64,000 nt of DNA from an uncultured Opitutia bacterium. GTDB taxonomy: Bacteria > Verrucomicrobiota > Verrucomicrobiia > Opitutales > Opitutaceae. The stretch covers positions 1-64,000 of the forward strand of contig CAIRCN010000010.1 in assembly GCA_903877135.1 (NCBI GenBank), given 5' to 3'. Below, piece by piece: positions 1-64,000 of the stretch. The notes below the pieces were generated by a model. It did not search any database and was not told the DNA's origin. It saw only the letters and a list, made by a program, of their open reading frames with translations. Each line of letters begins with the position of its first letter. The first letter of the stretch is position 1. Position numbers and translations under genes: made by a program.

Positions 1-2
1 AT

Positions 3-128
3 GAAATTTTGCAAGTCGTCAGTGTCTCCTCACTTGAGCAAATACCGCTGGGCGAATTGCTTGTGAATACTGATACAAGAGATACGCATGTTGATATACC
101 TAATCAATTGGAGATCAACTACTCATAA
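3..128 (+). CDS. C-terminal end of an unidentified protein (partial at window edge)
   Basis: An open frame enters from the left edge and runs 41 codons to a TAA. The peptide ends PNQLEINYS and is of ordinary polar composition, unlike the arginine- and proline-rich shadows seen elsewhere. It would be the 3' end of a rightward gene lying outside the window. It converges on the leftward small membrane protein next to it, their stop codons overlapping by six bases. Too little is visible to name a family; the call rests only on composition and position. Confidence 0.35.
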   Translation, partial: EILQVVSVSSLEQIPLGELLVNTDTRDTHVDIPNQLEINYS

Positions 129-320
129 CTGGACAGCCGTGAGTTTAACAGCTACCCAGACAATGGCGGCGACAAGGGCTATTACTGGAATGACAGTTGC
201 CACGACAGACAGCCAGAGCAATTTGACCAAACTGGTTAGTGGTGTCGCCTTGCCACGGCGGAGATAACGTAGGGCTAAAATCAGCGATATGCTGGCAATG
301 ATGACGCGTAGGAGTCGCAT
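123..320 (-). CDS. Small two-helix membrane protein
   Basis: A 65-residue protein with two hydrophobic stretches: residues 5-18 (ends LILALRY) and about 32-60 (LLWLSVVATVIPVIALVAAI). A basic loop (RRGK) separates them, so both ends may lie on the same side of the membrane. It is the last leftward gene of the island cluster in this window, about 120 bases after the phosphoesterase gene. No Shine-Dalgarno is obvious. Small membrane proteins beside signalling or defence modules can act as effectors, but nothing here shows that. It could also be a spurious frame; composition favours a real gene. Confidence 0.5.
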   Translation of the reverse strand: MRLLRVIIASISLILALRYLRRGKATPLTSLVKLLWLSVVATVIPVIALVAAIVWVAVKLTAVQL

Positions 321-441
321 GTTAATGGGTGGAGTTAAATGGAGCTGCAGTCATGGCAGGTCGCCATAGGCGAAAACGCACATGGCTAGTTTGTGGGGCT
401 TAATAGTTACGCCTAGCGGCGGTCTGTCTCCTTGGGACTTG

Positions 442-1128
442 CTACCAAAGTTTCTGCACGATCACCCCCTCGTCATCAGGCTTGGACTCTCCGCAGAAAG
501 TGGCTTGGCCTTGGCTAAGATCCAATCGAATGTGGTTGGGAATCTTGCTGACGAACGAACATGAGCCCGGATTGAAGCAACAGGTGTCATTGATGCGCTC
601 AAACCAGGCGTCGGGTTTGTGAACGTGCCCTGAGAGCACTATGCTGTGCTGCGGAAACGAATCTGCTAAATAGCGAACTTCCGCTTCACCTAAATCTCCG
701 GCATCGCAAACAGCCAAACGTGTTTCTGCTGGTGGAACGTGCGACAGGAGCACGACTGGTTCGATTCCGCTTATTTTGTCTACCGGTTCACCCCAGGCGG
801 CACAAACAAAGCGGTGTCCCATAAACAGCTCGTCGGTTCCATCTGTCCGCACTGCTGGGTTCTTACAATGCAAGAAGCTCGTGCCAGCCAACGAGGGCCG
901 CTTGTCGGGCGACCAGTCGTGATTCCCTGAGCAAATAAAAATAGGGAATTGAAGGCCAGCCAACCAACGGTTGATTACTTCACTTTGGTGTTCGACCGAA
1001 ACACTCATTGAAAACCCGTCTATCAAATCGCCTGTCAGACAGACACCATCGTAGTTTGGGGCGATCTTGATCACCCAGTCAAACCACGGCTGGTGGAAGT
1101 GGAGATCGCTAACGTGGAGTATGCGCAT
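442..1128 (-). CDS. Calcineurin-like metallophosphoesterase
   Basis: This 228-residue single-domain protein carries every motif of the dinuclear-metal calcineurin-like phosphoesterase fold: DLH at residues 8-10, GDL at 33-35, GNHD at 68-71, the SHVPP histidine at 130, and GHVH at 167-170. It has no signal peptide, so it should be cytoplasmic. Family members hydrolyse phosphomonoesters or phosphodiesters of proteins, nucleotides or nucleic acids; the substrate cannot be told from sequence. It follows the PP2C gene by about 97 bases in the same direction, making it the second phosphatase in a kinase-VWA-PP2C cluster. That context suggests a role in phospho-signalling or nucleotide turnover in the same pathway, which is inference. 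Confidence 0.9.
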   Translation of the reverse strand: MRILHVSDLHFHQPWFDWVIKIAPNYDGVCLTGDLIDGFSMSVSVEHQSEVINRWLAGLQFPIFICSGNHDWSPDKRPSLAGTSFLHCKNPAVRTDGTDELFMGHRFVCAAWGEPVDKISGIEPVVLLSHVPPAETRLAVCDAGDLGEAEVRYLADSFPQHSIVLSGHVHKPDAWFERINDTCCFNPGSCSFVSKIPNHIRLDLSQGQATFCGESKPDDEGVIVQKLW

Positions 1129-1149
1129 GTGTCATTGATGGGTTGTCGA

Positions 1150-1177
1150 CCCACCGCGGGAAGGGTCCGGCGGTGGG
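1150..1177 (-). other. GC-rich hairpin ahead of the phosphoesterase gene
   Basis: A perfect 8-bp inverted repeat (CCCACCGC / GCGGTGGG, 12-nt loop) sits in the gap between the PP2C stop and the phosphoesterase start, ending about 22 bases before the latter. No T-run follows on the minus strand, so it is not a canonical terminator. It could attenuate read-through or affect translation of the downstream gene. Confidence 0.3.
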
Positions 1178-1225
1178 CGGCATTAGGCAGTTTAGCAAAG
1201 TCTGCGGAGGAAGGCGCCGCGACCT

Positions 1226-2245
1226 CTACCTGGCCTTGCGTTTCTTTGACTTCATCCGGGCTTTTTGATTTTGCCACGGCTCGGTTATACCATCGGCAAA
1301 TGGAAACTCACCCGGCGATGTAGCGGTTGCGGCGGCGGGCCTGAGGTCGCTGGATTGAACTGGCCCCTCATCCAGAATGGGAACGATGTCCGTCGGTGTT
1401 TTCACCAAGTATGCAATCGAACGGTCGTCATCACCACCCTCCAGCCAAAATGGCTTTTCCAGATAAGCCTGCAACTGCTCATCAGACCAACTGGCGGAGG
1501 CAAGCCGGTCGAGGATCTGACCAATACCTGGCGCCGGCTCCTCAGTCAGGGCATTGACGAGTTTGGCGGCAACGCCGTCGCTAAATGCAACGAGCCCAGT
1601 CACGCCGCTGGCGGGGATTAGGCCACGAAGGGCAACGGCACTGGTGCGAGAGCTAGGGCGCACAAATTCTGTCTGGCCGGCCCATTCCCCGCGCTGTGGT
1701 TTTGCAACCAGCGAAACAGTGGAGCTGCGTTGGACCGCCAAGCAACTGTCGCCCACCTGCACCCAACCTACGTGTTTTGATCCCACGATTATTGCGGCCA
1801 AGGTGAAGTCGAACTGCTCTGGCGGACAGGTGTGCGTTTTAGCGAGTGCCAACTGCTCGTCCATGAGCCAGCGGAGGAGCACAACGGCGAGCCGATCCCA
1901 AGCGTCAGCGGCCGTTGAGCTCTCCGCGCAATCCAGGCAATCGGCTATCATGGGCTCAAGCACCCGCACCGCCCGCTTGATCGCGGTGACACCAGCCAAG
2001 GAACCATGGTGCGATAACTTTGCACTGCCCCTACCATCACACACGACGGCGAAGGGCCGGCTGTTCGTCTCGGCAAGTGCCGCGTCCTGGCAAGGGATCT
2101 GACGCCTTAAGTGTTCACTTCCGATGGTGCGCAAAGCCCCGTGAGACCAAGGGCAGCTTAAGTCCTTGGTCGAGTCGGCGGCAAATGGATCAACTGCTGG
2201 ATTGAGCTTGAAGGTTGGCATGATGTTCAGGCGTTGAATGACCAT
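1226..2245 (-). CDS. PP2C-type protein phosphatase of a TerY-like triad
   Basis: A 339-residue PP2C-like Ser/Thr phosphatase. Visible motifs are the N-terminal GSEH...PCQDA block (residues 42-55), the metal-binding DG at 70-71 in VVCDGRGSAK, VGDS near 165, FSDG near 243 and DDDRS near 293, followed by a lysine/arginine-rich tail. The GSxH..xxPCQDA form is what I associate with PP2C proteins of VWA-kinase-PP2C triads. It should dephosphorylate targets of the adjacent kinase. The start at 2245 overlaps the VWA gene by 19 bases; a second ATG at 2221 (MPTFKL) would leave a 5-base gap. Either implies translational coupling, and no clear Shine-Dalgarno decides. Confidence 0.85.
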   Translation of the reverse strand: MVIQRLNIMPTFKLNPAVDPFAADSTKDLSCPWSHGALRTIGSEHLRRQIPCQDAALAETNSRPFAVVCDGRGSAKLSHHGSLAGVTAIKRAVRVLEPMIADCLDCAESSTAADAWDRLAVVLLRWLMDEQLALAKTHTCPPEQFDFTLAAIIVGSKHVGWVQVGDSCLAVQRSSTVSLVAKPQRGEWAGQTEFVRPSSRTSAVALRGLIPASGVTGLVAFSDGVAAKLVNALTEEPAPGIGQILDRLASASWSDEQLQAYLEKPFWLEGGDDDRSIAYLVKTPTDIVPILDEGPVQSSDLRPAAATATSPGEFPFADGITEPWQNQKARMKSKKRKAR

Positions 2246-2973
2246 GAGTTGGTGGGAGGCACGGCGAGATTCTGAGCGCTGGTGCTGGAGCGACTGACAA
2301 TCTTGAGAGAGTCGCTTAACCAGCTGAAGAACTCGGCAAATCGCAGGCCATTGAGACGCTGCACCTTGAGCCTGCTAAACCTTTGCAGAGCTCCGACGTT
2401 CGCGTTTTCCCCAATCGCCACACTGATCACATTCCACCCGTGGTCCACCGCGCGGAGGCGTAGACGATCGGCCGCTTGTTCCCAGCCTGTATCAGTAGGG
2501 TATCCGTCGCTGAGGATGATTAGCCAAGGGTTATACGCCCCGAGATTGTTGGCTAGATAGTCACTGCGCCGGGATTCGATTGCTTTGATGGCAGAGGTAA
2601 CGGCTTCACCTAACGGGGTATCACCGTCAGCTAGCAGCCCCAAGCCTTCATTGCAGCTTACAGACACTTTCTGACCGAACGGAACGATCTCTCGAACGTC
2701 ACCGCCGAATCCCAAGACTAGGGTTTCAAGCCTGAGTGACGCAACACTGTCGGCGGCAACTTCCTTAAAGAATTGATCCAGCCCTTTTGCAGCCTCGCCA
2801 ATGGGGGTGCCGGCCATGCTGCTTGAGGTATCCATTAGAATCGCACATGGACACCGGGGATGTGGATTGTTAACGTGGTCAATACCGTCGGAACTTCCGG
2901 CGGAGACGGTGGCAAGAGTCAGGGCCTGACTCGATGCGTTGAGATGCGATTGTGATGTTGGGGACGTTTTCAT
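2227..2973 (-). CDS. TerY-like von Willebrand factor A protein
   Basis: A 248-residue single VWA domain with an intact MIDAS: DTSSSM near the start, the TPLGEA threonine block and LSDGYPTDTGW. The arrangement and the ending (RFAEFFSWLSDSL) match the TerY group of VWA proteins, which in tellurite and phage-resistance loci travel with a PP2C phosphatase and a kinase. VWA domains bind partners through a divalent cation, so it is probably the scaffold or sensor of the triad. I start it at the ATG beginning MKTSPTSQ, 34 bases after the kinase stop; an upstream ATG at 3054 would lengthen it by 27 unlikely residues overlapping the kinase gene. No membrane segment is present. Confidence 0.85.
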   Translation of the reverse strand: MKTSPTSQSHLNASSQALTLATVSAGSSDGIDHVNNPHPRCPCAILMDTSSSMAGTPIGEAAKGLDQFFKEVAADSVASLRLETLVLGFGGDVREIVPFGQKVSVSCNEGLGLLADGDTPLGEAVTSAIKAIESRRSDYLANNLGAYNPWLIILSDGYPTDTGWEQAADRLRLRAVDHGWNVISVAIGENANVGALQRFSRLKVQRLNGLRFAEFFSWLSDSLKIVSRSSTSAQNLAVPPTNSWSFNA

Positions 2974-3007
2974 GGGTAAGATGTAACAAGCTTGGAATGG
3001 AAAATAG

Positions 3008-3964
3008 TTATCTGGTGGCAACAGATGGCGCCTTGAACTCGAGTGATTGGCCAAAGGCCTTGACGGCTTTGATCCATTCCTCGAGTTGGGGACGTTCGGA
3101 AGGTTGCAGGTGGCCTCCGATGAAGGTTCGTTTGAACAGGCTCATGACCCAGGGGGATAGTGAGCAGTAGCGTGCGAATATCTCTGGAGTCGTGGCCCCG
3201 GTTGCACAGCCCTTGCCACCGAGGAAATGCCGCCCGGCTCGGATATTAGCCTCGGGCGATTCGCCGCCATAAACTTGGTAAGGGTGGCCACCCGCGGTGA
3301 GCACCATGAAAGCAAGAATCGCCATTGAGAAAGTGACTTGTGCCTCAGTGATGGCGGTAGCCGCAGCATCACGATTTAGGCGCTCCGGCGGCTGAAACTC
3401 GGGGGTCATTACGGGACAGAGAAAGGGAGCTTGTCCGGTGCCGGTAGGGATCTGGAAACTGTCGCAGTCGATAAAAGAGACCTCTCCGGTGGTCGGGTCC
3501 ATCAGAAAGTTGTTCATGCTGATGTCGCCCGGATACACCCGTTTCTTGGCCAGAACATCCAAACCAGCCGCCATGTCATGCACGACGCGGCATAGGTGAA
3601 ACTGGGTGAAATGAGGCAGTTCCTTGCTGCGGAGGCAAAGGGCTGTCAGCGGCACAAGGGGAATTCCGGGGACCTTTTTCATGACGAAGCCGGCGACATT
3701 TCCTTGCGCGTCTAAGACCACGGCTTCGGGCCAGGCGAGGCGCCTATGCCCAGCCAATGTGCGATGGCTAACCATCGCTTGAAGTTTCCTTTGGGCGAGA
3801 CTGGTGAGCGGTTTGGAATAAACCTTCACGAGCTTGGTCGGGTGGCCGGCAAGCTCATGAATGGTGCCTTCACCTCCTTTGGCAATGGGAGCTGAAATCG
3901 GAATCGGTTGGCGGTTGTTGGAGTAGTAGAACATCGCGGGATGGTTGATGGTGCGGTTGATCAT
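3008..3964 (-). CDS. Ser/Thr protein kinase of a TerY-like triad
   Basis: A 318-residue protein-kinase-fold enzyme. The glycine loop is KGGEG (residues 29-33), the ATP lysine is K47 in VKVY, the catalytic loop is GDISMNN (146-152) with D147 and N152, and the DFG position reads DCDSF (166-170). A PEFQPPE block near 188 stands for the APE motif. The catalytic HRD is degenerate (YPGD), as in several atypical bacterial kinases of VWA/PP2C triads. There is no transmembrane or sensor domain, so input probably comes through the VWA partner. It is the first gene of the triad and lies 216 bases after the ATPase stop, in a gap that holds an AT-rich palindrome. Confidence 0.85.
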   Translation of the reverse strand: MINRTINHPAMFYYSNNRQPIPISAPIAKGGEGTIHELAGHPTKLVKVYSKPLTSLAQRKLQAMVSHRTLAGHRRLAWPEAVVLDAQGNVAGFVMKKVPGIPLVPLTALCLRSKELPHFTQFHLCRVVHDMAAGLDVLAKKRVYPGDISMNNFLMDPTTGEVSFIDCDSFQIPTGTGQAPFLCPVMTPEFQPPERLNRDAAATAITEAQVTFSMAILAFMVLTAGGHPYQVYGGESPEANIRAGRHFLGGKGCATGATTPEIFARYCSLSPWVMSLFKRTFIGGHLQPSERPQLEEWIKAVKAFGQSLEFKAPSVATR

Positions 3965-4013
3965 AAGCGGGCAGAAGCGCGCCCAAGCTGGGTGCCTTTG
4001 GAACCAATTTTCG

Positions 4014-4038
4014 CTTCACCACTAAGGTGAAATTTTTC
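4014..4038. other. Short hairpin with T-run upstream of the kinase gene
   Basis: TTCACC-ACTAA-GGTGAA (4015-4031) forms a 6-bp stem followed on the plus strand by ATTTTTC. It could be a weak terminator for plus-strand transcription or a leader hairpin for the leftward kinase transcript, which starts about 50 bases away. Evidence is limited to symmetry. Confidence 0.25.
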
Positions 4039-4098
4039 AGGCGTGGAGCCGTGCCAAATATAGGCCGGTCTCACATAGTAATGGGCCTAGCCGCAGTC

Positions 4099-4120
4099 TT
4101 TTTTGGATTTTTCCAAAAAA
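4099..4120. repeat. AT-rich perfect palindrome, possible operator
   Basis: TTTTTTGGA and TCCAAAAAA form a perfect 9-bp inverted repeat around a TTTT spacer. It lies between the ATPase stop and the kinase start, about 135 bases before the latter. A related imperfect palindrome (T-run, GGAAATTTC, then A-rich) lies at 6186-6208, just upstream of the 97-residue gene. The tracts flank the stems on the wrong sides for a simple leftward terminator, so a repressor or promoter site is at least as likely. Confidence 0.35.
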
Positions 4121-4180
4121 ACCGATTTTTGGTGACCGTTTCTCTCAGGCCGTTCCCGCAGAGGAAAACGGACCGAATGA

Positions 4181-5770
4181 CTAGGAGTGCGGATCGAGAA
4201 TGCCCGGATGGACCGGGACTACCGTTTGCTCTATCATAAGCAGACGGGTATAGAGTGTCTCAAGCACGCGAAACCCGCCACGCGTGAAATCAAGATCCTG
4301 CTTTTGTAGTCGATATTCCAGTTTGTCGGCGAGCTCCTTAATGCCGGTGGCTTCCAGCAATTGGAGGATCTCGTCGTGCTCTGGATACGTCATGATCTGC
4401 AACCGGGAATGAAATCTTGCGAGGAGCTCGGGACTCACCTGATTTGAGTTAACAATATCGGCCGCGGTCACTTCGCTCGGCTCGGATATTGTAAACCCTA
4501 TTGTTGGTTCGCAACTCTTAGCGAAAACGGCCTGCCAAGTGCCGGAACCGATCAGAAATAATCTTTGCTCCACGGCCTTCCGGAGAGATGCGACCGTGAT
4601 GGGATCGGAGTCCTGCGGCTTTACCCGATCCGGCCACAGCAGATAATCTTCATACGGCAGTTCGGCCGCACCTTCGACCAGCAGAAAAATATCATTCCAA
4701 ATTCCTGCTGACCACTCCTGAACGGGAGCGGCGCCGCCTGCAGCAACAACATATTTATCAAGCTCGTCGAGGTGGCAAATCATTCGCCGGCGAGGCTGGG
4801 CCACCAGTGTATCCAAAAGCTGAAACAGTGTGGAGCGCGTTTTTGTGTGTTGTGGGACGAAGTCCCCTCGTTGAATTCGCAAGTAATGAGCGTTGATACG
4901 GTGTGCGATTTCCTTGACCAAGGCGCTCTTGCCTGCACCGGTGGGTGCGCAGAGCAAGGGATACAACCGAGGCTTGATGGGAGAGGGCTTTCGCTCTGTG
5001 TCGAAGAAGATTTGCGCAAGCGAAGTGCAGTAATCCAGGATGGTCCTTTGTCGTCTTGTGAGAAAAGTGAGAAATTGCGACGATGGCATAGGTTGGATGT
5101 GCTGAGCATTTTTGACGGGGGAGAGTGCGACCATCGGCATGATCGGTGGGGATTTCTTGGGTAAAGTTGTCGATATAGATCTCTCAAGCGGGGCCTCCAG
5201 GGTCACTGGTGTGGCTCCAAAGGCCAGCAGGGTGTCCGCAGCTATACGCAGGGCTGATTGTTGTGCTAGGGAGGAGCCCTTCCCTGCCTTTGCCACGAGT
5301 CGGGCGAGCCGCGACAGTTGTGCTTTCGCCGGAATAGCTGGTGCGACTTCCAGTGTGTAGCTGGTGAGCGCGTAAGGAAATTTTGCCAAGGCTTCTTCCA
5401 TGAGGTTGGTCGCCTTGCGCAGACGGGGTTTACTGGACTTGAGGCGGGCTTCGAGCGCGATTCGTCGGAATGCGCAGATAAAATCGGCTCGTTTGGAACT
5501 CGAAAAAGCACACGGACTGATTTCCACGTCTGGGGCGAGGAGATACATGACCTGCTCTAGCGAGCGATAATGTTTTTCCAGATCAGGCCCAATTGACTCT
5601 GTGCGAGGAGTGATGGCATGCGATTTTTTTGGTTTTTCAGGTGGGTAGCCGGTGGTTGCGTCGTAGGTCTGACTGAGCACGAGCACGCAATGTAAGATTA
5701 GGTTGTCAGCACGATCTAGCTCGGTGAGAACAATTGGAAGGTAAGGTGTAAATGGCTCGTTTTGATTCAT
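4181..5770 (-). CDS. AAA+ ATPase with a novel N-terminal region
   Basis: A 529-residue protein. The C-terminal half is an AAA+ module: Walker A PTGAGKS (276-282), Walker B LDELD (334-338, D335/E336), a sensor-1-like LFLIGSGT segment, and LLARFHSRL resembling the arginine-finger/sensor region of ClpX-like unfoldases. The first 260 residues are mainly helical and match no family I recognise. The tract near 43-50 is rich in proline and lysine. It sits between the small orphan gene and the kinase-VWA-PP2C triad. AAA+ ATPases often pair with VWA proteins (MoxR-VWA is the best-known case), so a remodelling role on the VWA partner is plausible. There is no signal peptide or membrane segment. Confidence 0.85.
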   Translation of the reverse strand: MNQNEPFTPYLPIVLTELDRADNLILHCVLVLSQTYDATTGYPPEKPKKSHAITPRTESIGPDLEKHYRSLEQVMYLLAPDVEISPCAFSSSKRADFICAFRRIALEARLKSSKPRLRKATNLMEEALAKFPYALTSYTLEVAPAIPAKAQLSRLARLVAKAGKGSSLAQQSALRIAADTLLAFGATPVTLEAPLERSISTTLPKKSPPIMPMVALSPVKNAQHIQPMPSSQFLTFLTRRQRTILDYCTSLAQIFFDTERKPSPIKPRLYPLLCAPTGAGKSALVKEIAHRINAHYLRIQRGDFVPQHTKTRSTLFQLLDTLVAQPRRRMICHLDELDKYVVAAGGAAPVQEWSAGIWNDIFLLVEGAAELPYEDYLLWPDRVKPQDSDPITVASLRKAVEQRLFLIGSGTWQAVFAKSCEPTIGFTISEPSEVTAADIVNSNQVSPELLARFHSRLQIMTYPEHDEILQLLEATGIKELADKLEYRLQKQDLDFTRGGFRVLETLYTRLLMIEQTVVPVHPGILDPHS

Positions 5771-5871
5771 GTGAGTTGTCCGAGGAGAAACTGGCGCAGT
5801 TAGCTATTGATAGTTGTTGCGGCCTTCGCGCAGGCTCGGGTCGCGCAGCAGAAGCGTGATGAATGCGATGG

Positions 5872-6165
5872 TTAGTCCGAGTCGCTGGTTTCTCCTGTGA
5901 GGACGAATTCCAGCTGTCGGGCGTCTCGCACAGTCAGCCCACGGGATTTCGGTGGGTGTGACTGAGACCGGCGATTGCCGTGCCACGCAGCAAAGTGGGG
6001 GTAGACACGGTGAGCGATGGCATATTGCTGAGCCGTTTTTAGACCGTGATTGCGGAATAGGTCTTTTGCTTGGGTCAGAGGAGATATTGCGTCTGGAATC
6101 AAAGCAGCAGCAGCGAGAGCGGCTGCGAGGTTTAGGCGGCGGTGGTCGATGAGGTTCATAGTCAT
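5872..6165 (-). CDS. Small basic protein of unknown function
   Basis: A 97-residue protein that I do not recognise. It has an alanine-rich helical start (NLAAALAAAALIPDAIS), a basic middle with several His and Arg residues, and an acidic end (TGETSDSD). It is followed after 101 bases by the AAA+ ATPase gene in the same direction and preceded by a terminator-like hairpin that separates it from the sigma-like gene. An in-frame ATG at 6159 is an alternative start. It could be a DNA- or RNA-binding accessory protein or a regulator of the operon; the reading frame itself is only moderately secure. Confidence 0.45.
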   Translation of the reverse strand: MTMNLIDHRRLNLAAALAAAALIPDAISPLTQAKDLFRNHGLKTAQQYAIAHRVYPHFAAWHGNRRSQSHPPKSRGLTVRDARQLEFVLTGETSDSD

Positions 6166-6232
6166 TGTATGGCGCTATCTGGCGATTTTTTTGGAAATTT
6201 CAGAAAAAGATGTAAAAGGGCCTGAAGAAAAT

Positions 6233-6256
6233 GGCCCCTCGTGGGTCGGAGGGGCC
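6233..6256 (-). terminator. Rho-independent terminator after the sigma-like gene
   Basis: GGCCCCTC / GAGGGGCC form a perfect 8-bp GC-rich stem with an 8-nt loop, starting 9 bases past the stop of the leftward sigma-like gene. On the minus strand the hairpin is followed by ATTTTCTTC, a modest T-rich tail. It would insulate the regulator gene from the downstream cluster. Confidence 0.55.
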
Positions 6257-6264
6257 AATGGTGG

Positions 6265-7131
6265 CTAGGCGGACAGACGGTCGAGCTCGTTAGATGCTGC
6301 GCCCTGCATCGCGAGGAGCTCGGCGGTAATGGCCTTGGTGGCGTGGGCTTGGCCAGCGGCTGCGCACGCCCTTGTAATATAGTAGGGGGTAAGCGTGGCA
6401 TGCTTGGTCCCCCACACGGAAGGAAGCTGGAGCAAGGCATGGTGGGCAGCGGGGGAAAGAGCTGCGGTCGCAGCCGCGGCGATAGTGCTCGGATCCGAAA
6501 CTTGGGACGTGCCGGTGTCCGTGGAGGCGAAGGAGGCCTCGTTAGCTACGACCGCAGCGTCTAGGGAGACGAATGTGGGATTGCGTCTGCGTATGGGCGC
6601 GGCGCCGTCGGGACGCTTCTTGAAACGCGTGTAGGGGAAGCTCGTGTCACCAAAAAGGCGCCCTTGGGCGAGATTGGGTTTCCTGGGGCAGCGGAGACGG
6701 GCATGGACTCGGTTGAGCAGAAAATTGCTGAGGGTGATGCCTCGGCTGGGGTCGTATTTACCGAGGGAAAGCCAGATTTCGTCGAGTGCGATGGCTTGCG
6801 CTTCATCGGCGGTGTGGAACCGACGAAGTCCGCTGTTGCAACTATAAGTATATGAGAGGCTAACGAGTTTGCGATAGAGGCTGGCGTGGCAGTAATTGAG
6901 GTTGTCTTGTGTTTGGAGGTTGTGCTGTTTGTCTTCAGGAAGTGCCTGATACCAAGTGTCTAATGGCTTGGGGGAGCGGGTCGTCGCTTGGCGACTGGAA
7001 TGCTCTTGGGCGGGTTGAGAGGCGGCAGGGCATGTGGTGGAGCAGCTCATTCTAATAGATAGAGGAGCTGTGATGGTGCTGTTCTGCCGGTTTGTGGTGT
7101 GAGTGCAGGTGTATTCGTTGGCGTTTTGCAT
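6265..7131 (-). CDS. Divergent sigma-70 region-2-like protein
   Basis: A protein of 288 residues, or 261 if translation begins at the ATG at 7050 (MSCSTT). Residues 80-148 follow the sigma-70 region 2 pattern: a helical LYRKLVSLSYTY block, the ADEAQAIALDEIWLSLGKYD segment that corresponds to the core-binding DLxQE-type motif, then DPSRGITLSNFLLNRV like the conserved FDPxxGxxFxxY/W. The C-terminal 100 residues are alanine-rich and only loosely resemble region 4, so promoter recognition may differ or be lost. It begins 47 bases from, and diverges from, the double-HTH gene. A role in transcribing the island is a reasonable hypothesis, not shown. Confidence 0.6.
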   Translation of the reverse strand: MQNANEYTCTHTTNRQNSTITAPLSIRMSCSTTCPAASQPAQEHSSRQATTRSPKPLDTWYQALPEDKQHNLQTQDNLNYCHASLYRKLVSLSYTYSCNSGLRRFHTADEAQAIALDEIWLSLGKYDPSRGITLSNFLLNRVHARLRCPRKPNLAQGRLFGDTSFPYTRFKKRPDGAAPIRRRNPTFVSLDAAVVANEASFASTDTGTSQVSDPSTIAAAATAALSPAAHHALLQLPSVWGTKHATLTPYYITRACAAAGQAHATKAITAELLAMQGAASNELDRLSA

Positions 7132-7178
7132 AGGCCAAGAGATACGGGATCAGTATAGAGAAGAATTTCGCTCGACTT

Positions 7179-8282
7179 GTGTTGCCTGTTAGGGCGACTG
7201 GCATATATCGTGGAATAATTGTGGATGAGGTATGTTCAGATCGGATCGTGTCAGCGGAAAGCGGCGTTAGCGCTGTGACCGCGATATGTAAAAAGCGGTG
7301 GACGCCTGAGCGGCGTCAGGAAGCGCTGAAGAGTTGGAATCGGCTACGAGAGGATGGATTATCTGTAGAGGCGGCTTGCTCGAGGTGTGGGGTATCGCGT
7401 GGTTGGATCTACAAATGGCAAGATGCGGGCGATGTTGCATCTGGCTACGCGGATCGACGGGAGCGTCATCAGGGGAGAGACGCCGAAGTCTATCAGCGAT
7501 GGTTAGCACTGAAGAGCGTCTCGCGAGTAGCCAGGGAGTTCTCGATGTGCAGAGAAACGGTGCGGCGTATTTTGGACCGGGTCGCTCCGGGAATACGAAG
7601 TGCTCGCAGACAAGGAAGTGCGTCTAAGAGGAATGCTGTGGCGAGTCAGGGTTCAACTCTGAGAGAATTGCAGAAGCATGAGGTGAGGCTTGGGCACAGC
7701 GAAATGACTCTCGATTTGCGCCTGATTAGGAATGGAAGAACTGAGAGAAAGAGACTCATTGCGGAGCATGCAGACTTGATCGCCGATTCTCTGATCGCTT
7801 GCGCAAAGCATATCGCCTCAACGCCGCCACCCTATTATTGGATACTTAAACCTTACGGGCAGATGCCGGATCCTTTGCCGAAGCAATGCGTAAACAGTCG
7901 TCGGTTTTGCTGGTGTAACTGCTCATCAAAAGTGTTGCTGCGATTGAGCCTCCGCTTGGATCCGCCTAACTATGGTCACTATAAACGTTGGTGGACCGCG
8001 GAGGTGGCAGAGGAAAGTTATCATGTTCACGAAGCCGCAATACCTTCTGCGTATATGGAGTTGGTCACTCGTCTGCGATCAAAGGATGCACGTGGCGAGG
8101 AACTGGAGCAATGGGAGAAATCGCTTACGACAGGAATGCCAACAAAGCCGCTTATGAATGTTCTACGCGCACGGTTGGAGGAGTTGGTTGATCGTTGCGA
8201 TGACACCAACGACGGCATTGAAAACGTGCCTTTCGGGCCCATACTGGAAACGCAGGAGGGTGAAGATGAGTTGCCATTCTGA
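7179..8282 (+). CDS. Double helix-turn-helix DNA-binding protein, unknown C-terminus
   Basis: A 367-residue protein from the GTG at 7179; a GTG at 7275 (VTAICKKRW) would remove 32 unconvincing residues. Two helix-turn-helix units are visible: residues 61-80 (VEAACSRCGVSRGWIYKW) and 111-133 (SVSRVAREFSMCRETVRRIL). Such tandem units are typical of transposase and invertase N-termini, but no DDE or serine/tyrosine recombinase core follows. The C-terminal 200 residues hold a Cys-rich patch (CVNSRRFCWCNC) and an acidic tail and match nothing I know. It diverges from the sigma-like gene and is the last gene before the att-like sequences, so it may be a regulator or mobility factor of the island. 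Confidence 0.7.
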   Translation: MLPVRATGIYRGIIVDEVCSDRIVSAESGVSAVTAICKKRWTPERRQEALKSWNRLREDGLSVEAACSRCGVSRGWIYKWQDAGDVASGYADRRERHQGRDAEVYQRWLALKSVSRVAREFSMCRETVRRILDRVAPGIRSARRQGSASKRNAVASQGSTLRELQKHEVRLGHSEMTLDLRLIRNGRTERKRLIAEHADLIADSLIACAKHIASTPPPYYWILKPYGQMPDPLPKQCVNSRRFCWCNCSSKVLLRLSLRLDPPNYGHYKRWWTAEVAEESYHVHEAAIPSAYMELVTRLRSKDARGEELEQWEKSLTTGMPTKPLMNVLRARLEELVDRCDDTNDGIENVPFGPILETQEGEDELPF

Positions 8283-8392
8283 TGGGCGGCCAGCAACTCA
8301 TCGGGCCGGCCATTGTTGCAGCGTCCCAGAATCAATCAACAGAGTTTCACGGCGAACCACGGCCCGTATTAGGGCGAAAAAAGGGTCAATTT

Positions 8393-8428
8393 TGCTGCAT
8401 TTCTGCTGCACTAACCTATTTTACCTAT
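8393..8428. repeat. Phased short direct repeats beside the att-like site
   Basis: TGCTGCA occurs at 8393-8399 and again at 8404-8410, a spacing of 11 bp or one helical turn. ACCTAT then occurs at 8414-8419 and 8423-8428. They directly abut the tRNA-like remnant. Phased short repeats next to an attachment core resemble recombinase arm-type or excisionase binding sites. Confidence 0.35.
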
Positions 8429-8450
8429 GGAGCGGGTGGACGGAATCGAA
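8428..8450 (-). other. Degraded tRNA-Gly 3' end (probable attachment-site remnant)
   Basis: Read on the minus strand, this stretch begins TTCGATTCC and ends CACCCGCTCCA. That is close to the T-loop, acceptor strand and encoded CCA of a bacterial tRNA-Gly, with one inserted and one missing base. The rest of the tRNA body is absent. It marks the exact change from the lower-GC island on its left to high-GC sequence on its right. tRNA 3' ends are the usual attachment cores of integrative elements. The identification is by recall of the typical tRNA-Gly tail, not by alignment. Confidence 0.4.
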
Positions 8451-8492
8451 GCGACGAGGCAGTTCCCAGCCCACTCCCTCGCCCAAGGGATT

Positions 8493-8514
8493 GACCCCGG
8501 GTCCTCCCGGGGTC
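8493..8514 (-). terminator. Terminator-like hairpin after the Ig-domain remnant
   Basis: GACCCCGGG / CCCGGGGTC is a perfect 9-bp GC stem with a 4-nt loop, about 30 bases past the stop of the leftward Ig-domain frame. No T-run follows. Its presence shows that the original 3' end of that gene is still in place. Confidence 0.5.
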
Positions 8515-8543
8515 CGTCGCTCTCTTCTTGCTCACCGCTCAAT

Positions 8544-9896
8544 TCAATTGCCCACCTCGTAAACCTCGACCAGGGCGACGCCGGAGGTGTTGTTGGCGCC
8601 GCTGACGGTGACGGTGTAGAGGGCGGGCTGGAGGGTGACGAGGAGCACGGAGTCCTTGCTGCCGGCCGTGAGTTGGAAGGCGCCCACGGTGTTGGAGGCG
8701 CTGATGATCGGGGCCGAATCGCCCGCGGAGCCCCAGTTATCATTTTGGAAGATGACGTTCCCCTTGGCATCGTTGAGCGCGATGACCGGATCAGCCAGCG
8801 TGCCGGAGACGCCATAGTTGGCCAAGGTCGGACCGACGCAGCGGAGGAGCACCTGCTTCGGCTGGTCACTGGTAATCACAAAGCCGGGGATCATGACGTT
8901 GTCGCCGGTGCCGACGATGCCGCGCGTCGATATATTCACCAGTCGCGGCGAGGTGCTGTCGAGGGTGACGGTGTTGTCGTAGACCTCCACGAGGCCGACG
9001 CCGGTGTTGACGGTCCCGTTGCCGGAGAGGGTCGCCGTGTAGCGGCCGGGGGCCAGCGTCGTGTAGATGACCGCATCGAGCGAGCCGCTAGTCAGCGGAA
9101 AGGCCCCCACCCGGTTCGAGTCGGCGATGATGGTGCTGGCCGTGCCGGCGGTGGCCCAGTTGTCGTTCTGCGTCACCAGGCTGCCGTCGCTCTGCAGCTG
9201 GAGCTTGAGTTGGGGATCCGGCAGGGTGCCGTTGACCCCGTAGGTGGCCAGGGCCGGGCCGACGCCGCGGATGATCACGGGCTTCGAGGTGGAGCCGGTG
9301 ATGACAAAGCCCGCGATCAGGACGTTGTCGACCGTGCCAACCTGCCCGCGCGTGGAAATGTTCACGAGCCGGGAGCCGGTAGGCGTGGGCGTGGGCGTGC
9401 CGCCGCTGGCCGAGACGGTCAGGGTCAGGACCACCACGGGACCGGTGCCGGCGAGGTTGTTGGCGCTCAGGCTGACCGGGTAGGTGCCGGGCACCGTCGG
9501 GATGCCGCTGATGAGGCCCTGGGCGCCGTTGGCGGTGAGCCCGGCGGGCAGTGCGGAAATGTTATAGCTCACCGGCGAGTTGGTCGCGCTGATGAGATAG
9601 GACAGGCTGCCGCCGGCGACCACCGAGGCGCTGGTCGCGCTGTTGATCACGGAGGTCGCGGCGGAGGGCGCCACCGTGACCGTGAGCGTGAAGGGCGCGC
9701 TCGTGCCGGCGGCATTGGTCGCCGTGAGCGTGACCGTGGACTGGCCGTTGGTGGTGGGGGTGCCGGTGAGGGCGCCGGTCGTGGAGTTGAGCGCGAGGCC
9801 CAAGGGGAGCCCGGTGGCGTTGTAGCTCGTGGGCGCGTTGCTCGCGGTGGCCGTGTAGGTGTCTGCCAAGTCCGGCATTAGCACAAGCCCGAACAT
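8544..9896 (-). pseudogene. 5'-truncated Ig-like repeat surface protein
   Basis: The frame holds about 450 residues but no signal peptide, and an in-frame TAG lies about 30 bases upstream of the first ATG. It contains two putative Ig (He_PIG-type) repeats with the LPAGL...G.P...G.Y.V pattern, a Pro/Thr linker (GGTPTPTPTG), then two tandem repeats of about 125 residues. Each tandem repeat starts RLVNISTRG and ends GLVEVY. I know such C-terminal repeats from large exported proteins of Verrucomicrobiota. Homology to the Ig repeat appears to stop near 9,862-9,870, so the gene lost its 5' part, presumably by an integration or deletion. High GC matches the core chromosome, not the island. Confidence 0.75.
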
Positions 9897-10172
9897 CTTT
9901 GAGCAGTCGCCGCCCGCGCCGATCCCGCTACTTATTGCTCACCCTCCTATTCCGCACTGCCCGCACCGACTCGCTGCCTGCCTAGGCCAGTCCATGAAGA
10001 CGATCGCCTATTGTTATCGTGGACATGCCATCTCCTCATCATGTCCCCCTCGACCACCCCCTCTGCGACGCCGTCGAGTTTGGGATGCTTGTCCGCAAAA
10101 CCTCAACAATCGTGACTAAATATCACCGCCAACGCAAAATCAAAGCGGTCGGGTCACCGCTGATGATACACA
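9897..10172. other. Non-coding gap at the truncation point
   Basis: This 276-base stretch lies between the broken Ig gene and the recombinase stop. Only short frames of poor composition occur in either strand, and I see no hairpin, tRNA fragment or repeat. It probably holds the scar of the event that removed the 5' part of the Ig-domain gene. Confidence 0.5.
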
Positions 10173-11519
10173 TCAGGGAGGCAGAGAAGTGGGGGATGCA
10201 CGAAGCCGAATGTCTTCGATTGCTAGCTGCTCATCGATCAGAGTCCGGACGTTCGCCGGAGTCGCGCTGAACAGCCGCTCCCCATCGCCTTTGTCAGCCT
10301 TACCGACGTATCGGTCCCACAACATTTTGGCCCCTTCGTGGCACATGATTAGGGCGGTCTTGTCGGCAGATTCATTGACCGCGACATGGTAAGAAGGAAA
10401 CGCGTGTCTGAGCGAATTGCGCGGTATCGGGATACGCGCCGCGATCAGCAGCCGGGTCTTCCGGTGCATCCAGTCAGACTTTATCTCGCTATGGAATGCG
10501 TCCGGGTGGTCCCACCCTGCTTGCATCCACTCCCAGAATACTGGGGGCATGGTGGTGATGTAGTGCCGCGTCACGGTCTTGATCGCACGCTTGCGGATGG
10601 TCAGGCTCTTGGATACGAGATTGATATCCTCTCGCATGAGTCTTGCGACGGTCGATGGCCGCACCCCAGCAAACACTTCACATGTCAGTCGGCATAGCGT
10701 CCCCCGGTCGTTCTCGAGTGCATAAAGCAGCAGTCCAAGCAACTTGGATGCCGCGATCGCGTCCGGCTTTTCCCGGGTATCCTTACCGAGCTCGATTGTC
10801 TTTGTGGGGTTATCTGGGACTTCTTTGCGGTAATGCTGATACAGCTCAGACGCCTTTTTAATATGATCCTTGATGAAGTCGCGGCTCACCGTCGCCATGC
10901 CGAGCAGCTTGGGCAACTCCTCGATCGCCCAGGTCTTGATCTCCGGCCCGGTCACGTCAGCTAGCAACTTCGCACCGAACCGATCAGCGAATCGCGTCAG
11001 CTTAAGCCGCTTCTGTGAATACGTGCTTGGCTCGAGTAGCCTGTCAGGCTTGTTGTTCAATCTGTCCAACTGCAGCTTCATGTAGTCCGCGACCGCGGCA
11101 GACACCTTCAGGCCGCTCTTCTTCGGTGCGTGTGTATCCCTCCAGGCCATCCATCCAGCGATGACTTCGTGGGGCGGGGTATCGCCGATCGCACGCTTGA
11201 ATTCGCGCCACGACGCGATGTCTGCACGAGATGGGACAAGAGCAATCTCTCCTTCCCTCCTTGCCTCGAGCAGCTCGTCTATTTTTACGACGAGCTCACC
11301 AGTCGTCGCGAAGTAGGCCTGTGGGCGATCGTCACCTACGATCCATTGCACGCCGAAGGGCTTGTTGGCGCCATGCCGGATGGCTAGCAGGGTTATCCCC
11401 GGAGGCAACGTCCGGGCGACACACGGACGCGGCTTTATCTTCCGCTTCCGACGCTTCTTTTCAATCTGCTCGCTATCTGCGTTTTTCATCTGTATCCATC
11501 TGCGTAAAACCGAGCACAT
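10173..11519 (-). CDS. Tyrosine recombinase / site-specific integrase
   Basis: A 448-residue integrase (a start at M11, 11,489, is possible). After a lysine/arginine-rich N-terminus comes an arm/core-binding region (about 135-250) and the catalytic domain. Box I arginine is R287 (FAGVRPST); box II reads NSLRHAFPSY with R371 and Asn at 368 where many relatives have His; the C-terminal His box is MCHEG (H394), and the nucleophile is Y404 in WDRYVG. The gene begins about 65 bases from the 3' end of tRNA-Val and points away from it, the classical position of an integrase at its own attachment site. It probably inserted an element into tRNA-Val; a matching distal repeat was not found in the window. 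Confidence 0.9.
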   Translation of the reverse strand: MCSVLRRWIQMKNADSEQIEKKRRKRKIKPRPCVARTLPPGITLLAIRHGANKPFGVQWIVGDDRPQAYFATTGELVVKIDELLEARREGEIALVPSRADIASWREFKRAIGDTPPHEVIAGWMAWRDTHAPKKSGLKVSAAVADYMKLQLDRLNNKPDRLLEPSTYSQKRLKLTRFADRFGAKLLADVTGPEIKTWAIEELPKLLGMATVSRDFIKDHIKKASELYQHYRKEVPDNPTKTIELGKDTREKPDAIAASKLLGLLLYALENDRGTLCRLTCEVFAGVRPSTVARLMREDINLVSKSLTIRKRAIKTVTRHYITTMPPVFWEWMQAGWDHPDAFHSEIKSDWMHRKTRLLIAARIPIPRNSLRHAFPSYHVAVNESADKTALIMCHEGAKMLWDRYVGKADKGDGERLFSATPANVRTLIDEQLAIEDIRLRASPTSLPP

Positions 11520-11584
11520 CCAGATGCAATGAGAAACATTGGAGGCCGTCTCTCAGAGGTAACTCTCCCTCGTAGCCCTAAAGG

Positions 11585-11661
11585 TGGTGGACGCTCCCGG
11601 GCTCGAACCGGGGACCCCTAGTGTGTGATACTAGTGCTCTAACCAACTGAGCTAAGCGTCC
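11585..11661 (-). tRNA. tRNA-Val (anticodon CAC)
   Basis: A full cloverleaf on the minus strand: acceptor GGACGCT/AGCGTCC, D-arm GCTC/GAGC, anticodon stem CTAGT/ACTAG around the loop ATCACAC, and T-arm CCCGG/CCGGG with TTCGAGC. Loop positions 34-36 are CAC, reading GUG valine codons. CCA is encoded (11585-11587). It is intact and marks the boundary between the integrase region and conserved genes. Confidence 0.95.
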
Positions 11662-11711
11662 AAAATGGGAGGCAGACCGTTAACGGCGACCCGAGCCAAA
11701 TCAACCTTGTT

Positions 11712-12374
11712 TTATTTTCGCGTGGCGATCGGGCGCTGGCGCGATGGAAACAGCGTGCGGCAGATTTCGCAGACCGCGCCGCCGCAACCGCGCGCCGTGC
11801 AATGCTCACGCCCGTAAAAAATGATCCGCAGGTGCAATTGGTTCCAGTGCGCCTCGGGGAACAGTTTCTTCAAGTCGGCCTCCGTCTGCTCCACGCTGCG
11901 CCCGCTGCTCAATCGCCAGCGTTGCGCCAGCCGGTGGATGTGCGTGTCGACCGGAAACGCGGGCACACCAAATGCCTGCGCCATCACCACGCTCGCCGTC
12001 TTGTGACCCACGCCTGGCAACCCCTCCAGTTCCTTAAAAGTTCGCGGCACTGCGCCGCCGTGCCGTTCCAGCAGCAGCCGCGAGAGCCCCGAGATTGCCT
12101 TCGCTTTCTGCGGCGCAAGCCCGCAAGGGCGGATGATTGCCTGAATCTGCGCCACCTGCACCGCCGCCATCGCCGCCGGATTGTCCGCAAGCGCAAATAG
12201 CTCCGGCGTCACCAGATTGACGCGCTTGTCCATGCATTGCGCCGAGAGCAGCACCGCAATGAGCAGCGTAAACGCGTCCTTGTGCTCAAGCGGCACCGGC
12301 GTCTGCGGGTAAATCTCCGCCAGCCACAGGTCGATAAATGCCGCGCGCTCCGCCCGTGAGCGGTAATGTTTCAT
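11712..12374 (-). CDS. nth: Endonuclease III-type DNA glycosylase
   Basis: Bifunctional DNA glycosylase/AP lyase of base-excision repair acting on oxidised pyrimidines. From the ATG at 12374 (MKHYRSRAE) it has 220 residues, the normal length. The helix-hairpin-helix is LEGLPGVGHKTA with its catalytic lysine, followed by the catalytic aspartate in FPVDTHIH. The C-terminal cysteines are spaced C-X4-C-X4-C-X2-C (CTARGCGGAVCEIC) instead of the usual C-X6-C-X2-C-X5-C of the [4Fe-4S] loop, and no cysteine follows, so cluster binding may be altered. A longer frame to 12422 is unlikely. It diverges from gcvP across about 115 bases. Confidence 0.9.
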   Translation of the reverse strand: MKHYRSRAERAAFIDLWLAEIYPQTPVPLEHKDAFTLLIAVLLSAQCMDKRVNLVTPELFALADNPAAMAAVQVAQIQAIIRPCGLAPQKAKAISGLSRLLLERHGGAVPRTFKELEGLPGVGHKTASVVMAQAFGVPAFPVDTHIHRLAQRWRLSSGRSVEQTEADLKKLFPEAHWNQLHLRIIFYGREHCTARGCGGAVCEICRTLFPSRQRPIATRK

Positions 12375-12489
12375 TGGGCTGGCCACACGTTGAAAACAGA
12401 CGGGCTTTCCAATCGGAAACAATTCCTTAATTGCCCGCGTGCAGCCAAATCGCGGTTGCGCACCCCTCCCCGCGCCCTACCGTCGCCAC

Positions 12490-15348
<2,859 letters not shown>

Positions 15349-16263
15349 GTCGCTCGGTCGCTCACTGCAAACTTCCGCCGCAGCGCCTTCGGCAGCCCGC
15401 GCGCGAGCCGGCGGACGCGCCGGACCATCTCGCCCCGCTCGACGATGGCCCGCACCAGCAGAAGACTGCGCGCGGCACTCGGCTCACGGCTCCGCTCCGC
15501 GGCAATCAGCAGCGCCAGATCCTGCGCGGCGCCCAGCTTTCGAGCCAGCCGGTGCAGCCGTGGCGCGTAGGTCTGCTGCCCGGGCGTCAGCAACGGGCGC
15601 AACACGTTCAGCTGCTCGCGCAGCACGATCACGGTCTTGCGCCACTCGTGCAGCCGCCGGGCCGCCGCACCGCGCCGCGCCGCCCGCTCCCGCCGGCGCA
15701 GCCGGCAAACCGATTCCGCCAGCGCCGCGACGCAGTCATTCCGGGTGAGCACCGGCCACGGGCAGTCCGCCAGCCGCTGCTGCTCGGCAGTGAGATTTTC
15801 CACCCACGACACCCACGATATTCCGGCGTCCGCCGCCTTTGTTTCTGTAGCTAGTCCCAGATGCTGCGCGGTGGCGGCGACGACCGCCGCATCGCGCGCC
15901 GCCGCGAGTGCGCCCGCCAGGCGGGCCAGCCGGAGCCGGGCCAGCTTCGTCCACGCGAACCCGTAGACATCGCCGATTCGCAACACCGCGCGGGCTCGTT
16001 TCAAGGCGACCCGCGCCTCATGCACGCGTTCGCCTGCAGCCCTGCTTTCGTCCGCCATCGTCCGCTCCGCGCGCTCCAAGCAGCGCAACAACACCCGCCG
16101 CAAACCGCCGCAGATGGATTCATGCTGCCACAACCGCGGCAGTGCATCCGGCCTGTGAATCCGACGATTCATGCCCGCATGGTCGCGCTTTTCGTGCGTG
16201 CCGTCAAACTCCGACCCGACGCAGAAATTGCCAAAACATTACCGCCGTCGCGCCGCTTCAGGA

Positions 16264-17610
16264 TTATCCGTTGAGTCGCTGGTAAGAAACCGTGGCGCGC
16301 ACTTCCTTTTGCACGTGCCGCTCGACGCTGGGTTTGCGGGAACCGCCGTTTTCCTCACCCCAGACAACCACGACTTCGGTGCCATCGGCCACGGCTTCAT
16401 CGACCATGGCTAGCGAGAACCATCCGCGCACGTTGACCGTGTAAACCGTGTAAGTGGACAGGCCGGCCATCCGGCCCCCGACCAGCACCTTGTCGAATGG
16501 CAGGATCGCGTAGTAGGCGCTCGGCATTTCCATGTATTTGTAACGCTCGCCCGGCCGGAGCTGGCTGGCATTGATCCGCAGCACATCCTCGTTATTCCAA
16601 CGCAGCCACACCTTGCGGCGGTGCGGTTGCCTCTCGAGGTGCTCGAGCGCGGCGCGACCGATGAAGTCGTGGTCGAACTTGACGTGCCGCCCGTAGCCCA
16701 GATCCCACGGGGTCTGGTAATAATCCTCAATCTTGGGCGAGTAAAAACTGCCGCCGAGGGAGGCATTGGCCTCGAAGCCGTCGGCCGGGAGCCATTCCCG
16801 GTAGGGCTTCATCTTGTCGCCCGCGTAGATGGCGGGCATCGGGGACGGGATCCAACCGCTCTCGGGCGAAACAGTCGAGTAGGAGCGGCTGCCACCGCGC
16901 AGCAGGCCGAACTTCGGGCCGGCCGCGAGGATCGCGTTGAGCACGGCCTCGCCGTCGTCCGCCGGTCCGTGCAACTCCAGCCCGCCCATGCGGGACATGT
17001 TGTGATTGAGCGCGCGCACCTTGCGTCCGACGATTTTGAGGTCGCCGAGGTTGAAGAACGAAATTTCCGGGAACGGACCCTCGTGCACGCTTTTGATGAG
17101 GTCCAGGGCATTGGGTCCCTGGATCTGGTAGCGATAGATCAGGCGGGGGCCCTGGTTGCTGACCGTGCGCTCGTCCCGGGTGACCGTGACATCGTAGTTC
17201 CCGGTGCGGGCCTGGAATTCGACCCAGTTCGGCACCGAGGGGCGCCCGACCACGCTGACTTTCTCCTCGGCATGACCGAAGAGGATGGCGTCGCCGATGA
17301 CATAACCGTCGTGGTTGCAGGTCACGATCTGCTTGGCCTTGTTGGCGCCGAAATTCTTCATGGTGTTGACCGCCACGTCGGACAGCAGGCGCTTCACATC
17401 CCGCCCCTCGAAGTAGACGTCCTTCATGTGGAAGGACTGGTCGAAAAGAATGACGCTGTTCTGCCAGGCCTCCTGTTCGTCGCGCCAGTTGGTATATTCC
17501 GGTTTGTCGGGAAACTGATAGCCGCCGACCGGGGCATGGCGCAGCATTTCGACGGGGCTGGGATACTGCTGGAGTTTGGCTTCGAGGCTGGTGGGTTTCG
17601 GTGGGTTCAT
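16264..17610 (-). CDS. LigM-like tetrahydrofolate-dependent O-demethylase
   Basis: A 448-residue protein of the GcvT/LigM fold, close to the length of LigM, the THF-dependent vanillate/3-O-methylgallate O-demethylase. Features shared with LigM are the EYTNWRDEQEAWQNSVILFDQS block (around residue 40), NKAKQIVTCNHDGYVIGD, a VGRP...NWVEF segment and a GcvT-like C-terminal domain. LigM moves the methyl of a methoxy group to THF, giving 5-methyl-THF. It is the third gene of an operon with a UroD-type methyltransferase and MetF, which would reoxidise 5-methyl-THF. The start is the ATG at 17610, 32 bases after the MetF stop. The true substrate is unknown; DmdA-type demethylases are a more distant alternative. 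Confidence 0.8.
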   Translation of the reverse strand: MNPPKPTSLEAKLQQYPSPVEMLRHAPVGGYQFPDKPEYTNWRDEQEAWQNSVILFDQSFHMKDVYFEGRDVKRLLSDVAVNTMKNFGANKAKQIVTCNHDGYVIGDAILFGHAEEKVSVVGRPSVPNWVEFQARTGNYDVTVTRDERTVSNQGPRLIYRYQIQGPNALDLIKSVHEGPFPEISFFNLGDLKIVGRKVRALNHNMSRMGGLELHGPADDGEAVLNAILAAGPKFGLLRGGSRSYSTVSPESGWIPSPMPAIYAGDKMKPYREWLPADGFEANASLGGSFYSPKIEDYYQTPWDLGYGRHVKFDHDFIGRAALEHLERQPHRRKVWLRWNNEDVLRINASQLRPGERYKYMEMPSAYYAILPFDKVLVGGRMAGLSTYTVYTVNVRGWFSLAMVDEAVADGTEVVVVWGEENGGSRKPSVERHVQKEVRATVSYQRLNG

Positions 17611-17642
17611 AAAGGGAGTCAGGTTCGGGGACGTGGAGTGGC

Positions 17643-19220
17643 TTATGGTTGGAGGGGAAGCGGCGCGGAGGTTTTTTTTGCGAGATGATCGCGGCCGAGC
17701 CACGTGTTCGCCCAGCTGGACGTGCCGCGCAGCCGCTGGTCCTGGATGACGGGAGTGTGGGCAAGCAGCTCCTCCTCGCGGCCCTCGTGCTTGAGCCGGT
17801 CGTAGGCGCGCGCCCAGATGCACTCGAAGTCGTCGACCTCGCACTTGCCGTCGCGCGTGCCGCCGCAGGGGCCGTTGCGCTGGTTCTTGGCACAGGACAA
17901 CTCGGGGCAGAGAAACGCGATGTCCGGCAGCGAGCAATCGCCGCAGTCCTTGCAGCCAAACATCAGGCTCTTGCCCAAATGCTCGATCGGATGCATCAGC
18001 GGCGGTCCTTGCATCGGATCCTTCGCCCCGGCGCAGAGCTTCGCCCCCAGGTTCCACAGCCCCTTGCCGGGGGTGAACATGAGGCCGTGGGTGAACTTCG
18101 CGAACCGGTAGCTGAAGGTGACGTTGGGCGTCGCGGGCCGCGCCCGCAGCGACGCCTCGTAGTCGGGATGCAACCGGGACAAATCAGCCAGGCCCGTCGC
18201 GGGATCCTCCGCAAAGACGAAGAATTCCCCCGGCCGGGAAAAGCGGAGCTCCCGGGCGAACTGCTTCCAGTCGCCGGGGGCAAAGCTGCGCTCGATCTCC
18301 AGCACGCGCTCGATGTCCGCCACGCGGTGCACGCCGCCGATGTAGGCACCGCGATAGCCCAGCCCGCGGAAGATCGCGACCTGCCGGGCGGCGAGCTCGA
18401 GGAAAAAGGCCCGGCCCTTGTCGGGGCTGGACTCGTGGCGCGCGCAGACCGCGGCGAGTTCGTCGGAGACAACCACCCCGGGAATCCGCTGGCTCCGGAA
18501 CAGCCGTGCGACCGCGGGTGTGAGCACGTAGGCGTTGCCGATGAGCGGCACCGCGCCGTGCCCGCGGCGCTGCATCCAGGCGATGAGCTCGTTCATCTTG
18601 CGCGCATCGTAGCCGATCTGGTTGATGAAAAAGCGCGCGCCGGCCGCGATCTTCCGCTCCATCTTCAGGAGCTGCGGGATGACCTCGTTCTCGCGCAGCT
18701 TGTAATTGGTCACGGCGCCGCCCGGGAAAAACCCCGTGGGGGCGAGCCGCGCGGGCTGGCGCGCCGCGCCGCGGGTCACGTCGAGCCCGGCGTTCATCCG
18801 GCCGAGCACCGACAGCAGGCCGACCGAGTCGATGTCAAAGACGGGCTTGGCGCCGCCACTGATGCCCGCGCCCGAATAATCGCCTGTCAGCACGAGCAGG
18901 TTGCGGAACCCCTCGCCCGCCAGCCGCCACGCCTCGCTCTCGAGTCCGTTGCGGTTAAAATCCTTGCACGAGAGGTGGATCACCACCTCGCGGCCGGCAT
19001 CGCGCAAGGGCCCGCCAAGGGCGGGCGCCGCGAGCGTGGGATGGCCGCCGGCGTTGTCGGTGATGGAGACCCAGTCAAACCGCGAGTTCGCCGCGAGGTC
19101 GCGCGCAAAGGCCACGGTCTTCGCCGCCCGCGGCTCAGTGACAGTGCCGCGCGTCGAGACCAGCTCCACGCCAATCAGGAAGTCCGGCGACTGCTCGAGT
19201 TTTTCCCGCAAGGTACGCAT
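17643..19220 (-). CDS. metF: Methylenetetrahydrofolate reductase fused to a MetV-like Cys-rich domain
   Basis: A 525-residue protein. The first 300 residues are a MetF TIM barrel (start with FLIGVELVSTRGT, then LVLTGDYSG and INQIGYDA). The last 180 residues carry a MetV-type cysteine cluster: CKDCGDC, then CPELSCAKNQRNGPCGGTRDGKCE, then a final C near FECIW. In acetogens MetV is a separate subunit binding Fe-S or zinc and needed for MetF activity. Here the two are one chain. Next to LigM, it would run toward 5-methyl-THF oxidation to methylene-THF. The start ATG overlaps the UroD stop by one base (TGATG), a sign of translational coupling. Confidence 0.85.
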   Translation of the reverse strand: MRTLREKLEQSPDFLIGVELVSTRGTVTEPRAAKTVAFARDLAANSRFDWVSITDNAGGHPTLAAPALGGPLRDAGREVVIHLSCKDFNRNGLESEAWRLAGEGFRNLLVLTGDYSGAGISGGAKPVFDIDSVGLLSVLGRMNAGLDVTRGAARQPARLAPTGFFPGGAVTNYKLRENEVIPQLLKMERKIAAGARFFINQIGYDARKMNELIAWMQRRGHGAVPLIGNAYVLTPAVARLFRSQRIPGVVVSDELAAVCARHESSPDKGRAFFLELAARQVAIFRGLGYRGAYIGGVHRVADIERVLEIERSFAPGDWKQFARELRFSRPGEFFVFAEDPATGLADLSRLHPDYEASLRARPATPNVTFSYRFAKFTHGLMFTPGKGLWNLGAKLCAGAKDPMQGPPLMHPIEHLGKSLMFGCKDCGDCSLPDIAFLCPELSCAKNQRNGPCGGTRDGKCEVDDFECIWARAYDRLKHEGREEELLAHTPVIQDQRLRGTSSWANTWLGRDHLAKKTSAPLPLQP

Positions 19221-20275
19221 CAGGCGGCGTCGAGGCAGGCCCGTTTGACGGCGAGGATGTTCTCAGTGGGCGTGCCAAATGGAATCACCGCGGTGCCCAT
19301 GATGAACCCGGGCAGATCGCGACCACGGGCGACTTCGGCCGCAGCCGCGGCGTAGATTTCGCCCGTTGTGGATTTCTCGAGAAGATGCGGCGGGAGATTG
19401 CGCCGTAGCGCCTTTTTTTTGCAGCGGCAGACGGCGGCCCAGACGTCGAAGTCGGCGGTGCAATCGCAGAGAAGGTTGTTGCAGCCGGTGCGGGCGAGCA
19501 GGCCGGCGATTGGCGTGGTGTTGCCGCCGATGATCAGCGGCAGATCACGCACGCCCTGCGCCGCAGCCCACGCCGCCAGCTCCTGCGTGACCGGCAGCAC
19601 GAACTCCTCATACATCGGCGGGGACAACAGCGCCGGCGACGCCTGCGAGTCGAATACGATCAGTTCGGCACCCGCGTCGAGATAGGCCTGGCCAAATTCC
19701 CGGACGATGCGTCCCGAGTAGGCCAGCAGCCCCTGCACCCACTCGGGCTCGTCGAGGCACGCCATGAAAAACTCCTCCGCCCCCACCAGGTTGATCGCGA
19801 GCGAGAACGGTCCCGAGATCGCGCCGCGCAACCAGTAGTCGTCGCCGAGCTCCCGCCGCACCCGCCGCGCCGCCTCGATGTTCACCGGCATGCGGCCGTC
19901 GCGGAGCGGATTCGGCACCTTCGCCGCCGCCAGATTGTCGCCGACGCGGATGACGTGGTCGCCGGGCTTGATGCCGGGGATGCTGGTGTCGTTCCCTTCG
20001 TAAAACGTCACCCGGCAGCCGGCCGCCTCGGCCTCAAGATTATAGACGTCCACGCCTACCGCGAGCGCGTCGGGCCCGATGGCCTCGAACTCAGCGAGCA
20101 AAGCCCGCGTCAGCAAACCGGCGTCGCGCGAGATGGCCGAGGGTGTGCTGCCAATGAACCACGCCTTATGCTCGTAGATCGCCGGCAAAAACAGCGGCAT
20201 CGCACGCGACGCGGAGCAACGCAGCACGGCTTCGACTTCGGCGCGCGTAGCAACGGGATGCGGGGGATGGGCCAT
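19220..20275 (-). CDS. Uroporphyrinogen decarboxylase-like (MtaA/CmuA-type) methyltransferase
   Basis: A 351-residue UroD-fold protein. Its conserved regions (IYEHKAWFIGSTP, FDSQASPALLSPPMYEEFV, IIGGNTTPI, then a Cys-containing CDCTADFD) match the zinc methyltransferase branch (MtaA, MtbA, CmuA-like) better than haem-pathway HemE, and its place with one-carbon genes agrees. Such enzymes transfer methyl groups between a corrinoid protein and CoM, THF or another acceptor. No corrinoid-binding protein is encoded beside it. It is the first gene of the leftward operon UroD-MetF-LigM and diverges from the AraC gene across 122 bases. Its function could also be substrate demethylation without a corrinoid. 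Confidence 0.85.
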   Translation of the reverse strand: MAHPPHPVATRAEVEAVLRCSASRAMPLFLPAIYEHKAWFIGSTPSAISRDAGLLTRALLAEFEAIGPDALAVGVDVYNLEAEAAGCRVTFYEGNDTSIPGIKPGDHVIRVGDNLAAAKVPNPLRDGRMPVNIEAARRVRRELGDDYWLRGAISGPFSLAINLVGAEEFFMACLDEPEWVQGLLAYSGRIVREFGQAYLDAGAELIVFDSQASPALLSPPMYEEFVLPVTQELAAWAAAQGVRDLPLIIGGNTTPIAGLLARTGCNNLLCDCTADFDVWAAVCRCKKKALRRNLPPHLLEKSTTGEIYAAAAAEVARGRDLPGFIMGTAVIPFGTPTENILAVKRACLDAA

Positions 20276-20397
20276 GGGATTGGACGGAGTGGGTAATCGG
20301 GAGAAACGATCCTACACACATACCGCCTCATCGTCTTGGCGGTTTGGGCTTGGAGGCCTTGGTAAATCGGGCACTCTGGCGGTTCAACTCCGCTGCT

Positions 20398-21246
20398 ATG
20401 GCTGTCTTTCGCCCCATCCCCGTCACCCTCCCGGCTCACGGTGTCGTGTTTGCCGAGAGCGTGCACGCGCCGGGATTTCAGATGGCGGAACGGGCCGACA
20501 GCTTCCACAAAATCATCTATGTGCTGCACGGTCGCGCCGACTACGCGGAGCCCGGCGGCAAGCCCATCCCCGTGCCCGCAGGCTCCGTGCTCTGCGTGCG
20601 CGGCGGCACCCGCCACCGGATCGCCGATACCGAGCCGCCCACCCTGTTGCTGCTGTGCTTTTCACCACCGTTTCTCGCCCGCGACGCCAAACTCGAAGCA
20701 CTGTGGAACGCCCTCGCCGGCCGGCACGCCGCCATTCTGCGACCCGGTCGCCCCTGGGGCCACCGCTTCGAAAGCCTCTGGCGCGCCGGCATCGTCGAGC
20801 AGGCGGGCGCGTTGCTCGGACGCGAAACGGCGATCCGCGCTGTAGCGGACAACATCCTCGTCTCGCTCGCCCGCCTGCCCATGGCCACCACGGCGGACCA
20901 GGCGCGGCGCCGGGTAGAGGCCGTTGCCCGCCTGATGGCTGAGACGTTTTTTGAACCGTGGAACCTGGAGGAAGCCTGCGCGCGCGCCGGCATGTCGCGG
21001 CGGCATTTCAGCAATCTCTTCCGTGAGATCACGGGACGGAGCTTCCTGGAAAAGCTCACCGAACTGCGTCTCGTCCATGCAGCGAATCTGCTGCGCGACG
21101 GACAGCACTCCGTGCTCGGCGCGGCCTTCTCCAGTGGCTACGGTGACCTGTCGCATTTTTACCGGCTTTTCCGCCAGCGCCACGGCCAGCCGCCCAAAGC
21201 CTGGGCAGATTGTGCCCGTGCACCTTTCCTAAAATCACACCAATAA
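20398..21246 (+). CDS. AraC-family transcriptional regulator with cupin sensor
   Basis: A 282-residue protein with an N-terminal cupin-like sensor (KIIYVLHGRADY, PAGSVLCVRGGTRHRI) and a C-terminal AraC DNA-binding domain with two HTH units: NLEEACARAGMSRRHFSNLF and SVLGAAFSSGYGDLSHFYRLF. It diverges from the UroD-MetF-LigM operon and is followed after 8 bases by the FAH-family gene. By position it should control both arms of the cluster in response to a pathway compound. I start it at the ATG at 20398 (MAVFRPIP); the longer frame to 20344 runs into the divergent promoter region. Confidence 0.9.
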   Translation: MAVFRPIPVTLPAHGVVFAESVHAPGFQMAERADSFHKIIYVLHGRADYAEPGGKPIPVPAGSVLCVRGGTRHRIADTEPPTLLLLCFSPPFLARDAKLEALWNALAGRHAAILRPGRPWGHRFESLWRAGIVEQAGALLGRETAIRAVADNILVSLARLPMATTADQARRRVEAVARLMAETFFEPWNLEEACARAGMSRRHFSNLFREITGRSFLEKLTELRLVHAANLLRDGQHSVLGAAFSSGYGDLSHFYRLFRQRHGQPPKAWADCARAPFLKSHQ

Positions 21247-21254
21247 AATTCCCC

Positions 21255-22058
21255 ATGAAAATCCTCCGCCACCTCACCTCCCGCGGCCCCGCCTACGCCG
21301 CGCTCCAAGCCGACGGCTCCACCCGCAAAATCGCCGGCGACATTTTCGGCGACTTCCGCGTCACCGACCGCGCCGTGGTCCCCGGCAAGCTCCTCGCCCC
21401 GCTCGCGCCGGTGAACATACTCGCCATCGGTCTGAACTACAAAAAGCACGCCGAGGAGGGCGGCAAGGGCGTCCCCGAGTGGCCGATGCTGTTCCTCAAA
21501 AGCACCAACACCGTGCAAAACCCCGGCGACCCGATCGAGATCCCGCAAAAACGTGCCAGCACCGAGGTCGATTTCGAGTGCGAACTCGCCGTCGTCATCG
21601 GCCGCCGTTGCAAGAACGCCACCCGCGTCAACGCCCTCGACTTCGTCCTCGGCTACACCTGCGCCAACGACGTCTCCGCGCGCGATTGGCAGCAGCGCTG
21701 GGGCGGCGGCCAGTTCTGCCAGGGCAAGAGCTTCGACACCTTCTGCCCGCTCGGCCCCGTGCTCGTCACGCGCGACGAAATTCCGAATCCCAATAAACTT
21801 GCCATCAAGACCGCGCTCAACGGCCGCACAATGCAGGACTGGAACACCGACGACATGTGCTTCGACGTGCCGGCGCTGATCGAATTTTTGAGCGGCAGCA
21901 AGACGCTCCTGCCCGGCACGGTGATTCTCACCGGCACGCCCCACGGTGTCGGCTTCGCCCGCAAGCCGCCGGTCTTCCTGAAAGCCGGCGACACCGTCTC
22001 CATCGAGATCGAGCGCATCGGCACGCTGACGAATCCAGTGGTGAACGAAGTAGTCTGA
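21255..22058 (+). CDS. Fumarylacetoacetate hydrolase family protein
   Basis: A 267-residue FAH-family enzyme with the conserved metal-binding block (EVDFECELAVVIG, with the E-x-E pair), GYTCANDVSARDWQ, GKSFDTFCPLGP, and the C-terminal ILTGTPHGVGFAR. The family hydrolyses or decarboxylates beta-diketo acids such as fumarylpyruvate or acylpyruvates, often late in aromatic-ring degradation, and also includes oxaloacetate decarboxylases. It lies 8 bases after araC and 19 bases before the bicupin gene. Beside a LigM-like demethylase, a role in breaking down the demethylated product is attractive but unproven. Confidence 0.9.
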   Translation: MKILRHLTSRGPAYAALQADGSTRKIAGDIFGDFRVTDRAVVPGKLLAPLAPVNILAIGLNYKKHAEEGGKGVPEWPMLFLKSTNTVQNPGDPIEIPQKRASTEVDFECELAVVIGRRCKNATRVNALDFVLGYTCANDVSARDWQQRWGGGQFCQGKSFDTFCPLGPVLVTRDEIPNPNKLAIKTALNGRTMQDWNTDDMCFDVPALIEFLSGSKTLLPGTVILTGTPHGVGFARKPPVFLKAGDTVSIEIERIGTLTNPVVNEVV

Positions 22059-22077
22059 ATCCTCCCCAGTAACCACC

Positions 22078-23106
22078 ATGCATAAGGTCCACATCCCCGA
22101 CCTGCCGTGGGAGGAGGTCCATTCGCCGACGAAGAAATTCCACTCGTTCTTCCGCAACGTCTCGCTCGCGCTCAGCGGCGTGCGCAACGCCAGCACGTGG
22201 AACGGCGGGCATCCCTTCGACCTGCAAATTCGCCGCATCCCACCGGGCGCGGCGGTGTGCCCGTTTCACTTGCACGTGGGCCAGTGGGAAATGTTCGTCG
22301 TGCTTGCCGGCTCGGGCACCGTCCGCACGAGCGAGGCGCGCACGGAGGTAAAACCAGGCGAGGTATTTTTCCATCCACCCGGCGTGCCGCACCAACTCTT
22401 CGCCAGCCCCTCCCAGGAACTCGAGGTGCTCATCATCGCGGACAACCCGCCGGTCGACAGTTGCCACTATCCCGACTCGAACAAATGGAGCCTGCGGCCG
22501 CCGGGAAAGTTTTTTCGGATGACCGAGGCCGATTATTTTGACGGCGAGGACACGCTGCCGCCGTCGGGCCATTCTGACATCAAAATTGCGCCGCCTGCGT
22601 CCACCGCACCGGTGGCGCCGTTTGCACAGCGAAAAGTCCACCCCGACGCGCTCGCCTGGGAGGAGTTTGTCTCTCCCAAGGGGAAATTTCGCGGTTGGGG
22701 CAAAGAGCTCTCAGTCGCACTTGGCGCGAAACGCAAGGCGCCGACTGGACTCGGTGGGCATCCCTTCGATCTTGAGCTGCAAAAACTCGCGCCGGGCGAG
22801 ACCGGCTGCCCGTTTCACTCCCATGCCGCACAGTGGGAGCTGTATTACCTGCTCAGCGGCGAGGCAACCATGCGCACGAGCGCCGAGTCGCATCACCTGC
22901 GAGCCGGCGATGCGATGCTCCATCCGCCCGGCGACGCACACCAGATCCGCAACGCCTCCGCGTCCGACGACCTACTGTACTTCGTCGTCGCCGACAACCC
23001 ACCGGTGGACTACCGGCACTATCCTGACTCGAACAAGTGGGGCCTGCGCGCGCCGCGGAAATTTTTCCGCATCGCCGAACTCGATTACTGGGACGGCGAG
23101 GAGTAG
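22078..23106 (+). CDS. Tandem-duplicated bicupin
   Basis: A 342-residue protein made of two similar halves of about 165 residues. Both start with PWEEVHSP / AWEEFVSP, carry cupin motif 1 (HLHVGQWE; HSHAAQWE), cupin motif 2 (HPPGVPHQ; HPPGDAHQ) and end with the same YPDSNKW...KFFR..E.DYFDGE / DYWDGE tail. All metal ligands are retained in both halves, so both could bind metal. The function may be sugar-phosphate binding, isomerase or dioxygenase; I cannot choose. It ends 7 bases from the convergent lutC stop. The shared tail shows it arose from an internal duplication of a single-domain cupin. Confidence 0.85.
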   Translation: MHKVHIPDLPWEEVHSPTKKFHSFFRNVSLALSGVRNASTWNGGHPFDLQIRRIPPGAAVCPFHLHVGQWEMFVVLAGSGTVRTSEARTEVKPGEVFFHPPGVPHQLFASPSQELEVLIIADNPPVDSCHYPDSNKWSLRPPGKFFRMTEADYFDGEDTLPPSGHSDIKIAPPASTAPVAPFAQRKVHPDALAWEEFVSPKGKFRGWGKELSVALGAKRKAPTGLGGHPFDLELQKLAPGETGCPFHSHAAQWELYYLLSGEATMRTSAESHHLRAGDAMLHPPGDAHQIRNASASDDLLYFVVADNPPVDYRHYPDSNKWGLRAPRKFFRIAELDYWDGEE

Positions 23107-23113
23107 CGCTGGA

Positions 23114-23725
23114 CTACACCACCAGCGCAATCTGCTGGCCGGGGCCGTGCACACCTTCGATGAGAATACCCTCGACGTCGGCGGTTTTCGACGGGCCGGT
23201 GACCCAGATCACATTGGGATCGTCGCCCAGCGCCGCGATGGCATGCCCCAGGTCAGGATAAATCGCCGCGCGATCCAGCACCGTCACGTGCACCCATGGC
23301 GTCAGTGCGCCGAGCCGGCTCGCGGTCGTGCGGTCGTTGAGGATGATGGTGCCGGTCTCGGCAATCGCACCGACGGCGCGCGTGATACTGAACGCGAAAT
23401 GGTCCACCCGCGTGCGGTCGAACACTGTCTCCACCGTAAACTCCGGCCCGAAATGCGTCGCGAGCTGCGGCCACAGCAACGGGTCGCAGTAACCGCGCAT
23501 CCAGCCGCCGGCGCGCAGGTGGCCGACGAGCGCGGCGACGTCTGTCAGCAAGAGACCGTTCACCAGCTTGATTCGTTCGGCGAAGACGGTGAGCAGATCG
23601 CGGTCGCCGAGAAGCTTTCGCGCCACAGTCAGCTCGGCGTCGTAGTCGGGCAACGCGGCGCGCACCGGCAGCGGCGCCAGCGCCGCGCGCACCCGGCTGA
23701 GGATCTGTTCGCGGTCGGCGGTCAT
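23114..23725 (-). CDS. lutC: Lactate utilization protein C
   Basis: A 203-residue LUD-domain protein, part of the LutABC iron-sulfur complex that oxidises L-lactate to pyruvate. The typical FAFSITRAVGAIAETGTIIL block and the C-terminal TGPSKTADVEGILIEGVHGPG are present. The start is the ATG at 23725, which overlaps the stop of the OPT transporter gene in ATGA, so the two are translationally coupled. The unbroken reading frame extends upstream into the transporter gene but only in an antisense-like composition, so I exclude it. Confidence 0.92.
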   Translation of the reverse strand: MTADREQILSRVRAALAPLPVRAALPDYDAELTVARKLLGDRDLLTVFAERIKLVNGLLLTDVAALVGHLRAGGWMRGYCDPLLWPQLATHFGPEFTVETVFDRTRVDHFAFSITRAVGAIAETGTIILNDRTTASRLGALTPWVHVTVLDRAAIYPDLGHAIAALGDDPNVIWVTGPSKTADVEGILIEGVHGPGQQIALVV

Positions 23726-26010
23726 GTTTTCCGTGGATTCAGAAACTTCTCCCGCCCGACGCCGTAGAGAAACACGCAGAGCGCGACAAACGGCAGCATC
23801 GAGAGTGCGTCGGAGTTCGGCCCCTCGAAGAACGGATTGTGCGCGGAGGACCAGGTCGTCAGCGCAGCATCGAACTTGTCGAGCGCGCCGGCGAGAAAGG
23901 CGATGATGATACCGGCGATCGCGCCACCCGCGATGTAGCCCGAGGCCAGAAGCACGCCGGGGCTCTTGTCGCTCTCCTCGGTGAACTGATCGTCGTCGAG
24001 GTGCGCGTGGGAGGCCTGCTGGCGGGTCTTGCGGTCCACCAGCCAGCGAATAAGTCCGCCGAAGAAAATCGGCGACGACGACGAGAGTGGCAGATAGACG
24101 CCGACCGCGAACGCCAGCGCCGGCACAAAGGAGAGCTGGAGCGTGACTGCGATCATGACGCCGAGCAGCACGAGCGCCCAGGGGAGTTTGCGGTCGAGAA
24201 TGCCCTTGATGATGTAGGACATCAGCGTGGCCTTGGGCGCGTCGAACTTGCGGACCGTGGTGCCGTCGGGGCGGATGCTGTAGGCGCCATTGATGCCGGG
24301 ATCGACGAGCCACACGGCGTCACCAGACTGGTTCACCATGTAGCGGCCCGCGGGACCGCCGACGTCGTCGGTCTTCTGCCAGATGAGGTAGCTGTGGGCG
24401 TCGCCGCGTGCCTGCGGGCCGCGGAGCGACTCGTGCGTGGCGAGTTTGCGGGCGTCGGTGTGCAGGCCGGCGGGCGCGACCTGAGCAGCGGGAACATAGA
24501 CCGTGGCGGCGTCGTTGAGCTTGAGCAGAATCGGGCCGAGTAGCAGCGCCGAGAGCAGCGACCCGACGAGGATGGAGATCTGCTGGTATTTCGGCGTGGC
24601 GCCGAGCAGGAAGCCGGTCTTTAGGTCCTGCGACGTGGAACCGCCGTTCGAGGCCGCGATGCACACGATGGCGCCGACCGAGAGAGCGGTGACGTAGTAG
24701 GGCCCGCCCGTCCAGCCCACGAAGAGAAACACCAGGCAGGTGAACAGCAGCGTCGCCACCGTCATGCCGGAGATCGGGTTCGAGGAGGAGCCGATCTCGC
24801 CGGTCAGCCGCGACGACACCGTGACGAAGAGAAAACCGAAGAGCACGATGAGCAACGCGCCGAGCAGGTTCATGTGCAGCGAGGGCGAGAGCATGACGAC
24901 GGCGATGAGAGCGACGATGCCCACGCCCACGAATTTCATCGAGAGGTCGCGGTCGGTGCGCGGCACTTCGCCGTCCGCGGCGTCGCGTTTCGACAGGCCG
25001 AGATCGCGCAGGCCGCCGCGCAGCCCGTGCCAGATCGTCGGTGCGGACTGGATGAGGCTGATGATGCCACCCGCCGCCACCGCACCCGCGCCGATGTAGA
25101 GGATGTAGGCGCCGCGAATCTGGTTCGGCCCCATCGCGGAAATTGGAATCGTGCCGGGGGCGAGCGGACCGGGCAGGGATTCGCCAAAAAACTTGATCAA
25201 CGGAATCAGCGCGAGGTAGCTCAGCACGCCGCCGGCGCACATGATCGAGGCGATGCGCGGGCCGATGATGTAGCCCACGCCGAGCAGTTCGGGAGAAATC
25301 TCCGCGCTGACGGAGCCGGCCTTGAACGGTGCGCCGAAGATTTTCTCGGGCACGTCCTTCCAGCCCTTGAAGGCGACGTTGAGCGTTTTGTAGAGGAGCC
25401 CGAGGCCGAAGCCCGTGAAGATCACCCGCGCGCCGGGCGACGCGCCGAGCCCGGCGGCCTCGGCAACGCGCATCTCCGCCTGCGCCGAAGGCGACGCCGC
25501 AGCGCGGCATTCGGCGGAGGCGCCGGCCTTGAGCACAGCGGCGCAGGCCGTGCCTTCGGGATATTTGAGCACGCCGTGCTCCTTCACGATCAGCGCGCGG
25601 CGCAGCGGGATCATCATTAAAATGCCGAGCAGGCCGCCGAGGATCGCCACGAGCATCACGCGCGTGATTTCGAGGTCGAAGCCGAGGATGAGGATCGCCG
25701 GCATCGTCACGCCGAGGCCGAAGGCCAGCGACTCACCAGCGGAGCCGGCCGTCTGCGTGATGTTGTTTTCGAGGATGGTCGAGTCGCGGCCGCCGACCTT
25801 CGACCAGCCGCGAAACATCGCGAGCGAGATCACCGCCACCGGGATCGAGGCGCTGACCGTGAGGCCGACCTTGAGCACGAGGTAGAGCGACGAAGCGCCG
25901 AAGATCAGGCCGAGGACGGCGCCGGTGAGCACGGCGCGGAGGGTGAATTCCTTCATCACCGTCTCATCGGCGATGTAGGGTTCGAAGTTTTTTGGGGTGG
26001 GCATGGGCAA
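23722..26010 (-). CDS. OPT-family transporter inside the lactate operon
   Basis: A 762-residue polytopic membrane protein of the oligopeptide transporter (OPT) family: many hydrophobic segments, the early VLTGAVLGLIFGASSLYLVL, GGRDSTILENNITQTAGSAGES and NGGSTSQDLKTGFLLGATP are typical. A soluble loop of about 90 residues (ending near TLMSYIIKG) lies late in the chain. OPT proteins move peptides or metal chelates. Here the gene sits between lutB and lutC, 4 bases after lutB and overlapping lutC, so it is co-transcribed with lactate oxidation. Transport of a related organic substrate or of iron for the Fe-S proteins would fit; neither is shown. Confidence 0.9.
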   Translation of the reverse strand: MPMPTPKNFEPYIADETVMKEFTLRAVLTGAVLGLIFGASSLYLVLKVGLTVSASIPVAVISLAMFRGWSKVGGRDSTILENNITQTAGSAGESLAFGLGVTMPAILILGFDLEITRVMLVAILGGLLGILMMIPLRRALIVKEHGVLKYPEGTACAAVLKAGASAECRAAASPSAQAEMRVAEAAGLGASPGARVIFTGFGLGLLYKTLNVAFKGWKDVPEKIFGAPFKAGSVSAEISPELLGVGYIIGPRIASIMCAGGVLSYLALIPLIKFFGESLPGPLAPGTIPISAMGPNQIRGAYILYIGAGAVAAGGIISLIQSAPTIWHGLRGGLRDLGLSKRDAADGEVPRTDRDLSMKFVGVGIVALIAVVMLSPSLHMNLLGALLIVLFGFLFVTVSSRLTGEIGSSSNPISGMTVATLLFTCLVFLFVGWTGGPYYVTALSVGAIVCIAASNGGSTSQDLKTGFLLGATPKYQQISILVGSLLSALLLGPILLKLNDAATVYVPAAQVAPAGLHTDARKLATHESLRGPQARGDAHSYLIWQKTDDVGGPAGRYMVNQSGDAVWLVDPGINGAYSIRPDGTTVRKFDAPKATLMSYIIKGILDRKLPWALVLLGVMIAVTLQLSFVPALAFAVGVYLPLSSSSPIFFGGLIRWLVDRKTRQQASHAHLDDDQFTEESDKSPGVLLASGYIAGGAIAGIIIAFLAGALDKFDAALTTWSSAHNPFFEGPNSDALSMLPFVALCVFLYGVGREKFLNPRKT

Positions 26011-26014
26011 TGGT

Positions 26015-27400
26015 TTAGCGGGTGCGGTTCTTTAGCCAACGGCGGAACTCACCGCCGCGCCAGGCGGGCAGCGTGCGGGTCTTCAGCCAGGCCTGCGCCG
26101 CCGGAATCGGCAGCAGGTTTAGCGGCAGATAGTTCATCACTTTGCCGCCGAAAAGCGCCGCCTTCCACGCGGTCGGCTGCGAGGCCAGCAACGCCCACGC
26201 GCCCATCGGCGGCGTGCCGCAGGACGGGGCGCCCTCGCGCTTGGCCTTGTCGCGCAGCCGCAGGAGCAGGTCGGGAATGGGGATGTTGACGGGGCAGACC
26301 TCGTTGCACGCGCCGCAGAGGCTCGACGCCTTCACCAAGTCGACCTTGTCGGGGAATTTTTCGCCCGCGAGCAGCGGCGAGAGCACGGCCCCGACGGGGC
26401 CGGGATAGACGCTGCGGTAGGCGTGGCCGCTGGCCTGGCGGTAGATCGGGCAGACGTTGAGGCACGCGCCGCAGCGGATGCAGCGGAGGATGTCGCGGCA
26501 CTCGCTGGCGAGGACGTCGGTGCGGCCGTTGTCCACGAAGATGACGTGCATCTCCTCGGGGCCGTCGGGTTGCGAGGCGGCCTTCGGACCGGAAATGAAC
26601 TCCGTGTAAACCGTGAGTTGCTGCGCCGTGGCGGAGCGGGCGAGAAGATTGAGCAGGAGCGCGAGGTCGCGGTCGCGCGGGAGGATCTTTTCGATGCCGA
26701 CGAGCGCGATGTGGCACTTGGTCGCGGCGAGGCAGAAGCGGGAGTTGCCCTCGTTGGTCACGAGGACGATGCGGCCGCTCTCGGCGGAGACGAAATTGGC
26801 GCCGGTGAGGCCGACATCGGCCTGCAGGTATTTCTGCCGGAGAAACTCGCGGGCGCGGCGCGTGATCGTGCCGGGGTCGTCGTTGTAGGCGCCGAGCCCC
26901 TCGCGCTCGAAGCTCGTCGCGATCTCGCGGCGGCTCTTGTGGATGATCGGACGCACAATGTGGCTCGGGTGGTCGTGGTCGATCTGGACGATGAACTCGC
27001 CGAGATCAGTCTCAAGCGCCTCGATGCCGTGCTTTTTCAGGAACGGCTCCAACTCGATCTCTTCGCTCACCATGGTCTTCGCCTTGACCATCTTGGTGGC
27101 GCCGCGGGCGCGCATGATCCCGAGCACGGCCTCGTTGGCCGCCTCGGCGGTGGCGGCCCAGTGGACTATTACGCCGTGGGACTGCAGCTTCGCCTCAACC
27201 GCCGGCAGGTAGGTGTCGAGGTTTTCGATCACGTGCTGCTTGATCTCGCCGGCGATCAAGCGGAGGCGATTGGGGTCGGGAAAATGGTCGAAGAGCACCT
27301 TGGTGCGCTTTTCGTGCGTCGCCTTAGTGCTCTCGTAGACCGAGCGGCGCTTCTCCGCCGGCAGCGTGGCCGCAAACTGGTCGATTTTTTCCGTGACCAT
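26015..27400 (-). CDS. lutB: Lactate utilization iron-sulfur protein B
   Basis: A 461-residue LutB protein. An N-terminal LUD domain (KMVKAKTMVSEEIEL, FVSAESGRIVLVTNEGNSR) is followed by two [4Fe-4S] ferredoxin motifs, CIRCGACLNVCP and CGACNEVCPVNIP. It works with LutA and LutC in membrane-associated L-lactate oxidation. The start is the ATG at 27400 (MVTEKIDQF), 5 bases after the lutA stop. The open frame upstream of it, reaching to 28267, lies antisense-like over lutA and is not part of the protein. The order lutA-lutB-OPT-lutC is unusual because a transporter splits the set. Confidence 0.95.
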   Translation of the reverse strand: MVTEKIDQFAATLPAEKRRSVYESTKATHEKRTKVLFDHFPDPNRLRLIAGEIKQHVIENLDTYLPAVEAKLQSHGVIVHWAATAEAANEAVLGIMRARGATKMVKAKTMVSEEIELEPFLKKHGIEALETDLGEFIVQIDHDHPSHIVRPIIHKSRREIATSFEREGLGAYNDDPGTITRRAREFLRQKYLQADVGLTGANFVSAESGRIVLVTNEGNSRFCLAATKCHIALVGIEKILPRDRDLALLLNLLARSATAQQLTVYTEFISGPKAASQPDGPEEMHVIFVDNGRTDVLASECRDILRCIRCGACLNVCPIYRQASGHAYRSVYPGPVGAVLSPLLAGEKFPDKVDLVKASSLCGACNEVCPVNIPIPDLLLRLRDKAKREGAPSCGTPPMGAWALLASQPTAWKAALFGGKVMNYLPLNLLPIPAAQAWLKTRTLPAWRGGEFRRWLKNRTR

Positions 27401-27405
27401 GGGAG

Positions 27406-28173
27406 TCAGAGGAGGCCGCTGTTTTTCAACGCATCGCGCAGTACTTGGGCAAGATGCTGGGTCTTCATTGGCGCGTGGGCTTTGTCGGCGAGCCCGCCCA
27501 TGTGCATGAGGCAGCTCATGTCCGCCGAGACCAGCACGTCGGGCTGCGCGGCGCGCACGTGGTCGAGCTTCAGCGTGCCCATCGCCGTGGAAATCTTCGG
27601 GAACGCCACGGAAAACGTCCCGCCAAATCCGCAGCATTGCTCGGCCTCGCCAAACTCCACCACGGTCACCCCCGCGATCGACCGCAACAGCTGCACCGCC
27701 GCCGCCGCGGTGCCGGTGCCCCGGGTGTGGCACGAGCGGTGAAAGGCGATTTTCGCGTCGTAGCGGCCGGGCCACGCCTTCACCCCGAGCCCGTTGACCA
27801 GGAAGTCCGCGAGTTCCCACGTGCGGCGGCCGAGCGACTCGACCGCCGGCAGATCCGGCTCCTTCTCGAATTCCAGCACCGCGCCGTGAAACATCATCGC
27901 TGCGCACGAGCCCGATGGCACCACGACCGGCGCGTCGCCCGTGAAGGTCCGCACGGCGTGGCGAACGACCTTGCGCGAGGCGGCCCAGTCGCCGCCGTTG
28001 AAGGCTGGCTGGCCGCAGCAGGTCTGCGCCTCGGGAAACTCCACCGCGCAACCGGCATGCTCCAACACCTCCACCGTGGCCCGCGCCATGTCGTCGTAAA
28101 ACGCATCGCAGAGGCACGTGGCCATCAGTTGCACCCGCGGGCCTGTGACGGCACTTCGTTCGGCGTTGAGCAT
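27406..28173 (-). CDS. lutA: Lactate utilization protein A
   Basis: A 255-residue LutA protein with two cysteine-rich CCG domains: TCCGQPAFNGGD near residue 50 and QCCGFGGTFSV near 180, plus a conserved SCHTRG and CLMHMGG. These bind the non-canonical clusters typical of heterodisulfide-reductase-like and LutA/GlpC proteins. It is the first gene of the operon lutA-lutB-OPT-lutC and diverges from rhaB across 76 bases. I start it at the ATG at 28173 (MLNAERS); the frame continues to 28260 but the extra residues run into the rhaB start. Co-regulation with rhamnose use is likely by position. Confidence 0.93.
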   Translation of the reverse strand: MLNAERSAVTGPRVQLMATCLCDAFYDDMARATVEVLEHAGCAVEFPEAQTCCGQPAFNGGDWAASRKVVRHAVRTFTGDAPVVVPSGSCAAMMFHGAVLEFEKEPDLPAVESLGRRTWELADFLVNGLGVKAWPGRYDAKIAFHRSCHTRGTGTAAAAVQLLRSIAGVTVVEFGEAEQCCGFGGTFSVAFPKISTAMGTLKLDHVRAAQPDVLVSADMSCLMHMGGLADKAHAPMKTQHLAQVLRDALKNSGLL

Positions 28174-28249
28174 TTTTGGATTGGAAACGGTGCGCCCCGC
28201 GCCGTTTCTTGCCAAGGAAAACAACTCCGCCCGGCGAATTTTCATCCCC

Positions 28250-29683
28250 ATGCCATCCACCCTTCATCTCGCCGCCGTCGATCTCGGCGCCACCAGTGGT
28301 CGCGTCATCCTCGGCGCCTGGTCAAAAAACCGCCTGCGCCTCCGCGAGGTGCACCGCTTCCCCAACAACTACCGCGAGCTCGGCGCCCAGACCTACTGGG
28401 AAATCGGCACGCTCTGGCACGAGGTGCGGACCGGCCTGCGCGCCGCCGTCGCCGCCCTACCCCGCGGCGCCCGGATCGCCTCCGTCGGCGTGGACACCTG
28501 GGGCTGCGACCATGTGTTGCTCGACGACGCCGGCCGGCTCGTCTTCCCCACGCACGCCTACCGCGACACGCGCACGCAGGCCGGCCTCGGCCACCTCAAT
28601 AACACTCGCGCCGCGCTCGAACGCATCTACGCCGCCACCGGCATCCCCGCCGCGTTTTACAACACTTCCCTCCAGCTTGAGGAAACTGTCGCCGCCTGCC
28701 CTGCGGTCACCGACCTCGCCTCGCGCTGTCTCTTCCTGCCCGACTATTTTAATTTTCTCCTCTGCGGCCGCGCCGAAAACGAGCTCACCATCGCCAGCAC
28801 CTCGCAACTCCTCGATGTGCACACGCCCGACTGGTCGCAGGCCGCGCTCACGCATTTCCGCGTGCCGCCGCAGTGGTTCACCAAGCCCGTGCGGCCCGGC
28901 ACGAAGCTCGGCAAAGTCACCAGCCTGCCCGAACTCGCGGGCACGCAGGTCATCGCCGTGCCCAGTCACGACACCGCCAGTGCTTACGACGCCATGCCGG
29001 CCTCGCCCGATGGCAGCGACCTCTTCCTTAGCTCCGGCACCTGGTCGCTCGTGGGTTTCGAGAGCGACACTCCTCTCCTCAGTGCCGAGGCGCTCGCCGC
29101 GCGCGTCGCCAACGAGCGCACCGGCGACGGCCGCTACCGCCCGCTCACGAACGTCGTCGGCCTCTTCCTGCTTGAGCAGACGATGAACGATTTCAAAGCG
29201 CGCCCGCAGACTCCGGCCGAATGGGACAAACTCATCACCGACGCCGAGAAACTCCCGGCGCCCGCCGGGCTGCTCGACCCGGCCGACCCGGCCTTCACGG
29301 CGCCGAAATCGATGCGCGCCGCCATCGACGCGCAGTTGAAACGCAAAAAAGCACCCGCGCCGAAAAATCTTGCCGGCTACACGCGGCTGATCTGCGACTC
29401 CGTCGGCCGCGGGCACGCCGGGGCCATCGGCGCGTTCGAGCGGATGACCGGAAAAAAGTTCCGCCGCATCCTCATGGTCGGCGGCGGCTCGAAAAACCGC
29501 CTGCTCTGCCAGGCCACAGCCGACGCCGCCGGGATTCCCGTGGTGTCGTTCAGTCTCGAGGGCACCGCGGTCGGCAACCTTGCGCGGCAGCTCGTCGCGC
29601 TCCGCGCTGTGAAAGACCTCGCCACCTTCCGCCGTCACCTCAGCGCCGATCTGGAGCAGAAAATCTACGCCCCACGTTCGTAA
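28250..29683 (+). CDS. rhaB: L-rhamnulokinase
   Basis: A 477-residue FGGY-family kinase that phosphorylates L-rhamnulose to rhamnulose-1-phosphate. It starts with AAVDLGATSGRVILG, has the RhaB-type GVDTWGCDHVLL, then SHDTASAYDA and SSGTWSLVGFES in the ATP site, and a late MVGGGSKNRLLCQ. Cleavage of the product yields DHAP and L-lactaldehyde, which is oxidised to L-lactate. The divergent lut operon would take that lactate to pyruvate, so this gene explains the neighbouring operon. No rhamnose isomerase or aldolase gene lies in the window. L-fuculokinase is a less likely alternative. Confidence 0.93.
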   Translation: MPSTLHLAAVDLGATSGRVILGAWSKNRLRLREVHRFPNNYRELGAQTYWEIGTLWHEVRTGLRAAVAALPRGARIASVGVDTWGCDHVLLDDAGRLVFPTHAYRDTRTQAGLGHLNNTRAALERIYAATGIPAAFYNTSLQLEETVAACPAVTDLASRCLFLPDYFNFLLCGRAENELTIASTSQLLDVHTPDWSQAALTHFRVPPQWFTKPVRPGTKLGKVTSLPELAGTQVIAVPSHDTASAYDAMPASPDGSDLFLSSGTWSLVGFESDTPLLSAEALAARVANERTGDGRYRPLTNVVGLFLLEQTMNDFKARPQTPAEWDKLITDAEKLPAPAGLLDPADPAFTAPKSMRAAIDAQLKRKKAPAPKNLAGYTRLICDSVGRGHAGAIGAFERMTGKKFRRILMVGGGSKNRLLCQATADAAGIPVVSFSLEGTAVGNLARQLVALRAVKDLATFRRHLSADLEQKIYAPRS

Positions 29684-29737
29684 CCTTCGGACTGGAGCTT
29701 TCGACTCTGCTTCGATCTCCGCCACTGCGCCGGTCGC

Positions 29738-31411
29738 TCACTTCCCCTCGATCCACTCGTCCGGCTTGGCTCCGCTGCCTTTGAGAATGAGCCGGCGATT
29801 GCCCGGTGCCCCGGTGACCTGATAATCCCACGAACTGGCGCTGCCGTCGCCCCACAACACGTAAAGCGAGCCGTTGGCGGCGGACCATTGCCCGCGTTTG
29901 GGGCCAGCGCCGCTCCGACCGGCCACGCCGCCAGTCCAGGTGGTTTCGCCGAGAGAGTTCGTGCCCTTGAACGTGCCGGAGTTTTCTCCGCTACTCGACC
30001 AATAGCAGGTGCCGTCCGCCTGCAGCCTGAAACGGCGGTCGGTGGTGGTGCCAAAACGGCCATCGGCGCTGCTTAAATAGCTCCAGAATTTCCAGGCACC
30101 GGCCACCCGCGGGTCGCGTTCGCCCGCGCCGGCGGCGAAGGAGGCGAAGATCTCGCGCACCGTATAGTCCCGGGCCGCGATCCGCGTCTGGTCACCCAGC
30201 GCCAAGAGCGCCACGGCGTAGCCTTTGAGTATCGTCACGCACATGCGGGAGCGCACCGCCAGACCCGCCGGACTCGTGCCTTCCCAGGTGAGCAAAATTC
30301 CCGGCGCGGTCCCCGTGCGCAAGTGCTCCGCCTGGCCGCTGGGGCGCAGGAACGGCACCAACTTCGCCATCTCCTGATTGAAATACTGGATCACGCGCGG
30401 ATCATCCGGCAAAGTGACGCCCTGCGCGCCCTGAGCCAACACAAAATAGGCTTCGGCCGGACCCATGGCATTGGTGGCGACATCGGGCGGCACCAGTTGC
30501 ACCGCATTGGGGAGTTGAGTGAGCGTCCAATCGGCCGGGTAACACATCGACAGGCCGGTGGCGTGCTGGAAGACCTTCCAGTTGCCGCCCTCACCGGGGC
30601 CGCCCTGCGGCAGCGCGGGAACGTCGGGTTTCGCGGGAGCGGCGTTCTTGAATCCACCGGCCCTGGCCAGCGGATTCGCCGGGCGCGGCTGGGCGGCGGC
30701 CTGCGGCGCGAGAGTGTAGGTCGTGCCACCGGTGACAAATTGCAGGTTGGCACCGTGCATGATGGCGGTGAATTCGAACTTGCCATCCTTTGTTTCGAAC
30801 GTGCCGGTCATGGTCTCGCCGGTGGCGTTCGCCGTGAACGGGAAATTCTGCCCGCCCATGTTGATCGTGCCGGCGTAGCCACCGCCAGTTGCCCGGCTTT
30901 CGAAAGTAAGTTCGCCGTCCTTGAAAGTGCCGGTGAAGCCGCCGCTGTCGGGCGACGCCGCAGCGCCAGAGCCCGGCACTGAAAACGCGAGCCGCGTCCT
31001 CTTCGCTGCGTCCGGGCGGCCGGTGGCATCCGCGCCGATAAGGTCGAGCGCCAGTTGTCCCCCGAGGTGCGCCGCCTGAAAATAGGAGGCGAATTGGCCC
31101 TGCTCGGTGGTAGCAGTGCCAACCACGCTTCCGTCCGGTTGCGGAATGCCATTCAATAGGAACGTCGTTTCGCCTCCCTTGAGGCTGCCGGTGACCTTGC
31201 CGTCGGCGGCCTGCTGCAGGATCAGGGTCACGACGCCCTTGCCGCCCTGAATCGTGTAGGTGCCGCCGATGGACTCTGCGGACTGACCGGGGTTCGCGAG
31301 ACCGCCGCACAGCACGGCGAGCAGAAAAACCCTCGCGGCTAGCGCGCACAACGGGCGCTTGGGCAGTTTGCCCGCGTCTCCAGCCACTCCCTCTGGGCGC
31401 GACTTTCTCAT
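29738..31411 (-). CDS. Exported beta-rich protein of unknown function
   Basis: A 557-residue protein with a basic start and a hydrophobic segment (LAARVFLLAVLCGGLA) forming a signal peptide. The N-terminal third has repeated short beta units of the pattern G.Y..Q..G......L...DGKVTGSLKGG and GFTGTFKDGELTFESR. A Pro/Ala-rich linker (APAKPDVPALPQGGPGEGG) leads to a middle region (FQHATGLSMCYPADW) and a C-terminal region (LQADGTCYWSSSGENSGTFKG) resembling lipocalin-like repeats. It should lie in the periplasm or on the surface. I do not recognise the family. It converges on rhaB with 54 bases between the stops. Confidence 0.8.
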   Translation of the reverse strand: MRKSRPEGVAGDAGKLPKRPLCALAARVFLLAVLCGGLANPGQSAESIGGTYTIQGGKGVVTLILQQAADGKVTGSLKGGETTFLLNGIPQPDGSVVGTATTEQGQFASYFQAAHLGGQLALDLIGADATGRPDAAKRTRLAFSVPGSGAAASPDSGGFTGTFKDGELTFESRATGGGYAGTINMGGQNFPFTANATGETMTGTFETKDGKFEFTAIMHGANLQFVTGGTTYTLAPQAAAQPRPANPLARAGGFKNAAPAKPDVPALPQGGPGEGGNWKVFQHATGLSMCYPADWTLTQLPNAVQLVPPDVATNAMGPAEAYFVLAQGAQGVTLPDDPRVIQYFNQEMAKLVPFLRPSGQAEHLRTGTAPGILLTWEGTSPAGLAVRSRMCVTILKGYAVALLALGDQTRIAARDYTVREIFASFAAGAGERDPRVAGAWKFWSYLSSADGRFGTTTDRRFRLQADGTCYWSSSGENSGTFKGTNSLGETTWTGGVAGRSGAGPKRGQWSAANGSLYVLWGDGSASSWDYQVTGAPGNRRLILKGSGAKPDEWIEGK

Positions 31412-31554
31412 GGCGCCGTGGAGTAGCGTGCGCCCGTCAGGCGCGCAAGGCGATTATCCCCGCCGCAGGTGCGGAGGCGGCGCCGGCTTTGGGTTCGCAT
31501 CGGCGTCACCTTCAGCTAAATCTGCGCAACGGAAATCCCCGCTCCCGTCAATCT

Positions 31555-31917
31555 ATGAACACTGCCGCCATCCTGGTCACCGGCCTCGTTGCCCTGCTGC
31601 ATTTTTATTTCCTCGTGTTGGAAATGTTTCTCTGGACCAAGCCCTATGGCCGGCGCGTGTTCGGACTCACCGAGGAGCGGGCACAGCTGACGAAGTCGCT
31701 CGCGGCGAACCAGGGGCTCTACAACGGCTTTCTCACCGCCGGCCTCGTGTGGGGGCTTGCCCTCGACGACGAGGGTTTCGGCGTGAAGGTCTTCTTTCTC
31801 GGTTGCGTCGTCGTGGCGGGAATTTTCGGCGCCGTCACGGCGAACCGGAAAATCCTCTTCGTGCAGGCACTGCCCGGCGCGGTGGCGCTCGTGCTGGTCT
31901 GGCTCGCGAACAACTGA
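31555..31917 (+). CDS. DUF1304 membrane protein
   Basis: A 120-residue protein with four hydrophobic helices. The first (ILVTGLVALLHFYFLVLEMFLW) leads to LWTKPYGRRVFGL and ANQGLYNGFLTAGLVWGL, the conserved pattern of the DUF1304 family of small integral membrane proteins. Their function is not known. I use the ATG at 31555 (MNTAAILVT); a frame opening upstream has poor composition. It is followed after 4 bases by the DUF2891 gene, so the two are likely co-transcribed. Confidence 0.88.
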   Translation: MNTAAILVTGLVALLHFYFLVLEMFLWTKPYGRRVFGLTEERAQLTKSLAANQGLYNGFLTAGLVWGLALDDEGFGVKVFFLGCVVVAGIFGAVTANRKILFVQALPGAVALVLVWLANN

Positions 31918-31921
31918 GTCC

Positions 31922-32935
31922 ATGCAATCCGGCACAATTCTGCGGCTGACTCCGACACTGGCGGCACAGTGCGCCCGGCTGGCGCTCGCCGGCGTGCGGC
32001 GCGAGTGGCCGCACAGTTTTCAGCATCTCGCCCACGGCCCAGTCGACGTGCAGGCGCCGCTCGCGCTGCACCCGGCGTTCTACGGCTGCTACGACTGGCA
32101 CTCTGCAGTGCACGGGCACTGGACGCTCGCGCGACTGCGCCGGCTGTTCCCGCGCCTCGCGGAAAACCGCGAAATCCGCGCGGCGCTCGACGAGAACCTC
32201 ACCGCGGAAAACCTCGCGGCCGAGCTGGCGTATTTCCACGCGCCGGGCCGGGCCGCGTTCGAGCGGCCCTACGGCTGGGCGTGGCTGCTCGGGCTGGCCG
32301 GCGAACTGCGGGAGGCGAAAGGCGCCGATTCGCGGCGCTGGGCGCGCGCAGTGCGGCCGCTGGAGGAGTTTGTCGCGGAGAGTTTCTGCGGCTGGCTGCC
32401 GCGGCAGCAGTTTCCAGTGCGCTCGGGCGTGCATAGCAGCACCGCCTTCGCGCTCTCGCTCGCCCTCGACTATGCGCGCGCGGTGAAGCATTGGACATTG
32501 GAGAAAACCATCGTCGCGCGCAGCCGCGATTACTACGGCGACGATGCGGCGGCTCCCGCGGCGTGGGAGCCGGGTGGCGAAGATTTTCTGTCACCTGCGC
32601 TGGCAGAGGCCGACCTGATGCGGCGCGTGTTAACGCGCGCGGAGTTCGCGGCGTGGTGGCGGCGTTTTCTCACGGAGCTGCCAGCCAACCTGCTTTCGCC
32701 CGCCGATCCCGGCGACCGGCGCGACCCGAAATTCGTGCATCTCGACGGGCTCGCGCTCAGCCGCGCGTGGGCGTTGCGCGGGATTGCCGCGACGCTGCCG
32801 GCGCGCGCACTGGGACGGGCGACTCTGTTATCTGCGGCAGAGTGTCACGCGAAGGCCGGGCTGGCGCGCGTGGTCAGCGGCGACTATATCGGCGAGCACT
32901 GGCTCGCGTCGTTCGCGGTTTACTTGCTCTCCTGA
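31922..32935 (+). CDS. DUF2891 family protein
   Basis: A 337-residue soluble protein matching DUF2891 by its HPAFYGCYDWHSAVHGHW block, FERPYGWAWLLGLAGEL, QFPVRSGVHSSTAFAL and the final SGDYIGEHWLASFAVYLL. The alpha/alpha-toroid-like pattern with conserved aromatic, His and Glu residues suggests an enzyme acting on carbohydrate or a related ligand, but the family is uncharacterised. No signal peptide is present. It directly follows the DUF1304 gene and ends overlapping, by 16 bases, the convergent small-protein gene on the other strand. Confidence 0.88.
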   Translation: MQSGTILRLTPTLAAQCARLALAGVRREWPHSFQHLAHGPVDVQAPLALHPAFYGCYDWHSAVHGHWTLARLRRLFPRLAENREIRAALDENLTAENLAAELAYFHAPGRAAFERPYGWAWLLGLAGELREAKGADSRRWARAVRPLEEFVAESFCGWLPRQQFPVRSGVHSSTAFALSLALDYARAVKHWTLEKTIVARSRDYYGDDAAAPAAWEPGGEDFLSPALAEADLMRRVLTRAEFAAWWRRFLTELPANLLSPADPGDRRDPKFVHLDGLALSRAWALRGIAATLPARALGRATLLSAAECHAKAGLARVVSGDYIGEHWLASFAVYLLS

Positions 32936-33087
32936 GCTTTTCGCTCGGTCCGCGCATCGTTCAGCTCGCGGATGAGCGTGAGCATTTCCCGACCGGCTTT
33001 CTTACCGATATAAACCACGAGGAAACCATACCAGAGGATCGAGCCGAAGAGCAGGACCGTCCAAAAGAGGATGAAGGGATCTTTCAT
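32920..33087 (-). CDS. Small single-helix protein paired with the symporter
   Basis: A 55-residue protein with one hydrophobic helix (FILFWTVLLFGSILWYGFLV) and a charged C-terminal helix (REMLTLIRELNDARTERKA). Its ATG lies 2 bases after the symporter stop, so the two are almost certainly translated together. Small one- or two-helix partners are known for several sodium:solute symporters. The role would be assembly or regulation of the transporter. Confidence 0.75.
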   Translation of the reverse strand: MKDPFILFWTVLLFGSILWYGFLVVYIGKKAGREMLTLIRELNDARTERKAQESK

Positions 33088-33089
33088 GG

Positions 33090-34598
33090 TCAGACGGGGT
33101 TGGCGGTGACGAGAGTCTTGGCCGGCGCAGCGGTGAGGAGCGAGCCGACAATCATGCCGAGGAAGGACAGGGCGAAGGACGAGGCGCCAGCGATCTCGGG
33201 TGCGATCTGGTGATCCTTCGCGACCACGGCGTTGACGACGAGAAACGTGAGCGGGCCGATGGCGCCGAGCACCAGCGCAGCGTAGGCGCCGGTGGAGTTG
33301 GCGCGCGGCCAGTAGAGTCCGGCGACGAGCAGAGAGAAGACACTGGCGAGATAGATGTTGCCGGTGACGGCGAGGTAGTCCCAAGCGTTGCCGGGCATCT
33401 TATACCAGAGCCCGTAGAAGAGCAGGAAGATCGCAATGCCGAGCAGGATGCTGCGCGTGAGCAGCAGCTGGCCCTTCGGCCCGAGCGGCTTCTTGAGGCA
33501 CGGGGTGATGATGTCGTTGTAGATGACTGTAGCCCAGGTGAGCATGTAGCCGCTGACCGTGGACATTTCGGCGGCGATCATCGCGGCGACAAGGAGGCCG
33601 AGGAAGCCGACCGGGAGCAGCGTGCCGATGTAGCGCGGCATCGCGGTGGAGGAATCGAGGCCCGCCGGCAGCCCGCCGTGCTGCGAGAAATACACGAACG
33701 CCGCTACGCCCCACAGGCCCGGCAGCAAAAAGCGGCCAACGAAATAAAACGACGTGCGCCGATACATGCGTTTGGCCACGCCGGAGTCAGTCGTGGCGAG
33801 CACCCGCGTAATCGTGGTCTGCCAGGTGGTGACGACGGCGATCTGGAACACGACCTGCCAGATGATGTAGCCCCAGCCAAAGTTCGACGGGTGGAACGGA
33901 TTGAACGGATGGGCTGTGAGTTTCATGCCGGCCGTGCCGGCCCAGGCGGCCTGCATTCCGTGGACCAGATTGCCCCAGCCCATGCTGAGGATCACTATCA
34001 CCGAGGTCACCACTATGCCCGTGCCCACCACGAGAAACTGCAGGTAGTCGGTCATCAGCACTGAGAGCATACCACCGAGCACGGTGTAGAGGAGCACGAG
34101 GCCGAGGAGGATGGTCATCACCGGTTCGAGCCAGGATGGCGGCATGCCGGTGGCGAAGACGAGAAAGTCGCCGCCGAGCCGCAGGAAGATGCCCATGTTG
34201 AGCAGGCCGCCGAGCGCTACGAACACACCCGCGAGCCAGCGCACGCGTTTGCTGAAGCGTTTCTCAAACAGCTCGGGGATCGTCAGCACACCAGCGTTGC
34301 GCAGCGGCTCGATGACGAAGCCGGTGTAGCCAACGAGAAGGAAGGCGAGCGCCATAATCACGCCGATGGTCGCGCCGGCGAAACCCTTCTCGAAGCCAAG
34401 CTGGGCCGTATACATGACGGTCACGAGCCCGAACTCCGTGGCGGCGAGCGAGGCGATGGCGAGGTTCACATGCACCTCGCGGCCCGCAATGGTGAAGTCG
34501 TCCACCCCACGGATGAAGCGCCGCATCCACAAACCTGCGCCCAAGCAGACAATCAGGTAGACGGTGACGATAATCCAATCGATCAGGGAGAGTGTCAT
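33090..34598 (-). CDS. Sodium:solute symporter
   Basis: A 502-residue SSS-family secondary transporter with about 13 membrane helices. It starts LIDWIIVTVYLIVCLGAGLW, then FTIAGREVHVNLAIASLAATEFG, the LeuT-fold helix-1 region that carries the sodium site, and ends in a short tail. I use the ATG at 34598 (MTLSLIDW), because the longer frame begins over the divergent PhyH gene. The substrate may be a sugar, sugar acid or amino acid. It is followed by the 55-residue partner gene, and it diverges from a phytanoyl-CoA dioxygenase-type gene across 142 bases. Confidence 0.9.
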   Translation of the reverse strand: MTLSLIDWIIVTVYLIVCLGAGLWMRRFIRGVDDFTIAGREVHVNLAIASLAATEFGLVTVMYTAQLGFEKGFAGATIGVIMALAFLLVGYTGFVIEPLRNAGVLTIPELFEKRFSKRVRWLAGVFVALGGLLNMGIFLRLGGDFLVFATGMPPSWLEPVMTILLGLVLLYTVLGGMLSVLMTDYLQFLVVGTGIVVTSVIVILSMGWGNLVHGMQAAWAGTAGMKLTAHPFNPFHPSNFGWGYIIWQVVFQIAVVTTWQTTITRVLATTDSGVAKRMYRRTSFYFVGRFLLPGLWGVAAFVYFSQHGGLPAGLDSSTAMPRYIGTLLPVGFLGLLVAAMIAAEMSTVSGYMLTWATVIYNDIITPCLKKPLGPKGQLLLTRSILLGIAIFLLFYGLWYKMPGNAWDYLAVTGNIYLASVFSLLVAGLYWPRANSTGAYAALVLGAIGPLTFLVVNAVVAKDHQIAPEIAGASSFALSFLGMIVGSLLTAAPAKTLVTANPV

Positions 34599-34740
34599 GT
34601 GGGGCGGAGGGGAGAACCGCCCCGTCAACTTGCCGGCCACCGCGGCGGAATAAAGCGCAAAGTGCGGAATATTCGTCCGGCCAGACCGGCGGGAGCTATG
34701 GACGAAAACCTTCCCGCGTGCTAGCCTACCGCCGTTATAC

Positions 34741-35433
34741 ATGATGAAGAATTTCCCTTCCAGCCTCGCCGCCCGTTATGCGCGCGATGGATTTTGCATT
34801 CTGCCTGATGTCCTCACCCCCGCAGAGTGCGACGCGCTCAAGACCGAAGCGTGTCGTGTGCTCACCGAGCACGCCCAGCCCGGCTCCTCCGTGCATGTGC
34901 ATGTGGCTGCGGTCAGTGCGCCCTTTCGGACTTTCGCCGCCGACCCGCGCATCGTCGGCCCGCTCAGCGCGGTCATGCCCCACGGCGTGATGTTCCTCAG
35001 CGACAAGATCGTCTACAAGTCGCCCGACAAAAAATTCCCGACGCCTTGGCACATCGACTGTTTCTACTGGCGCAACACGCGGCCCAAGCTCTCGGTCTGG
35101 ATCCCGCTTGACGACGCCACAGCAGCAAACGGCACGCTCACCGTCGTGCCCGGCAGCCACAAAAAGGACTGGCGCATGGTCAAAATGGGCCTGCCCAGCG
35201 GTGATTTCCAATACGAGGTCACTGGCGGCGACTGGCGCGAGGGCGATGTAGTGACGTGCGCCATCAAGCGCGGCACGGCCATCATTTTTTCCGACCGGCT
35301 GGTGCACGGCTCCACGCCGAACACCGCGGGGCAGGACCGCTACGCGATCATCGGCACTTACCAGGCGCCGGCGCTGGACGAGCCGTTCGACCTCGATTTT
35401 CCGGCGCGCAAGATCCTCGTGCCCGCGGCGTGA
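34741..35433 (+). CDS. Phytanoyl-CoA dioxygenase (PhyH) family enzyme, first copy
   Basis: A 230-residue Fe(II)/2-oxoglutarate oxygenase. The iron facial triad is visible as HID in TPWHIDCFYW plus the distal His in RLVHGSTPN, and the double-stranded beta-helix core runs through LSVWIPLDDATAANGTLTVVPGSH. An ATG pair starts it; I use the first. It diverges from the symporter gene and converges on a second PhyH gene 22 bases away. Members hydroxylate small organic acids, sugars or natural products. Location beside transporters suggests a catabolic step on an imported compound. Confidence 0.9.
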   Translation: MMKNFPSSLAARYARDGFCILPDVLTPAECDALKTEACRVLTEHAQPGSSVHVHVAAVSAPFRTFAADPRIVGPLSAVMPHGVMFLSDKIVYKSPDKKFPTPWHIDCFYWRNTRPKLSVWIPLDDATAANGTLTVVPGSHKKDWRMVKMGLPSGDFQYEVTGGDWREGDVVTCAIKRGTAIIFSDRLVHGSTPNTAGQDRYAIIGTYQAPALDEPFDLDFPARKILVPAA

Positions 35434-35455
35434 GCGGCCCGGCGCGCCGCGCGCG

Positions 35456-36226
35456 TCACACCGTCGCCAGTGCGGCCGCGGCGTCCGCGAACCGCAGGAT
35501 GGCGTCGTCGGGTGCCTGCCGGATCGGCTCCGGCTTGCCGTGCCCCTTGCCGCCATACGGCAAGTTGGAAAGCGCGTTGTAGCAGCAGATGTAGGCGCGG
35601 CGCGGTTTTTCGGACAAATTAGCCTCGGACGAGTGGAACGTGTTGCAGTGAAAAAACAGCACGCTGCCCGCCGGTGCCTCGCAATACTGCACCGGCAGCC
35701 GTTCCACCACCGTCGCCAGCCGCTCAGGATCCGCGCCCGTCTGCGAGGCGACCCGTCCGTGATCGCAGCGGCCCAGCAGGTGCGAGCCGACGATGACCTT
35801 GAGGCAGCCGTTTTCCCGCGTGGCCGGGTCGAGGGCCACCATGCAAGAGATCATCCTCGGGTAGAGGCAGCCGTCGTTATACCAATAGCCGTAGTCTTGG
35901 TGCCATTCCCAAGCCCCGCCCGTGCGCGGCTGCTTCACGCTCAGCTTGCTGTGCCAGTGGTAAACCTCCTCGCGCATCAGCAACTGCGCCGCCCCAACGA
36001 CGCGCGGGCTCGCCGTCACCGCGCCGAAAACGTCGCCGGCGATGTCTGTCCACGCCGCAAGCTTGCTCACGCGGCCGGCGCTATCGATCACTTTATGGAG
36101 TGTCTCACCCTGTCGTTCGCGATCGGCGAAATGCAGCATGACCTTCACCTCCTCCGGAGTGAAAACGTCAGGCACGAGGGCAAAGCCATCCCGGTCGTAA
36201 GCGCGGATCTGTTCGAGGGTCAGCAT
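35456..36226 (-). CDS. Phytanoyl-CoA dioxygenase (PhyH) family enzyme, second copy
   Basis: A 256-residue Fe(II)/2-oxoglutarate oxygenase, clearly different in sequence from the neighbouring first copy. The iron ligands are HQD in AWEWHQDYGYW and the distal His of NTFHSSEANLS; the core reads ISCMVALDPATRENGCLKVIVGSH. The start MLTLEQIRAYDRDGFALVPDVF is typical of the family. It lies 55 bases downstream of the sugar porter gene in the same direction, with a terminator-like hairpin between. The substrate is unknown. Confidence 0.9.
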   Translation of the reverse strand: MLTLEQIRAYDRDGFALVPDVFTPEEVKVMLHFADRERQGETLHKVIDSAGRVSKLAAWTDIAGDVFGAVTASPRVVGAAQLLMREEVYHWHSKLSVKQPRTGGAWEWHQDYGYWYNDGCLYPRMISCMVALDPATRENGCLKVIVGSHLLGRCDHGRVASQTGADPERLATVVERLPVQYCEAPAGSVLFFHCNTFHSSEANLSEKPRRAYICCYNALSNLPYGGKGHGKPEPIRQAPDDAILRFADAAAALATV

Positions 36227-36253
36227 GGGAAGTTGATTTGAATGAGTGGGAAA

Positions 36254-36268
36254 ACCGTCTGTGACGGT
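36254..36268 (-). terminator. Small terminator hairpin after the sugar porter gene
   Basis: ACCGTC / GACGGT with a 3-nt loop, followed on the minus strand by TTTTCCC, begins about 12 bases past the porter stop. The stem is short (6 bp), so it may terminate only part of the transcripts and let the PhyH gene be read through. Confidence 0.45.
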
Positions 36269-36280
36269 GCCTCAATCTGG

Positions 36281-37702
36281 CTAGTTTGCAACGGCTTCAC
36301 CCATTTGCTCCAGCTTGCGGCCCCGCGTCTCGGCTACGAAGCGGTGCACAAACCACACCGAAACCAGCGCAAATCCGGCGTAAACCGCAAACGCCCCGCC
36401 GAGCCCCACGCCTTCGACGAGCCGCGGAAAAGTGAACGTGACGGCAAAGTTGGCGGTCCACAGCACCGTCGCCGCGACCGCCAGCGCCGAGCCGCGCACG
36501 CGATTGGGAAACATCTCGCCGAGCAGCACCCACGTCACCGGGCCCCACGACGCCCCAAAGCAGAAAATATAGAGGTGCTCGGCCGTCAGCGCTATGACGG
36601 TTTGCAGCTGCGTCGGCGCAAGCGTGCCGTCGGCGTGCCGCGCGCTCAGCCGGAAAATCACCATCAACGCGGCGAGCATCACTGTCATGATCGCGCCGCC
36701 TGTCAGGAGCAGCGGCCGCCGGCCCACGCGGTCCACCAGCGCCATCGAGACCAGCGTTGCAATGACGAGGTTCGAGCCGAGGGTGACGTTGATGAGCAGC
36801 GCGTTTTCCTCGCTGAAGCCGGCCTTGTGCCAGAGCAGTTCGCCAAAATACATCACGACGTTGATGCCCGACGCCTGGGAGAAAAACGCCACCGCGCAGC
36901 CGACCGCCACGATCGGCAGCAGGCGTTTCGTGCCAGGCACTAACACGTCGCCGAGCTGCATCTTGTGTTCACTGCCGACCGAGGCGCGGATGTCCGCCAC
37001 CAATTCGTCGAGGTCGGCCAGCGCGCCCCAGAGCCGCGCCATCACGAGGCGCGCCTCGGACTCGCGCCCGCGTATGACCAGATAACGCGGCGACTCCGGC
37101 AGCAACAGCGTGGCGAGTAGATAACCCGCGCTCGGCACCAGCTGCACCCAGAACATCCAGCGCCACGCCGGCGCCTGCAGCAGCCACAGGTGCTCCGCGC
37201 CGCCCGCCGCGCGGGCGATGAGGTAGTTGCTCAAAAACGCGCACTGCAGGCCGGCCACGATGGCCAGTTGCTGCAGCGTCGTCAGCCGCCCACGCAGCTG
37301 CGCCGGCGAGATCTCCGCGATATACGCCGGGGCGACGACGCACGCCGCGCCCACGCCGAGCCCGCCGATCAGCCGGAACACGATGAACACCGCCGCCGAG
37401 CCCGCCGCACCGGCGCCCCACGCGCTCACGCCGAAAAGCACCGCCGTCACCGTCATCACACGTTTCCGCCCAAAGTGATCGGAAAACTGGCCGGCCGCAA
37501 ACGCGCCCACCGCCGAGCCGAGCAGCACGACGGCCACGGCGAAACCCGTGGCGGCGGCCGAGGTGCCAAACGCCGCCGCGAGCGCGAGCACGGTGCCGTT
37601 GATCACCGAGGCGTCGAAGCCGAACAGAAACCCGGCCAGCGTGGCCGCGACGCAAAGAAACAGCAGGTAACCGAGGGGTTTGGGCGAAGTGGTCGGGGTC
37701 AT
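36281..37702 (-). CDS. Sugar porter family MFS transporter
   Basis: A 473-residue, 12-helix major facilitator protein of the sugar porter subfamily. Diagnostic motifs are GFDASVINGTVLAL in helix 1, DHFGRKRVM in loop 2-3, PESPRYLVIRGRESEA after helix 6, DRVGRRPLLLTGG in loop 8-9, and the late AETRGRKLEQMGEA corresponding to PETKG. It should import a hexose, pentose or polyol with protons. I begin it at the ATG at 37702 (MTPTTSPKP). It precedes a PhyH gene in the same orientation. Confidence 0.93.
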   Translation of the reverse strand: MTPTTSPKPLGYLLFLCVAATLAGFLFGFDASVINGTVLALAAAFGTSAAATGFAVAVVLLGSAVGAFAAGQFSDHFGRKRVMTVTAVLFGVSAWGAGAAGSAAVFIVFRLIGGLGVGAACVVAPAYIAEISPAQLRGRLTTLQQLAIVAGLQCAFLSNYLIARAAGGAEHLWLLQAPAWRWMFWVQLVPSAGYLLATLLLPESPRYLVIRGRESEARLVMARLWGALADLDELVADIRASVGSEHKMQLGDVLVPGTKRLLPIVAVGCAVAFFSQASGINVVMYFGELLWHKAGFSEENALLINVTLGSNLVIATLVSMALVDRVGRRPLLLTGGAIMTVMLAALMVIFRLSARHADGTLAPTQLQTVIALTAEHLYIFCFGASWGPVTWVLLGEMFPNRVRGSALAVAATVLWTANFAVTFTFPRLVEGVGLGGAFAVYAGFALVSVWFVHRFVAETRGRKLEQMGEAVAN

Positions 37703-37805
37703 GCGAAGGAAAGCAAAACGGAACCAATGGCTTATCTGGGCAGCACCAAGTGGCAGCCGGTTCACCGGCACACAATGCCTAACTGCGCTTGGTCGTTTCC
37801 AGCCG

Positions 37806-40301
37806 CTACGTGCGGGTGTCTTCCTCGCGACGGATGCTAAGGGTGGCCACGGCTCCGTTGTCGTTGGTCAGGGTGATGGTGCCGCGCAGCGTGCCCTGCA
37901 CGAGCTCGGCGCAGAGCTTGAGGCCGACGTTTGTCCACTCATTCCCCAAAACCTCCGGCGGATAGCCAGGACCGTTGTCCCGGTAGCGCAGCGTGATCCA
38001 ATCACTGTCGCCCTCGGCCTCAAGCCCGACCGCAATCTCGCCCGCCGGCTGACCGGCATATTTTACCGAGTTGTGAGCGAGCTCGCTTAACACCAGCGCC
38101 AGGGCTCCCGCCTGCCGGGGCGAAATGATCTGCTCGCCGGTTTTGAAGGTGACCACCGTCGGGCAATCCGACCGCGTCTCTTTCAGGGTTTCCGCGATGA
38201 TCGCTTTGGCCATCGTCTCCAACCGGACGGGAGCCCATGACAACCGGGACAGCATTTGATGGACGTGGATCATGCCCCGAATCCGCCGGTCCAGACGCTG
38301 CAGCAAAACCGCCACAGGATGCGGTTCATCTTTCTTCAGGTTGGACGATTCAAAGCCCATCAGGCCGAGGACTGAGCAAAGGTTGTTCGTCACACGATGG
38401 TTCACCTCGCTCAGGAGTTCGCCTTTCGTCTTGGCCTCATGCTCGGCCTCCGCGAGCAGATTCATGATCGCCTCCTGTTGCATGAGTCGAACCGTGATGT
38501 CGGTCAGCACCACGCGGCATTCCTGGCCGTCGGGCGTCAGCGTGGCTTCCAGGGAAACTTTCAATGGCTTTCGGTCCGGCACATCCATGGCCAACTCACG
38601 CGATTGGCCCGCGCCAGATGCAAACATCCCGGCGAGAAACTCATTGAACGCGGGTCGATCCGCCCCGGCCACCAGCAGCCCAAAGCGCCGGTCCAGCAGA
38701 CGGGCGCGCTCGATCTGCACGAGCTTGGCCGCAGTGAAGTTGGCCAGCTTGATGGTGCCGTCGGAAGTCAGGTTGAGATAGCCGACCGGTGCGAAGTCGT
38801 AGAGATCGGTGTAGCGCTCGAGGCCGGCTTCGATCTCGGCCTGCGCCGAAAGGAGCTCGTCGTTCTGAATTTCCAGCTCGATCTGGTGGACTTCGAGTTC
38901 GTGGTGCCGCCGATGCTTTCCGCGCTGCTGAGGAACAGCACACCGCGCGGATTCATGCTGTAATGGAACAGCGGGAAAAATTTCCGCTGCAATTCCGGCC
39001 TGAGGTAGATGGCCAGGTTGCGGCAGCACAGGATGTCCAGCTTGGTGAAAGGCGGATCCATGATGAGGTTCTGCGGGGCGAAGATGACCATCTCGCGAAT
39101 CTCCTTGGCGACGCGGTAGCCGCGCCCTTCCTCGACGAAAAACCGCTTGCAACCGCTCCGGCGACACATCGGCCGCGATGTTGAGCGGAAAGGAACCCTG
39201 ACGGGCCTTGTCCACCGCGTCGCGGTCGAGGTCGGTGGCGTAGAGTTGCAGGGAGAATTTTCCGCGGGGCTTCACCCGATCCAGCGCCTCCTTGAACACC
39301 ATGGCCAGCGAGTAAGCTTCCTCGCCTGTGGAGCAGCCCGGCACCCACGCCCGCAAGGCCCGGCCGGTTGTCTGATTCGCGAGCAGCGGCGGCAGCAGCT
39401 CATCGCGCAACTGATGCCACGCCGTCGGGTCGCGGAAGAAACTCGTCACGCCGATCAGCAGCTCCTTGAAAAGCAGCTCGGCCTCCTGCGGGTTTTCGCG
39501 CAGGTAGCGGACGTAGGTCCCCATCCTCGCGATCTGGTGCAGCCCCATCCGCCGCTCGATCCGGCGGAGCACCGTGGTGCGTTTATAAAGCGAAAAGTCG
39601 TGCGCCGTCTGGTTGCGGAGCAGGACGAAAATTTTCTCAAGGTGACTCTCCGCGCCACTCTCCGCGAGTGGTTCGGCGAGCGCCAGCCGCGGCGTGTGTT
39701 GCAAATACTGCAGGAGCAGGGCCGGCAGTTGCTCCGCCGGGCCCACGATATCGGCCAGTTGCGCTTTGATGGCGCTGAGCGGCATGCCGTCGAATCTTGC
39801 CGAGGCCGGCTCCTGCACCAGCGTCACGCCCGCATGCTCCTTGATCGCCCGCAGTCCCAGTGTGCCATCGGTGCCCATGCCGGAGCGGATGACGCCCACG
39901 CTGCGCTCCTGTTGATCCTCGGCGAGCGAGCGGAAGAAAAAATCGATCGGCAGCCGCAGGCCGCGCGGCGCCGACGGCGTGAACAGGTACAGCACGCCGT
40001 GCAAGAGCGACAGGTCCTTGTTCGGTGGGATGACATAGACGCAATCCGGGGCCACTGGCTTGCGATCCTTCACCTGGATGACTTTCATCACGGTGCTGCG
40101 CTGGAGCAACTCCGGCAGCATGCCCGTGTGCGTCGGGTCGAGATGCTGGACGACGACAAACACCAGCCCACTGCCCGCGGGCACGTTTTTCAGAAAAATT
40201 TCGAGCGCCTCCAGCCCGCCGGCAGACGCGCCAAGACCGACGATGGGAAACGCGCCACGCACCGCCGACGTGGGAGTTTTTAGCGGAGCCGCGGGTTTCA
40301 T
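37806..40301 (-). CDS. CheB-CheR-PAS-histidine kinase fusion with a scrambled CheR segment
   Basis: The 831-codon frame encodes a CheB methylesterase domain (Ser in VGLGASAGGLEAL, SGMGTDGTLGL), a CheR methyltransferase N-terminal and SAM-binding part (VTSFFRDPTAWH, WVPGCSTGEEAYSLAM), then about 80 residues of Arg/His-rich nonsense, then a coiled coil/PAS (IELEIQNDEL, FAPVGYLNLTSDGTIKLANF) and a HisKA_2 kinase (SEVNHRVTNNLCSVLG, ELAHNSVKYAG, DNGPGYP). The missing CheR residues (EEGRGYRVAKEIREMVIFA, LDILCCRNLAIYL) are encoded in another frame between about 39,146 and 38,904. So two compensating frame changes lie in the gene, and the CheR domain is probably inactive unless these are sequencing errors. 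Confidence 0.8.
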   Translation of the reverse strand: MKPAAPLKTPTSAVRGAFPIVGLGASAGGLEALEIFLKNVPAGSGLVFVVVQHLDPTHTGMLPELLQRSTVMKVIQVKDRKPVAPDCVYVIPPNKDLSLLHGVLYLFTPSAPRGLRLPIDFFFRSLAEDQQERSVGVIRSGMGTDGTLGLRAIKEHAGVTLVQEPASARFDGMPLSAIKAQLADIVGPAEQLPALLLQYLQHTPRLALAEPLAESGAESHLEKIFVLLRNQTAHDFSLYKRTTVLRRIERRMGLHQIARMGTYVRYLRENPQEAELLFKELLIGVTSFFRDPTAWHQLRDELLPPLLANQTTGRALRAWVPGCSTGEEAYSLAMVFKEALDRVKPRGKFSLQLYATDLDRDAVDKARQGSFPLNIAADVSPERLQAVFRRGRARLPRRQGDSRDGHLRPAEPHHGSAFHQAGHPVLPQPGHLPQAGIAAEIFPAVPLQHESARCAVPQQRGKHRRHHELEVHQIELEIQNDELLSAQAEIEAGLERYTDLYDFAPVGYLNLTSDGTIKLANFTAAKLVQIERARLLDRRFGLLVAGADRPAFNEFLAGMFASGAGQSRELAMDVPDRKPLKVSLEATLTPDGQECRVVLTDITVRLMQQEAIMNLLAEAEHEAKTKGELLSEVNHRVTNNLCSVLGLMGFESSNLKKDEPHPVAVLLQRLDRRIRGMIHVHQMLSRLSWAPVRLETMAKAIIAETLKETRSDCPTVVTFKTGEQIISPRQAGALALVLSELAHNSVKYAGQPAGEIAVGLEAEGDSDWITLRYRDNGPGYPPEVLGNEWTNVGLKLCAELVQGTLRGTITLTNDNGAVATLSIRREEDTRT

Positions 40302-40509
40302 CCGACTCGGCTTCTTCGCGGACTTCGGGAGGGTGGATTACCTGGCTTCAACATTCAGCGACTGGACACTCGCTCAAGGAAGCCGGCGCGACCGGGACTC
40401 GTCCGACTTGAAACGGTGAGTTGCCGGGCGATCTAACAAGGAATGAAAGGACTGAGCAAGCGTGATCGCGCCCCAGTTCCGCCAGCGGAAGTATCTGATT
40501 TGGATTTGC

Positions 40510-41148
40510 TCAAAGTGCGGCGGATAGCCCGGCCAAATCGGCAAACACCCGTTCGGCGCGGGCGGCGGTCAGTTCGGCCGCCGTGTGTGTGCCGGTCGCG
40601 ACGCACCAACTGGCGAGGCCGGCGTTTTTCGCCGTCTCGATGTCGTAAGTCGAGTCGCCGACGAGCACCGCTCCCGCCGCCTCCGCGCCGATTTTCGTGA
40701 GCGCGTGGGCGGTGAACTCGCGCTGCGGCTTGAGCCAGGGCGTGTCGGTCGCCCCAAAGACTCCGTCAAGCAGCGGCGTGAGCCCGAGTTGGTCGCAGAC
40801 CAAACGCGAGGAGGGGCCGTGCTTGTTGGAGAGCACGGCGAGTTTCGCGCCCTCGGCGCGGAGCCGGGTGAGAAGCTCGCGTGCCCCCGGCAGCAGCACG
40901 ACATCGTCGAGCATAGTGGCATTCCAGTAAGGCCGGTAGATCGCGAGCGCCTCGGCCACGCGCGCCGGGCCGGCGAGCTTGGCGATGGCGTTTTCCAGTC
41001 CACCGCCGACCGCGGCAAGAACCTGCTCGGCCGTGGGCGCGGGCAGGCCGAGTTGCAGGAGCGTGTGAGTGTGGGCGCGCTGGATGGCGGCGAAATGGTT
41101 GATCAGCGTGCCGTCGAGATCGAAGAGGAAGGTCGAAAACTGGGACAT
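40510..41148 (-). CDS. HAD-superfamily phosphatase (phosphoglycolate phosphatase-like)
   Basis: A 212-residue HAD hydrolase. Motif I is FLFDLDGTL with the nucleophile Asp, motif II is AVLSNKHG, motif III is the Lys in WLKPQREF, and motif IV is VGDSTYDIETAKNAG. The helical cap between motifs I and II places it in the Gph/PgmB-like group. It probably removes phosphate from a small metabolite such as 2-phosphoglycolate. I use the ATG at 41148 (MSQFSTFLF). It diverges from the Mla permease gene across 53 bases and is not obviously linked to lipid transport. Confidence 0.9.
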   Translation of the reverse strand: MSQFSTFLFDLDGTLINHFAAIQRAHTHTLLQLGLPAPTAEQVLAAVGGGLENAIAKLAGPARVAEALAIYRPYWNATMLDDVVLLPGARELLTRLRAEGAKLAVLSNKHGPSSRLVCDQLGLTPLLDGVFGATDTPWLKPQREFTAHALTKIGAEAAGAVLVGDSTYDIETAKNAGLASWCVATGTHTAAELTAARAERVFADLAGLSAAL

Positions 41149-41201
41149 GAAGGTTGGAGATTTGGTTTGGCGGCGGGCCATGTCACGAGTGAAGTGGTCC
41201 C

Positions 41202-42329
41202 ATGTCTGCCAGCCACGAGTCCACACCCGCCCGAGCGACAGCGACGCCGGTGGGGGTCTTGCTGGAGGTCGCGCTCGCGGGCGACTGGAAGATCACGCTG
41301 CCGCGGCCTGCGTGGAGTGCTCTGCTCGGCGCGCAGAATCCGGCGCGGGTGCGGCTGCGCACCGACGCCGTCGGCCAGTGGGACACCTCGCTGCTGCTGT
41401 TTCTATTCGAGGTGCAGCAATGGTGCCGCGAAACCGGAGCGTATTGCGACGCAGAGGCGTTGCCGGATAAAATCCGCCTGCTGCTCGCGCAACTCGCGGC
41501 GTCGCATGAGACGAGCGTGCCTTTCGACCGCTCGGAGAATTTCCTCGTGACAGTCGGCGTGGCGACGGTGGACGCGGTTGGCAAGTCCCGCGCGATCCTG
41601 CACTTCGTGGGCGAGTGCGCGCTCAGCGCCGCGCGGCTGGCGCGCAGCCCGCGCAAGTTCCGCTGGGGCGACTGTTTGAGCGAGATGCAGCAGTGCGGCG
41701 CGATGGCGCTGCCGATCGTGAGCCTGATCAGTTTTCTGGTAGGCGTGACGCTCGCCTACACGGCGGCGATCGTGCTGCGTCTTTACGGCGGCGACATTTG
41801 GATCGCCGACATGATCGGGCTCTCGATGGTGCGCGAGATGGGCGCCGTGATGACGGCGGTCGTGCTCGCAGGCCGGACCGGCGCGGCGTTTGCCGCCACC
41901 CTTGGCAACATGAAGGCCAATGAGGAGATCGACGCGCTCGAAGTGCTCGGCATCCCCGCAGTGCAATTCCTCGTGCTGCCCCGCGTGCTTGCGCTGGCGG
42001 TGATGATGCCGCTGCTCGCCCTCTACGCCAACGCCCTCGGCATCTTCGGCGGCCTCGTCGTCGCCTACGGCCTGCTCTCTATTTCGCCGACTGCCTACTG
42101 GGTCGAGATGCTCACCATCGTCGATCTGTCGGATGTGGCGACGGGGGTGATCAAGGCGACGGCGTTCGGCCTGATCATCGGGTTTTCGGGCTGCCTGCGG
42201 GGCTTGCAGGCGGAACGCAGCGCCATGGGCGTGGGCCGCGCGGCGACGTCGGCGGTCGTCACTGCGCTGGTGCTGCTGGTGGTGGCCGACGCGATTTTTG
42301 CGGTGGTTTTCAACATTCTCGGCTGGTAA
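41202..42329 (+). CDS. mlaE: MlaE-type ABC permease with N-terminal STAS-like region
   Basis: A 375-residue protein. The first 120 residues form a soluble STAS-like region (TDAVGQWDTSLLLFLFEVQQW), and the rest is an MlaE permease with about six membrane helices (ALPIVSLISFLVGVTLAYTA, GLSMVREMGAVMTAVVLAGR, GNMKANEEIDALEVLGIPA). MlaE is the inner-membrane channel of the Mla/MCE system, which moves phospholipids between the inner and outer membranes. STAS-permease fusions are common outside Proteobacteria. It leads an operon with the ATPase (5-base gap), the MCE protein and a lipoprotein. Confidence 0.93.
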   Translation: MSASHESTPARATATPVGVLLEVALAGDWKITLPRPAWSALLGAQNPARVRLRTDAVGQWDTSLLLFLFEVQQWCRETGAYCDAEALPDKIRLLLAQLAASHETSVPFDRSENFLVTVGVATVDAVGKSRAILHFVGECALSAARLARSPRKFRWGDCLSEMQQCGAMALPIVSLISFLVGVTLAYTAAIVLRLYGGDIWIADMIGLSMVREMGAVMTAVVLAGRTGAAFAATLGNMKANEEIDALEVLGIPAVQFLVLPRVLALAVMMPLLALYANALGIFGGLVVAYGLLSISPTAYWVEMLTIVDLSDVATGVIKATAFGLIIGFSGCLRGLQAERSAMGVGRAATSAVVTALVLLVVADAIFAVVFNILGW

Positions 42330-42334
42330 CGCGC

Positions 42335-43126
42335 ATGAACGACGAGTCAAACACGCCCGCCAGCAACGAGCCCGTGATCGAGGTCGAAAAACTCGAGTGC
42401 GGCTACGAGGGCAAGGTCGTGCTCAAGGAGGTGTCGTTCCGCGTGGCGCGAGGCGAAGTGTTCTTTGTCATCGGCGGCTCGGGCTGCGGGAAGAGCACGC
42501 TGCTGCGGCACATGGTCGGCCTCAACACTCCGACGGGCGGCGAGGTGCGGTTTTTCGGCGCGCCGTTCAGCGCGGCCGATTCGGCGGCGCGGCGCGCGAC
42601 GCTGAAGTCCTTCGGCATGCTGTTCCAAGGTGGCGCGCTGTGGACCTCGCTCACCCTGCGCGAGAATGTGGCGCTGCCGCTCGCGGAATACACCACGCTG
42701 ACGCGCCGCGAGATCGAGGAGGTCGCCACGCTCAAGCTCGCGCAGGTCGGGCTTGGCGGCTTCGAGGACTACTATCCCTCCGAAATCAGTGGCGGCATGA
42801 AGAAACGCGCCGGCCTCGCCCGGGCGCTCGCGCTCGACCCGGCCATCGTGTTTTTCGACGAGCCGTCGGCAGGGCTCGATCCGGTGACCTCGCGCAAGCT
42901 CGACGAGCTCATCCTGCAAATCCGCGAAACCTTCCGCACGACCATCGTCGTGGTGTCGCACGAACTGGCCTCGATCTTCGGCATCGCCGACCGCGTGATC
43001 ATGCTCGACCGCGGCGAAAAGGGCGTCATCGCCGAGGGCCGGCCGCGCGACCTAGCGGCCAACAGCCGCGACCCCCGCGTGGCGGAATTCCTCCGGCGCA
43101 GCGACCTCCTTCCTCCTGGCGCCTGA
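42335..43126 (+). CDS. mlaF: MlaF-type ABC ATPase
   Basis: A 263-residue ABC ATPase with Walker A GGSGCGKSTLLRHM (about residue 48), Q-loop FQGGALWTSL, signature ISGGMKKRAGLARAL in the MlaF-specific form, Walker B VFFDEPSAGLDP and the switch His in VVVSHELASI. It powers lipid transfer through the MlaE permease encoded just upstream. The tail of about 30 residues past the switch His is standard for the family. Confidence 0.95.
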   Translation: MNDESNTPASNEPVIEVEKLECGYEGKVVLKEVSFRVARGEVFFVIGGSGCGKSTLLRHMVGLNTPTGGEVRFFGAPFSAADSAARRATLKSFGMLFQGGALWTSLTLRENVALPLAEYTTLTRREIEEVATLKLAQVGLGGFEDYYPSEISGGMKKRAGLARALALDPAIVFFDEPSAGLDPVTSRKLDELILQIRETFRTTIVVVSHELASIFGIADRVIMLDRGEKGVIAEGRPRDLAANSRDPRVAEFLRRSDLLPPGA

Positions 43127-43181
43127 ACTGACGCCGAATACTTCTGTCTATTTTCCTTAATCCCCTTAAATTCCTCTTCGC

Positions 43182-44183
43182 GTGAAAACCAAGGTCAGTC
43201 CCGCCATCGTCGGAGCATTTGTGCTCGGAGCCTTTGCGCTCGGGATCATCGCGCTGCTGGCGTTCGGCGGCGTGAGTTTCTTCTCCAAGCCGCAGCGCTT
43301 CGTGGCGTATTTCGACGAGTCCATCCATGGTCTCGACCTCGGCTCGCCGGTGAAGTTGCGGGGCGTGCGCGTCGGCCGGGTGGTTGACCTCAACATCCAC
43401 TACGACGCCAAGACCAACCGCTCGGTCGTCGCAGTCGTCTGCGAGTTCAGCCGGAACATGCTCACCGACACGCACGGCGCGCTCATCAACGTCGCGGACC
43501 GCGATGAACTCCAGAAACTCATCGACCGCGGCCTGCGCGCCCAACTCGGTGTGCTCGGCCTCGCCACCGGCCTACTCTTCGTCGAGCTCGATTTTCTCGA
43601 TCCGCACGAATATCCGCCCGACTCCCGCGCCACCGACATGAGATACGTCGTCATGCCGGCTGTCCCCTCGGCCATCTCAGCATTCCAGACCAATCTCACG
43701 GAGATCCTGAACAACGTGAAGAAAATCGATTTCGCCGGCCTCTCCACCGAGTTGAAGGGCCTGCTCATCGACACGCGCAAACAGCTCGATGGCCTCCAGC
43801 TCAAGAGCCTCGTCGCGCAGTGGCAGAAAACTGGCGCCCAAGTCGAGACGCTCGCCGCGTCGCCCGAGATCAAAAAAACGGTGACCAACCTCAACGCCGC
43901 CATCACCGATCTGCGCGCCGTGCTGGCCAAGCTCGACCTGGAGGTCGGCCCCGCCGGCCGCGAGTTCACCGAGACGCTCACGCAGGCACGGAAGACGCTG
44001 GAGTCGTTCAACACCACCGCCGAGGCTGCGCGCCGCTTCATCGCCGCGCAGGGCAGCCTTGGCGAAGACGTCAACCGCACCCTCACCCAGCTCGGCGAGG
44101 CCGCCAATGCCGTGCAACGGCTGGCGGATTTTCTCGAACGTAACCCGCAGGCCCTGCTGACAGGCAGGAAACGGCCGCAGTAA
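43182..44183 (+). CDS. mlaD: MlaD/MCE-domain lipid-transport protein
   Basis: A 333-residue protein starting at a GTG. A membrane anchor (AIVGAFVLGAFALGIIALLAF) is followed by one MCE domain (YFDESIHGLDLGSPVKLRGVRVGRVVDL) and a long helical C-terminal region with heptad-like repeats (LTEILNNVKKIDF ... LTQARKTLESFNTTAEAARRF). MCE proteins form the periplasmic hexameric ring or tube that carries lipids from the permease. The long helical tail is typical of the PqiB/YebT or Actinobacterial style, larger than E. coli MlaD. It lies 55 bases after mlaF and 10 bases before the lipoprotein gene. Confidence 0.92.
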   Translation: MKTKVSPAIVGAFVLGAFALGIIALLAFGGVSFFSKPQRFVAYFDESIHGLDLGSPVKLRGVRVGRVVDLNIHYDAKTNRSVVAVVCEFSRNMLTDTHGALINVADRDELQKLIDRGLRAQLGVLGLATGLLFVELDFLDPHEYPPDSRATDMRYVVMPAVPSAISAFQTNLTEILNNVKKIDFAGLSTELKGLLIDTRKQLDGLQLKSLVAQWQKTGAQVETLAASPEIKKTVTNLNAAITDLRAVLAKLDLEVGPAGREFTETLTQARKTLESFNTTAEAARRFIAAQGSLGEDVNRTLTQLGEAANAVQRLADFLERNPQALLTGRKRPQ

Positions 44184-44193
44184 TTTTCCACGG

Positions 44194-44841
44194 ATGAAAA
44201 CGCACAAACACGCCACGCGGAGATCGGTCTTGGGCTGGCTGGCCGCCGGCTGGGTATTGCTGCTGGCCGGCTGCAACCTTATCCCGCCGCCCCAGCCTGA
44301 CCCGACGCATTACTACATCCTCACGGGGCCGGGGCTGAGCGAAACCGGCGGCGCCCGCCCCGGTGGCAAGCTTCGTCTCGGTCTCAAAACCGTGGAGCTG
44401 TCACCTTATCTCCGCAAAGGCGCGCTCGTCGTGCGCCGCGGCACCAACGAACTGCTCTACCAGGAGGACGCCCGCTGGGCCGAGCCGCTGGAGGCGGGCA
44501 TTGCGCGGGCGCTTCGGGCACACCTCACCGCGGTGCCGTCCGTGACACGCGTCTATGCGCAGCCCTATCCCAGTGATCAGGAGCGCGACTACGACATCGC
44601 GGTGAACATCCTCCGCTGTGAAGGGGCGCTTGACTCCGCTGGCCAGGCTACGGTGAAGTTCACCGCCGTGCTGGAAATCAACAGCGTGAAACCCCCCGGA
44701 CTCGTTGTGATGCGCAAAGTCTTCGTCGCGCCCGACGCGACCTGGGACGGCAAAGACTACGGCGCCCTGGCCCACTCGCTCAGCGAAGCGGTGGCCGCAC
44801 TCAGCCAGGAAGTCGCCGCCGTGCTGCCGTACAAGGAGTAG
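44194..44841 (+). CDS. PqiC-like ABC transport auxiliary lipoprotein
   Basis: A 215-residue lipoprotein with the lipobox LLAGC at about residue 24-28. The mature part has the ABC-transport auxiliary pattern: PDPTHYYILTGPG, GLKTVELSPYLRKGALVVRRGTNELLYQEDARWAEPLEAGI, and a final GALAHSLSEAVAALSQEVA. PqiC-type proteins sit in the outer membrane and dock the MCE tube. It closes the operon mlaE-mlaF-mlaD-lipoprotein, which is therefore a complete lipid-transport module without MlaA, MlaB or MlaC relatives nearby. Confidence 0.9.
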   Translation: MKTHKHATRRSVLGWLAAGWVLLLAGCNLIPPPQPDPTHYYILTGPGLSETGGARPGGKLRLGLKTVELSPYLRKGALVVRRGTNELLYQEDARWAEPLEAGIARALRAHLTAVPSVTRVYAQPYPSDQERDYDIAVNILRCEGALDSAGQATVKFTAVLEINSVKPPGLVVMRKVFVAPDATWDGKDYGALAHSLSEAVAALSQEVAAVLPYKE

Positions 44842-44893
44842 CTGGCATTTTCTGCCCAACCATGGCATGATTCCCGCTTAAAACCCACCACCC

Positions 44894-45187
44894 ATGAATC
44901 CCTCCTCCCCTCCGCCTTTTGTCGTGTTGAACTTTTCCCTGGAGACAAAAGGCGATGGTCAACCTGTGCAGCGCACGACGTCCTGCGGGACGTTTGCCGG
45001 CATCGAGGACGCCTTTGCCACTGCGCGCCAGAAGGCTGGCAACGAGCTCCTATGGCGGCAGGCGCAACCGGAAGCCGCGGCAGTCGAATTGCTCGACACC
45101 GAATGGGGCTATGACCTGCGGCAACAGTTTCTGGTCGTCTCGCGTTATTGGGTGCACGACCGCACGCCCTCGGTGTTGATGTCGTAA
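44894..45187 (+). CDS. Small hypothetical protein
   Basis: A 97-residue protein with a proline-rich start and a compact, mixed alpha/beta body (VVLNFSLETKGDGQPVQRTT, GNELLWRQAQPEAAAVEL, YDLRQQFLVVSRYWV). It has no signal peptide, motif or family I can name. It lies 52 bases after the PqiC-like gene in the same direction, so it may be co-transcribed. Its stop is 30 bases from the convergent lipoprotein genes. Confidence 0.6.
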   Translation: MNPSSPPPFVVLNFSLETKGDGQPVQRTTSCGTFAGIEDAFATARQKAGNELLWRQAQPEAAAVELLDTEWGYDLRQQFLVVSRYWVHDRTPSVLMS

Positions 45188-45217
45188 GGCACACCCGTGC
45201 CGGCCGGTGGCGGTCTA

Positions 45218-46015
45218 TCAGTGCTGCGGCGCAGGCGCGGCTGAATGCAGCCCGCGCAGTATTTCCAACCCAAGCTCGGTTTCACCGTGCTCGGAGCCCC
45301 ACTGCCACCGCAAACGCAGTGTGAGAGATCTGGGCACCATCGGAAAAAACAGGGCGCCCAGCCGTGTCTGGCCAGGAGCGAGCGTGAGTGGCAGCGCGAG
45401 GCGCCGGAGGCGAAACTCCGTCTCGATGTCCGCCCGATCCTCGGCATTGGCCACGGAGCGTCCAAGCAGGTAACTGGGCACGGTGACTGTTGCCAATGGA
45501 CCCTGCAGGACTGTCACCGTAACTGCAGAAGTGGAGGTGGCTGCGGCCAGCGCGGCCGAACCTACGGCAATCCCGCCCACGGTCAGCACCGCAGGTGTGG
45601 CGCTCTTGACGAAAGCCACGCCGAGCCGGTCGTATTCTTTGCAAAGCGCCTTGCTCTCCTCCTCCAGTTTCCACGGATCGCCACCCGGAGCACGACCATG
45701 GCCGGCATTATCCATGAGTTCAGCTGATACGACCATCAGCGGCTGATCGCCCGGATTGCGCAGCGTGACGACATATTCATCCCACAGCGCCTCTCGTTTC
45801 CACGAACCAGGTCCGCCATAAACAATAACCGTCGCGAGCGTCGCCTGCACCGGCGCGACCGGAAACGGTATGTTTAGCATCTGCGCCCGCGGCGTGTCAT
45901 CGCGCGCCATTTGGTAGTTGGTGGCAGAAGTGCAGCCGGCAAGGCTCAGCATCCCCGCCGTTATGAGCGTGAACAAGGCACCGACAAGGCTGCCTCGAGA
46001 GCGTTTTGATCCCAT
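45218..46015 (-). CDS. Lipoprotein of unknown function, paralogue 1
   Basis: A 265-residue lipoprotein with lipobox LSLAGC at the end of the signal peptide. It shares a plan with the neighbouring upstream gene: TVIVYGGPGSWKREALWDEYVVTLRN near residue 65, GGDPWKLEE, an Ala/Gly/Val-rich hydrophobic stretch (VLTVGGIAVGSAALAAATS) that may contact the membrane, and LAPGQTRLGALFFPM near the end. The family is unknown to me. It follows its paralogue by 6 bases, so the two are co-transcribed. Confidence 0.82.
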   Translation of the reverse strand: MGSKRSRGSLVGALFTLITAGMLSLAGCTSATNYQMARDDTPRAQMLNIPFPVAPVQATLATVIVYGGPGSWKREALWDEYVVTLRNPGDQPLMVVSAELMDNAGHGRAPGGDPWKLEEESKALCKEYDRLGVAFVKSATPAVLTVGGIAVGSAALAAATSTSAVTVTVLQGPLATVTVPSYLLGRSVANAEDRADIETEFRLRRLALPLTLAPGQTRLGALFFPMVPRSLTLRLRWQWGSEHGETELGLEILRGLHSAAPAPQH

Positions 46016-46021
46016 GATGAC

Positions 46022-46804
46022 TCAGGGCTTGGCCGGTGCCGCCGGCGCGGGTGCCGCCACTTCTTTGAGCAGGTGCAACCCGGCCAGCGGCGCTAAATCG
46101 AGCGTTAGGTTTTGCGGCGCGCCTTCTGCACTACAGCGCAACACCATTCGCTGCGGCCCAGGCGAGACAGGAAAAAAGAGACTGCCCTGTTTCGTTTCCC
46201 CGGGCTGGAGCACAAGCGGCGTTGCAATCCGTCTCCGATTAAACTCCTCCCTGATGGCGCTTCTGGCCACGAGGATCCGCACACCGCTACCCACGGCCCA
46301 AACCGGAATAGCGAAAAAAGTAGCGCCGGCCACCGCAGCCAGCGGTGCCGAACCAGCCCAGGCCGCAGCAACGGCGACACCACCCGAGAAAGCCCAGCCA
46401 GCAGTCAGTCCGACACCGAGCAGGATTTTACGACCGAGATGCGAATATTTCTTCAGATTTTCCCGGCTGATTTTCTCCAGCACCCACGGATCGCTGCCGC
46501 AGATTTGCTCGGCACCGAGTGCATCCGTCAGCACCGCCGACTCGACCGTCAACAGCGACGTGCCACGGTTTGCGATCGTGCAAACATACTCGTCCCAGTA
46601 TGCCTCATTTTTCCATGAGCCGGGGCCTTTGTAGACAATGACCGTGTGCAACACCACGGCGGCACTTGGTTGCGTGGTGTTGAGATTGAGGGCCAACGGC
46701 GGCGGCGTTTCCTTAGGCGCCATCTTGTATTTCGCCGACACGCAACCCGTGAGCGTGCCGAGCATCGAAGCCAGCGCCAACAGGGTAAGGCCGAACATGC
46801 GCAT
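46022..46804 (-). CDS. Lipoprotein of unknown function, paralogue 2
   Basis: A 260-residue lipoprotein with lipobox LTGC. Shared with the neighbouring paralogue are TVIVYKGPGSWKNEAYWDEYVCTIAN, GSDPWVLEK, a Gly/Ala-rich hydrophobic middle (AGWAFSGGVAVAAAWAG) and LQPGETKQGSLFFPV. It is the first gene of a two-gene leftward unit and diverges from the MetE-like gene across 177 bases. The pair probably arose by tandem duplication followed by strong divergence. Surface or periplasmic location follows from the lipobox; the role is unknown. Confidence 0.82.
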   Translation of the reverse strand: MRMFGLTLLALASMLGTLTGCVSAKYKMAPKETPPPLALNLNTTQPSAAVVLHTVIVYKGPGSWKNEAYWDEYVCTIANRGTSLLTVESAVLTDALGAEQICGSDPWVLEKISRENLKKYSHLGRKILLGVGLTAGWAFSGGVAVAAAWAGSAPLAAVAGATFFAIPVWAVGSGVRILVARSAIREEFNRRRIATPLVLQPGETKQGSLFFPVSPGPQRMVLRCSAEGAPQNLTLDLAPLAGLHLLKEVAAPAPAAPAKP

Positions 46805-46923
46805 GATGCTTCAAAGGTTGGTGTTCCATGCAGAGACGGGTCAAGCCGACCGTGTTATCAAACTCGGCTCTTCTTCACTTCGTCTGCTTCTTGGCTAAAT
46901 CGAGGACCGATTTGAAATATCAC

Positions 46924-46929
46924 TATAAT
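46924..46929 (+). promoter_or_regulatory. Possible -10 element upstream of the MetE-like gene
   Basis: A perfect TATAAT lies 53 bases before the ATG of the MetE-like gene in a locally AT-rich patch. No good -35 hexamer is found 16-18 bases upstream, so this is suggestive only. Confidence 0.22.
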
Positions 46930-46981
46930 CGCTCTGGTTCTTAGTGGCGATTCCGGTTTTCATCTCCCGCCGCTTCCCATC

Positions 46982-48004
46982 ATGCACAAGATTCCCTCTA
47001 AACCCCGCATCCTCACGACCACCGTCGGCTCATATCCCGTGCCCGACTGGCTTGCCGCGCTGCCGAGCGAGCAGGCCGTCATCGACGCCACCCGCGTCGT
47101 CTTCGACATCCAGCGCCAGTGCGGCATCGATCTGCCGACCGACGGCGAACTCTACCGGTTCGACGTCAATCACCCCGACACTAACGGCATGATCGAGTAT
47201 TTCATCCGCCCGATGGCCGGCATCTCGTCGGTCGTGGGCCGCTCGGTCACCGATGAGTTTTCGCGCCACCACCCGATGGGCTTTCGCCGCAAACCCGCCG
47301 GTGTCGTCACCGGCAAGCTCGGCGAAGGTTCGCTCAACCTCCTAGCTGACTGCCAGCGCGCCGCGGCCGTCTCCGGCGGCGCCTTCAAATTCACCGTCAC
47401 GAGCCCCTACATGCTCGCCCGCACGCTGCTCGACCACCACTACGGCAACTTCGACCAGCTCACGATGGCCCTCGGCGAAGTCCTCGCTGCGCAGATGCCC
47501 GGCCTGCCCACCGCCTGCATCCAGGTCGACGAAGCCAACATCCCCGGCAATCCCGCCGATGCCCCGCTCGCCGCCGCCTCGATGAACCTCGTGCTCGACG
47601 CCATCGACAAGGGGGTCGAGCGCGCCGTGCATTTCTGCTTCGGCAACTACGGCGGCCAGACGATTCAGAAGGGCAACTGGAAGGCGCTCACTGATTTCCT
47701 CAACGCCCTTCACACCGACCATCTCGTCCTCGAACTCGCCCACCGCCCTGCGAGCGATCTCAACGCCCTCCGTGACATCGACGCCAAGATCGACCTCGGC
47801 ATCGGCGTCGTCGACATCAAGGTCAATCACATCGAGACGCCCGACGAGATCGCCGCGCGCATCGCCGCCGTTGAGAAAAAGGTCAGCGAGGGCCGCGTCC
47901 GCTGGTTGCACCCAGATTGCGGTTTCTGGATGCTCAAGCGCAGCATCGCCGACCGCAAGATGGAGGCCCTCGTCCGCGGCCGCGACCTCTACCTCGGGCT
48001 GTAA
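46982..48004 (+). CDS. Core-MetE-like (cobalamin-independent) methyltransferase
   Basis: A 340-residue protein equal to the C-terminal half of MetE. It begins LTTTVGSYPVPDW, as MetE C-domains do, has DLPTDGELYRF, QVDEANIPG, and likely zinc ligands in HFCFGNYGG (His/Cys) and HPDCGFW (Cys). The MetE N-terminal half is absent, as in archaeal core-MetE, so methyl-THF polyglutamate may not be the donor. It could make methionine from another methyl donor or demethylate a catabolic substrate. A Gfo/Idh/MocA gene follows after 16 bases, which favours a catabolic or specialised role over methionine synthesis. Confidence 0.85.
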   Translation: MHKIPSKPRILTTTVGSYPVPDWLAALPSEQAVIDATRVVFDIQRQCGIDLPTDGELYRFDVNHPDTNGMIEYFIRPMAGISSVVGRSVTDEFSRHHPMGFRRKPAGVVTGKLGEGSLNLLADCQRAAAVSGGAFKFTVTSPYMLARTLLDHHYGNFDQLTMALGEVLAAQMPGLPTACIQVDEANIPGNPADAPLAAASMNLVLDAIDKGVERAVHFCFGNYGGQTIQKGNWKALTDFLNALHTDHLVLELAHRPASDLNALRDIDAKIDLGIGVVDIKVNHIETPDEIAARIAAVEKKVSEGRVRWLHPDCGFWMLKRSIADRKMEALVRGRDLYLGL

Positions 48005-48020
48005 GCTCACGGATGCCCCC

Positions 48021-49073
48021 ATGCTGAACCTCGCTGTCATCGGCTGCGGCGTCATCTCGCAATATCACCTCCGCGCCCTCGCCAAACTCACCACAGCCCG
48101 CGCCGCCGCGGTGAGCGACCTGCGCGCCGACCTCGCGCAAAAAACCGCCGCCGAATTCGGCGTGCCGCGCTGGACGACCGACACCTCCGAACTGCTCGCC
48201 GAGCCCGCGATCGACGGCGTCATCCTCGCCCTGCCCGCCTGCGCCCGCACGCCGCTTGCCCTCGAAGCCTTCCGCCACGGCAAACACGTGCTGACGGAAA
48301 AGCCCGTAGCCATGAACGCCACCGAGGTGCGCGCCATGATCGCCGCGCAGGGCGACTGCGTCGGCGCGTGCTGTTCCTCGCGCTACCGTTCATTCGAGTC
48401 GGCGCAGGTCGCCAGTGATTTCCTGCGCAGCGGGGCGCTCGGCGCGCTTCGCACGATCAGCTGCCGCGGTGTGAATCCCGCCGGTGCACCGCCAAAAGGA
48501 CCGATGCCTGCGTGGAGGCTGCGCAAGGACCTCAACGGCGGCGGCATCTTCGTCAACTGGGGCTGCTACGACCTCGACTACCTGCTCGGTCTGCTCGACT
48601 TCAAACTCACGCCCCAGTTCGCCCTCGCACGCACCTGGCAGGTCGGCGCGCCCTTCTCCGCCTACGCCGCTCCTGGCTCCGACGCCGAGACACACGCCAA
48701 CTTCATCATCACGTTCGCCGAGGGCTGTGTGCTCAACTACGAGCGCGCGGAATTCTCGACGTTTCCCGCCGACAACCGCTGGCAGATCACCGGCGAGCGC
48801 GGCACGCTCACGCTGCAAATGCTGAAGGCCGCGAAAGCCAACATCATGCTCACCGAGCCCGATGCCGCCAACGGCACCCGCACCCGCGTGCTCTGGGAGG
48901 GCGACGAAACCGCGCTCACCGCCGAGCACGACGGCCCGGTGTTCGATTTCGTCGACGCGATGCGCGAAAAACGCGCCCCGCGCACCTCGTTGCAGAACGC
49001 GCTGCTGTTCGCCCGCATCGCCGACGCCGTCTACGCCTCCGCGGTCAGCGGCAAGCCCGTTGCGTTCAACTGA
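48021..49073 (+). CDS. Gfo/Idh/MocA family oxidoreductase
   Basis: A 350-residue NAD(P)-dependent oxidoreductase. The Rossmann start is LAVIGCGVISQYHLRAL, the EKPVAMNA block near residue 95 holds the catalytic EKP lysine, and GGGIFVNWGCYDLDYLLGLL forms the conserved C-domain segment with the His replaced by Cys-Tyr-Asp. Members oxidise or reduce sugars, inositols and their derivatives. It lies 16 bases after the MetE-like gene and converges on the ceramidase-like gene with 8 bases between the stops. The missing G-G-G-x-x-x-D-x-G-x-H histidine is a departure from the commonest form. Confidence 0.9.
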   Translation: MLNLAVIGCGVISQYHLRALAKLTTARAAAVSDLRADLAQKTAAEFGVPRWTTDTSELLAEPAIDGVILALPACARTPLALEAFRHGKHVLTEKPVAMNATEVRAMIAAQGDCVGACCSSRYRSFESAQVASDFLRSGALGALRTISCRGVNPAGAPPKGPMPAWRLRKDLNGGGIFVNWGCYDLDYLLGLLDFKLTPQFALARTWQVGAPFSAYAAPGSDAETHANFIITFAEGCVLNYERAEFSTFPADNRWQITGERGTLTLQMLKAAKANIMLTEPDAANGTRTRVLWEGDETALTAEHDGPVFDFVDAMREKRAPRTSLQNALLFARIADAVYASAVSGKPVAFN

Positions 49074-49081
49074 ACTGACAA

Positions 49082-50446
49082 TCAGGCCAAATCGCGCGCG
49101 AGTTCTACCAACTCGCGCGGCAGTTCCTCATAAATCCGTTTAAACGGCAGCTCGCCGCACATGAGCGGCACGAAGTCGCCCGAGTATCCCGCGCGCCGTT
49201 GCGCCGCCTCGTCGGGCGCATAGCCGATGCCACCGACCAAGCTCACCACCCAGGTGTGTGGATGCGGACTGCCGGCGAGCACCGGCGACTGCAGGCTGTG
49301 GTAGAGTTCGAGCCCGCAGCCGAGCAGCGCGACCGCCCCGAGGCGCAGACCGTGCAGGCGCACCGGCGGATTCGGCGCGCGCGACCCGCGGTAATCCGCC
49401 AGCAGCGCGCGCAGGCCCTGCAGCCGGGCCAGCTCCATGCCATTCGTCAGCAACGGCGGCGTGCCGCCAGTATGCGGAAAATCCGTCACGCCTGGCCCCG
49501 CGAAAATTTTCTCCAGCGCCGCGATCCGGCGCTGCACCTTCGCACGCGACCACGCCTGGCGGCGCAGCAGCACGTCGCGCGCCACGGCTCTGAGCACGTC
49601 TGCCTCGATCGGATGCACCGCGCGCAGCCCGCGTCCGATCGCCGCGGCATACTGGCGCGAGATCGCCCGCAGTGCGTGCAACGACTCGCGCGGCACGCGG
49701 TGGTTGAGCTTGGGATTGATGTCGCCCAGCGCCCCCGGCAGGAAAATCGCCACCGCGCCGGCGTGCTTCTTCTCGAGTTGGAGGCAGGCGAGCCCGGCAT
49801 AGTCGCCGTGAATCGCCGCCGTCTTTTCGCCGTAGATCACCGGATGGCAGCCAAAGTGATGAAGGAGGCCCACGAGCTTGCCGTCCGCATACGCCACGAG
49901 CACGCGCACCGTCGGATCGGTCTGCTCCGGGTGCGCCGGCCGCCACACGGGGCTCATCCGCTCCGCAAAATCCGCATTCATCGCGAATCCCGCATCGGTC
50001 TCGCGGTTCACCGCGATGCCCTCGCACGGCACCTGAGCGTGCCGCCACTCCACCTCCGTCAGCGCCTCGCAGGCCTGCTTCACCGCCGCTGCCGCGCGCA
50101 TAGGCAGCGTTTCGACATACATCGTATCGGCCTCGCCCCAGCCAAACATCCCGCCCACCGCCGGACAGCTGTGCGTGTGCGTGACCGACAGAAAGACGTC
50201 GTCCGGCCGGCACCGCGCCGCCGCTGCCGCCGCGGTGCGGATTTTTTCCGCCAGTGCGCGGGGAGTGCCACAGTTCTCCAGACTCAGCAGCACCGCCCGG
50301 GTGCGCCCCTGCGCGACGACCAGGGCGCGCGCATGCAGCGGCGCCACGATTTCCTGCGCGGCGCGGTTGCGATACGGGCCGTAGCCCGCGAGCTGCACAC
50401 CGAGCCGCGGCGTGATGTCGGCGCGTCCGAAGCCGGCCTTCATCAC
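49082..50446 (-). CDS. Neutral/alkaline ceramidase-like hydrolase
   Basis: A 454-residue protein of the neutral/alkaline non-lysosomal ceramidase N-domain type: start AGFGRADITPRLGVQLAGYG, then SVTHTHSCPAV, HHFGCHPVIYG with zinc-binding His residues, and FLPGALGDINPKLNH. No signal peptide is seen, which differs from secreted ceramidases, so it is likely a cytoplasmic enzyme hydrolysing an amide of a small or sugar-like compound. Its ATG overlaps the stop of the upstream aminotransferase gene by four bases (ATGA), so the two are coupled. Confidence 0.88.
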   Translation of the reverse strand: MMKAGFGRADITPRLGVQLAGYGPYRNRAAQEIVAPLHARALVVAQGRTRAVLLSLENCGTPRALAEKIRTAAAAAARCRPDDVFLSVTHTHSCPAVGGMFGWGEADTMYVETLPMRAAAAVKQACEALTEVEWRHAQVPCEGIAVNRETDAGFAMNADFAERMSPVWRPAHPEQTDPTVRVLVAYADGKLVGLLHHFGCHPVIYGEKTAAIHGDYAGLACLQLEKKHAGAVAIFLPGALGDINPKLNHRVPRESLHALRAISRQYAAAIGRGLRAVHPIEADVLRAVARDVLLRRQAWSRAKVQRRIAALEKIFAGPGVTDFPHTGGTPPLLTNGMELARLQGLRALLADYRGSRAPNPPVRLHGLRLGAVALLGCGLELYHSLQSPVLAGSPHPHTWVVSLVGGIGYAPDEAAQRRAGYSGDFVPLMCGELPFKRIYEELPRELVELARDLA

Positions 50447-51768
50447 CGTTTGGCCGAAGCCGCCGGACCGGCCACGCGCTCGTGGTCGCGCAGCGCGCTG
50501 ATGTTCGCCTCCACCTTGAAAACGATTTCCGCCATGCGGCTGATCATCTCCTCCTGCGCATCGACGAAGTCAAAGCGCGTCTCGATCGAATTCGCCACCC
50601 GCGCACGGCAGTTCGGCAGCGCCATGCCGCGGTAGTCCACGCCGGCCTTCGCTAGCGCGTCGAGCCACGACACGCGCGGACCGGAGTAGTCCTGCCAGTG
50701 CAGCCGCGTCCAGTCGGGGATCGGAGACGGCACGTAGCCGAAGGCGAGCATGCCCTCGGCCTTGAGCGCGGCGGCGAATGTGTTGCGCGAGACCCCCGCC
50801 GCCTCCGCGTCGAAATTCATCGTCAGCATGTGATAGACCGGTTTCACGCCCGCCGCATAGTCCGGCATGCGTAGGAAACGCGACCCCGCAATCTTCTCGC
50901 GGAACAGGTCCGCGTGCCTGCGCCGCTCCGCCACCCAGCCGTCGATGCGGCCGAACTGCTCCGTGAGCAGCACGGCATTGAGCGGCGTCACGCGATAGGT
51001 GTAGACGAGCGAGTCCACCCACGGGCGCAGCTCGTCGGGAAAATCCTTCTCGGGCGAGCGGCCCATGTGCTGGCCGATCATCGCGGCTTTCCAGAACACG
51101 CTCTTGTGCGGCGTCACCAGGTAGCCCGCCTCGGTGGTCGGCAGCACCTTGCCGCCCATGCAGGAGAAGCCGGCGGCGTCGCCGACGTTGCCCACGCGCA
51201 CACCGCCAATCTCCGCGCCGTGCGCCTGGCTACCGTCCTCGATGAGCATCAGCTTGTGCTTGTCGGCGATCGCGCGCAGGCGCTGCAGGTTCGCCGGCTG
51301 GCCGAAAATATGCACTGCAAGAATCGCCTTCGTTCGCGGTGTGATCGCCGTCTCGATCTGTGCAGGATCAATCAGCCCGGTGTCACGCTCCACGTCGACG
51401 AACACAGGAATCGCATTCTGATGGAGAATGCACGAGATCGACGCGCCCCACGTGTAGGGCGTCGTGATCACCTCATCGCCGCAGCAAATCTCCAACCCCG
51501 CGAGCGCGCCTTGCAGCGCCGCGTGGCCCGAGCCACACGCCAGCACGTGCTGTCCGCCATGATAGCGCGAGATTGTGTCCTCCGCCTCGGCAATCTCGGG
51601 CGAGTGAAACCGGCCCAGCCCGATGGCCTTGCCCGCGCGCAGCACCTCCACGACGCGTTCGATGGCGCGCTCGGAAAACTGCGGAAACTTCGAGTAAGTC
51701 ACCTCGCCCACGCGGGTGCCGCCCAGCAGGGCGAGTTTCGAGGCGGTCGGAGTCTGGATTGTGCTCAT
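50443..51768 (-). CDS. DegT/DnrJ/EryC1/StrS-family PLP aminotransferase
   Basis: A 441-residue fold-type I PLP enzyme of the sugar aminotransferase family. It shows GRFHSPEIAEAED, HVLACGSGHAALQGAL, VITTPYTWGASISC, VFVDVERDTGLIDP, LIEDGSQAHGAEIGG, and the PLP lysine region FSCMGGKVLPTTEAGYL. Members add amino groups to keto-sugars or keto-cyclitols, or act as dehydratases. I begin it at the ATG at 51768 (MSTIQTPTASK); the frame is open further up but with poor composition. It is coupled to the ceramidase-like gene, so a paired amination/amide hydrolysis of a sugar or cyclitol is conceivable. Confidence 0.9.
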   Translation of the reverse strand: MSTIQTPTASKLALLGGTRVGEVTYSKFPQFSERAIERVVEVLRAGKAIGLGRFHSPEIAEAEDTISRYHGGQHVLACGSGHAALQGALAGLEICCGDEVITTPYTWGASISCILHQNAIPVFVDVERDTGLIDPAQIETAITPRTKAILAVHIFGQPANLQRLRAIADKHKLMLIEDGSQAHGAEIGGVRVGNVGDAAGFSCMGGKVLPTTEAGYLVTPHKSVFWKAAMIGQHMGRSPEKDFPDELRPWVDSLVYTYRVTPLNAVLLTEQFGRIDGWVAERRRHADLFREKIAGSRFLRMPDYAAGVKPVYHMLTMNFDAEAAGVSRNTFAAALKAEGMLAFGYVPSPIPDWTRLHWQDYSGPRVSWLDALAKAGVDYRGMALPNCRARVANSIETRFDFVDAQEEMISRMAEIVFKVEANISALRDHERVAGPAASAKR

Positions 51769-51900
51769 GATACCCACCCTACCATATCGTGCGCCCGCCG
51801 TGAATAGCTGTGTTTGTGAATCTTTGTTCGAACCTCCGACTGCTGCATCCCAGGTGAAATTCGTTTGTCTGCCCGCGGGCTCTCCGGCATTTCTCCCCCC

Positions 51901-53574
51901 ATGAGTCAACTCATCGAGTGCGTCCCGAATTTCAGCGAAGGCCGCGATCCGGCGGTCATCCGGCAGATTACCGACGCGATCACTTCAGTCGAGGGCGTGA
52001 AGCTTCTCAACGTCGATCCCGGCAAGGCGACCAACCGCACCGTCGTGACCTTCGTCGGCGTGCCGGCCGCCGTCACCGAGGCCGCCTTCCGCGCCATCCG
52101 GAAGGCCGGCGTGCTCATCGACATGTCGCGCCACACCGGCGAACACCCCCGCATGGGCGCGGCAGACGTCTGCCCGCTGATTCCCATCGCCGGCCTCACG
52201 ATGGAGGAAACCGCCGCCTGCGCGCGGCAGCTCGCCGAACGCGTGGGCCGCGAGCTAAACCTGCCGGTATACCTCTACGAATACGCCCAGCCGAATCCGG
52301 CGCGTCGCAACCTCTCCGTCATCCGCGCCGGCGAATACGAGGGCCTAGCCAGGAAGATCCGCCAACCCGAGTGGACGCCCGACTACGGCCCCGCCGAGTT
52401 CGACGCCAGACGCGGTGCCACGGTCATCGGCGCGCGCGATTTCCTCGTCGCCTACAACGTCAACCTCAACACCACCTCCACCCGCCGCGCCAACGCCGTG
52501 GCCTTCGACGTGCGCGAGGCCGGCCGGCCGCAGAAGGACGCCGCGGGCAAACCCGCGAAGGACGCCAACGGCAACCCGGTCAACATCCCCGGAAACCTGA
52601 AATCCGTGAAGGCCATTGGCTGGTTCATCCCTGAATACGGCGTCGCCCAGGTCTCCATCAATCTCACCAATCTTGCCGTGACGCCGGTGCATGTGGCGTT
52701 CGACGAGGTGTGCCGCGCCGCCGGCGTCCGCGGCTTGCGCGTGACGGGTTCCGAACTCGTCGGCCTCGTGCCGCTCCAGTCGTTGCTCGACGCGGGCCGT
52801 TATTTCCTGCGCAAGCAGCAACGCTCCGTCGGCGTGTCCGAGGCAGAGTTGATCAAGATCGCCGTCCGCTCGCTCGGGCTCAACGACCTCGCGCCGTTCA
52901 AGCCGGAGGAGCGCGTGATCGAATACTTGCTGCGCGACACCGTCCGGGGCAGACTGGTGGCCATGGACCTCAAGGCCTTCGCGGACGAGACGGCGAGCGA
53001 AAGTCCGGCGCCCGGCGGAGGCTCGATCGCCGCTTACGTCGGCGCGCTCGGCGCGTCGCTCGGCACGATGGTGGCCAATCTCTCCGCGCACAAATCCGGC
53101 TGGGACGCGCGCTGGGAGGAGTTTTCCCGCTGGGCCGAGCAGGGCCAGAAGCTCAAGGACGAACTCCTCGCGCTCGTGGACGAGGACACCGCGGCGTTCA
53201 ACGCGATCATGGCGGCGTTCGGTCTGCCCAAGGGCACCGCCACCGAGAAGTCCGCGCGCACCGCCGCGATCCAAGCCGCCACCAAGCAGGCCGCCGAAGT
53301 GCCGTTCCGCGTCATGCAGCTTTGCACCGACACCCTGCCGCTCGCCCTCGCCATGGCGGAGCAGGGCAATCCCAACTCCATCTCCGACGCCGGCGTGGGG
53401 GCGCTCTGCGCGCGCGCCGCGGTGCAGGGCGCCTACCTCAACGTGCGCATCAACGCCAAGGGCCTCGCCGACCGGGCCCTCGCCGCGAAGATCGTCAGTG
53501 ACGGCGCGGCGCTTGAGCAACGTGCGCTCGCGCTCGAGCAGCAGGTGCTGGCGGCGGTCAACGCCGCGCTGTGA
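51901..53574 (+). CDS. ftcD: Bifunctional formiminotransferase-cyclodeaminase
   Basis: A 557-residue fusion. The N-terminal formiminotransferase (LIECVPNFSEGRDP, HTGEHPRMGAADVCPLIP, NVNLNTTS) moves the formimino group of formiminoglutamate to THF. The C-terminal cyclodeaminase (about residue 360 on: PAPGGGSIAAYVGALGASL) releases ammonia to give methenyl-THF. A short insertion (KDAAGKPAKDANGNPVN) in the first domain occurs in several bacterial homologues. It faces the hutHUI genes with 10 bases between stops, so histidine carbon enters the folate pool. The start ATG at 51901 is the only sensible one. Confidence 0.95.
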   Translation: MSQLIECVPNFSEGRDPAVIRQITDAITSVEGVKLLNVDPGKATNRTVVTFVGVPAAVTEAAFRAIRKAGVLIDMSRHTGEHPRMGAADVCPLIPIAGLTMEETAACARQLAERVGRELNLPVYLYEYAQPNPARRNLSVIRAGEYEGLARKIRQPEWTPDYGPAEFDARRGATVIGARDFLVAYNVNLNTTSTRRANAVAFDVREAGRPQKDAAGKPAKDANGNPVNIPGNLKSVKAIGWFIPEYGVAQVSINLTNLAVTPVHVAFDEVCRAAGVRGLRVTGSELVGLVPLQSLLDAGRYFLRKQQRSVGVSEAELIKIAVRSLGLNDLAPFKPEERVIEYLLRDTVRGRLVAMDLKAFADETASESPAPGGGSIAAYVGALGASLGTMVANLSAHKSGWDARWEEFSRWAEQGQKLKDELLALVDEDTAAFNAIMAAFGLPKGTATEKSARTAAIQAATKQAAEVPFRVMQLCTDTLPLALAMAEQGNPNSISDAGVGALCARAAVQGAYLNVRINAKGLADRALAAKIVSDGAALEQRALALEQQVLAAVNAAL

Positions 53575-53584
53575 GCGTCTTCGG

Positions 53585-54796
53585 CTACGCCACCCGCGCG
53601 CCGTTGCAGATGACGAGATCGACCGGGTTGCCGCCGAGTTCGTAGGCGAGCTGCCGCTCGTCCTTGTGGCGCAGCAGAATCAAATCGGCGCGCTGGCCGG
53701 CGGCGATGGTGCCGCGGTCGGTGAGGCCGAGGACAAGGGCGGCGTTGACCGTCGCGGCGACGATGGCCTCGGCCGGCGTGAGCCCGCAGCAGCGGACGCC
53801 GAGCGCGAGGACAAACGGCATCGAATGCGAGGGCGCGGTGCCGGGATTGCAGTTCGTCGCCAGCGCGACGGCGCCGCCCGCGTCCACCAGCCGCCGCGCG
53901 CGTGCGAAGCGCCGGTTGGTTTCAAAACCGCTCACCGGCAGCACCACGCCGACGGTGTGGCTTTCGGCGAGCGCGGCGAGGTCGGCGTTGGAGGCGGCCT
54001 CGAGGTGGTCCACGCTGACCGCGTGCAGCCGCAGCGCCTCGGGAATCATGCCGAGCGAGCTGAACTGGTCGGTATGCACCCGCATCGGGAGCCCGTGCTT
54101 GCGCGACCGCTCGAACAGCCGCACGCAGGCCTCCACCGGCCACGCCTCGCGTTCGCAATAAGCGTCTACCGCGATGCCAGGAAACTCGTGCCACACCGCG
54201 GGCAGCATTTCGCGCACGACCATCCGCGTGTAGTCCTCCACCTCGCCCTCGATCGCGTGCCCGAGCAGCGCCGTGGGCACGACCGTGCCCGACCATTCGT
54301 GCGCCGCACGCAGGATGGCGTGCAGCATTTTCAACTCGGCCTCGACGGTGAGCCCGTAACCGCTCTTAACCTCGACGGTCGTCGTGCCGCTGCGCAGCAT
54401 CAGGTCAAGCCGCTCCCGCAGGGCCGAGGCGAGCTGCTTGCGCGTCGCCTCGCGCACGGCCCGCACTGTCGCATGGATACCGCCGCCGCGCTTGAGAATC
54501 TGCAGATACGGCGTGCCGCCAATGATCTCCTCCCACTCGCCAATGCGTTCGCCCGCCCAGCAGGCGTGGGTGTGGCAGTCGACAAAACCCGGCATGAGCA
54601 CACGGCCGCCGGCGTCGATCACCTCGGCGTCGGCCGGGGCGTCGACTTTCGGGCCGACCGCGGCGATCTTGCCGGCCGCGACGAGCACCTCGCCCTGCGG
54701 GATGAGGCCGAGTTCGCGAAGCTGCTTGCCGTGGCGCGCGCCGGCGGGCCCGGCCAGCGTGAGGATGCGGGCGTTGCGGATAAGGAGGGAGGGCAT
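53585..54796 (-). CDS. hutI: Imidazolonepropionase
   Basis: A 403-residue amidohydrolase that opens imidazolonepropionate to formiminoglutamate, the third histidine-degradation step. Metal ligands are HTHACWAG (early), VHTDQFSSLG and VDHLEAAS, with the late NCNPGTAPSHSMPF loop typical of HutI. The ATG at 54796 follows a GGTGA Shine-Dalgarno-like sequence at good spacing; an ATG at 54808 (MVNGMPS) would overlap the hutU stop by 7 bases. Its substrate comes from HutU encoded upstream and its product goes to FtcD. Confidence 0.94.
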   Translation of the reverse strand: MPSLLIRNARILTLAGPAGARHGKQLRELGLIPQGEVLVAAGKIAAVGPKVDAPADAEVIDAGGRVLMPGFVDCHTHACWAGERIGEWEEIIGGTPYLQILKRGGGIHATVRAVREATRKQLASALRERLDLMLRSGTTTVEVKSGYGLTVEAELKMLHAILRAAHEWSGTVVPTALLGHAIEGEVEDYTRMVVREMLPAVWHEFPGIAVDAYCEREAWPVEACVRLFERSRKHGLPMRVHTDQFSSLGMIPEALRLHAVSVDHLEAASNADLAALAESHTVGVVLPVSGFETNRRFARARRLVDAGGAVALATNCNPGTAPSHSMPFVLALGVRCCGLTPAEAIVAATVNAALVLGLTDRGTIAAGQRADLILLRHKDERQLAYELGGNPVDLVICNGARVA

Positions 54797-54801
54797 GCCG
54801 T

Positions 54802-56466
54802 TCACCATGTCTTCATGGGCACTGGCACGGCAAGACGCTCCGCGCAATCCTGCGCAAGTTCGTAACCGGCGTCGGCGTGGCGGAAGACTCCCATCATGGG
54901 ATCGTTCGTCAGCACCCGCTCCAGTCGCCGCGCCGCCTCGGGCGTGCCGTCGGCCACGATCACCTGCCCGGCGTGCTGCGAAAAACCGATGCCCACGCCG
55001 CCGCCGTGGTGAAAGCTCACCCACGCCGCGCCGCTGGCGACGTTGACCATGGCGTTGAGCAGCGCCCAATCGCTGATCGCGTCGGAGCCGTCCCTCATCG
55101 CTTCGGTTTCACGGTTTGGGCTGGCCACGGAGCCGCAATCGAGATGGTCGCGACCGATGACGATCGGCGCCTGCACGCGGCCTTCGGCGACCATCTGGTT
55201 GAAGAGCAGACCGGCGCGGTGCCGCTCGCCGAGGCCGAACCAGCAGATGCGCGCGGGCAGCCCCTGGAACGCCACGCGCTCACCGGCCAGCTTGAGCCAG
55301 CGGTGGAGCGATTCGTCCGCCGGAAACAGCTCCATGAGCGCGCGGTCGGTCGCGAAAATGTCCGCAGGATCGCCCGAGAGTGCGACCCAGCGAAAGGGCC
55401 CGCGGCCGACGCAGAACTGCGGCCGGATGTAGGCCGGCACAAAACCGGGAAAATCAAACGCGCGTTTCACGCCCTGATCGAGCGCGCGCTGGCGAAGGTT
55501 GTTGCCGTAGTCGAACGTCGCCGCCCCGCGCTTCTGCAGCGCGAGCATCGCCCGCACATGCCGCGCCATCGTGGCGAGTGAGAGCTTCTGGTATTTGTTC
55601 GGGTCCTTCCGCCGCATTGCCGACGCCTCCCGAAGCGTGAGATCAACCGGCACATAGCCGACGAGCGGGTCGTGCGCGCTCGTCTGGTCCGTGAGCGCGT
55701 CGACGCGGACCTTACGGGCGAGCAGCCGCTCGAGCAGATCGACGGCGTTAGCGACGACGCCGACGCTGCGCGCCTGTTTCTCGGCGGCGCCGCGGACCGC
55801 GCGGTCGATGGCGGCGTCGAGGTTGGGCGCGATCTCGTCGAGGTAACGATCGTGAACGCGTTTCGCGAGGCGGCTGCGGTCCACGTCGGCGATCAGGCAC
55901 ACGCCACCGGCCATCGTGATCGCGAGCGGCTGAGCGCCGCCCATACCGCCACACCCCGCCGTGACGCAGAGGCGACCCGCGAGCGTGCCGCCGAAATGCT
56001 GGCGGCCGACCTCGGCGAAGGTCTCGTAGGTGCCCTGCAGGATCCCCTGCGTGCCGATGTAGATCCACGAACCGGCGGTCATCTGGCCGAACATGATCAG
56101 GCCGCGTTTTTCCAAGTCGTCGAAATTCGCCTGTGTGGCCCAGTGCGGCACGAGGTTGGAGTTGGCGATGAGCACGCGCGGTGCGTCGGCGTGCGTGCAG
56201 ACGACGCCGACCGGCTTGCCCGATTGCACGAGGAGCGTCTCGTCCGGCGCGAGTTTCTTGAGCGAGGCGACGATGGCGTGAAACGCGGGCCAGTTGCGCG
56301 CCGCCTTGCCGCGGCCGCCGTAGACAACGAGGTCGGCGGGGCGCTCGGCGACCTCGGGGTCGAGGTTGTTCATCAGCATCCGCATCGCGGCCTCGGCGGC
56401 CCACGTGGAGCAGGTGCGCTGGTTGCCGCGGGGTGCGCGGACGATCGGGGCGGCGGCGGGTTTCAT
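54802..56466 (-). CDS. hutU: Urocanate hydratase
   Basis: A 554-residue urocanase, full length, which hydrates urocanate to imidazolonepropionate using bound NAD. Conserved blocks are [73 protein letters not shown] (with the conserved Cys) and [17 protein letters not shown]. It lies 11 bases after hutH and its stop overlaps or abuts the hutI start, giving a tight hutH-hutU-hutI operon on the minus strand. Confidence 0.96.
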
Positions 56467-56477
56467 GGGCCGGCGCG

Positions 56478-58025
56478 TCAGCGGAGCGGGCCGCAGGCAT
56501 CCTCGGCGGCCTCGACCGGCGCGCCGCTGCGCACGAGGTTGAGCGCGGTCTGGATGTCGTTGTGGAAGAGCCGGTCGGCCTCGGCGAAGGCCACATGCCG
56601 CCGCACCTCGGCGTGCGCCGCCTCGATGGCGCGGCCGGCCTTGAGCGGATGGATGAAATCGAGCGCCTGCGCCGCGCTCATCAGCTCGATGGCGAGGACC
56701 GTCTCGGTGTTGGTGACGACTTCGAGCAGCTTCGTCGCGGCGATCGCGCCCATCGACACGTGGTCCTCTTGGCCGAGCGAACTCGGAATCGAGTCAACCG
56801 AGGCGGGGTGCGCGAAAATCTTGTTCTCCGAGACGAGCGCGGCCGCGGCGTATTGCGGGAGCATGAACCCGCTGTTCAGGCCAGTGTCGCTCATCAGCAG
56901 TTTCGGCAGCTTCTTCTCGCCCATCGTGTCGCCGCCGAGGAGCAGGTAGAGCCGGCGCTCGGAGATCGACGCCAGCTCGGCCGTGGCGATGGCGAGGTAG
57001 TCGAGCGCGAACGCGAGGGGCTCGCCGTGGAAGTTGCCGCCGCTGACGACGTCGCCGTTCGGAAACACGAGGGGGTTGTCGGTCGCGGAGTTGATCTCCG
57101 TCTCGACCGTGGCGCGCGCGTGGCGGACGGCGTCGCGGACGGCGCCGTGCACCTGCGGCACGCAGCGCAGCGAGTAGGGATCCTGCACCTTGCCGCAGTT
57201 GATGTGAGACGGCAGGATCTCCGAGTCGGCGAGCAGACGGCGGACGTTCTCCGCGGTCTCGATCTGGCCCGGGTGCGGCCGGGCGGCATGGATGCGGGCG
57301 TCGAACGGCGTGGCGCTGCCGCGCATGGCCTCGAGCGTCATCGCCGCAGTGAGGTCGGCGGTTTTGAGCAAGTCTTCGATACGCAGCAGCGCATGGACCG
57401 CGTGCGCCGCCATGAACTGCGTGCCGTTGATGAGCGCGAGACCCTCCTTCGACTTCAGCCGCAGTGGCGCGAGGCCCATCGACGCGAGGGCGGCGGCGGC
57501 CGGCGCCTTGCGGCCGTCGGGCATCCAAACCTCACCGAGGCCGAGCAACCCGAGCGTGAGGTGCGCGAGCGGGGCCAGGTCGCCCGAGGCGCCGAGCGAG
57601 CCTTTGGCGCAAACAACCGGGCTGATGCCGGCGTTGTGAAAATGCAGCAGATATTCGATCAGCACCGGCCGCACGCCGGAGAGACCGATGGCGAGGGCGT
57701 TGACCTTCAGGAGCAGCATGAGCTGCACGATCTGCGGCTCGATTTCTCGGCCGACGCCGACGGCGTGGCTGAGGATCAGATTTTCTTGGAGTTTCTCGAT
57801 GTCGGCCGGCGCAATCCGGGTGTGCGCCAGCGCGCCGAAGCCCGTGTTGATCCCATAGTAGGAGTGTTCGCCGGCTTGGAGGCGATCAACGATGGCGCGC
57901 GTGGCAGTGACCCTGGCGTTGGCCTCGGCCGTGAGTCCGAGCCAAGCCTTCGTCTTCACGAGATCGCGGATGATCGCGAGGCGCAGACCTTCACCGCTAA
58001 GCAGATGGGTAGGAACAGCAGTCAT
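56478..58025 (-). CDS. hutH: Histidine ammonia-lyase
   Basis: A 515-residue member of the MIO ammonia-lyases; it deaminates L-histidine to trans-urocanate. The MIO cofactor forms from A146-S147-G148 in [14 protein letters not shown]. Other family blocks are [13 protein letters not shown] and the Tyr/Phe and active-site residues around [15 protein letters not shown] and [10 protein letters not shown] use the ATG at 58025 (MTAVPTHL). It is the first gene of hutHUI and diverges from hemN across 173 bases. No hutC or hutG is in the window; FtcD replaces the HutF/HutG branch. Confidence 0.95.
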
Positions 58026-58198
58026 ACCGGGAGAGACTTGCCACACTGACCGCTACAATGGGCTTGGGCAAGCACCCGCCAGCCCACCACGCGGGTTTGA
58101 CCCGAACGGGTGAATCCGTCTGCGCCAAAAATCGCCCCGTTTTAGGCAATCCTTGCGCAGCGAGCCATTCGTGCGTATGTCATCTTGTGTCGCCCACC

Positions 58199-59620
58199 AT
58201 GATTTTGCCCTCCGATAACTCCGCCACTTCGCCGTCTCCGCCGGCTGACGCCGCGTCGCTGGACCTTGACCTCATCCGCAAATACGCGATTCCGGGCCCG
58301 CGCTACACTTCCTATCCGCCCGCAACCCAGTTCACCACGGATTTGTTAAAACTTAAGCTCGAGGAGGCCATCGCGGCGGACAACCAACCCGGCGGCGGGC
58401 CGATCTCGCTCTATTTTCATCTGCCGTTCTGCGAGACACGTTGCTGGTATTGCGGTTGCACCACTATCATCACCCGTAGGCGTGAAGCCGCAACTGAATA
58501 TATCGACGATCTCATCCGCGAGGTGCAGCTCACCGCCACGTTGATGGACCGCAAGCGGCCAGTCACGCAAATCCACTTCGGCGGAGGCACGCCAACTTTT
58601 TTTCCGCCCGACGAGTTACGCCGACTGGGGACATTGATCAACGAGACCTTCAACGTCGCCCCCACCTGCGAATTTAGCGTTGAGATCGACCCACGCCGGC
58701 TCGTGGAGGATCACGTCGTTGCGCTGCGCGAGATCGGCGCTACCCGCGCCTCGCTCGGCGTGCAGGACACCGATTCCAAGGTCCAACTCGCCGTTCACCG
58801 CTGGCAGCCGCAAAACCTCAATCAGCGCTCCACCGCCTGGCTGCGGCAACATGGTTTCAAGTCAATCAACGTCGACCTCATCTACGGACTCCCGCTCCAG
58901 ACTCCTGACAGTTTCTCCCGCACGATTGACGATGTGCTCACGCTGAATCCCGACCGGCTGTCGGTCTTCAGCTACGCCCATGTGCCGTGGATCAAGCCGG
59001 CGCAGCGCATTTTCGAAGACCGCGGCCAGCTCCCCACCCCAGAGGAAAAGCTCGCCATGTGCGACGTGGCGCACCGCCGCCTGAAAGTCGCCGGCTACGT
59101 CGACATCGGGCTCGACCACTTCGCCCGCCCCGACGACGAACTCGCCATCGCCCAGCGCGCCGGCACGCTGCACCGGAATTTCCAGGGCTACAGCACCAAC
59201 GCCGACGCTTCGCTTTACGGCTTCGGCATTTCGTCCATCTCTTCAACCCGCGATTCCTACCGGCAAAGTTTCAAGGACATCGTCGCCTGGCGCGCCGCCC
59301 TCGTCGCAGGTCAACTGCCCACCGAGCGCGGTCTGCGTTTGAGCGAGGAAGACATCCGCCGCCGCACGCTCATCATGCGCCTCATGTGCGACCGCGGCCT
59401 GAACTACGCCAACCTCTCGCGCGAACTCGGCGTCGATTTCGCGCAGACCTACGCCCGCGAAATCGCCTCTCTCGCCGACCTTGAGGCCGACGGCATCGTC
59501 CGGTGCCAGCCCTGCGGCATTGAGATCACCAGTCGGGGCGCGCCGCTGCTGCGCGTTGTCGCGATGCGGTTCGACCAATATCTCTCGACCGCCCCGAACC
59601 GACATTCCAAGACCATCTGA
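58199..59620 (+). CDS. hemN: Oxygen-independent coproporphyrinogen III oxidase
   Basis: A 473-residue radical SAM enzyme converting coproporphyrinogen III to protoporphyrinogen IX without oxygen. It has YTSYPPATQFT, the cluster motif HLPFCETRCWYCGCTTI (C-X3-C-X2-C plus the extra Cys of true HemN), FGGGTPTF, SVEIDPR and VDLIYGLPLQT. The C-terminal HemN domain contains SYGF-like ASLYGFGISS and an LSEEDIRRRTLIMRLMC region, so it is HemN rather than HemW. Start is the ATG at 58199 (MILPSDNS). Its stop overlaps the queD start by one base. Confidence 0.93.
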   Translation: MILPSDNSATSPSPPADAASLDLDLIRKYAIPGPRYTSYPPATQFTTDLLKLKLEEAIAADNQPGGGPISLYFHLPFCETRCWYCGCTTIITRRREAATEYIDDLIREVQLTATLMDRKRPVTQIHFGGGTPTFFPPDELRRLGTLINETFNVAPTCEFSVEIDPRRLVEDHVVALREIGATRASLGVQDTDSKVQLAVHRWQPQNLNQRSTAWLRQHGFKSINVDLIYGLPLQTPDSFSRTIDDVLTLNPDRLSVFSYAHVPWIKPAQRIFEDRGQLPTPEEKLAMCDVAHRRLKVAGYVDIGLDHFARPDDELAIAQRAGTLHRNFQGYSTNADASLYGFGISSISSTRDSYRQSFKDIVAWRAALVAGQLPTERGLRLSEEDIRRRTLIMRLMCDRGLNYANLSRELGVDFAQTYAREIASLADLEADGIVRCQPCGIEITSRGAPLLRVVAMRFDQYLSTAPNRHSKTI

Positions 59621-60069
59621 TGCCGTTTCGCATTGCCAAAACTTTTACCGTTGAGAGCGGCCACCTGCTCACGAAACACCCCGGCGCCTGCCGTTTCCCG
59701 CACGGCCACAGCCGCACCATCGAGGTTGTTCTCACCAGCAACACGCTCGACGCCCGCGACATGGTCTGCGACTTCAAGGCTGTGAAGTCCGCCGCCGAAA
59801 ACGCTGTGCAGCGCTTCGACCACACGTTCGCGATCAATACCGCCGACTCCCGCTGCGCAGAAATGCGCGCCGCCTATGGCGAACGCGTGGTTGCCCTGCC
59901 CGACACCGATCCGACCACCGAGGTGCTCGCCCGCGAGATTTTCCGCGACGTGCGCGCCCGACTGGCGGAGGTGCCCGCCGACCCGGATTTCCCCTTCGCC
60001 GCCGGCGTGCGCCTCGAGAAAGTGCGCGTTACAGAGACCGCCTCCAGCTGGGCCGAATACTGGGAGTAA
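59620..60069 (+). CDS. queD: 6-carboxy-tetrahydropterin synthase family protein
   Basis: A 149-residue protein of the QueD/PTPS family. Zinc ligands are H15 in FTVESGHLL and the two His of CRFPHGHSR; the catalytic Cys is in CRFPHGH, DFKAVK and FDHTFAIN are conserved, and the pterin-binding Glu is in VRVTETASSWAEY. QueD acts early in queuosine and 7-deazapurine synthesis. No other queuosine gene is near. It overlaps hemN by one base (TGATG), so they are coupled, and is followed by sufU after 76 bases. A pterin-related role is possible instead. Confidence 0.9.
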   Translation: MPFRIAKTFTVESGHLLTKHPGACRFPHGHSRTIEVVLTSNTLDARDMVCDFKAVKSAAENAVQRFDHTFAINTADSRCAEMRAAYGERVVALPDTDPTTEVLAREIFRDVRARLAEVPADPDFPFAAGVRLEKVRVTETASSWAEYWE

Positions 60070-60145
60070 GCTGCCCGCCGGCGGCGCGACTCGCTCTCGC
60101 GAGTTGCCATTCGGCACGCCCCGGTCGACATTCGCGCCCGTCCTT

Positions 60146-60619
60146 ATGTCCGCCGACCTCACCGAGCTCTACCAACAGGTCATTCTCGACCACAACCGCC
60201 GCCCGCGCAACCGCGGCAAGCTGCCCACCGCCAACCGCGTCGCCCACGGCGACAACCCGAGCTGCGGCGACCAGTGCAGTGTCTTCCTGCGGCTCGATCC
60301 CGGCGCACCAGGGCAGCCCGACCGCATCGCCGAAATCTCCTTCGACGGGTCCGGCTGCGCTATTTCGCAAGCCAGTGCCTCGCTCATGACCACGCAGCTC
60401 AAGGGCAAGACCACCGCCGAGGCCGAGAAACTCTATAACGAATTCCACGCCATCGTGACCAGCGGCCACGCACCCGAGGAGATCAGCGATCTCGCCGCCT
60501 TCGCTGGCGTCCACGCGTTCCCCGCCCGCATCAAGTGCGCCACCCTCGGCTGGCACGCCGCTCTCAACGCGCTCAAAAACGACGCCGCCCCCGCGACGAC
60601 CGAGAGCCACACCGACTGA
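60146..60619 (+). CDS. sufU: SufU-type Fe-S assembly / sulfur-transfer protein
   Basis: A 157-residue SufU protein. The conserved residues are NPSCGDQC (Cys and Asp), GSGCAISQASASLM (second Cys) and ARIKCATLGWHA (third Cys), which bind zinc and accept sulfur from SufS. The insert before ARIKC typical of SufU over IscU is present. The start is the ATG at 60146 (MSADLTEL). It precedes sufS by 9 bases, the standard SufS-SufU partnership with the order reversed. SufBCD are not in the window. Confidence 0.94.
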   Translation: MSADLTELYQQVILDHNRRPRNRGKLPTANRVAHGDNPSCGDQCSVFLRLDPGAPGQPDRIAEISFDGSGCAISQASASLMTTQLKGKTTAEAEKLYNEFHAIVTSGHAPEEISDLAAFAGVHAFPARIKCATLGWHAALNALKNDAAPATTESHTD

Positions 60620-60628
60620 AGGCGCGCC

Positions 60629-61870
60629 GTGAGTGATCTCTGGAAAAACGTCCGCGTCGACTTCCCCATTCTCCACCAGCAGGTGAACGGCAAGCCCCTT
60701 GTCTACCTCGACAACGGCGCCACCTCCCAAAAACCCCGCGCTGTCATCGACGCTCTCGTCCGCTACTACGAGCGCGACAACAGCAACGTCCACCGCGGCC
60801 TCCACGCCCTCTCCATGCGCGCGACCGACGCCTATGAGGGCGCCCGTGCCCGCGTCGCCCGATTCATCAACGCCGCTGACCCGGCCGAGATCATCTTCAC
60901 CCGCGGCACCACCGATAGTATCAACCTCGTTGCCCGCAGCTGGGGCCACGCCCACCTGAAGCCCGGCGACGTCGTCCTCACGACCGAGATCGAGCACCAC
61001 TCCAACCTCGTCCCCTGGCAGCAGGCCGCCCGCGCCAGCGGCGCGACGCTCAAATGCGTGCCGGTCCTCGGTGCCGACGCCGAGGGCGGCCTCGACCTCG
61101 CCGCGCTCGACCAACTCCTCACGCCGCAGGTGAAGCTCTTCGCCTTCACCCACATTTCCAACACCCTCGGCACCATCAACCCCGTCGCCGAGTTCTGCCG
61201 CCGCGCCCGCGCCGTCGGCGCCGTCACCGTGATCGACGCCGCCCAGTCGGTCGGCCACGCGCCCTTCGACGTGCAGGCACTCGGCGCCGATTTTGTCGCC
61301 TTTTCCGGCCACAAGATGTGCGGCCCCACCGGCATCGGCGTCCTCTACGGCCGCCGCGCCCTCCTCGACCAGCTCGCCCCCGACGAGACCGGCGGCGGCA
61401 TGGTCGTCAACGTCACCTACGAAGCCGCCACCTGGAAACCCGCCCCCGAGCGCTTCGAGGCCGGCACGCCCAATGTCGCCGACGCCATCGCCCTCGGCGT
61501 CGCCTGCGACTACCTCGACGCCCTCAGCCGCGACCAGATCGCCGCCCACGACGCTGCGCTCGCCCAGCTCGCGATGGAAAAACTCTCCCTCCTCCCCGGC
61601 ATCCGCATCATCGGCCCGCGCGCCGGCGCCGCGCGCAGCGGCCTGGTGAGTTTCGCCTTCGAAGGCGTGCACGCGCACGACGTGGTGACGTTTGCCGACG
61701 AGGATGGCGTCGCGTTGCGCGGCGGCCACCACTGCAACCAGCCCTTGATGCGCAAGCTCGGCCTCACCAGCACCACCCGGGCGAGTTTTTACGTTTACAA
61801 CACCCCCGAGGAGATCGACGCCCTCGTCGCCAGCCTGCGCAAGATCCTGGAGTTCTTCGGAGTCGCGTAA
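60629..61870 (+). CDS. sufS: Cysteine desulfurase, SufS type
   Basis: A 413-residue PLP enzyme that takes sulfur from cysteine and hands it to SufU. It starts with a GTG (VSDLWKNVR). The core shows YLDNGATSQKP, NSNVHRGLHALS, TRGTTDSINLVA, EIEHHSNLVPWQ, AAQSVGHAP, the PLP lysine in FSGHKMCGPTGIGVLYG and the catalytic Cys in RGGHHCNQPL. It is group II (SufS/CsdA-like). It follows sufU directly and precedes the pyruvate:ferredoxin oxidoreductase gene by 181 bases, a sensible neighbour because that enzyme carries Fe-S clusters. Confidence 0.95.
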   Translation: MSDLWKNVRVDFPILHQQVNGKPLVYLDNGATSQKPRAVIDALVRYYERDNSNVHRGLHALSMRATDAYEGARARVARFINAADPAEIIFTRGTTDSINLVARSWGHAHLKPGDVVLTTEIEHHSNLVPWQQAARASGATLKCVPVLGADAEGGLDLAALDQLLTPQVKLFAFTHISNTLGTINPVAEFCRRARAVGAVTVIDAAQSVGHAPFDVQALGADFVAFSGHKMCGPTGIGVLYGRRALLDQLAPDETGGGMVVNVTYEAATWKPAPERFEAGTPNVADAIALGVACDYLDALSRDQIAAHDAALAQLAMEKLSLLPGIRIIGPRAGAARSGLVSFAFEGVHAHDVVTFADEDGVALRGGHHCNQPLMRKLGLTSTTRASFYVYNTPEEIDALVASLRKILEFFGVA

Positions 61871-62051
61871 CGGCTCTTCGCTCCGGCACTCCGCCGGCTA
61901 TAGCCCGCGCCGGTACCGTGAGAAGGACGCGCGAATAATAGCCCGACGCGCAAGTTCTGCGCGGCCTAAGGCAAGCGATGCGCAGCATTCTGAACCCTTC
62001 TTTGCGACAATGGAAGCGCTGCGGCTCTCTCGAACCGCCTGGCATCAAAAA

Positions 62052-64000
62052 ATGAACTCAAAAGGCCGTAATCCGAGCTACCTAACGTGCGACGCCAGCG
62101 AGGCCGTCGCCTCCGTCGCCTACCGGCTGACCGAGCTGATCGCCATCTACCCGATCACTCCGTCCTCGAACATGGCGGAGTTCTGCGACGAGTGGGCCGC
62201 ACTCGGCAAACCCAACATCTGGGGCGAGGTGCCCCGGGTCGTCGAAATGCAGTCGGAAGGCGGAGTTGCCGGCACCGTGCATGGCGGCCTGCTGGGCGGC
62301 GCGCTGACGACCACCTTCACCGCCTCGCAGGGCCTCCTGCTGATGATCCCCAACCTTTACAAGATCGCCGGCGAGCTGCTGCCGTTCACGATGCATGTGA
62401 GCGCACGAGCCCTGGCGGCCCAAGGACTCTCGATCTTTGGCGACCATCAGGACGTCATGGCGTGCCGCGCGACCGGCTGCGCGCTACTCTGCAGCAATTC
62501 CCCGCAGGAGGCGCACGACCTCGCCCTCGTCGCCCACGCCGCCAGCTACCGCTCCCGCGTGCCGTTCATCCACTTTTTTGACGGCTTCCGCACCTCCCAC
62601 GAGGTAGCCAAGCTCGCCACGCTCTCCGACGACGATCTGCGCTCAGTGATCGACGAGGCGGACATCGCCTCCTTCCGCGCCCGGGCGATGACGCCCGACC
62701 GGCCGACCCTCCGCGGCACCGCGCAAAATCCCGACGTCTATTTCCAGGGCCGCGAGGCCGTGAATCGCTTTTACGACAGCATTCCCGCCATTGTGCAGAC
62801 CACCATGGACCGCTTCGCCGAGACCACAGGCCGCCAATACCACCTGTTCGACTACCACGGGCATCCCGAGGCCGAGCGCGTGATTGTGGCGATGGGCAGC
62901 GGGATTGAGACCATCGTCGAGACGGTCGATTGGCTCGTCGCGCACGGCGAAAAGGTCGGCGTGATTGCCGTGCGGCTGTTCCTCCCCTTCCACTTGAAGT
63001 CGTTCCTCGCGGTCCTGCCGAAAACGGTCAAGGCCATCGCCGCGCTGGACCGCACCAAAGAGCCCGGCTCGCTTGGCGAGCCGCTATACCTGAACGTGAT
63101 CGGCGCGCTGGCGGAGGGTCGTTCGGCCCTCGCCGGCTCCCCGCGCGTGATCGGCGGCCGCTACGGGCTGGGCTCGAAGGAATTTACCCCCGGCATGGTC
63201 CGCGCAGTGTTCGAACACCTCGCGGGCTGGGAGCCGCGGAATCATTTCACCGTCGGTATCCTCGACGACGTCACCGGCACCTCCCTGTCCTTCGACGCCG
63301 ACTTCAACCTCGAGGCGGCCGACGTGCGCCGCTGTGTGTTCGTTGGCCTCGGAGCGGACGGCACTGTCGGCGCCAACAAGAACTCGATCAAAATCATCGG
63401 TGAGCAGACCGACAACTACGCCCAGGGTTTCTTCGTCTACGACTCGAAGAAATCCGGTTCGATGACGATCTCGCACCTGCGCTTCGGCCCGCGGCCGATT
63501 CGCGCTCCCTATCTGATCCGCCAGGCGGATTTCGTGGCGTGCAGCCAGTATAGTTTTGTCGGCCAGACCGATGTGCTCAGCTACGCGGCGCCCGGTGCCA
63601 CCGTGCTGCTCAACTCCCCGCACTCCGCCGCCGATACGTGGAAGAAACTTCCCCGCGACTGGCAGCAGACCCTCATCACCAAAAAGCTCCGCCTCTTCGT
63701 CATCGACGCCACCCAGGTCGCCCATGCGAGCGGCATGGGCCGCCGCACCAACACCGTCCTCCAGACCTGCTTCTTCGCCCTCTCCGGCGTGCTCCCCCAA
63801 GACGAGGCCATTGCCCAGATCAAGAAAGCCATCACCAAGACCTACGGCCGCAAGGGCGAGCAGATCGTCAAGATGAACTTCGCCGCGGTCGACGCCGCCC
63901 TCGCGGGGCTGCAAGAGGTCACCCTCCCGGCCGAAGTCGACGCCGGGGCCACCGCCACGATTCCGCCCACCTATCCCGGCGCGCCGGAGTTCGTCAAGAA
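62052..64000 (+). CDS. nifJ: Pyruvate:ferredoxin (flavodoxin) oxidoreductase, N-terminal part (runs off window)
   Basis: The gene starts at the ATG at 62052 (MNSKGRNPSYLTCDASEAV) and stays open for 649 codons to the window edge; a full NifJ has about 1,170-1,200 residues. The pyruvate-binding domain I motif AIYPITPSSNMAEF, VVEMQSEGGVAGTVHGG, TTTFTASQGLLLMIPN and, in domain II/III, VGLGADGTVGANKNSIKII are clear. The single-chain enzyme oxidises pyruvate to acetyl-CoA, CO2 and reduced ferredoxin or flavodoxin, using TPP and Fe-S clusters. It implies at least facultative anaerobic metabolism, in line with the oxygen-independent HemN nearby. Confidence 0.94.
   Translation, partial: MNSKGRNPSYLTCDASEAVASVAYRLTELIAIYPITPSSNMAEFCDEWAALGKPNIWGEVPRVVEMQSEGGVAGTVHGGLLGGALTTTFTASQGLLLMIPNLYKIAGELLPFTMHVSARALAAQGLSIFGDHQDVMACRATGCALLCSNSPQEAHDLALVAHAASYRSRVPFIHFFDGFRTSHEVAKLATLSDDDLRSVIDEADIASFRARAMTPDRPTLRGTAQNPDVYFQGREAVNRFYDSIPAIVQTTMDRFAETTGRQYHLFDYHGHPEAERVIVAMGSGIETIVETVDWLVAHGEKVGVIAVRLFLPFHLKSFLAVLPKTVKAIAALDRTKEPGSLGEPLYLNVIGALAEGRSALAGSPRVIGGRYGLGSKEFTPGMVRAVFEHLAGWEPRNHFTVGILDDVTGTSLSFDADFNLEAADVRRCVFVGLGADGTVGANKNSIKIIGEQTDNYAQGFFVYDSKKSGSMTISHLRFGPRPIRAPYLIRQADFVACSQYSFVGQTDVLSYAAPGATVLLNSPHSAADTWKKLPRDWQQTLITKKLRLFVIDATQVAHASGMGRRTNTVLQTCFFALSGVLPQDEAIAQIKKAITKTYGRKGEQIVKMNFAAVDAALAGLQEVTLPAEVDAGATATIPPTYPGAPEFVK

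Follow-up and report, generated by a model that had tools for sequence, protein, structure and literature searches.

Gene triads encoding a kinase, a VWA protein and a PP2C phosphatase are widespread, yet what these triads switch is unclear. The TerY-P triad is reportedly a concept of Anantharaman from 2012, and a TerY-P antiphage system is said to have been shown by Gao in 2020 to protect against phage. In the sections of PMC11090510 drawn on here, the triad consists of a TerY-like VWA protein, a PP2C phosphatase and a Ser/Thr kinase, the kinase carrying a zinc ribbon at its C-terminal end, or an OB-fold in the one form that is reported as antiphage. The same sections describe EssC-like, SpoVK/CDC48-like and HerA/VirB4-like ATPases adjacent to the triad in CoCoNuT type III-A. 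For the YegL-PphC-YegI triad of E. coli, dephosphorylation of YegI by PphC is described in a section of PMC13232886. Parts of PMC7159879 deal with NTPase-centred conflict systems having calcineurin-type phosphoesterase effectors and 2TM SLATT proteins, and record kinase-PP2C-vWA genes in some GAP1-N2 neighbourhoods.

Comparison of the Locus with Described Systems

The locus analyzed here lies in a stretch of 64,000 nucleotides, referred to below as the window (positions 1 to 64,000 of the forward strand of contig CAIRCN010000010.1, assembly GCA_903877135.1), from an uncultured Opitutia bacterium of the Opitutaceae. It resembles the TerY-P triad in having the same three kinds of protein adjacent on mobile DNA. 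An earlier note on this DNA had called the triad TerY-type, and this was upheld for the VWA protein with its complete MIDAS, the PP2C with its active-site acids and the catalytic residues of the kinase, but not for the C-terminal end of the kinase, which lacks CPxC. As the kinase has neither zinc ribbon nor OB-fold, the cassette was classed as TerY-P-like and strict membership was rejected. CPxC is also lacking in the triad kinases of loci L020 and L100. The gene order differs as well, being kinase-VWA-PP2C in the window and VWA-PP2C-kinase in the 10 complete triads found elsewhere in the class.

A tellurite (ter) cluster was rejected, since no Ter family was found in the 10 ORFs scanned between 0.4 and 11.5 kb, in agreement with the statement of the earlier note that TerB, C, D and Z are missing. 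Likewise, the McrB-like GTPase, CnuH helicase, HEPN nuclease and CnuE of CoCoNuT types II and III-A were absent among the scanned window ORFs; both absences apply to these ORFs, the left flank being cut by the contig end. The SpoVK/CDC48-like AAA protein of CoCoNuT type III-A has tandem ATPase domains and C-terminal fusions and is encoded between two VWA genes, whereas the window has one ATPase domain and one VWA gene. E. coli shares a homologous kinase (25% identity to YegI), a VWA protein and a PP2C, but YegI comes last, is long and contains a CPWC segment, while the window kinase is short and precedes the VWA gene; neither an AAA nor a phosphoesterase gene is annotated in the single E. coli stretch viewed. 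The systems covered in the consulted parts of PMC7159879 share the combination of phosphoesterase, small membrane protein and NTPase, but their NTPases are DO-GTPases or MoxR, whereas that of the window belongs to a PF00004-type AAA family, and none of the three small proteins that were scanned matched SLATT. MoxR-vWA ternary systems combine a MoxR-type AAA, a vWA-effector fusion and iSTAND; the window has a PF00004-type AAA and a VWA protein with no fused domain known to Pfam.

The Island and Its Genes

The cassette is carried by a tRNA-targeted mobile island, which is truncated at its left, as base 1 of the window is base 1 of the contig. The earlier note had described lower-GC DNA ending at an integration scar, and both features were borne out. 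GC content is 0.51–0.59 over 1–9 kb vs 0.58–0.72 past 12 kb, and the 23 bases at 8428–8450 (forward strand) exactly repeat the 3' end of tRNA-Gly(TCC), the intact gene for which forms the end of contig C26. The integrase gene at 10173–11519 adjoins another tRNA (Val) and is located outside the scar. An empty integration site could not be drawn because, in a genome of the same genus (G001), the tRNA-Val surroundings are rearranged and the He_PIG region has matches at many places. A further island gene (7179–8282, forward strand) encodes a 367-aa HTH protein, assigned by matches to transposase-like HTH domains.

All seven leftward ORFs listed in the earlier note were found intact. Four of the proposed identities are backed by Pfam scores above cut-off, namely (reverse strand throughout) the AAA+ ATPase (4181–5770, 529 aa; PF00004, 28.7 bits, and family alignments), the TerY/YegL-like VWA protein (2227–3054, 275 aa; PF00092, 31.3 bits), the PP2C phosphatase (1226–2245, 339 aa; PF13672, 106.6 bits) and the calcineurin-like metallophosphoesterase (442–1128, 228 aa; PF00149, 52.6 bits). 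The kinase (3008–3964, reverse strand, 318 aa) scored 23.4 bits in Pfam, below the cut-off of 31.7, but aligns with annotated-triad kinases including YegI and retains K47, D147, N152 and D166, invariant across four aligned sequences; with its clade (below), this identifies it as a Ser/Thr kinase of the triad type. It consists of the kinase domain alone and ends at residue 318, its counterparts in loci L122 and L130 ending at residues 309 and 313.

The Pfam match of the AAA protein is a single AAA stretch (residues 272–344), and the best solved-structure matches of the family profile were p97/CDC48-type chains; a single-sequence AlphaFold2 model had a mean pLDDT of 32.7, too low for use. The MIDAS of the VWA protein comprises DxSxS, T and D, invariant in four sequences compared. 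This protein matches phrog_28389 (137 bits), has no fused domain known to Pfam, and its true start may be downstream of the annotated one. It had no match at E≤1 to the TerY model of PADLOC, which also gives two known triad VWAs only 11–12 bits and that of L122 21 bits. The acidic active-site residues of the PP2C are invariant in the window, L122 and L020. For the phosphoesterase, the sole PADLOC match was candidate PDC-S10 (31 bits), and no plasmid record matched at 1e-8. A 65-aa ORF with three hydrophobic stretches (123–320, reverse strand), 121 bp downstream of the phosphoesterase gene, is a possible membrane partner. It had no match in a Pfam scan; small hydrophobic proteins also come after the phosphoesterase in L024, L025 and L120, in a similar position, with no similarity detected between them and the 65-aa ORF.

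The gap separating the AAA gene from the kinase gene contains an AT-rich palindrome (4097–4124) that folds better than shuffled sequences (z −2.71) and is a candidate operator. Upstream of the unit formed by the orphan and AAA genes, a further AT-rich palindrome (6183–6210), less perfect than the first, folds no better than shuffles, and L122 has no counterpart of either. Near-matches to them are few and scattered over other loci.

The sigma-like and orphan genes had also been counted in the module by the earlier note. Both exist on the reverse strand, but the 288-aa protein (6265–7131) is only weakly sigma-like (Sigma70_r2, 13.8 bits, cut-off 24), and the 97-aa orphan (5872–6165) matched nothing in Pfam, PADLOC or PHROGs at E≤1, NCBIfam giving a single match below threshold (13 bits). 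Relatives of these two and of the HTH gene were absent from all loci examined; the sigma-like, orphan, HTH and integrase genes were on this ground ruled out as cassette parts, the orphan probably lying outside the conserved cassette.

Recurrence of the AAA-Kinase-VWA-PP2C Order

A neighbourhood survey was made of 252 genomes of the window's family. The order AAA-kinase-VWA-PP2C was found in the window and in genome G500 (L122), where the AAA and kinase genes and the VWA and PP2C genes each overlap by 4 bp, and genome G557 (L130) has AAA-kinase-VWA followed by the contig end. These loci represent three genera. The N-terminal part of the AAA protein, a putatively new region according to the earlier note, aligns among them, and also with another copy that the genome of the window carries. 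Their kinases form one clade (100/99), and their AAA proteins fall inside one 8-row clade (SH-aLRT 95) of a tree that, like that of the phosphoesterases, is a quick search with many forks open. No triad was seen at four other members of this AAA clade (L124, L125, L128 and L129), L128 offering just 291 bp downstream of its AAA gene. Of the four kinase-only triad kinases detected across the 252 genomes, three come after the AAA gene, and the score gap below these top four is inflated because the kinase profile was built from them.

This additional copy, on contig C8, is a relic, its AAA gene being interrupted by a stop and the greater part of the triad missing, from which it follows that the cassette can be lost. 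A short frame past the AAA stop ends like the PP2C (E 3.8e-8, two-protein comparison) and its start resembles, by eye, that of the kinase; the next gene is 67% identical to the gene after the PP2C in L122.

The AAA gene and the kinase/VWA/PP2C triad are therefore supported as an ordered, co-inherited cassette. The core of the earlier proposal, that the AAA protein and triad form one module, thus survived the neighbourhood search offered as its refutation, shorn of the sigma-like and orphan genes.

The AAA Family and Its Phosphoesterase Partner

Relatives of the AAA protein were examined at 56 loci, among them five pairs of near-copies (L028/L029, L073/L092, L086/L088, L087/L089 and L128/L129). 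Dropped before counting were G206:C119 (contig edge), G561:C112 (its coordinates equal those of L120, and the two were treated as one contig) as well as G610, G520 and G528 (short or broken). A phosphoesterase gene lies within 3.1 kb of the AAA gene at 17 of these loci against 0.93 expected, the background being 237 PF00149 matches (summed per-genome counts) in 25 genomes, which leave out most of the L121–L139 genomes. The profile used was built from ten phosphoesterases of AAA loci, and gave 0 matches in 333,852 bases from 20 loci without the AAA gene. PF00149 itself confirms 10 of the 17 (window, L025, L028, L029, L069, L070, L077, L085, L090 and L120), and the gene in L024 is split across two reading frames. 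With 39 of the 56 loci lacking a detected phosphoesterase, and nine changes needed to place its presence on the AAA tree, the link is loose. The window was the only examined locus at which both triad and phosphoesterase were seen.

The earlier note had proposed the phosphoesterase as a second phosphatase resetting the signal. The enzyme is real, but it accompanies the AAA family rather than the triad, and this makes a role as an effector, or as an arm that cleaves nucleotides, more probable than one as a further protein phosphatase.

No plasmid record matched the AAA family at 1e-3; six phage records and at least one viral contig gave partial matches. Among named genomes, a first contig scan found no relatives and a second at least four. 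In a phylum sample, 3 of 263 genomes carried the family at 1e-25, all already known and all within the order.

Function and Alternative Explanations

PADLOC found no known defence system in the window. At L086 the AAA relative lies beside a CBASS cyclase, a phospholipase and an E2; type I methyltransferases (type I RM) adjoin relatives at L078 and L079, AbiEii at L021 and AbiLi at L074, and PDC-M36A is upstream of the AAA gene of L122. Nine proteins from seven loci were checked and eight matched (that of L121 did not), which is no measure of enrichment as they were picked by hand. Given the CBASS, type I RM and Abi neighbours, a regulated conflict role is the best guess, and we infer a defence or stress function. 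Our main reading, to which we give a probability of roughly 0.5, is that the cassette is mobile, regulates itself and serves in conflict (defence or stress), with a ring-forming AAA+ ATPase as its basis.

The main rival, which we regard as unlikely, is a module for maintenance of the element, where the AAA protein would work with tyrosine recombinases or transfer functions and the triad would time the element's movement. It fits the tRNA scar at the island end, the sub-cut-off (Pfam) integrase-like gene 1.2 kb from the C8 relic, the TraG/TrwB-like ATPase preceding the fourth kinase-only triad kinase (G029), and a catalytic-domain-only tyrosine recombinase no more than 400 bp from the AAA gene at 8 of the 56 loci (L021, L025, L121, L130, L131, L132, L134 and L136), as counted with a profile derived for the most part from these very proteins, PF00589 being found in both proteins tested. 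No such recombinase, however, was found next to the AAA gene of either the window or L122, 44 of the 56 loci have no match to the profile at all, and phosphoesterases of several types repeatedly accompany the AAA gene, partners which are unusual for integration modules. Two such recombinases also occur in L020, a control locus without the AAA family, so they may be mere island genes.

That the window instead holds two independent modules, the AAA gene and triad forming one unit and the phosphoesterase and 65-aa ORF, derived from an AAA-phosphoesterase element, acting alone or idle, is rather doubtful. The phosphoesterase was not seen at L122 or L130 (whose contig ends 1.8 kb past the AAA gene), the window AAA protein belongs to the triad clade, apart from the main phosphoesterase-linked clade, and 97 bp separate the PP2C and phosphoesterase genes; against this, the window phosphoesterase groups with 11 other AAA-associated ones, is encoded on the same strand and has intact metal-site motifs. 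Finally, an ordinary YegI/PphC/YegL-type housekeeping triad might have come to lie beside an ATPase in a gene-rich island. Triad kinases are indeed common, with matches in 39 of 384 class genomes and 55 of 72,556 plasmid records. Chance proximity was nevertheless rejected, and is highly improbable, in view of the order and clade common to three genera and the relic. Moreover, at 16 loci fetched from the 43 kinase places of the class survey outside the own genome, neither the AAA family nor the phosphoesterase was detected by profile; L117 alone gave a weak BLAST match (40 bits) to the AAA family. The triad was complete in 10 of these 16, and in L119 the kinase precedes the VWA gene.

Under the preferred reading of a self-regulated conflict cassette, the AAA protein would assemble into a p97-like ring and, in this form, remodel a target or restrain an effector. 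With the metal-binding VWA protein as its scaffold, the kinase would phosphorylate the ring or a partner upon a stress or invader cue, and the PP2C would strip the phosphate and reset the switch. Output would come from the phosphoesterase arm, which would cleave a nucleotide signal or nucleic acid and may be paired with the small membrane protein. Going further, and with the odds slightly unfavourable, the AAA family may be the hub of undescribed modular conflict systems of Verrucomicrobiota, with kinase/VWA/PP2C, one of several kinds of phosphoesterase accompanied by small membrane proteins, or PP2C together with a PD-(D/E)XK-like nuclease as arms; the window would then be a rare form that has two arms, its phosphoesterase effector being gated by phospho-signalling.

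Tying the triad to a single AAA protein in a compact cassette yields a short list of candidate substrates for it, and the phosphoesterase, as second partner of the AAA family, suggests an output. Poorly described island proteins of Verrucomicrobiota thereby become a defined gene family with partners.

Genomic setting of the cassette

The window starts at base 1 of its contig and carries seven leftward open reading frames at 442–7131 on the minus strand. These include the genes of the cassette, namely those for an AAA+ ATPase, a kinase, a VWA protein and a PP2C phosphatase (the last three forming the triad) and for a metallophosphoesterase (MPE), with genes for a 97-aa orphan protein and a 288-aa sigma-like protein beside the AAA gene. 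Pfam scores exceeded the cut-off for the MPE, PP2C, VWA and AAA proteins; the kinase scored below it and can be aligned with known triad kinases, its catalytic residues being kept. The sigma-like label was weakly supported by Pfam and no significant match was found for the orphan protein. Active-site motifs are intact in sequence alignments of the MPE, PP2C, VWA and kinase proteins. The GC content of the cluster is below that of the DNA past 12 kb, and third-position GC is 0.57–0.64 in the five cassette genes versus 0.92 and 0.76 in the He_PIG (Ig-like, 8544–9896) and nth genes further right.

The edge of the island is marked by an exact 23-base copy of the tRNA-Gly(TCC) 3′ end (8428–8450). 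Four such 3′ ends occur in the genome, including that of an intact tRNA gene at the end of contig C26: the scar, further copies at C2:11–33 and C26:29124–29146, and C26:41944–41966, with C2:11–33 and C26:41944–41966 located at contig ends. The island-side sequence at the scar is similar, by eye, to that following tRNA-Gly on C2, and the site appears to be a hotspot of integration. The He_PIG gene is host-type and is sited between the scar and an integrase gene (10173–11519, beside tRNA-Val at 11585–11661), the latter perhaps belonging to a second or nested element. The He_PIG gene has matches at many places in the same-genus genome G001. The tRNA neighboring the integrase (Val) differs from that of the scar (Gly).

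Conservation of the cassette in relatives

The gene order AAA–kinase–VWA–PP2C is conserved and these genes are co-inherited. The AAA family was found in 6 of 141 genomes, the window's own included, by a first single-protein search and in 28 of 252 family genomes by a profile search. A kinase profile matched 9 of these 252 at 1e-10, with four matches above 480 bits, these being the same four sequences from which the profile was built, and the rest at or below 155 bits in longer reading frames. Three of the four top kinases directly follow an AAA-family gene, and these belong to three genera (the window, locus L122 of genome G500 and L130 of G557). In L122, the order is AAA (8552–10312), kinase (10309–11238), VWA (11187–11978) and PP2C (11975–12853), with overlapping gene ends, while the contig of L130 stops just past the VWA gene, before any PP2C gene. 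The fourth kinase (L020 of G029) heads a kinase–VWA–PP2C set that follows a TraG/TrwB-like ATPase. The kinases of the window, L122 and L130 form a single clade (support 100/99), and their AAA proteins, alignable in the N-terminal part with overall identities of 40% and 27%, fall within one 8-row clade (SH-aLRT 95). The triad was not found at L124, L125 and L129 of this clade, and the contig of another member, L128, is cut 291 bp past the AAA gene.

A decayed second AAA-triad cassette is present on contig C8 of the same genome (L004:11840–14140). Its AAA gene, the product of which groups with those of the window and L122 (support 99), has one in-frame stop, possibly an assembly error. A short frame starting right after it resembles a kinase start in its first residues by eye, with no BLAST support, and is PP2C-like at its end (E 3.8e-8 in a pairwise comparison with the L122 PP2C). 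The gene that comes next shares 67% identity with the one downstream of PP2C in L122. Given this frame end and neighboring gene, it is most likely that a triad was formerly present on C8 and has since been deleted. Degradation of the genes in all relatives would have refuted the reading of the earlier note; intact copies are present in relatives.

Comparison with known triads

A survey of kinases across genomes of the taxonomic class gave 43 places outside the window's own genome, 16 of which were fetched. Ten of the 16 were complete VWA–PP2C–kinase triads (nine with long kinases, one cut by a contig end), and neither the AAA family nor the MPE was found by profile in the 16, with one locus (L117) matching the AAA family weakly by BLAST (40 bits). 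In seven of eight plasmid stretches, the kinase match is preceded by annotated VWA and PP2C genes, and the eighth has an unnamed gene at the VWA place. In the published description of TerY-P the kinase carries a zinc ribbon. The window kinase has none, which makes it TerY-P-like and not TerY-P in the sense of that description. The CPxC motif is also absent from the kinases of L020 and of Photobacterium (L100).

The AAA family profile has p97/CDC48 chains as best matches. According to PMC11090510, triads of CoCoNuT III-A have ATPases inserted beside them, one of which is CDC48-like and has its ATPase domains in tandem, whereas the window AAA has one AAA stretch. Literature searches on TerY/kinase/PP2C/VWA, TerY-P antiphage systems, AAA with TerY, and (metallo)phosphoesterase with AAA in defence returned nothing on this AAA family or its pairings in the sources covered, to which most subscription papers do not belong; this is weak evidence of novelty.

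Partners of the AAA family

Of 56 AAA loci, 17 have an MPE gene within 3.1 kb of the AAA gene (14 downstream and two, L131 and L137, upstream on the same strand, and one, L070, divergent). From the density of PF00149 (237 matches in ~104 Mb of 25 genomes with the AAA family), ~0.93 such loci would be expected (Poisson P ~3e-16, assuming even density and independent loci, the latter weakened by near-copies). No MPE was found in 20 loci without the AAA gene (333,852 bases). A branch with SH-aLRT 95 sets apart 12 rows that include the window MPE and are all linked to the AAA family; support within this group is low, and several other MPE types adjoin other AAAs. MPE presence requires nine changes on the AAA tree, and thus partners of the family come and go.

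A unit of AAA, MPE, a 75-aa hydrophobic protein and a ~145-aa protein is found in four genomes (L024, L025, L120, L121); in L121 the matches are weaker and the AAA gene is followed by a recombinase gene. In L120, no Pfam match was found for the ~145-aa protein and only a sub-threshold one for the 75-aa protein. Locus L068 (7917–11244) combines a PD-(D/E)XK-like nuclease, scoring just under the cut-off, with AAA, a 154-aa protein and PP2C; the first genes of L123 are similar to these, its contig ending 1.1 kb past the AAA gene.

Proposed working and role

AT-rich palindromes similar to each other precede the kinase gene (4097–4124) and the orphan–AAA unit (6183–6210); the former folds better than shuffles and the latter no better. 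A palindrome-derived pattern has eight matches in the window at up to three mismatches versus 0.72 expected, six of them overlapping at the two sites. The palindromes could co-regulate the two cassette halves in the window, and in L122 the same halves overlap as a single unit.

YegI is dephosphorylated by PphC (PMC13232886), and it has been proposed that triads serve defence as switches working by phosphorylation (PMC11090510). In the cassette, the kinase and PP2C may control the phosphorylation of a putative AAA ring or of a protein bound to it, the VWA protein would scaffold both enzymes, and the MPE would be the output, acting on nucleotide or nucleic acid.

A role of the AAA family in mobility is possible: catalytic-domain-only tyrosine recombinases of ~190–240 aa lie no more than 400 bp from the AAA gene in 8 of the 56 loci (L021, L025, L121, L130, L131, L132, L134, L136), but two also occur in control locus L020, which lacks this family. 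Conflict-system neighbors were identified from nine proteins picked by hand rather than sampled, one of which (L121) had no match. In L086, CBASS genes lie at distances of 0.1–4 kb from the AAA gene, which follows the same-strand E2 gene after 112 bp and has the genes for the cyclase and the phospholipase upstream; AAA relatives are also beside CBASS genes in L088 and L072 by similarity, PADLOC having been run on L086 only. Type I methyltransferases (L078, L079), AbiEii (L021) and AbiLi (L074) occur near other relatives, and PDC-M36A is upstream of the L122 AAA gene. These conflict-system genes beside AAA relatives favor a role of the family in defence.
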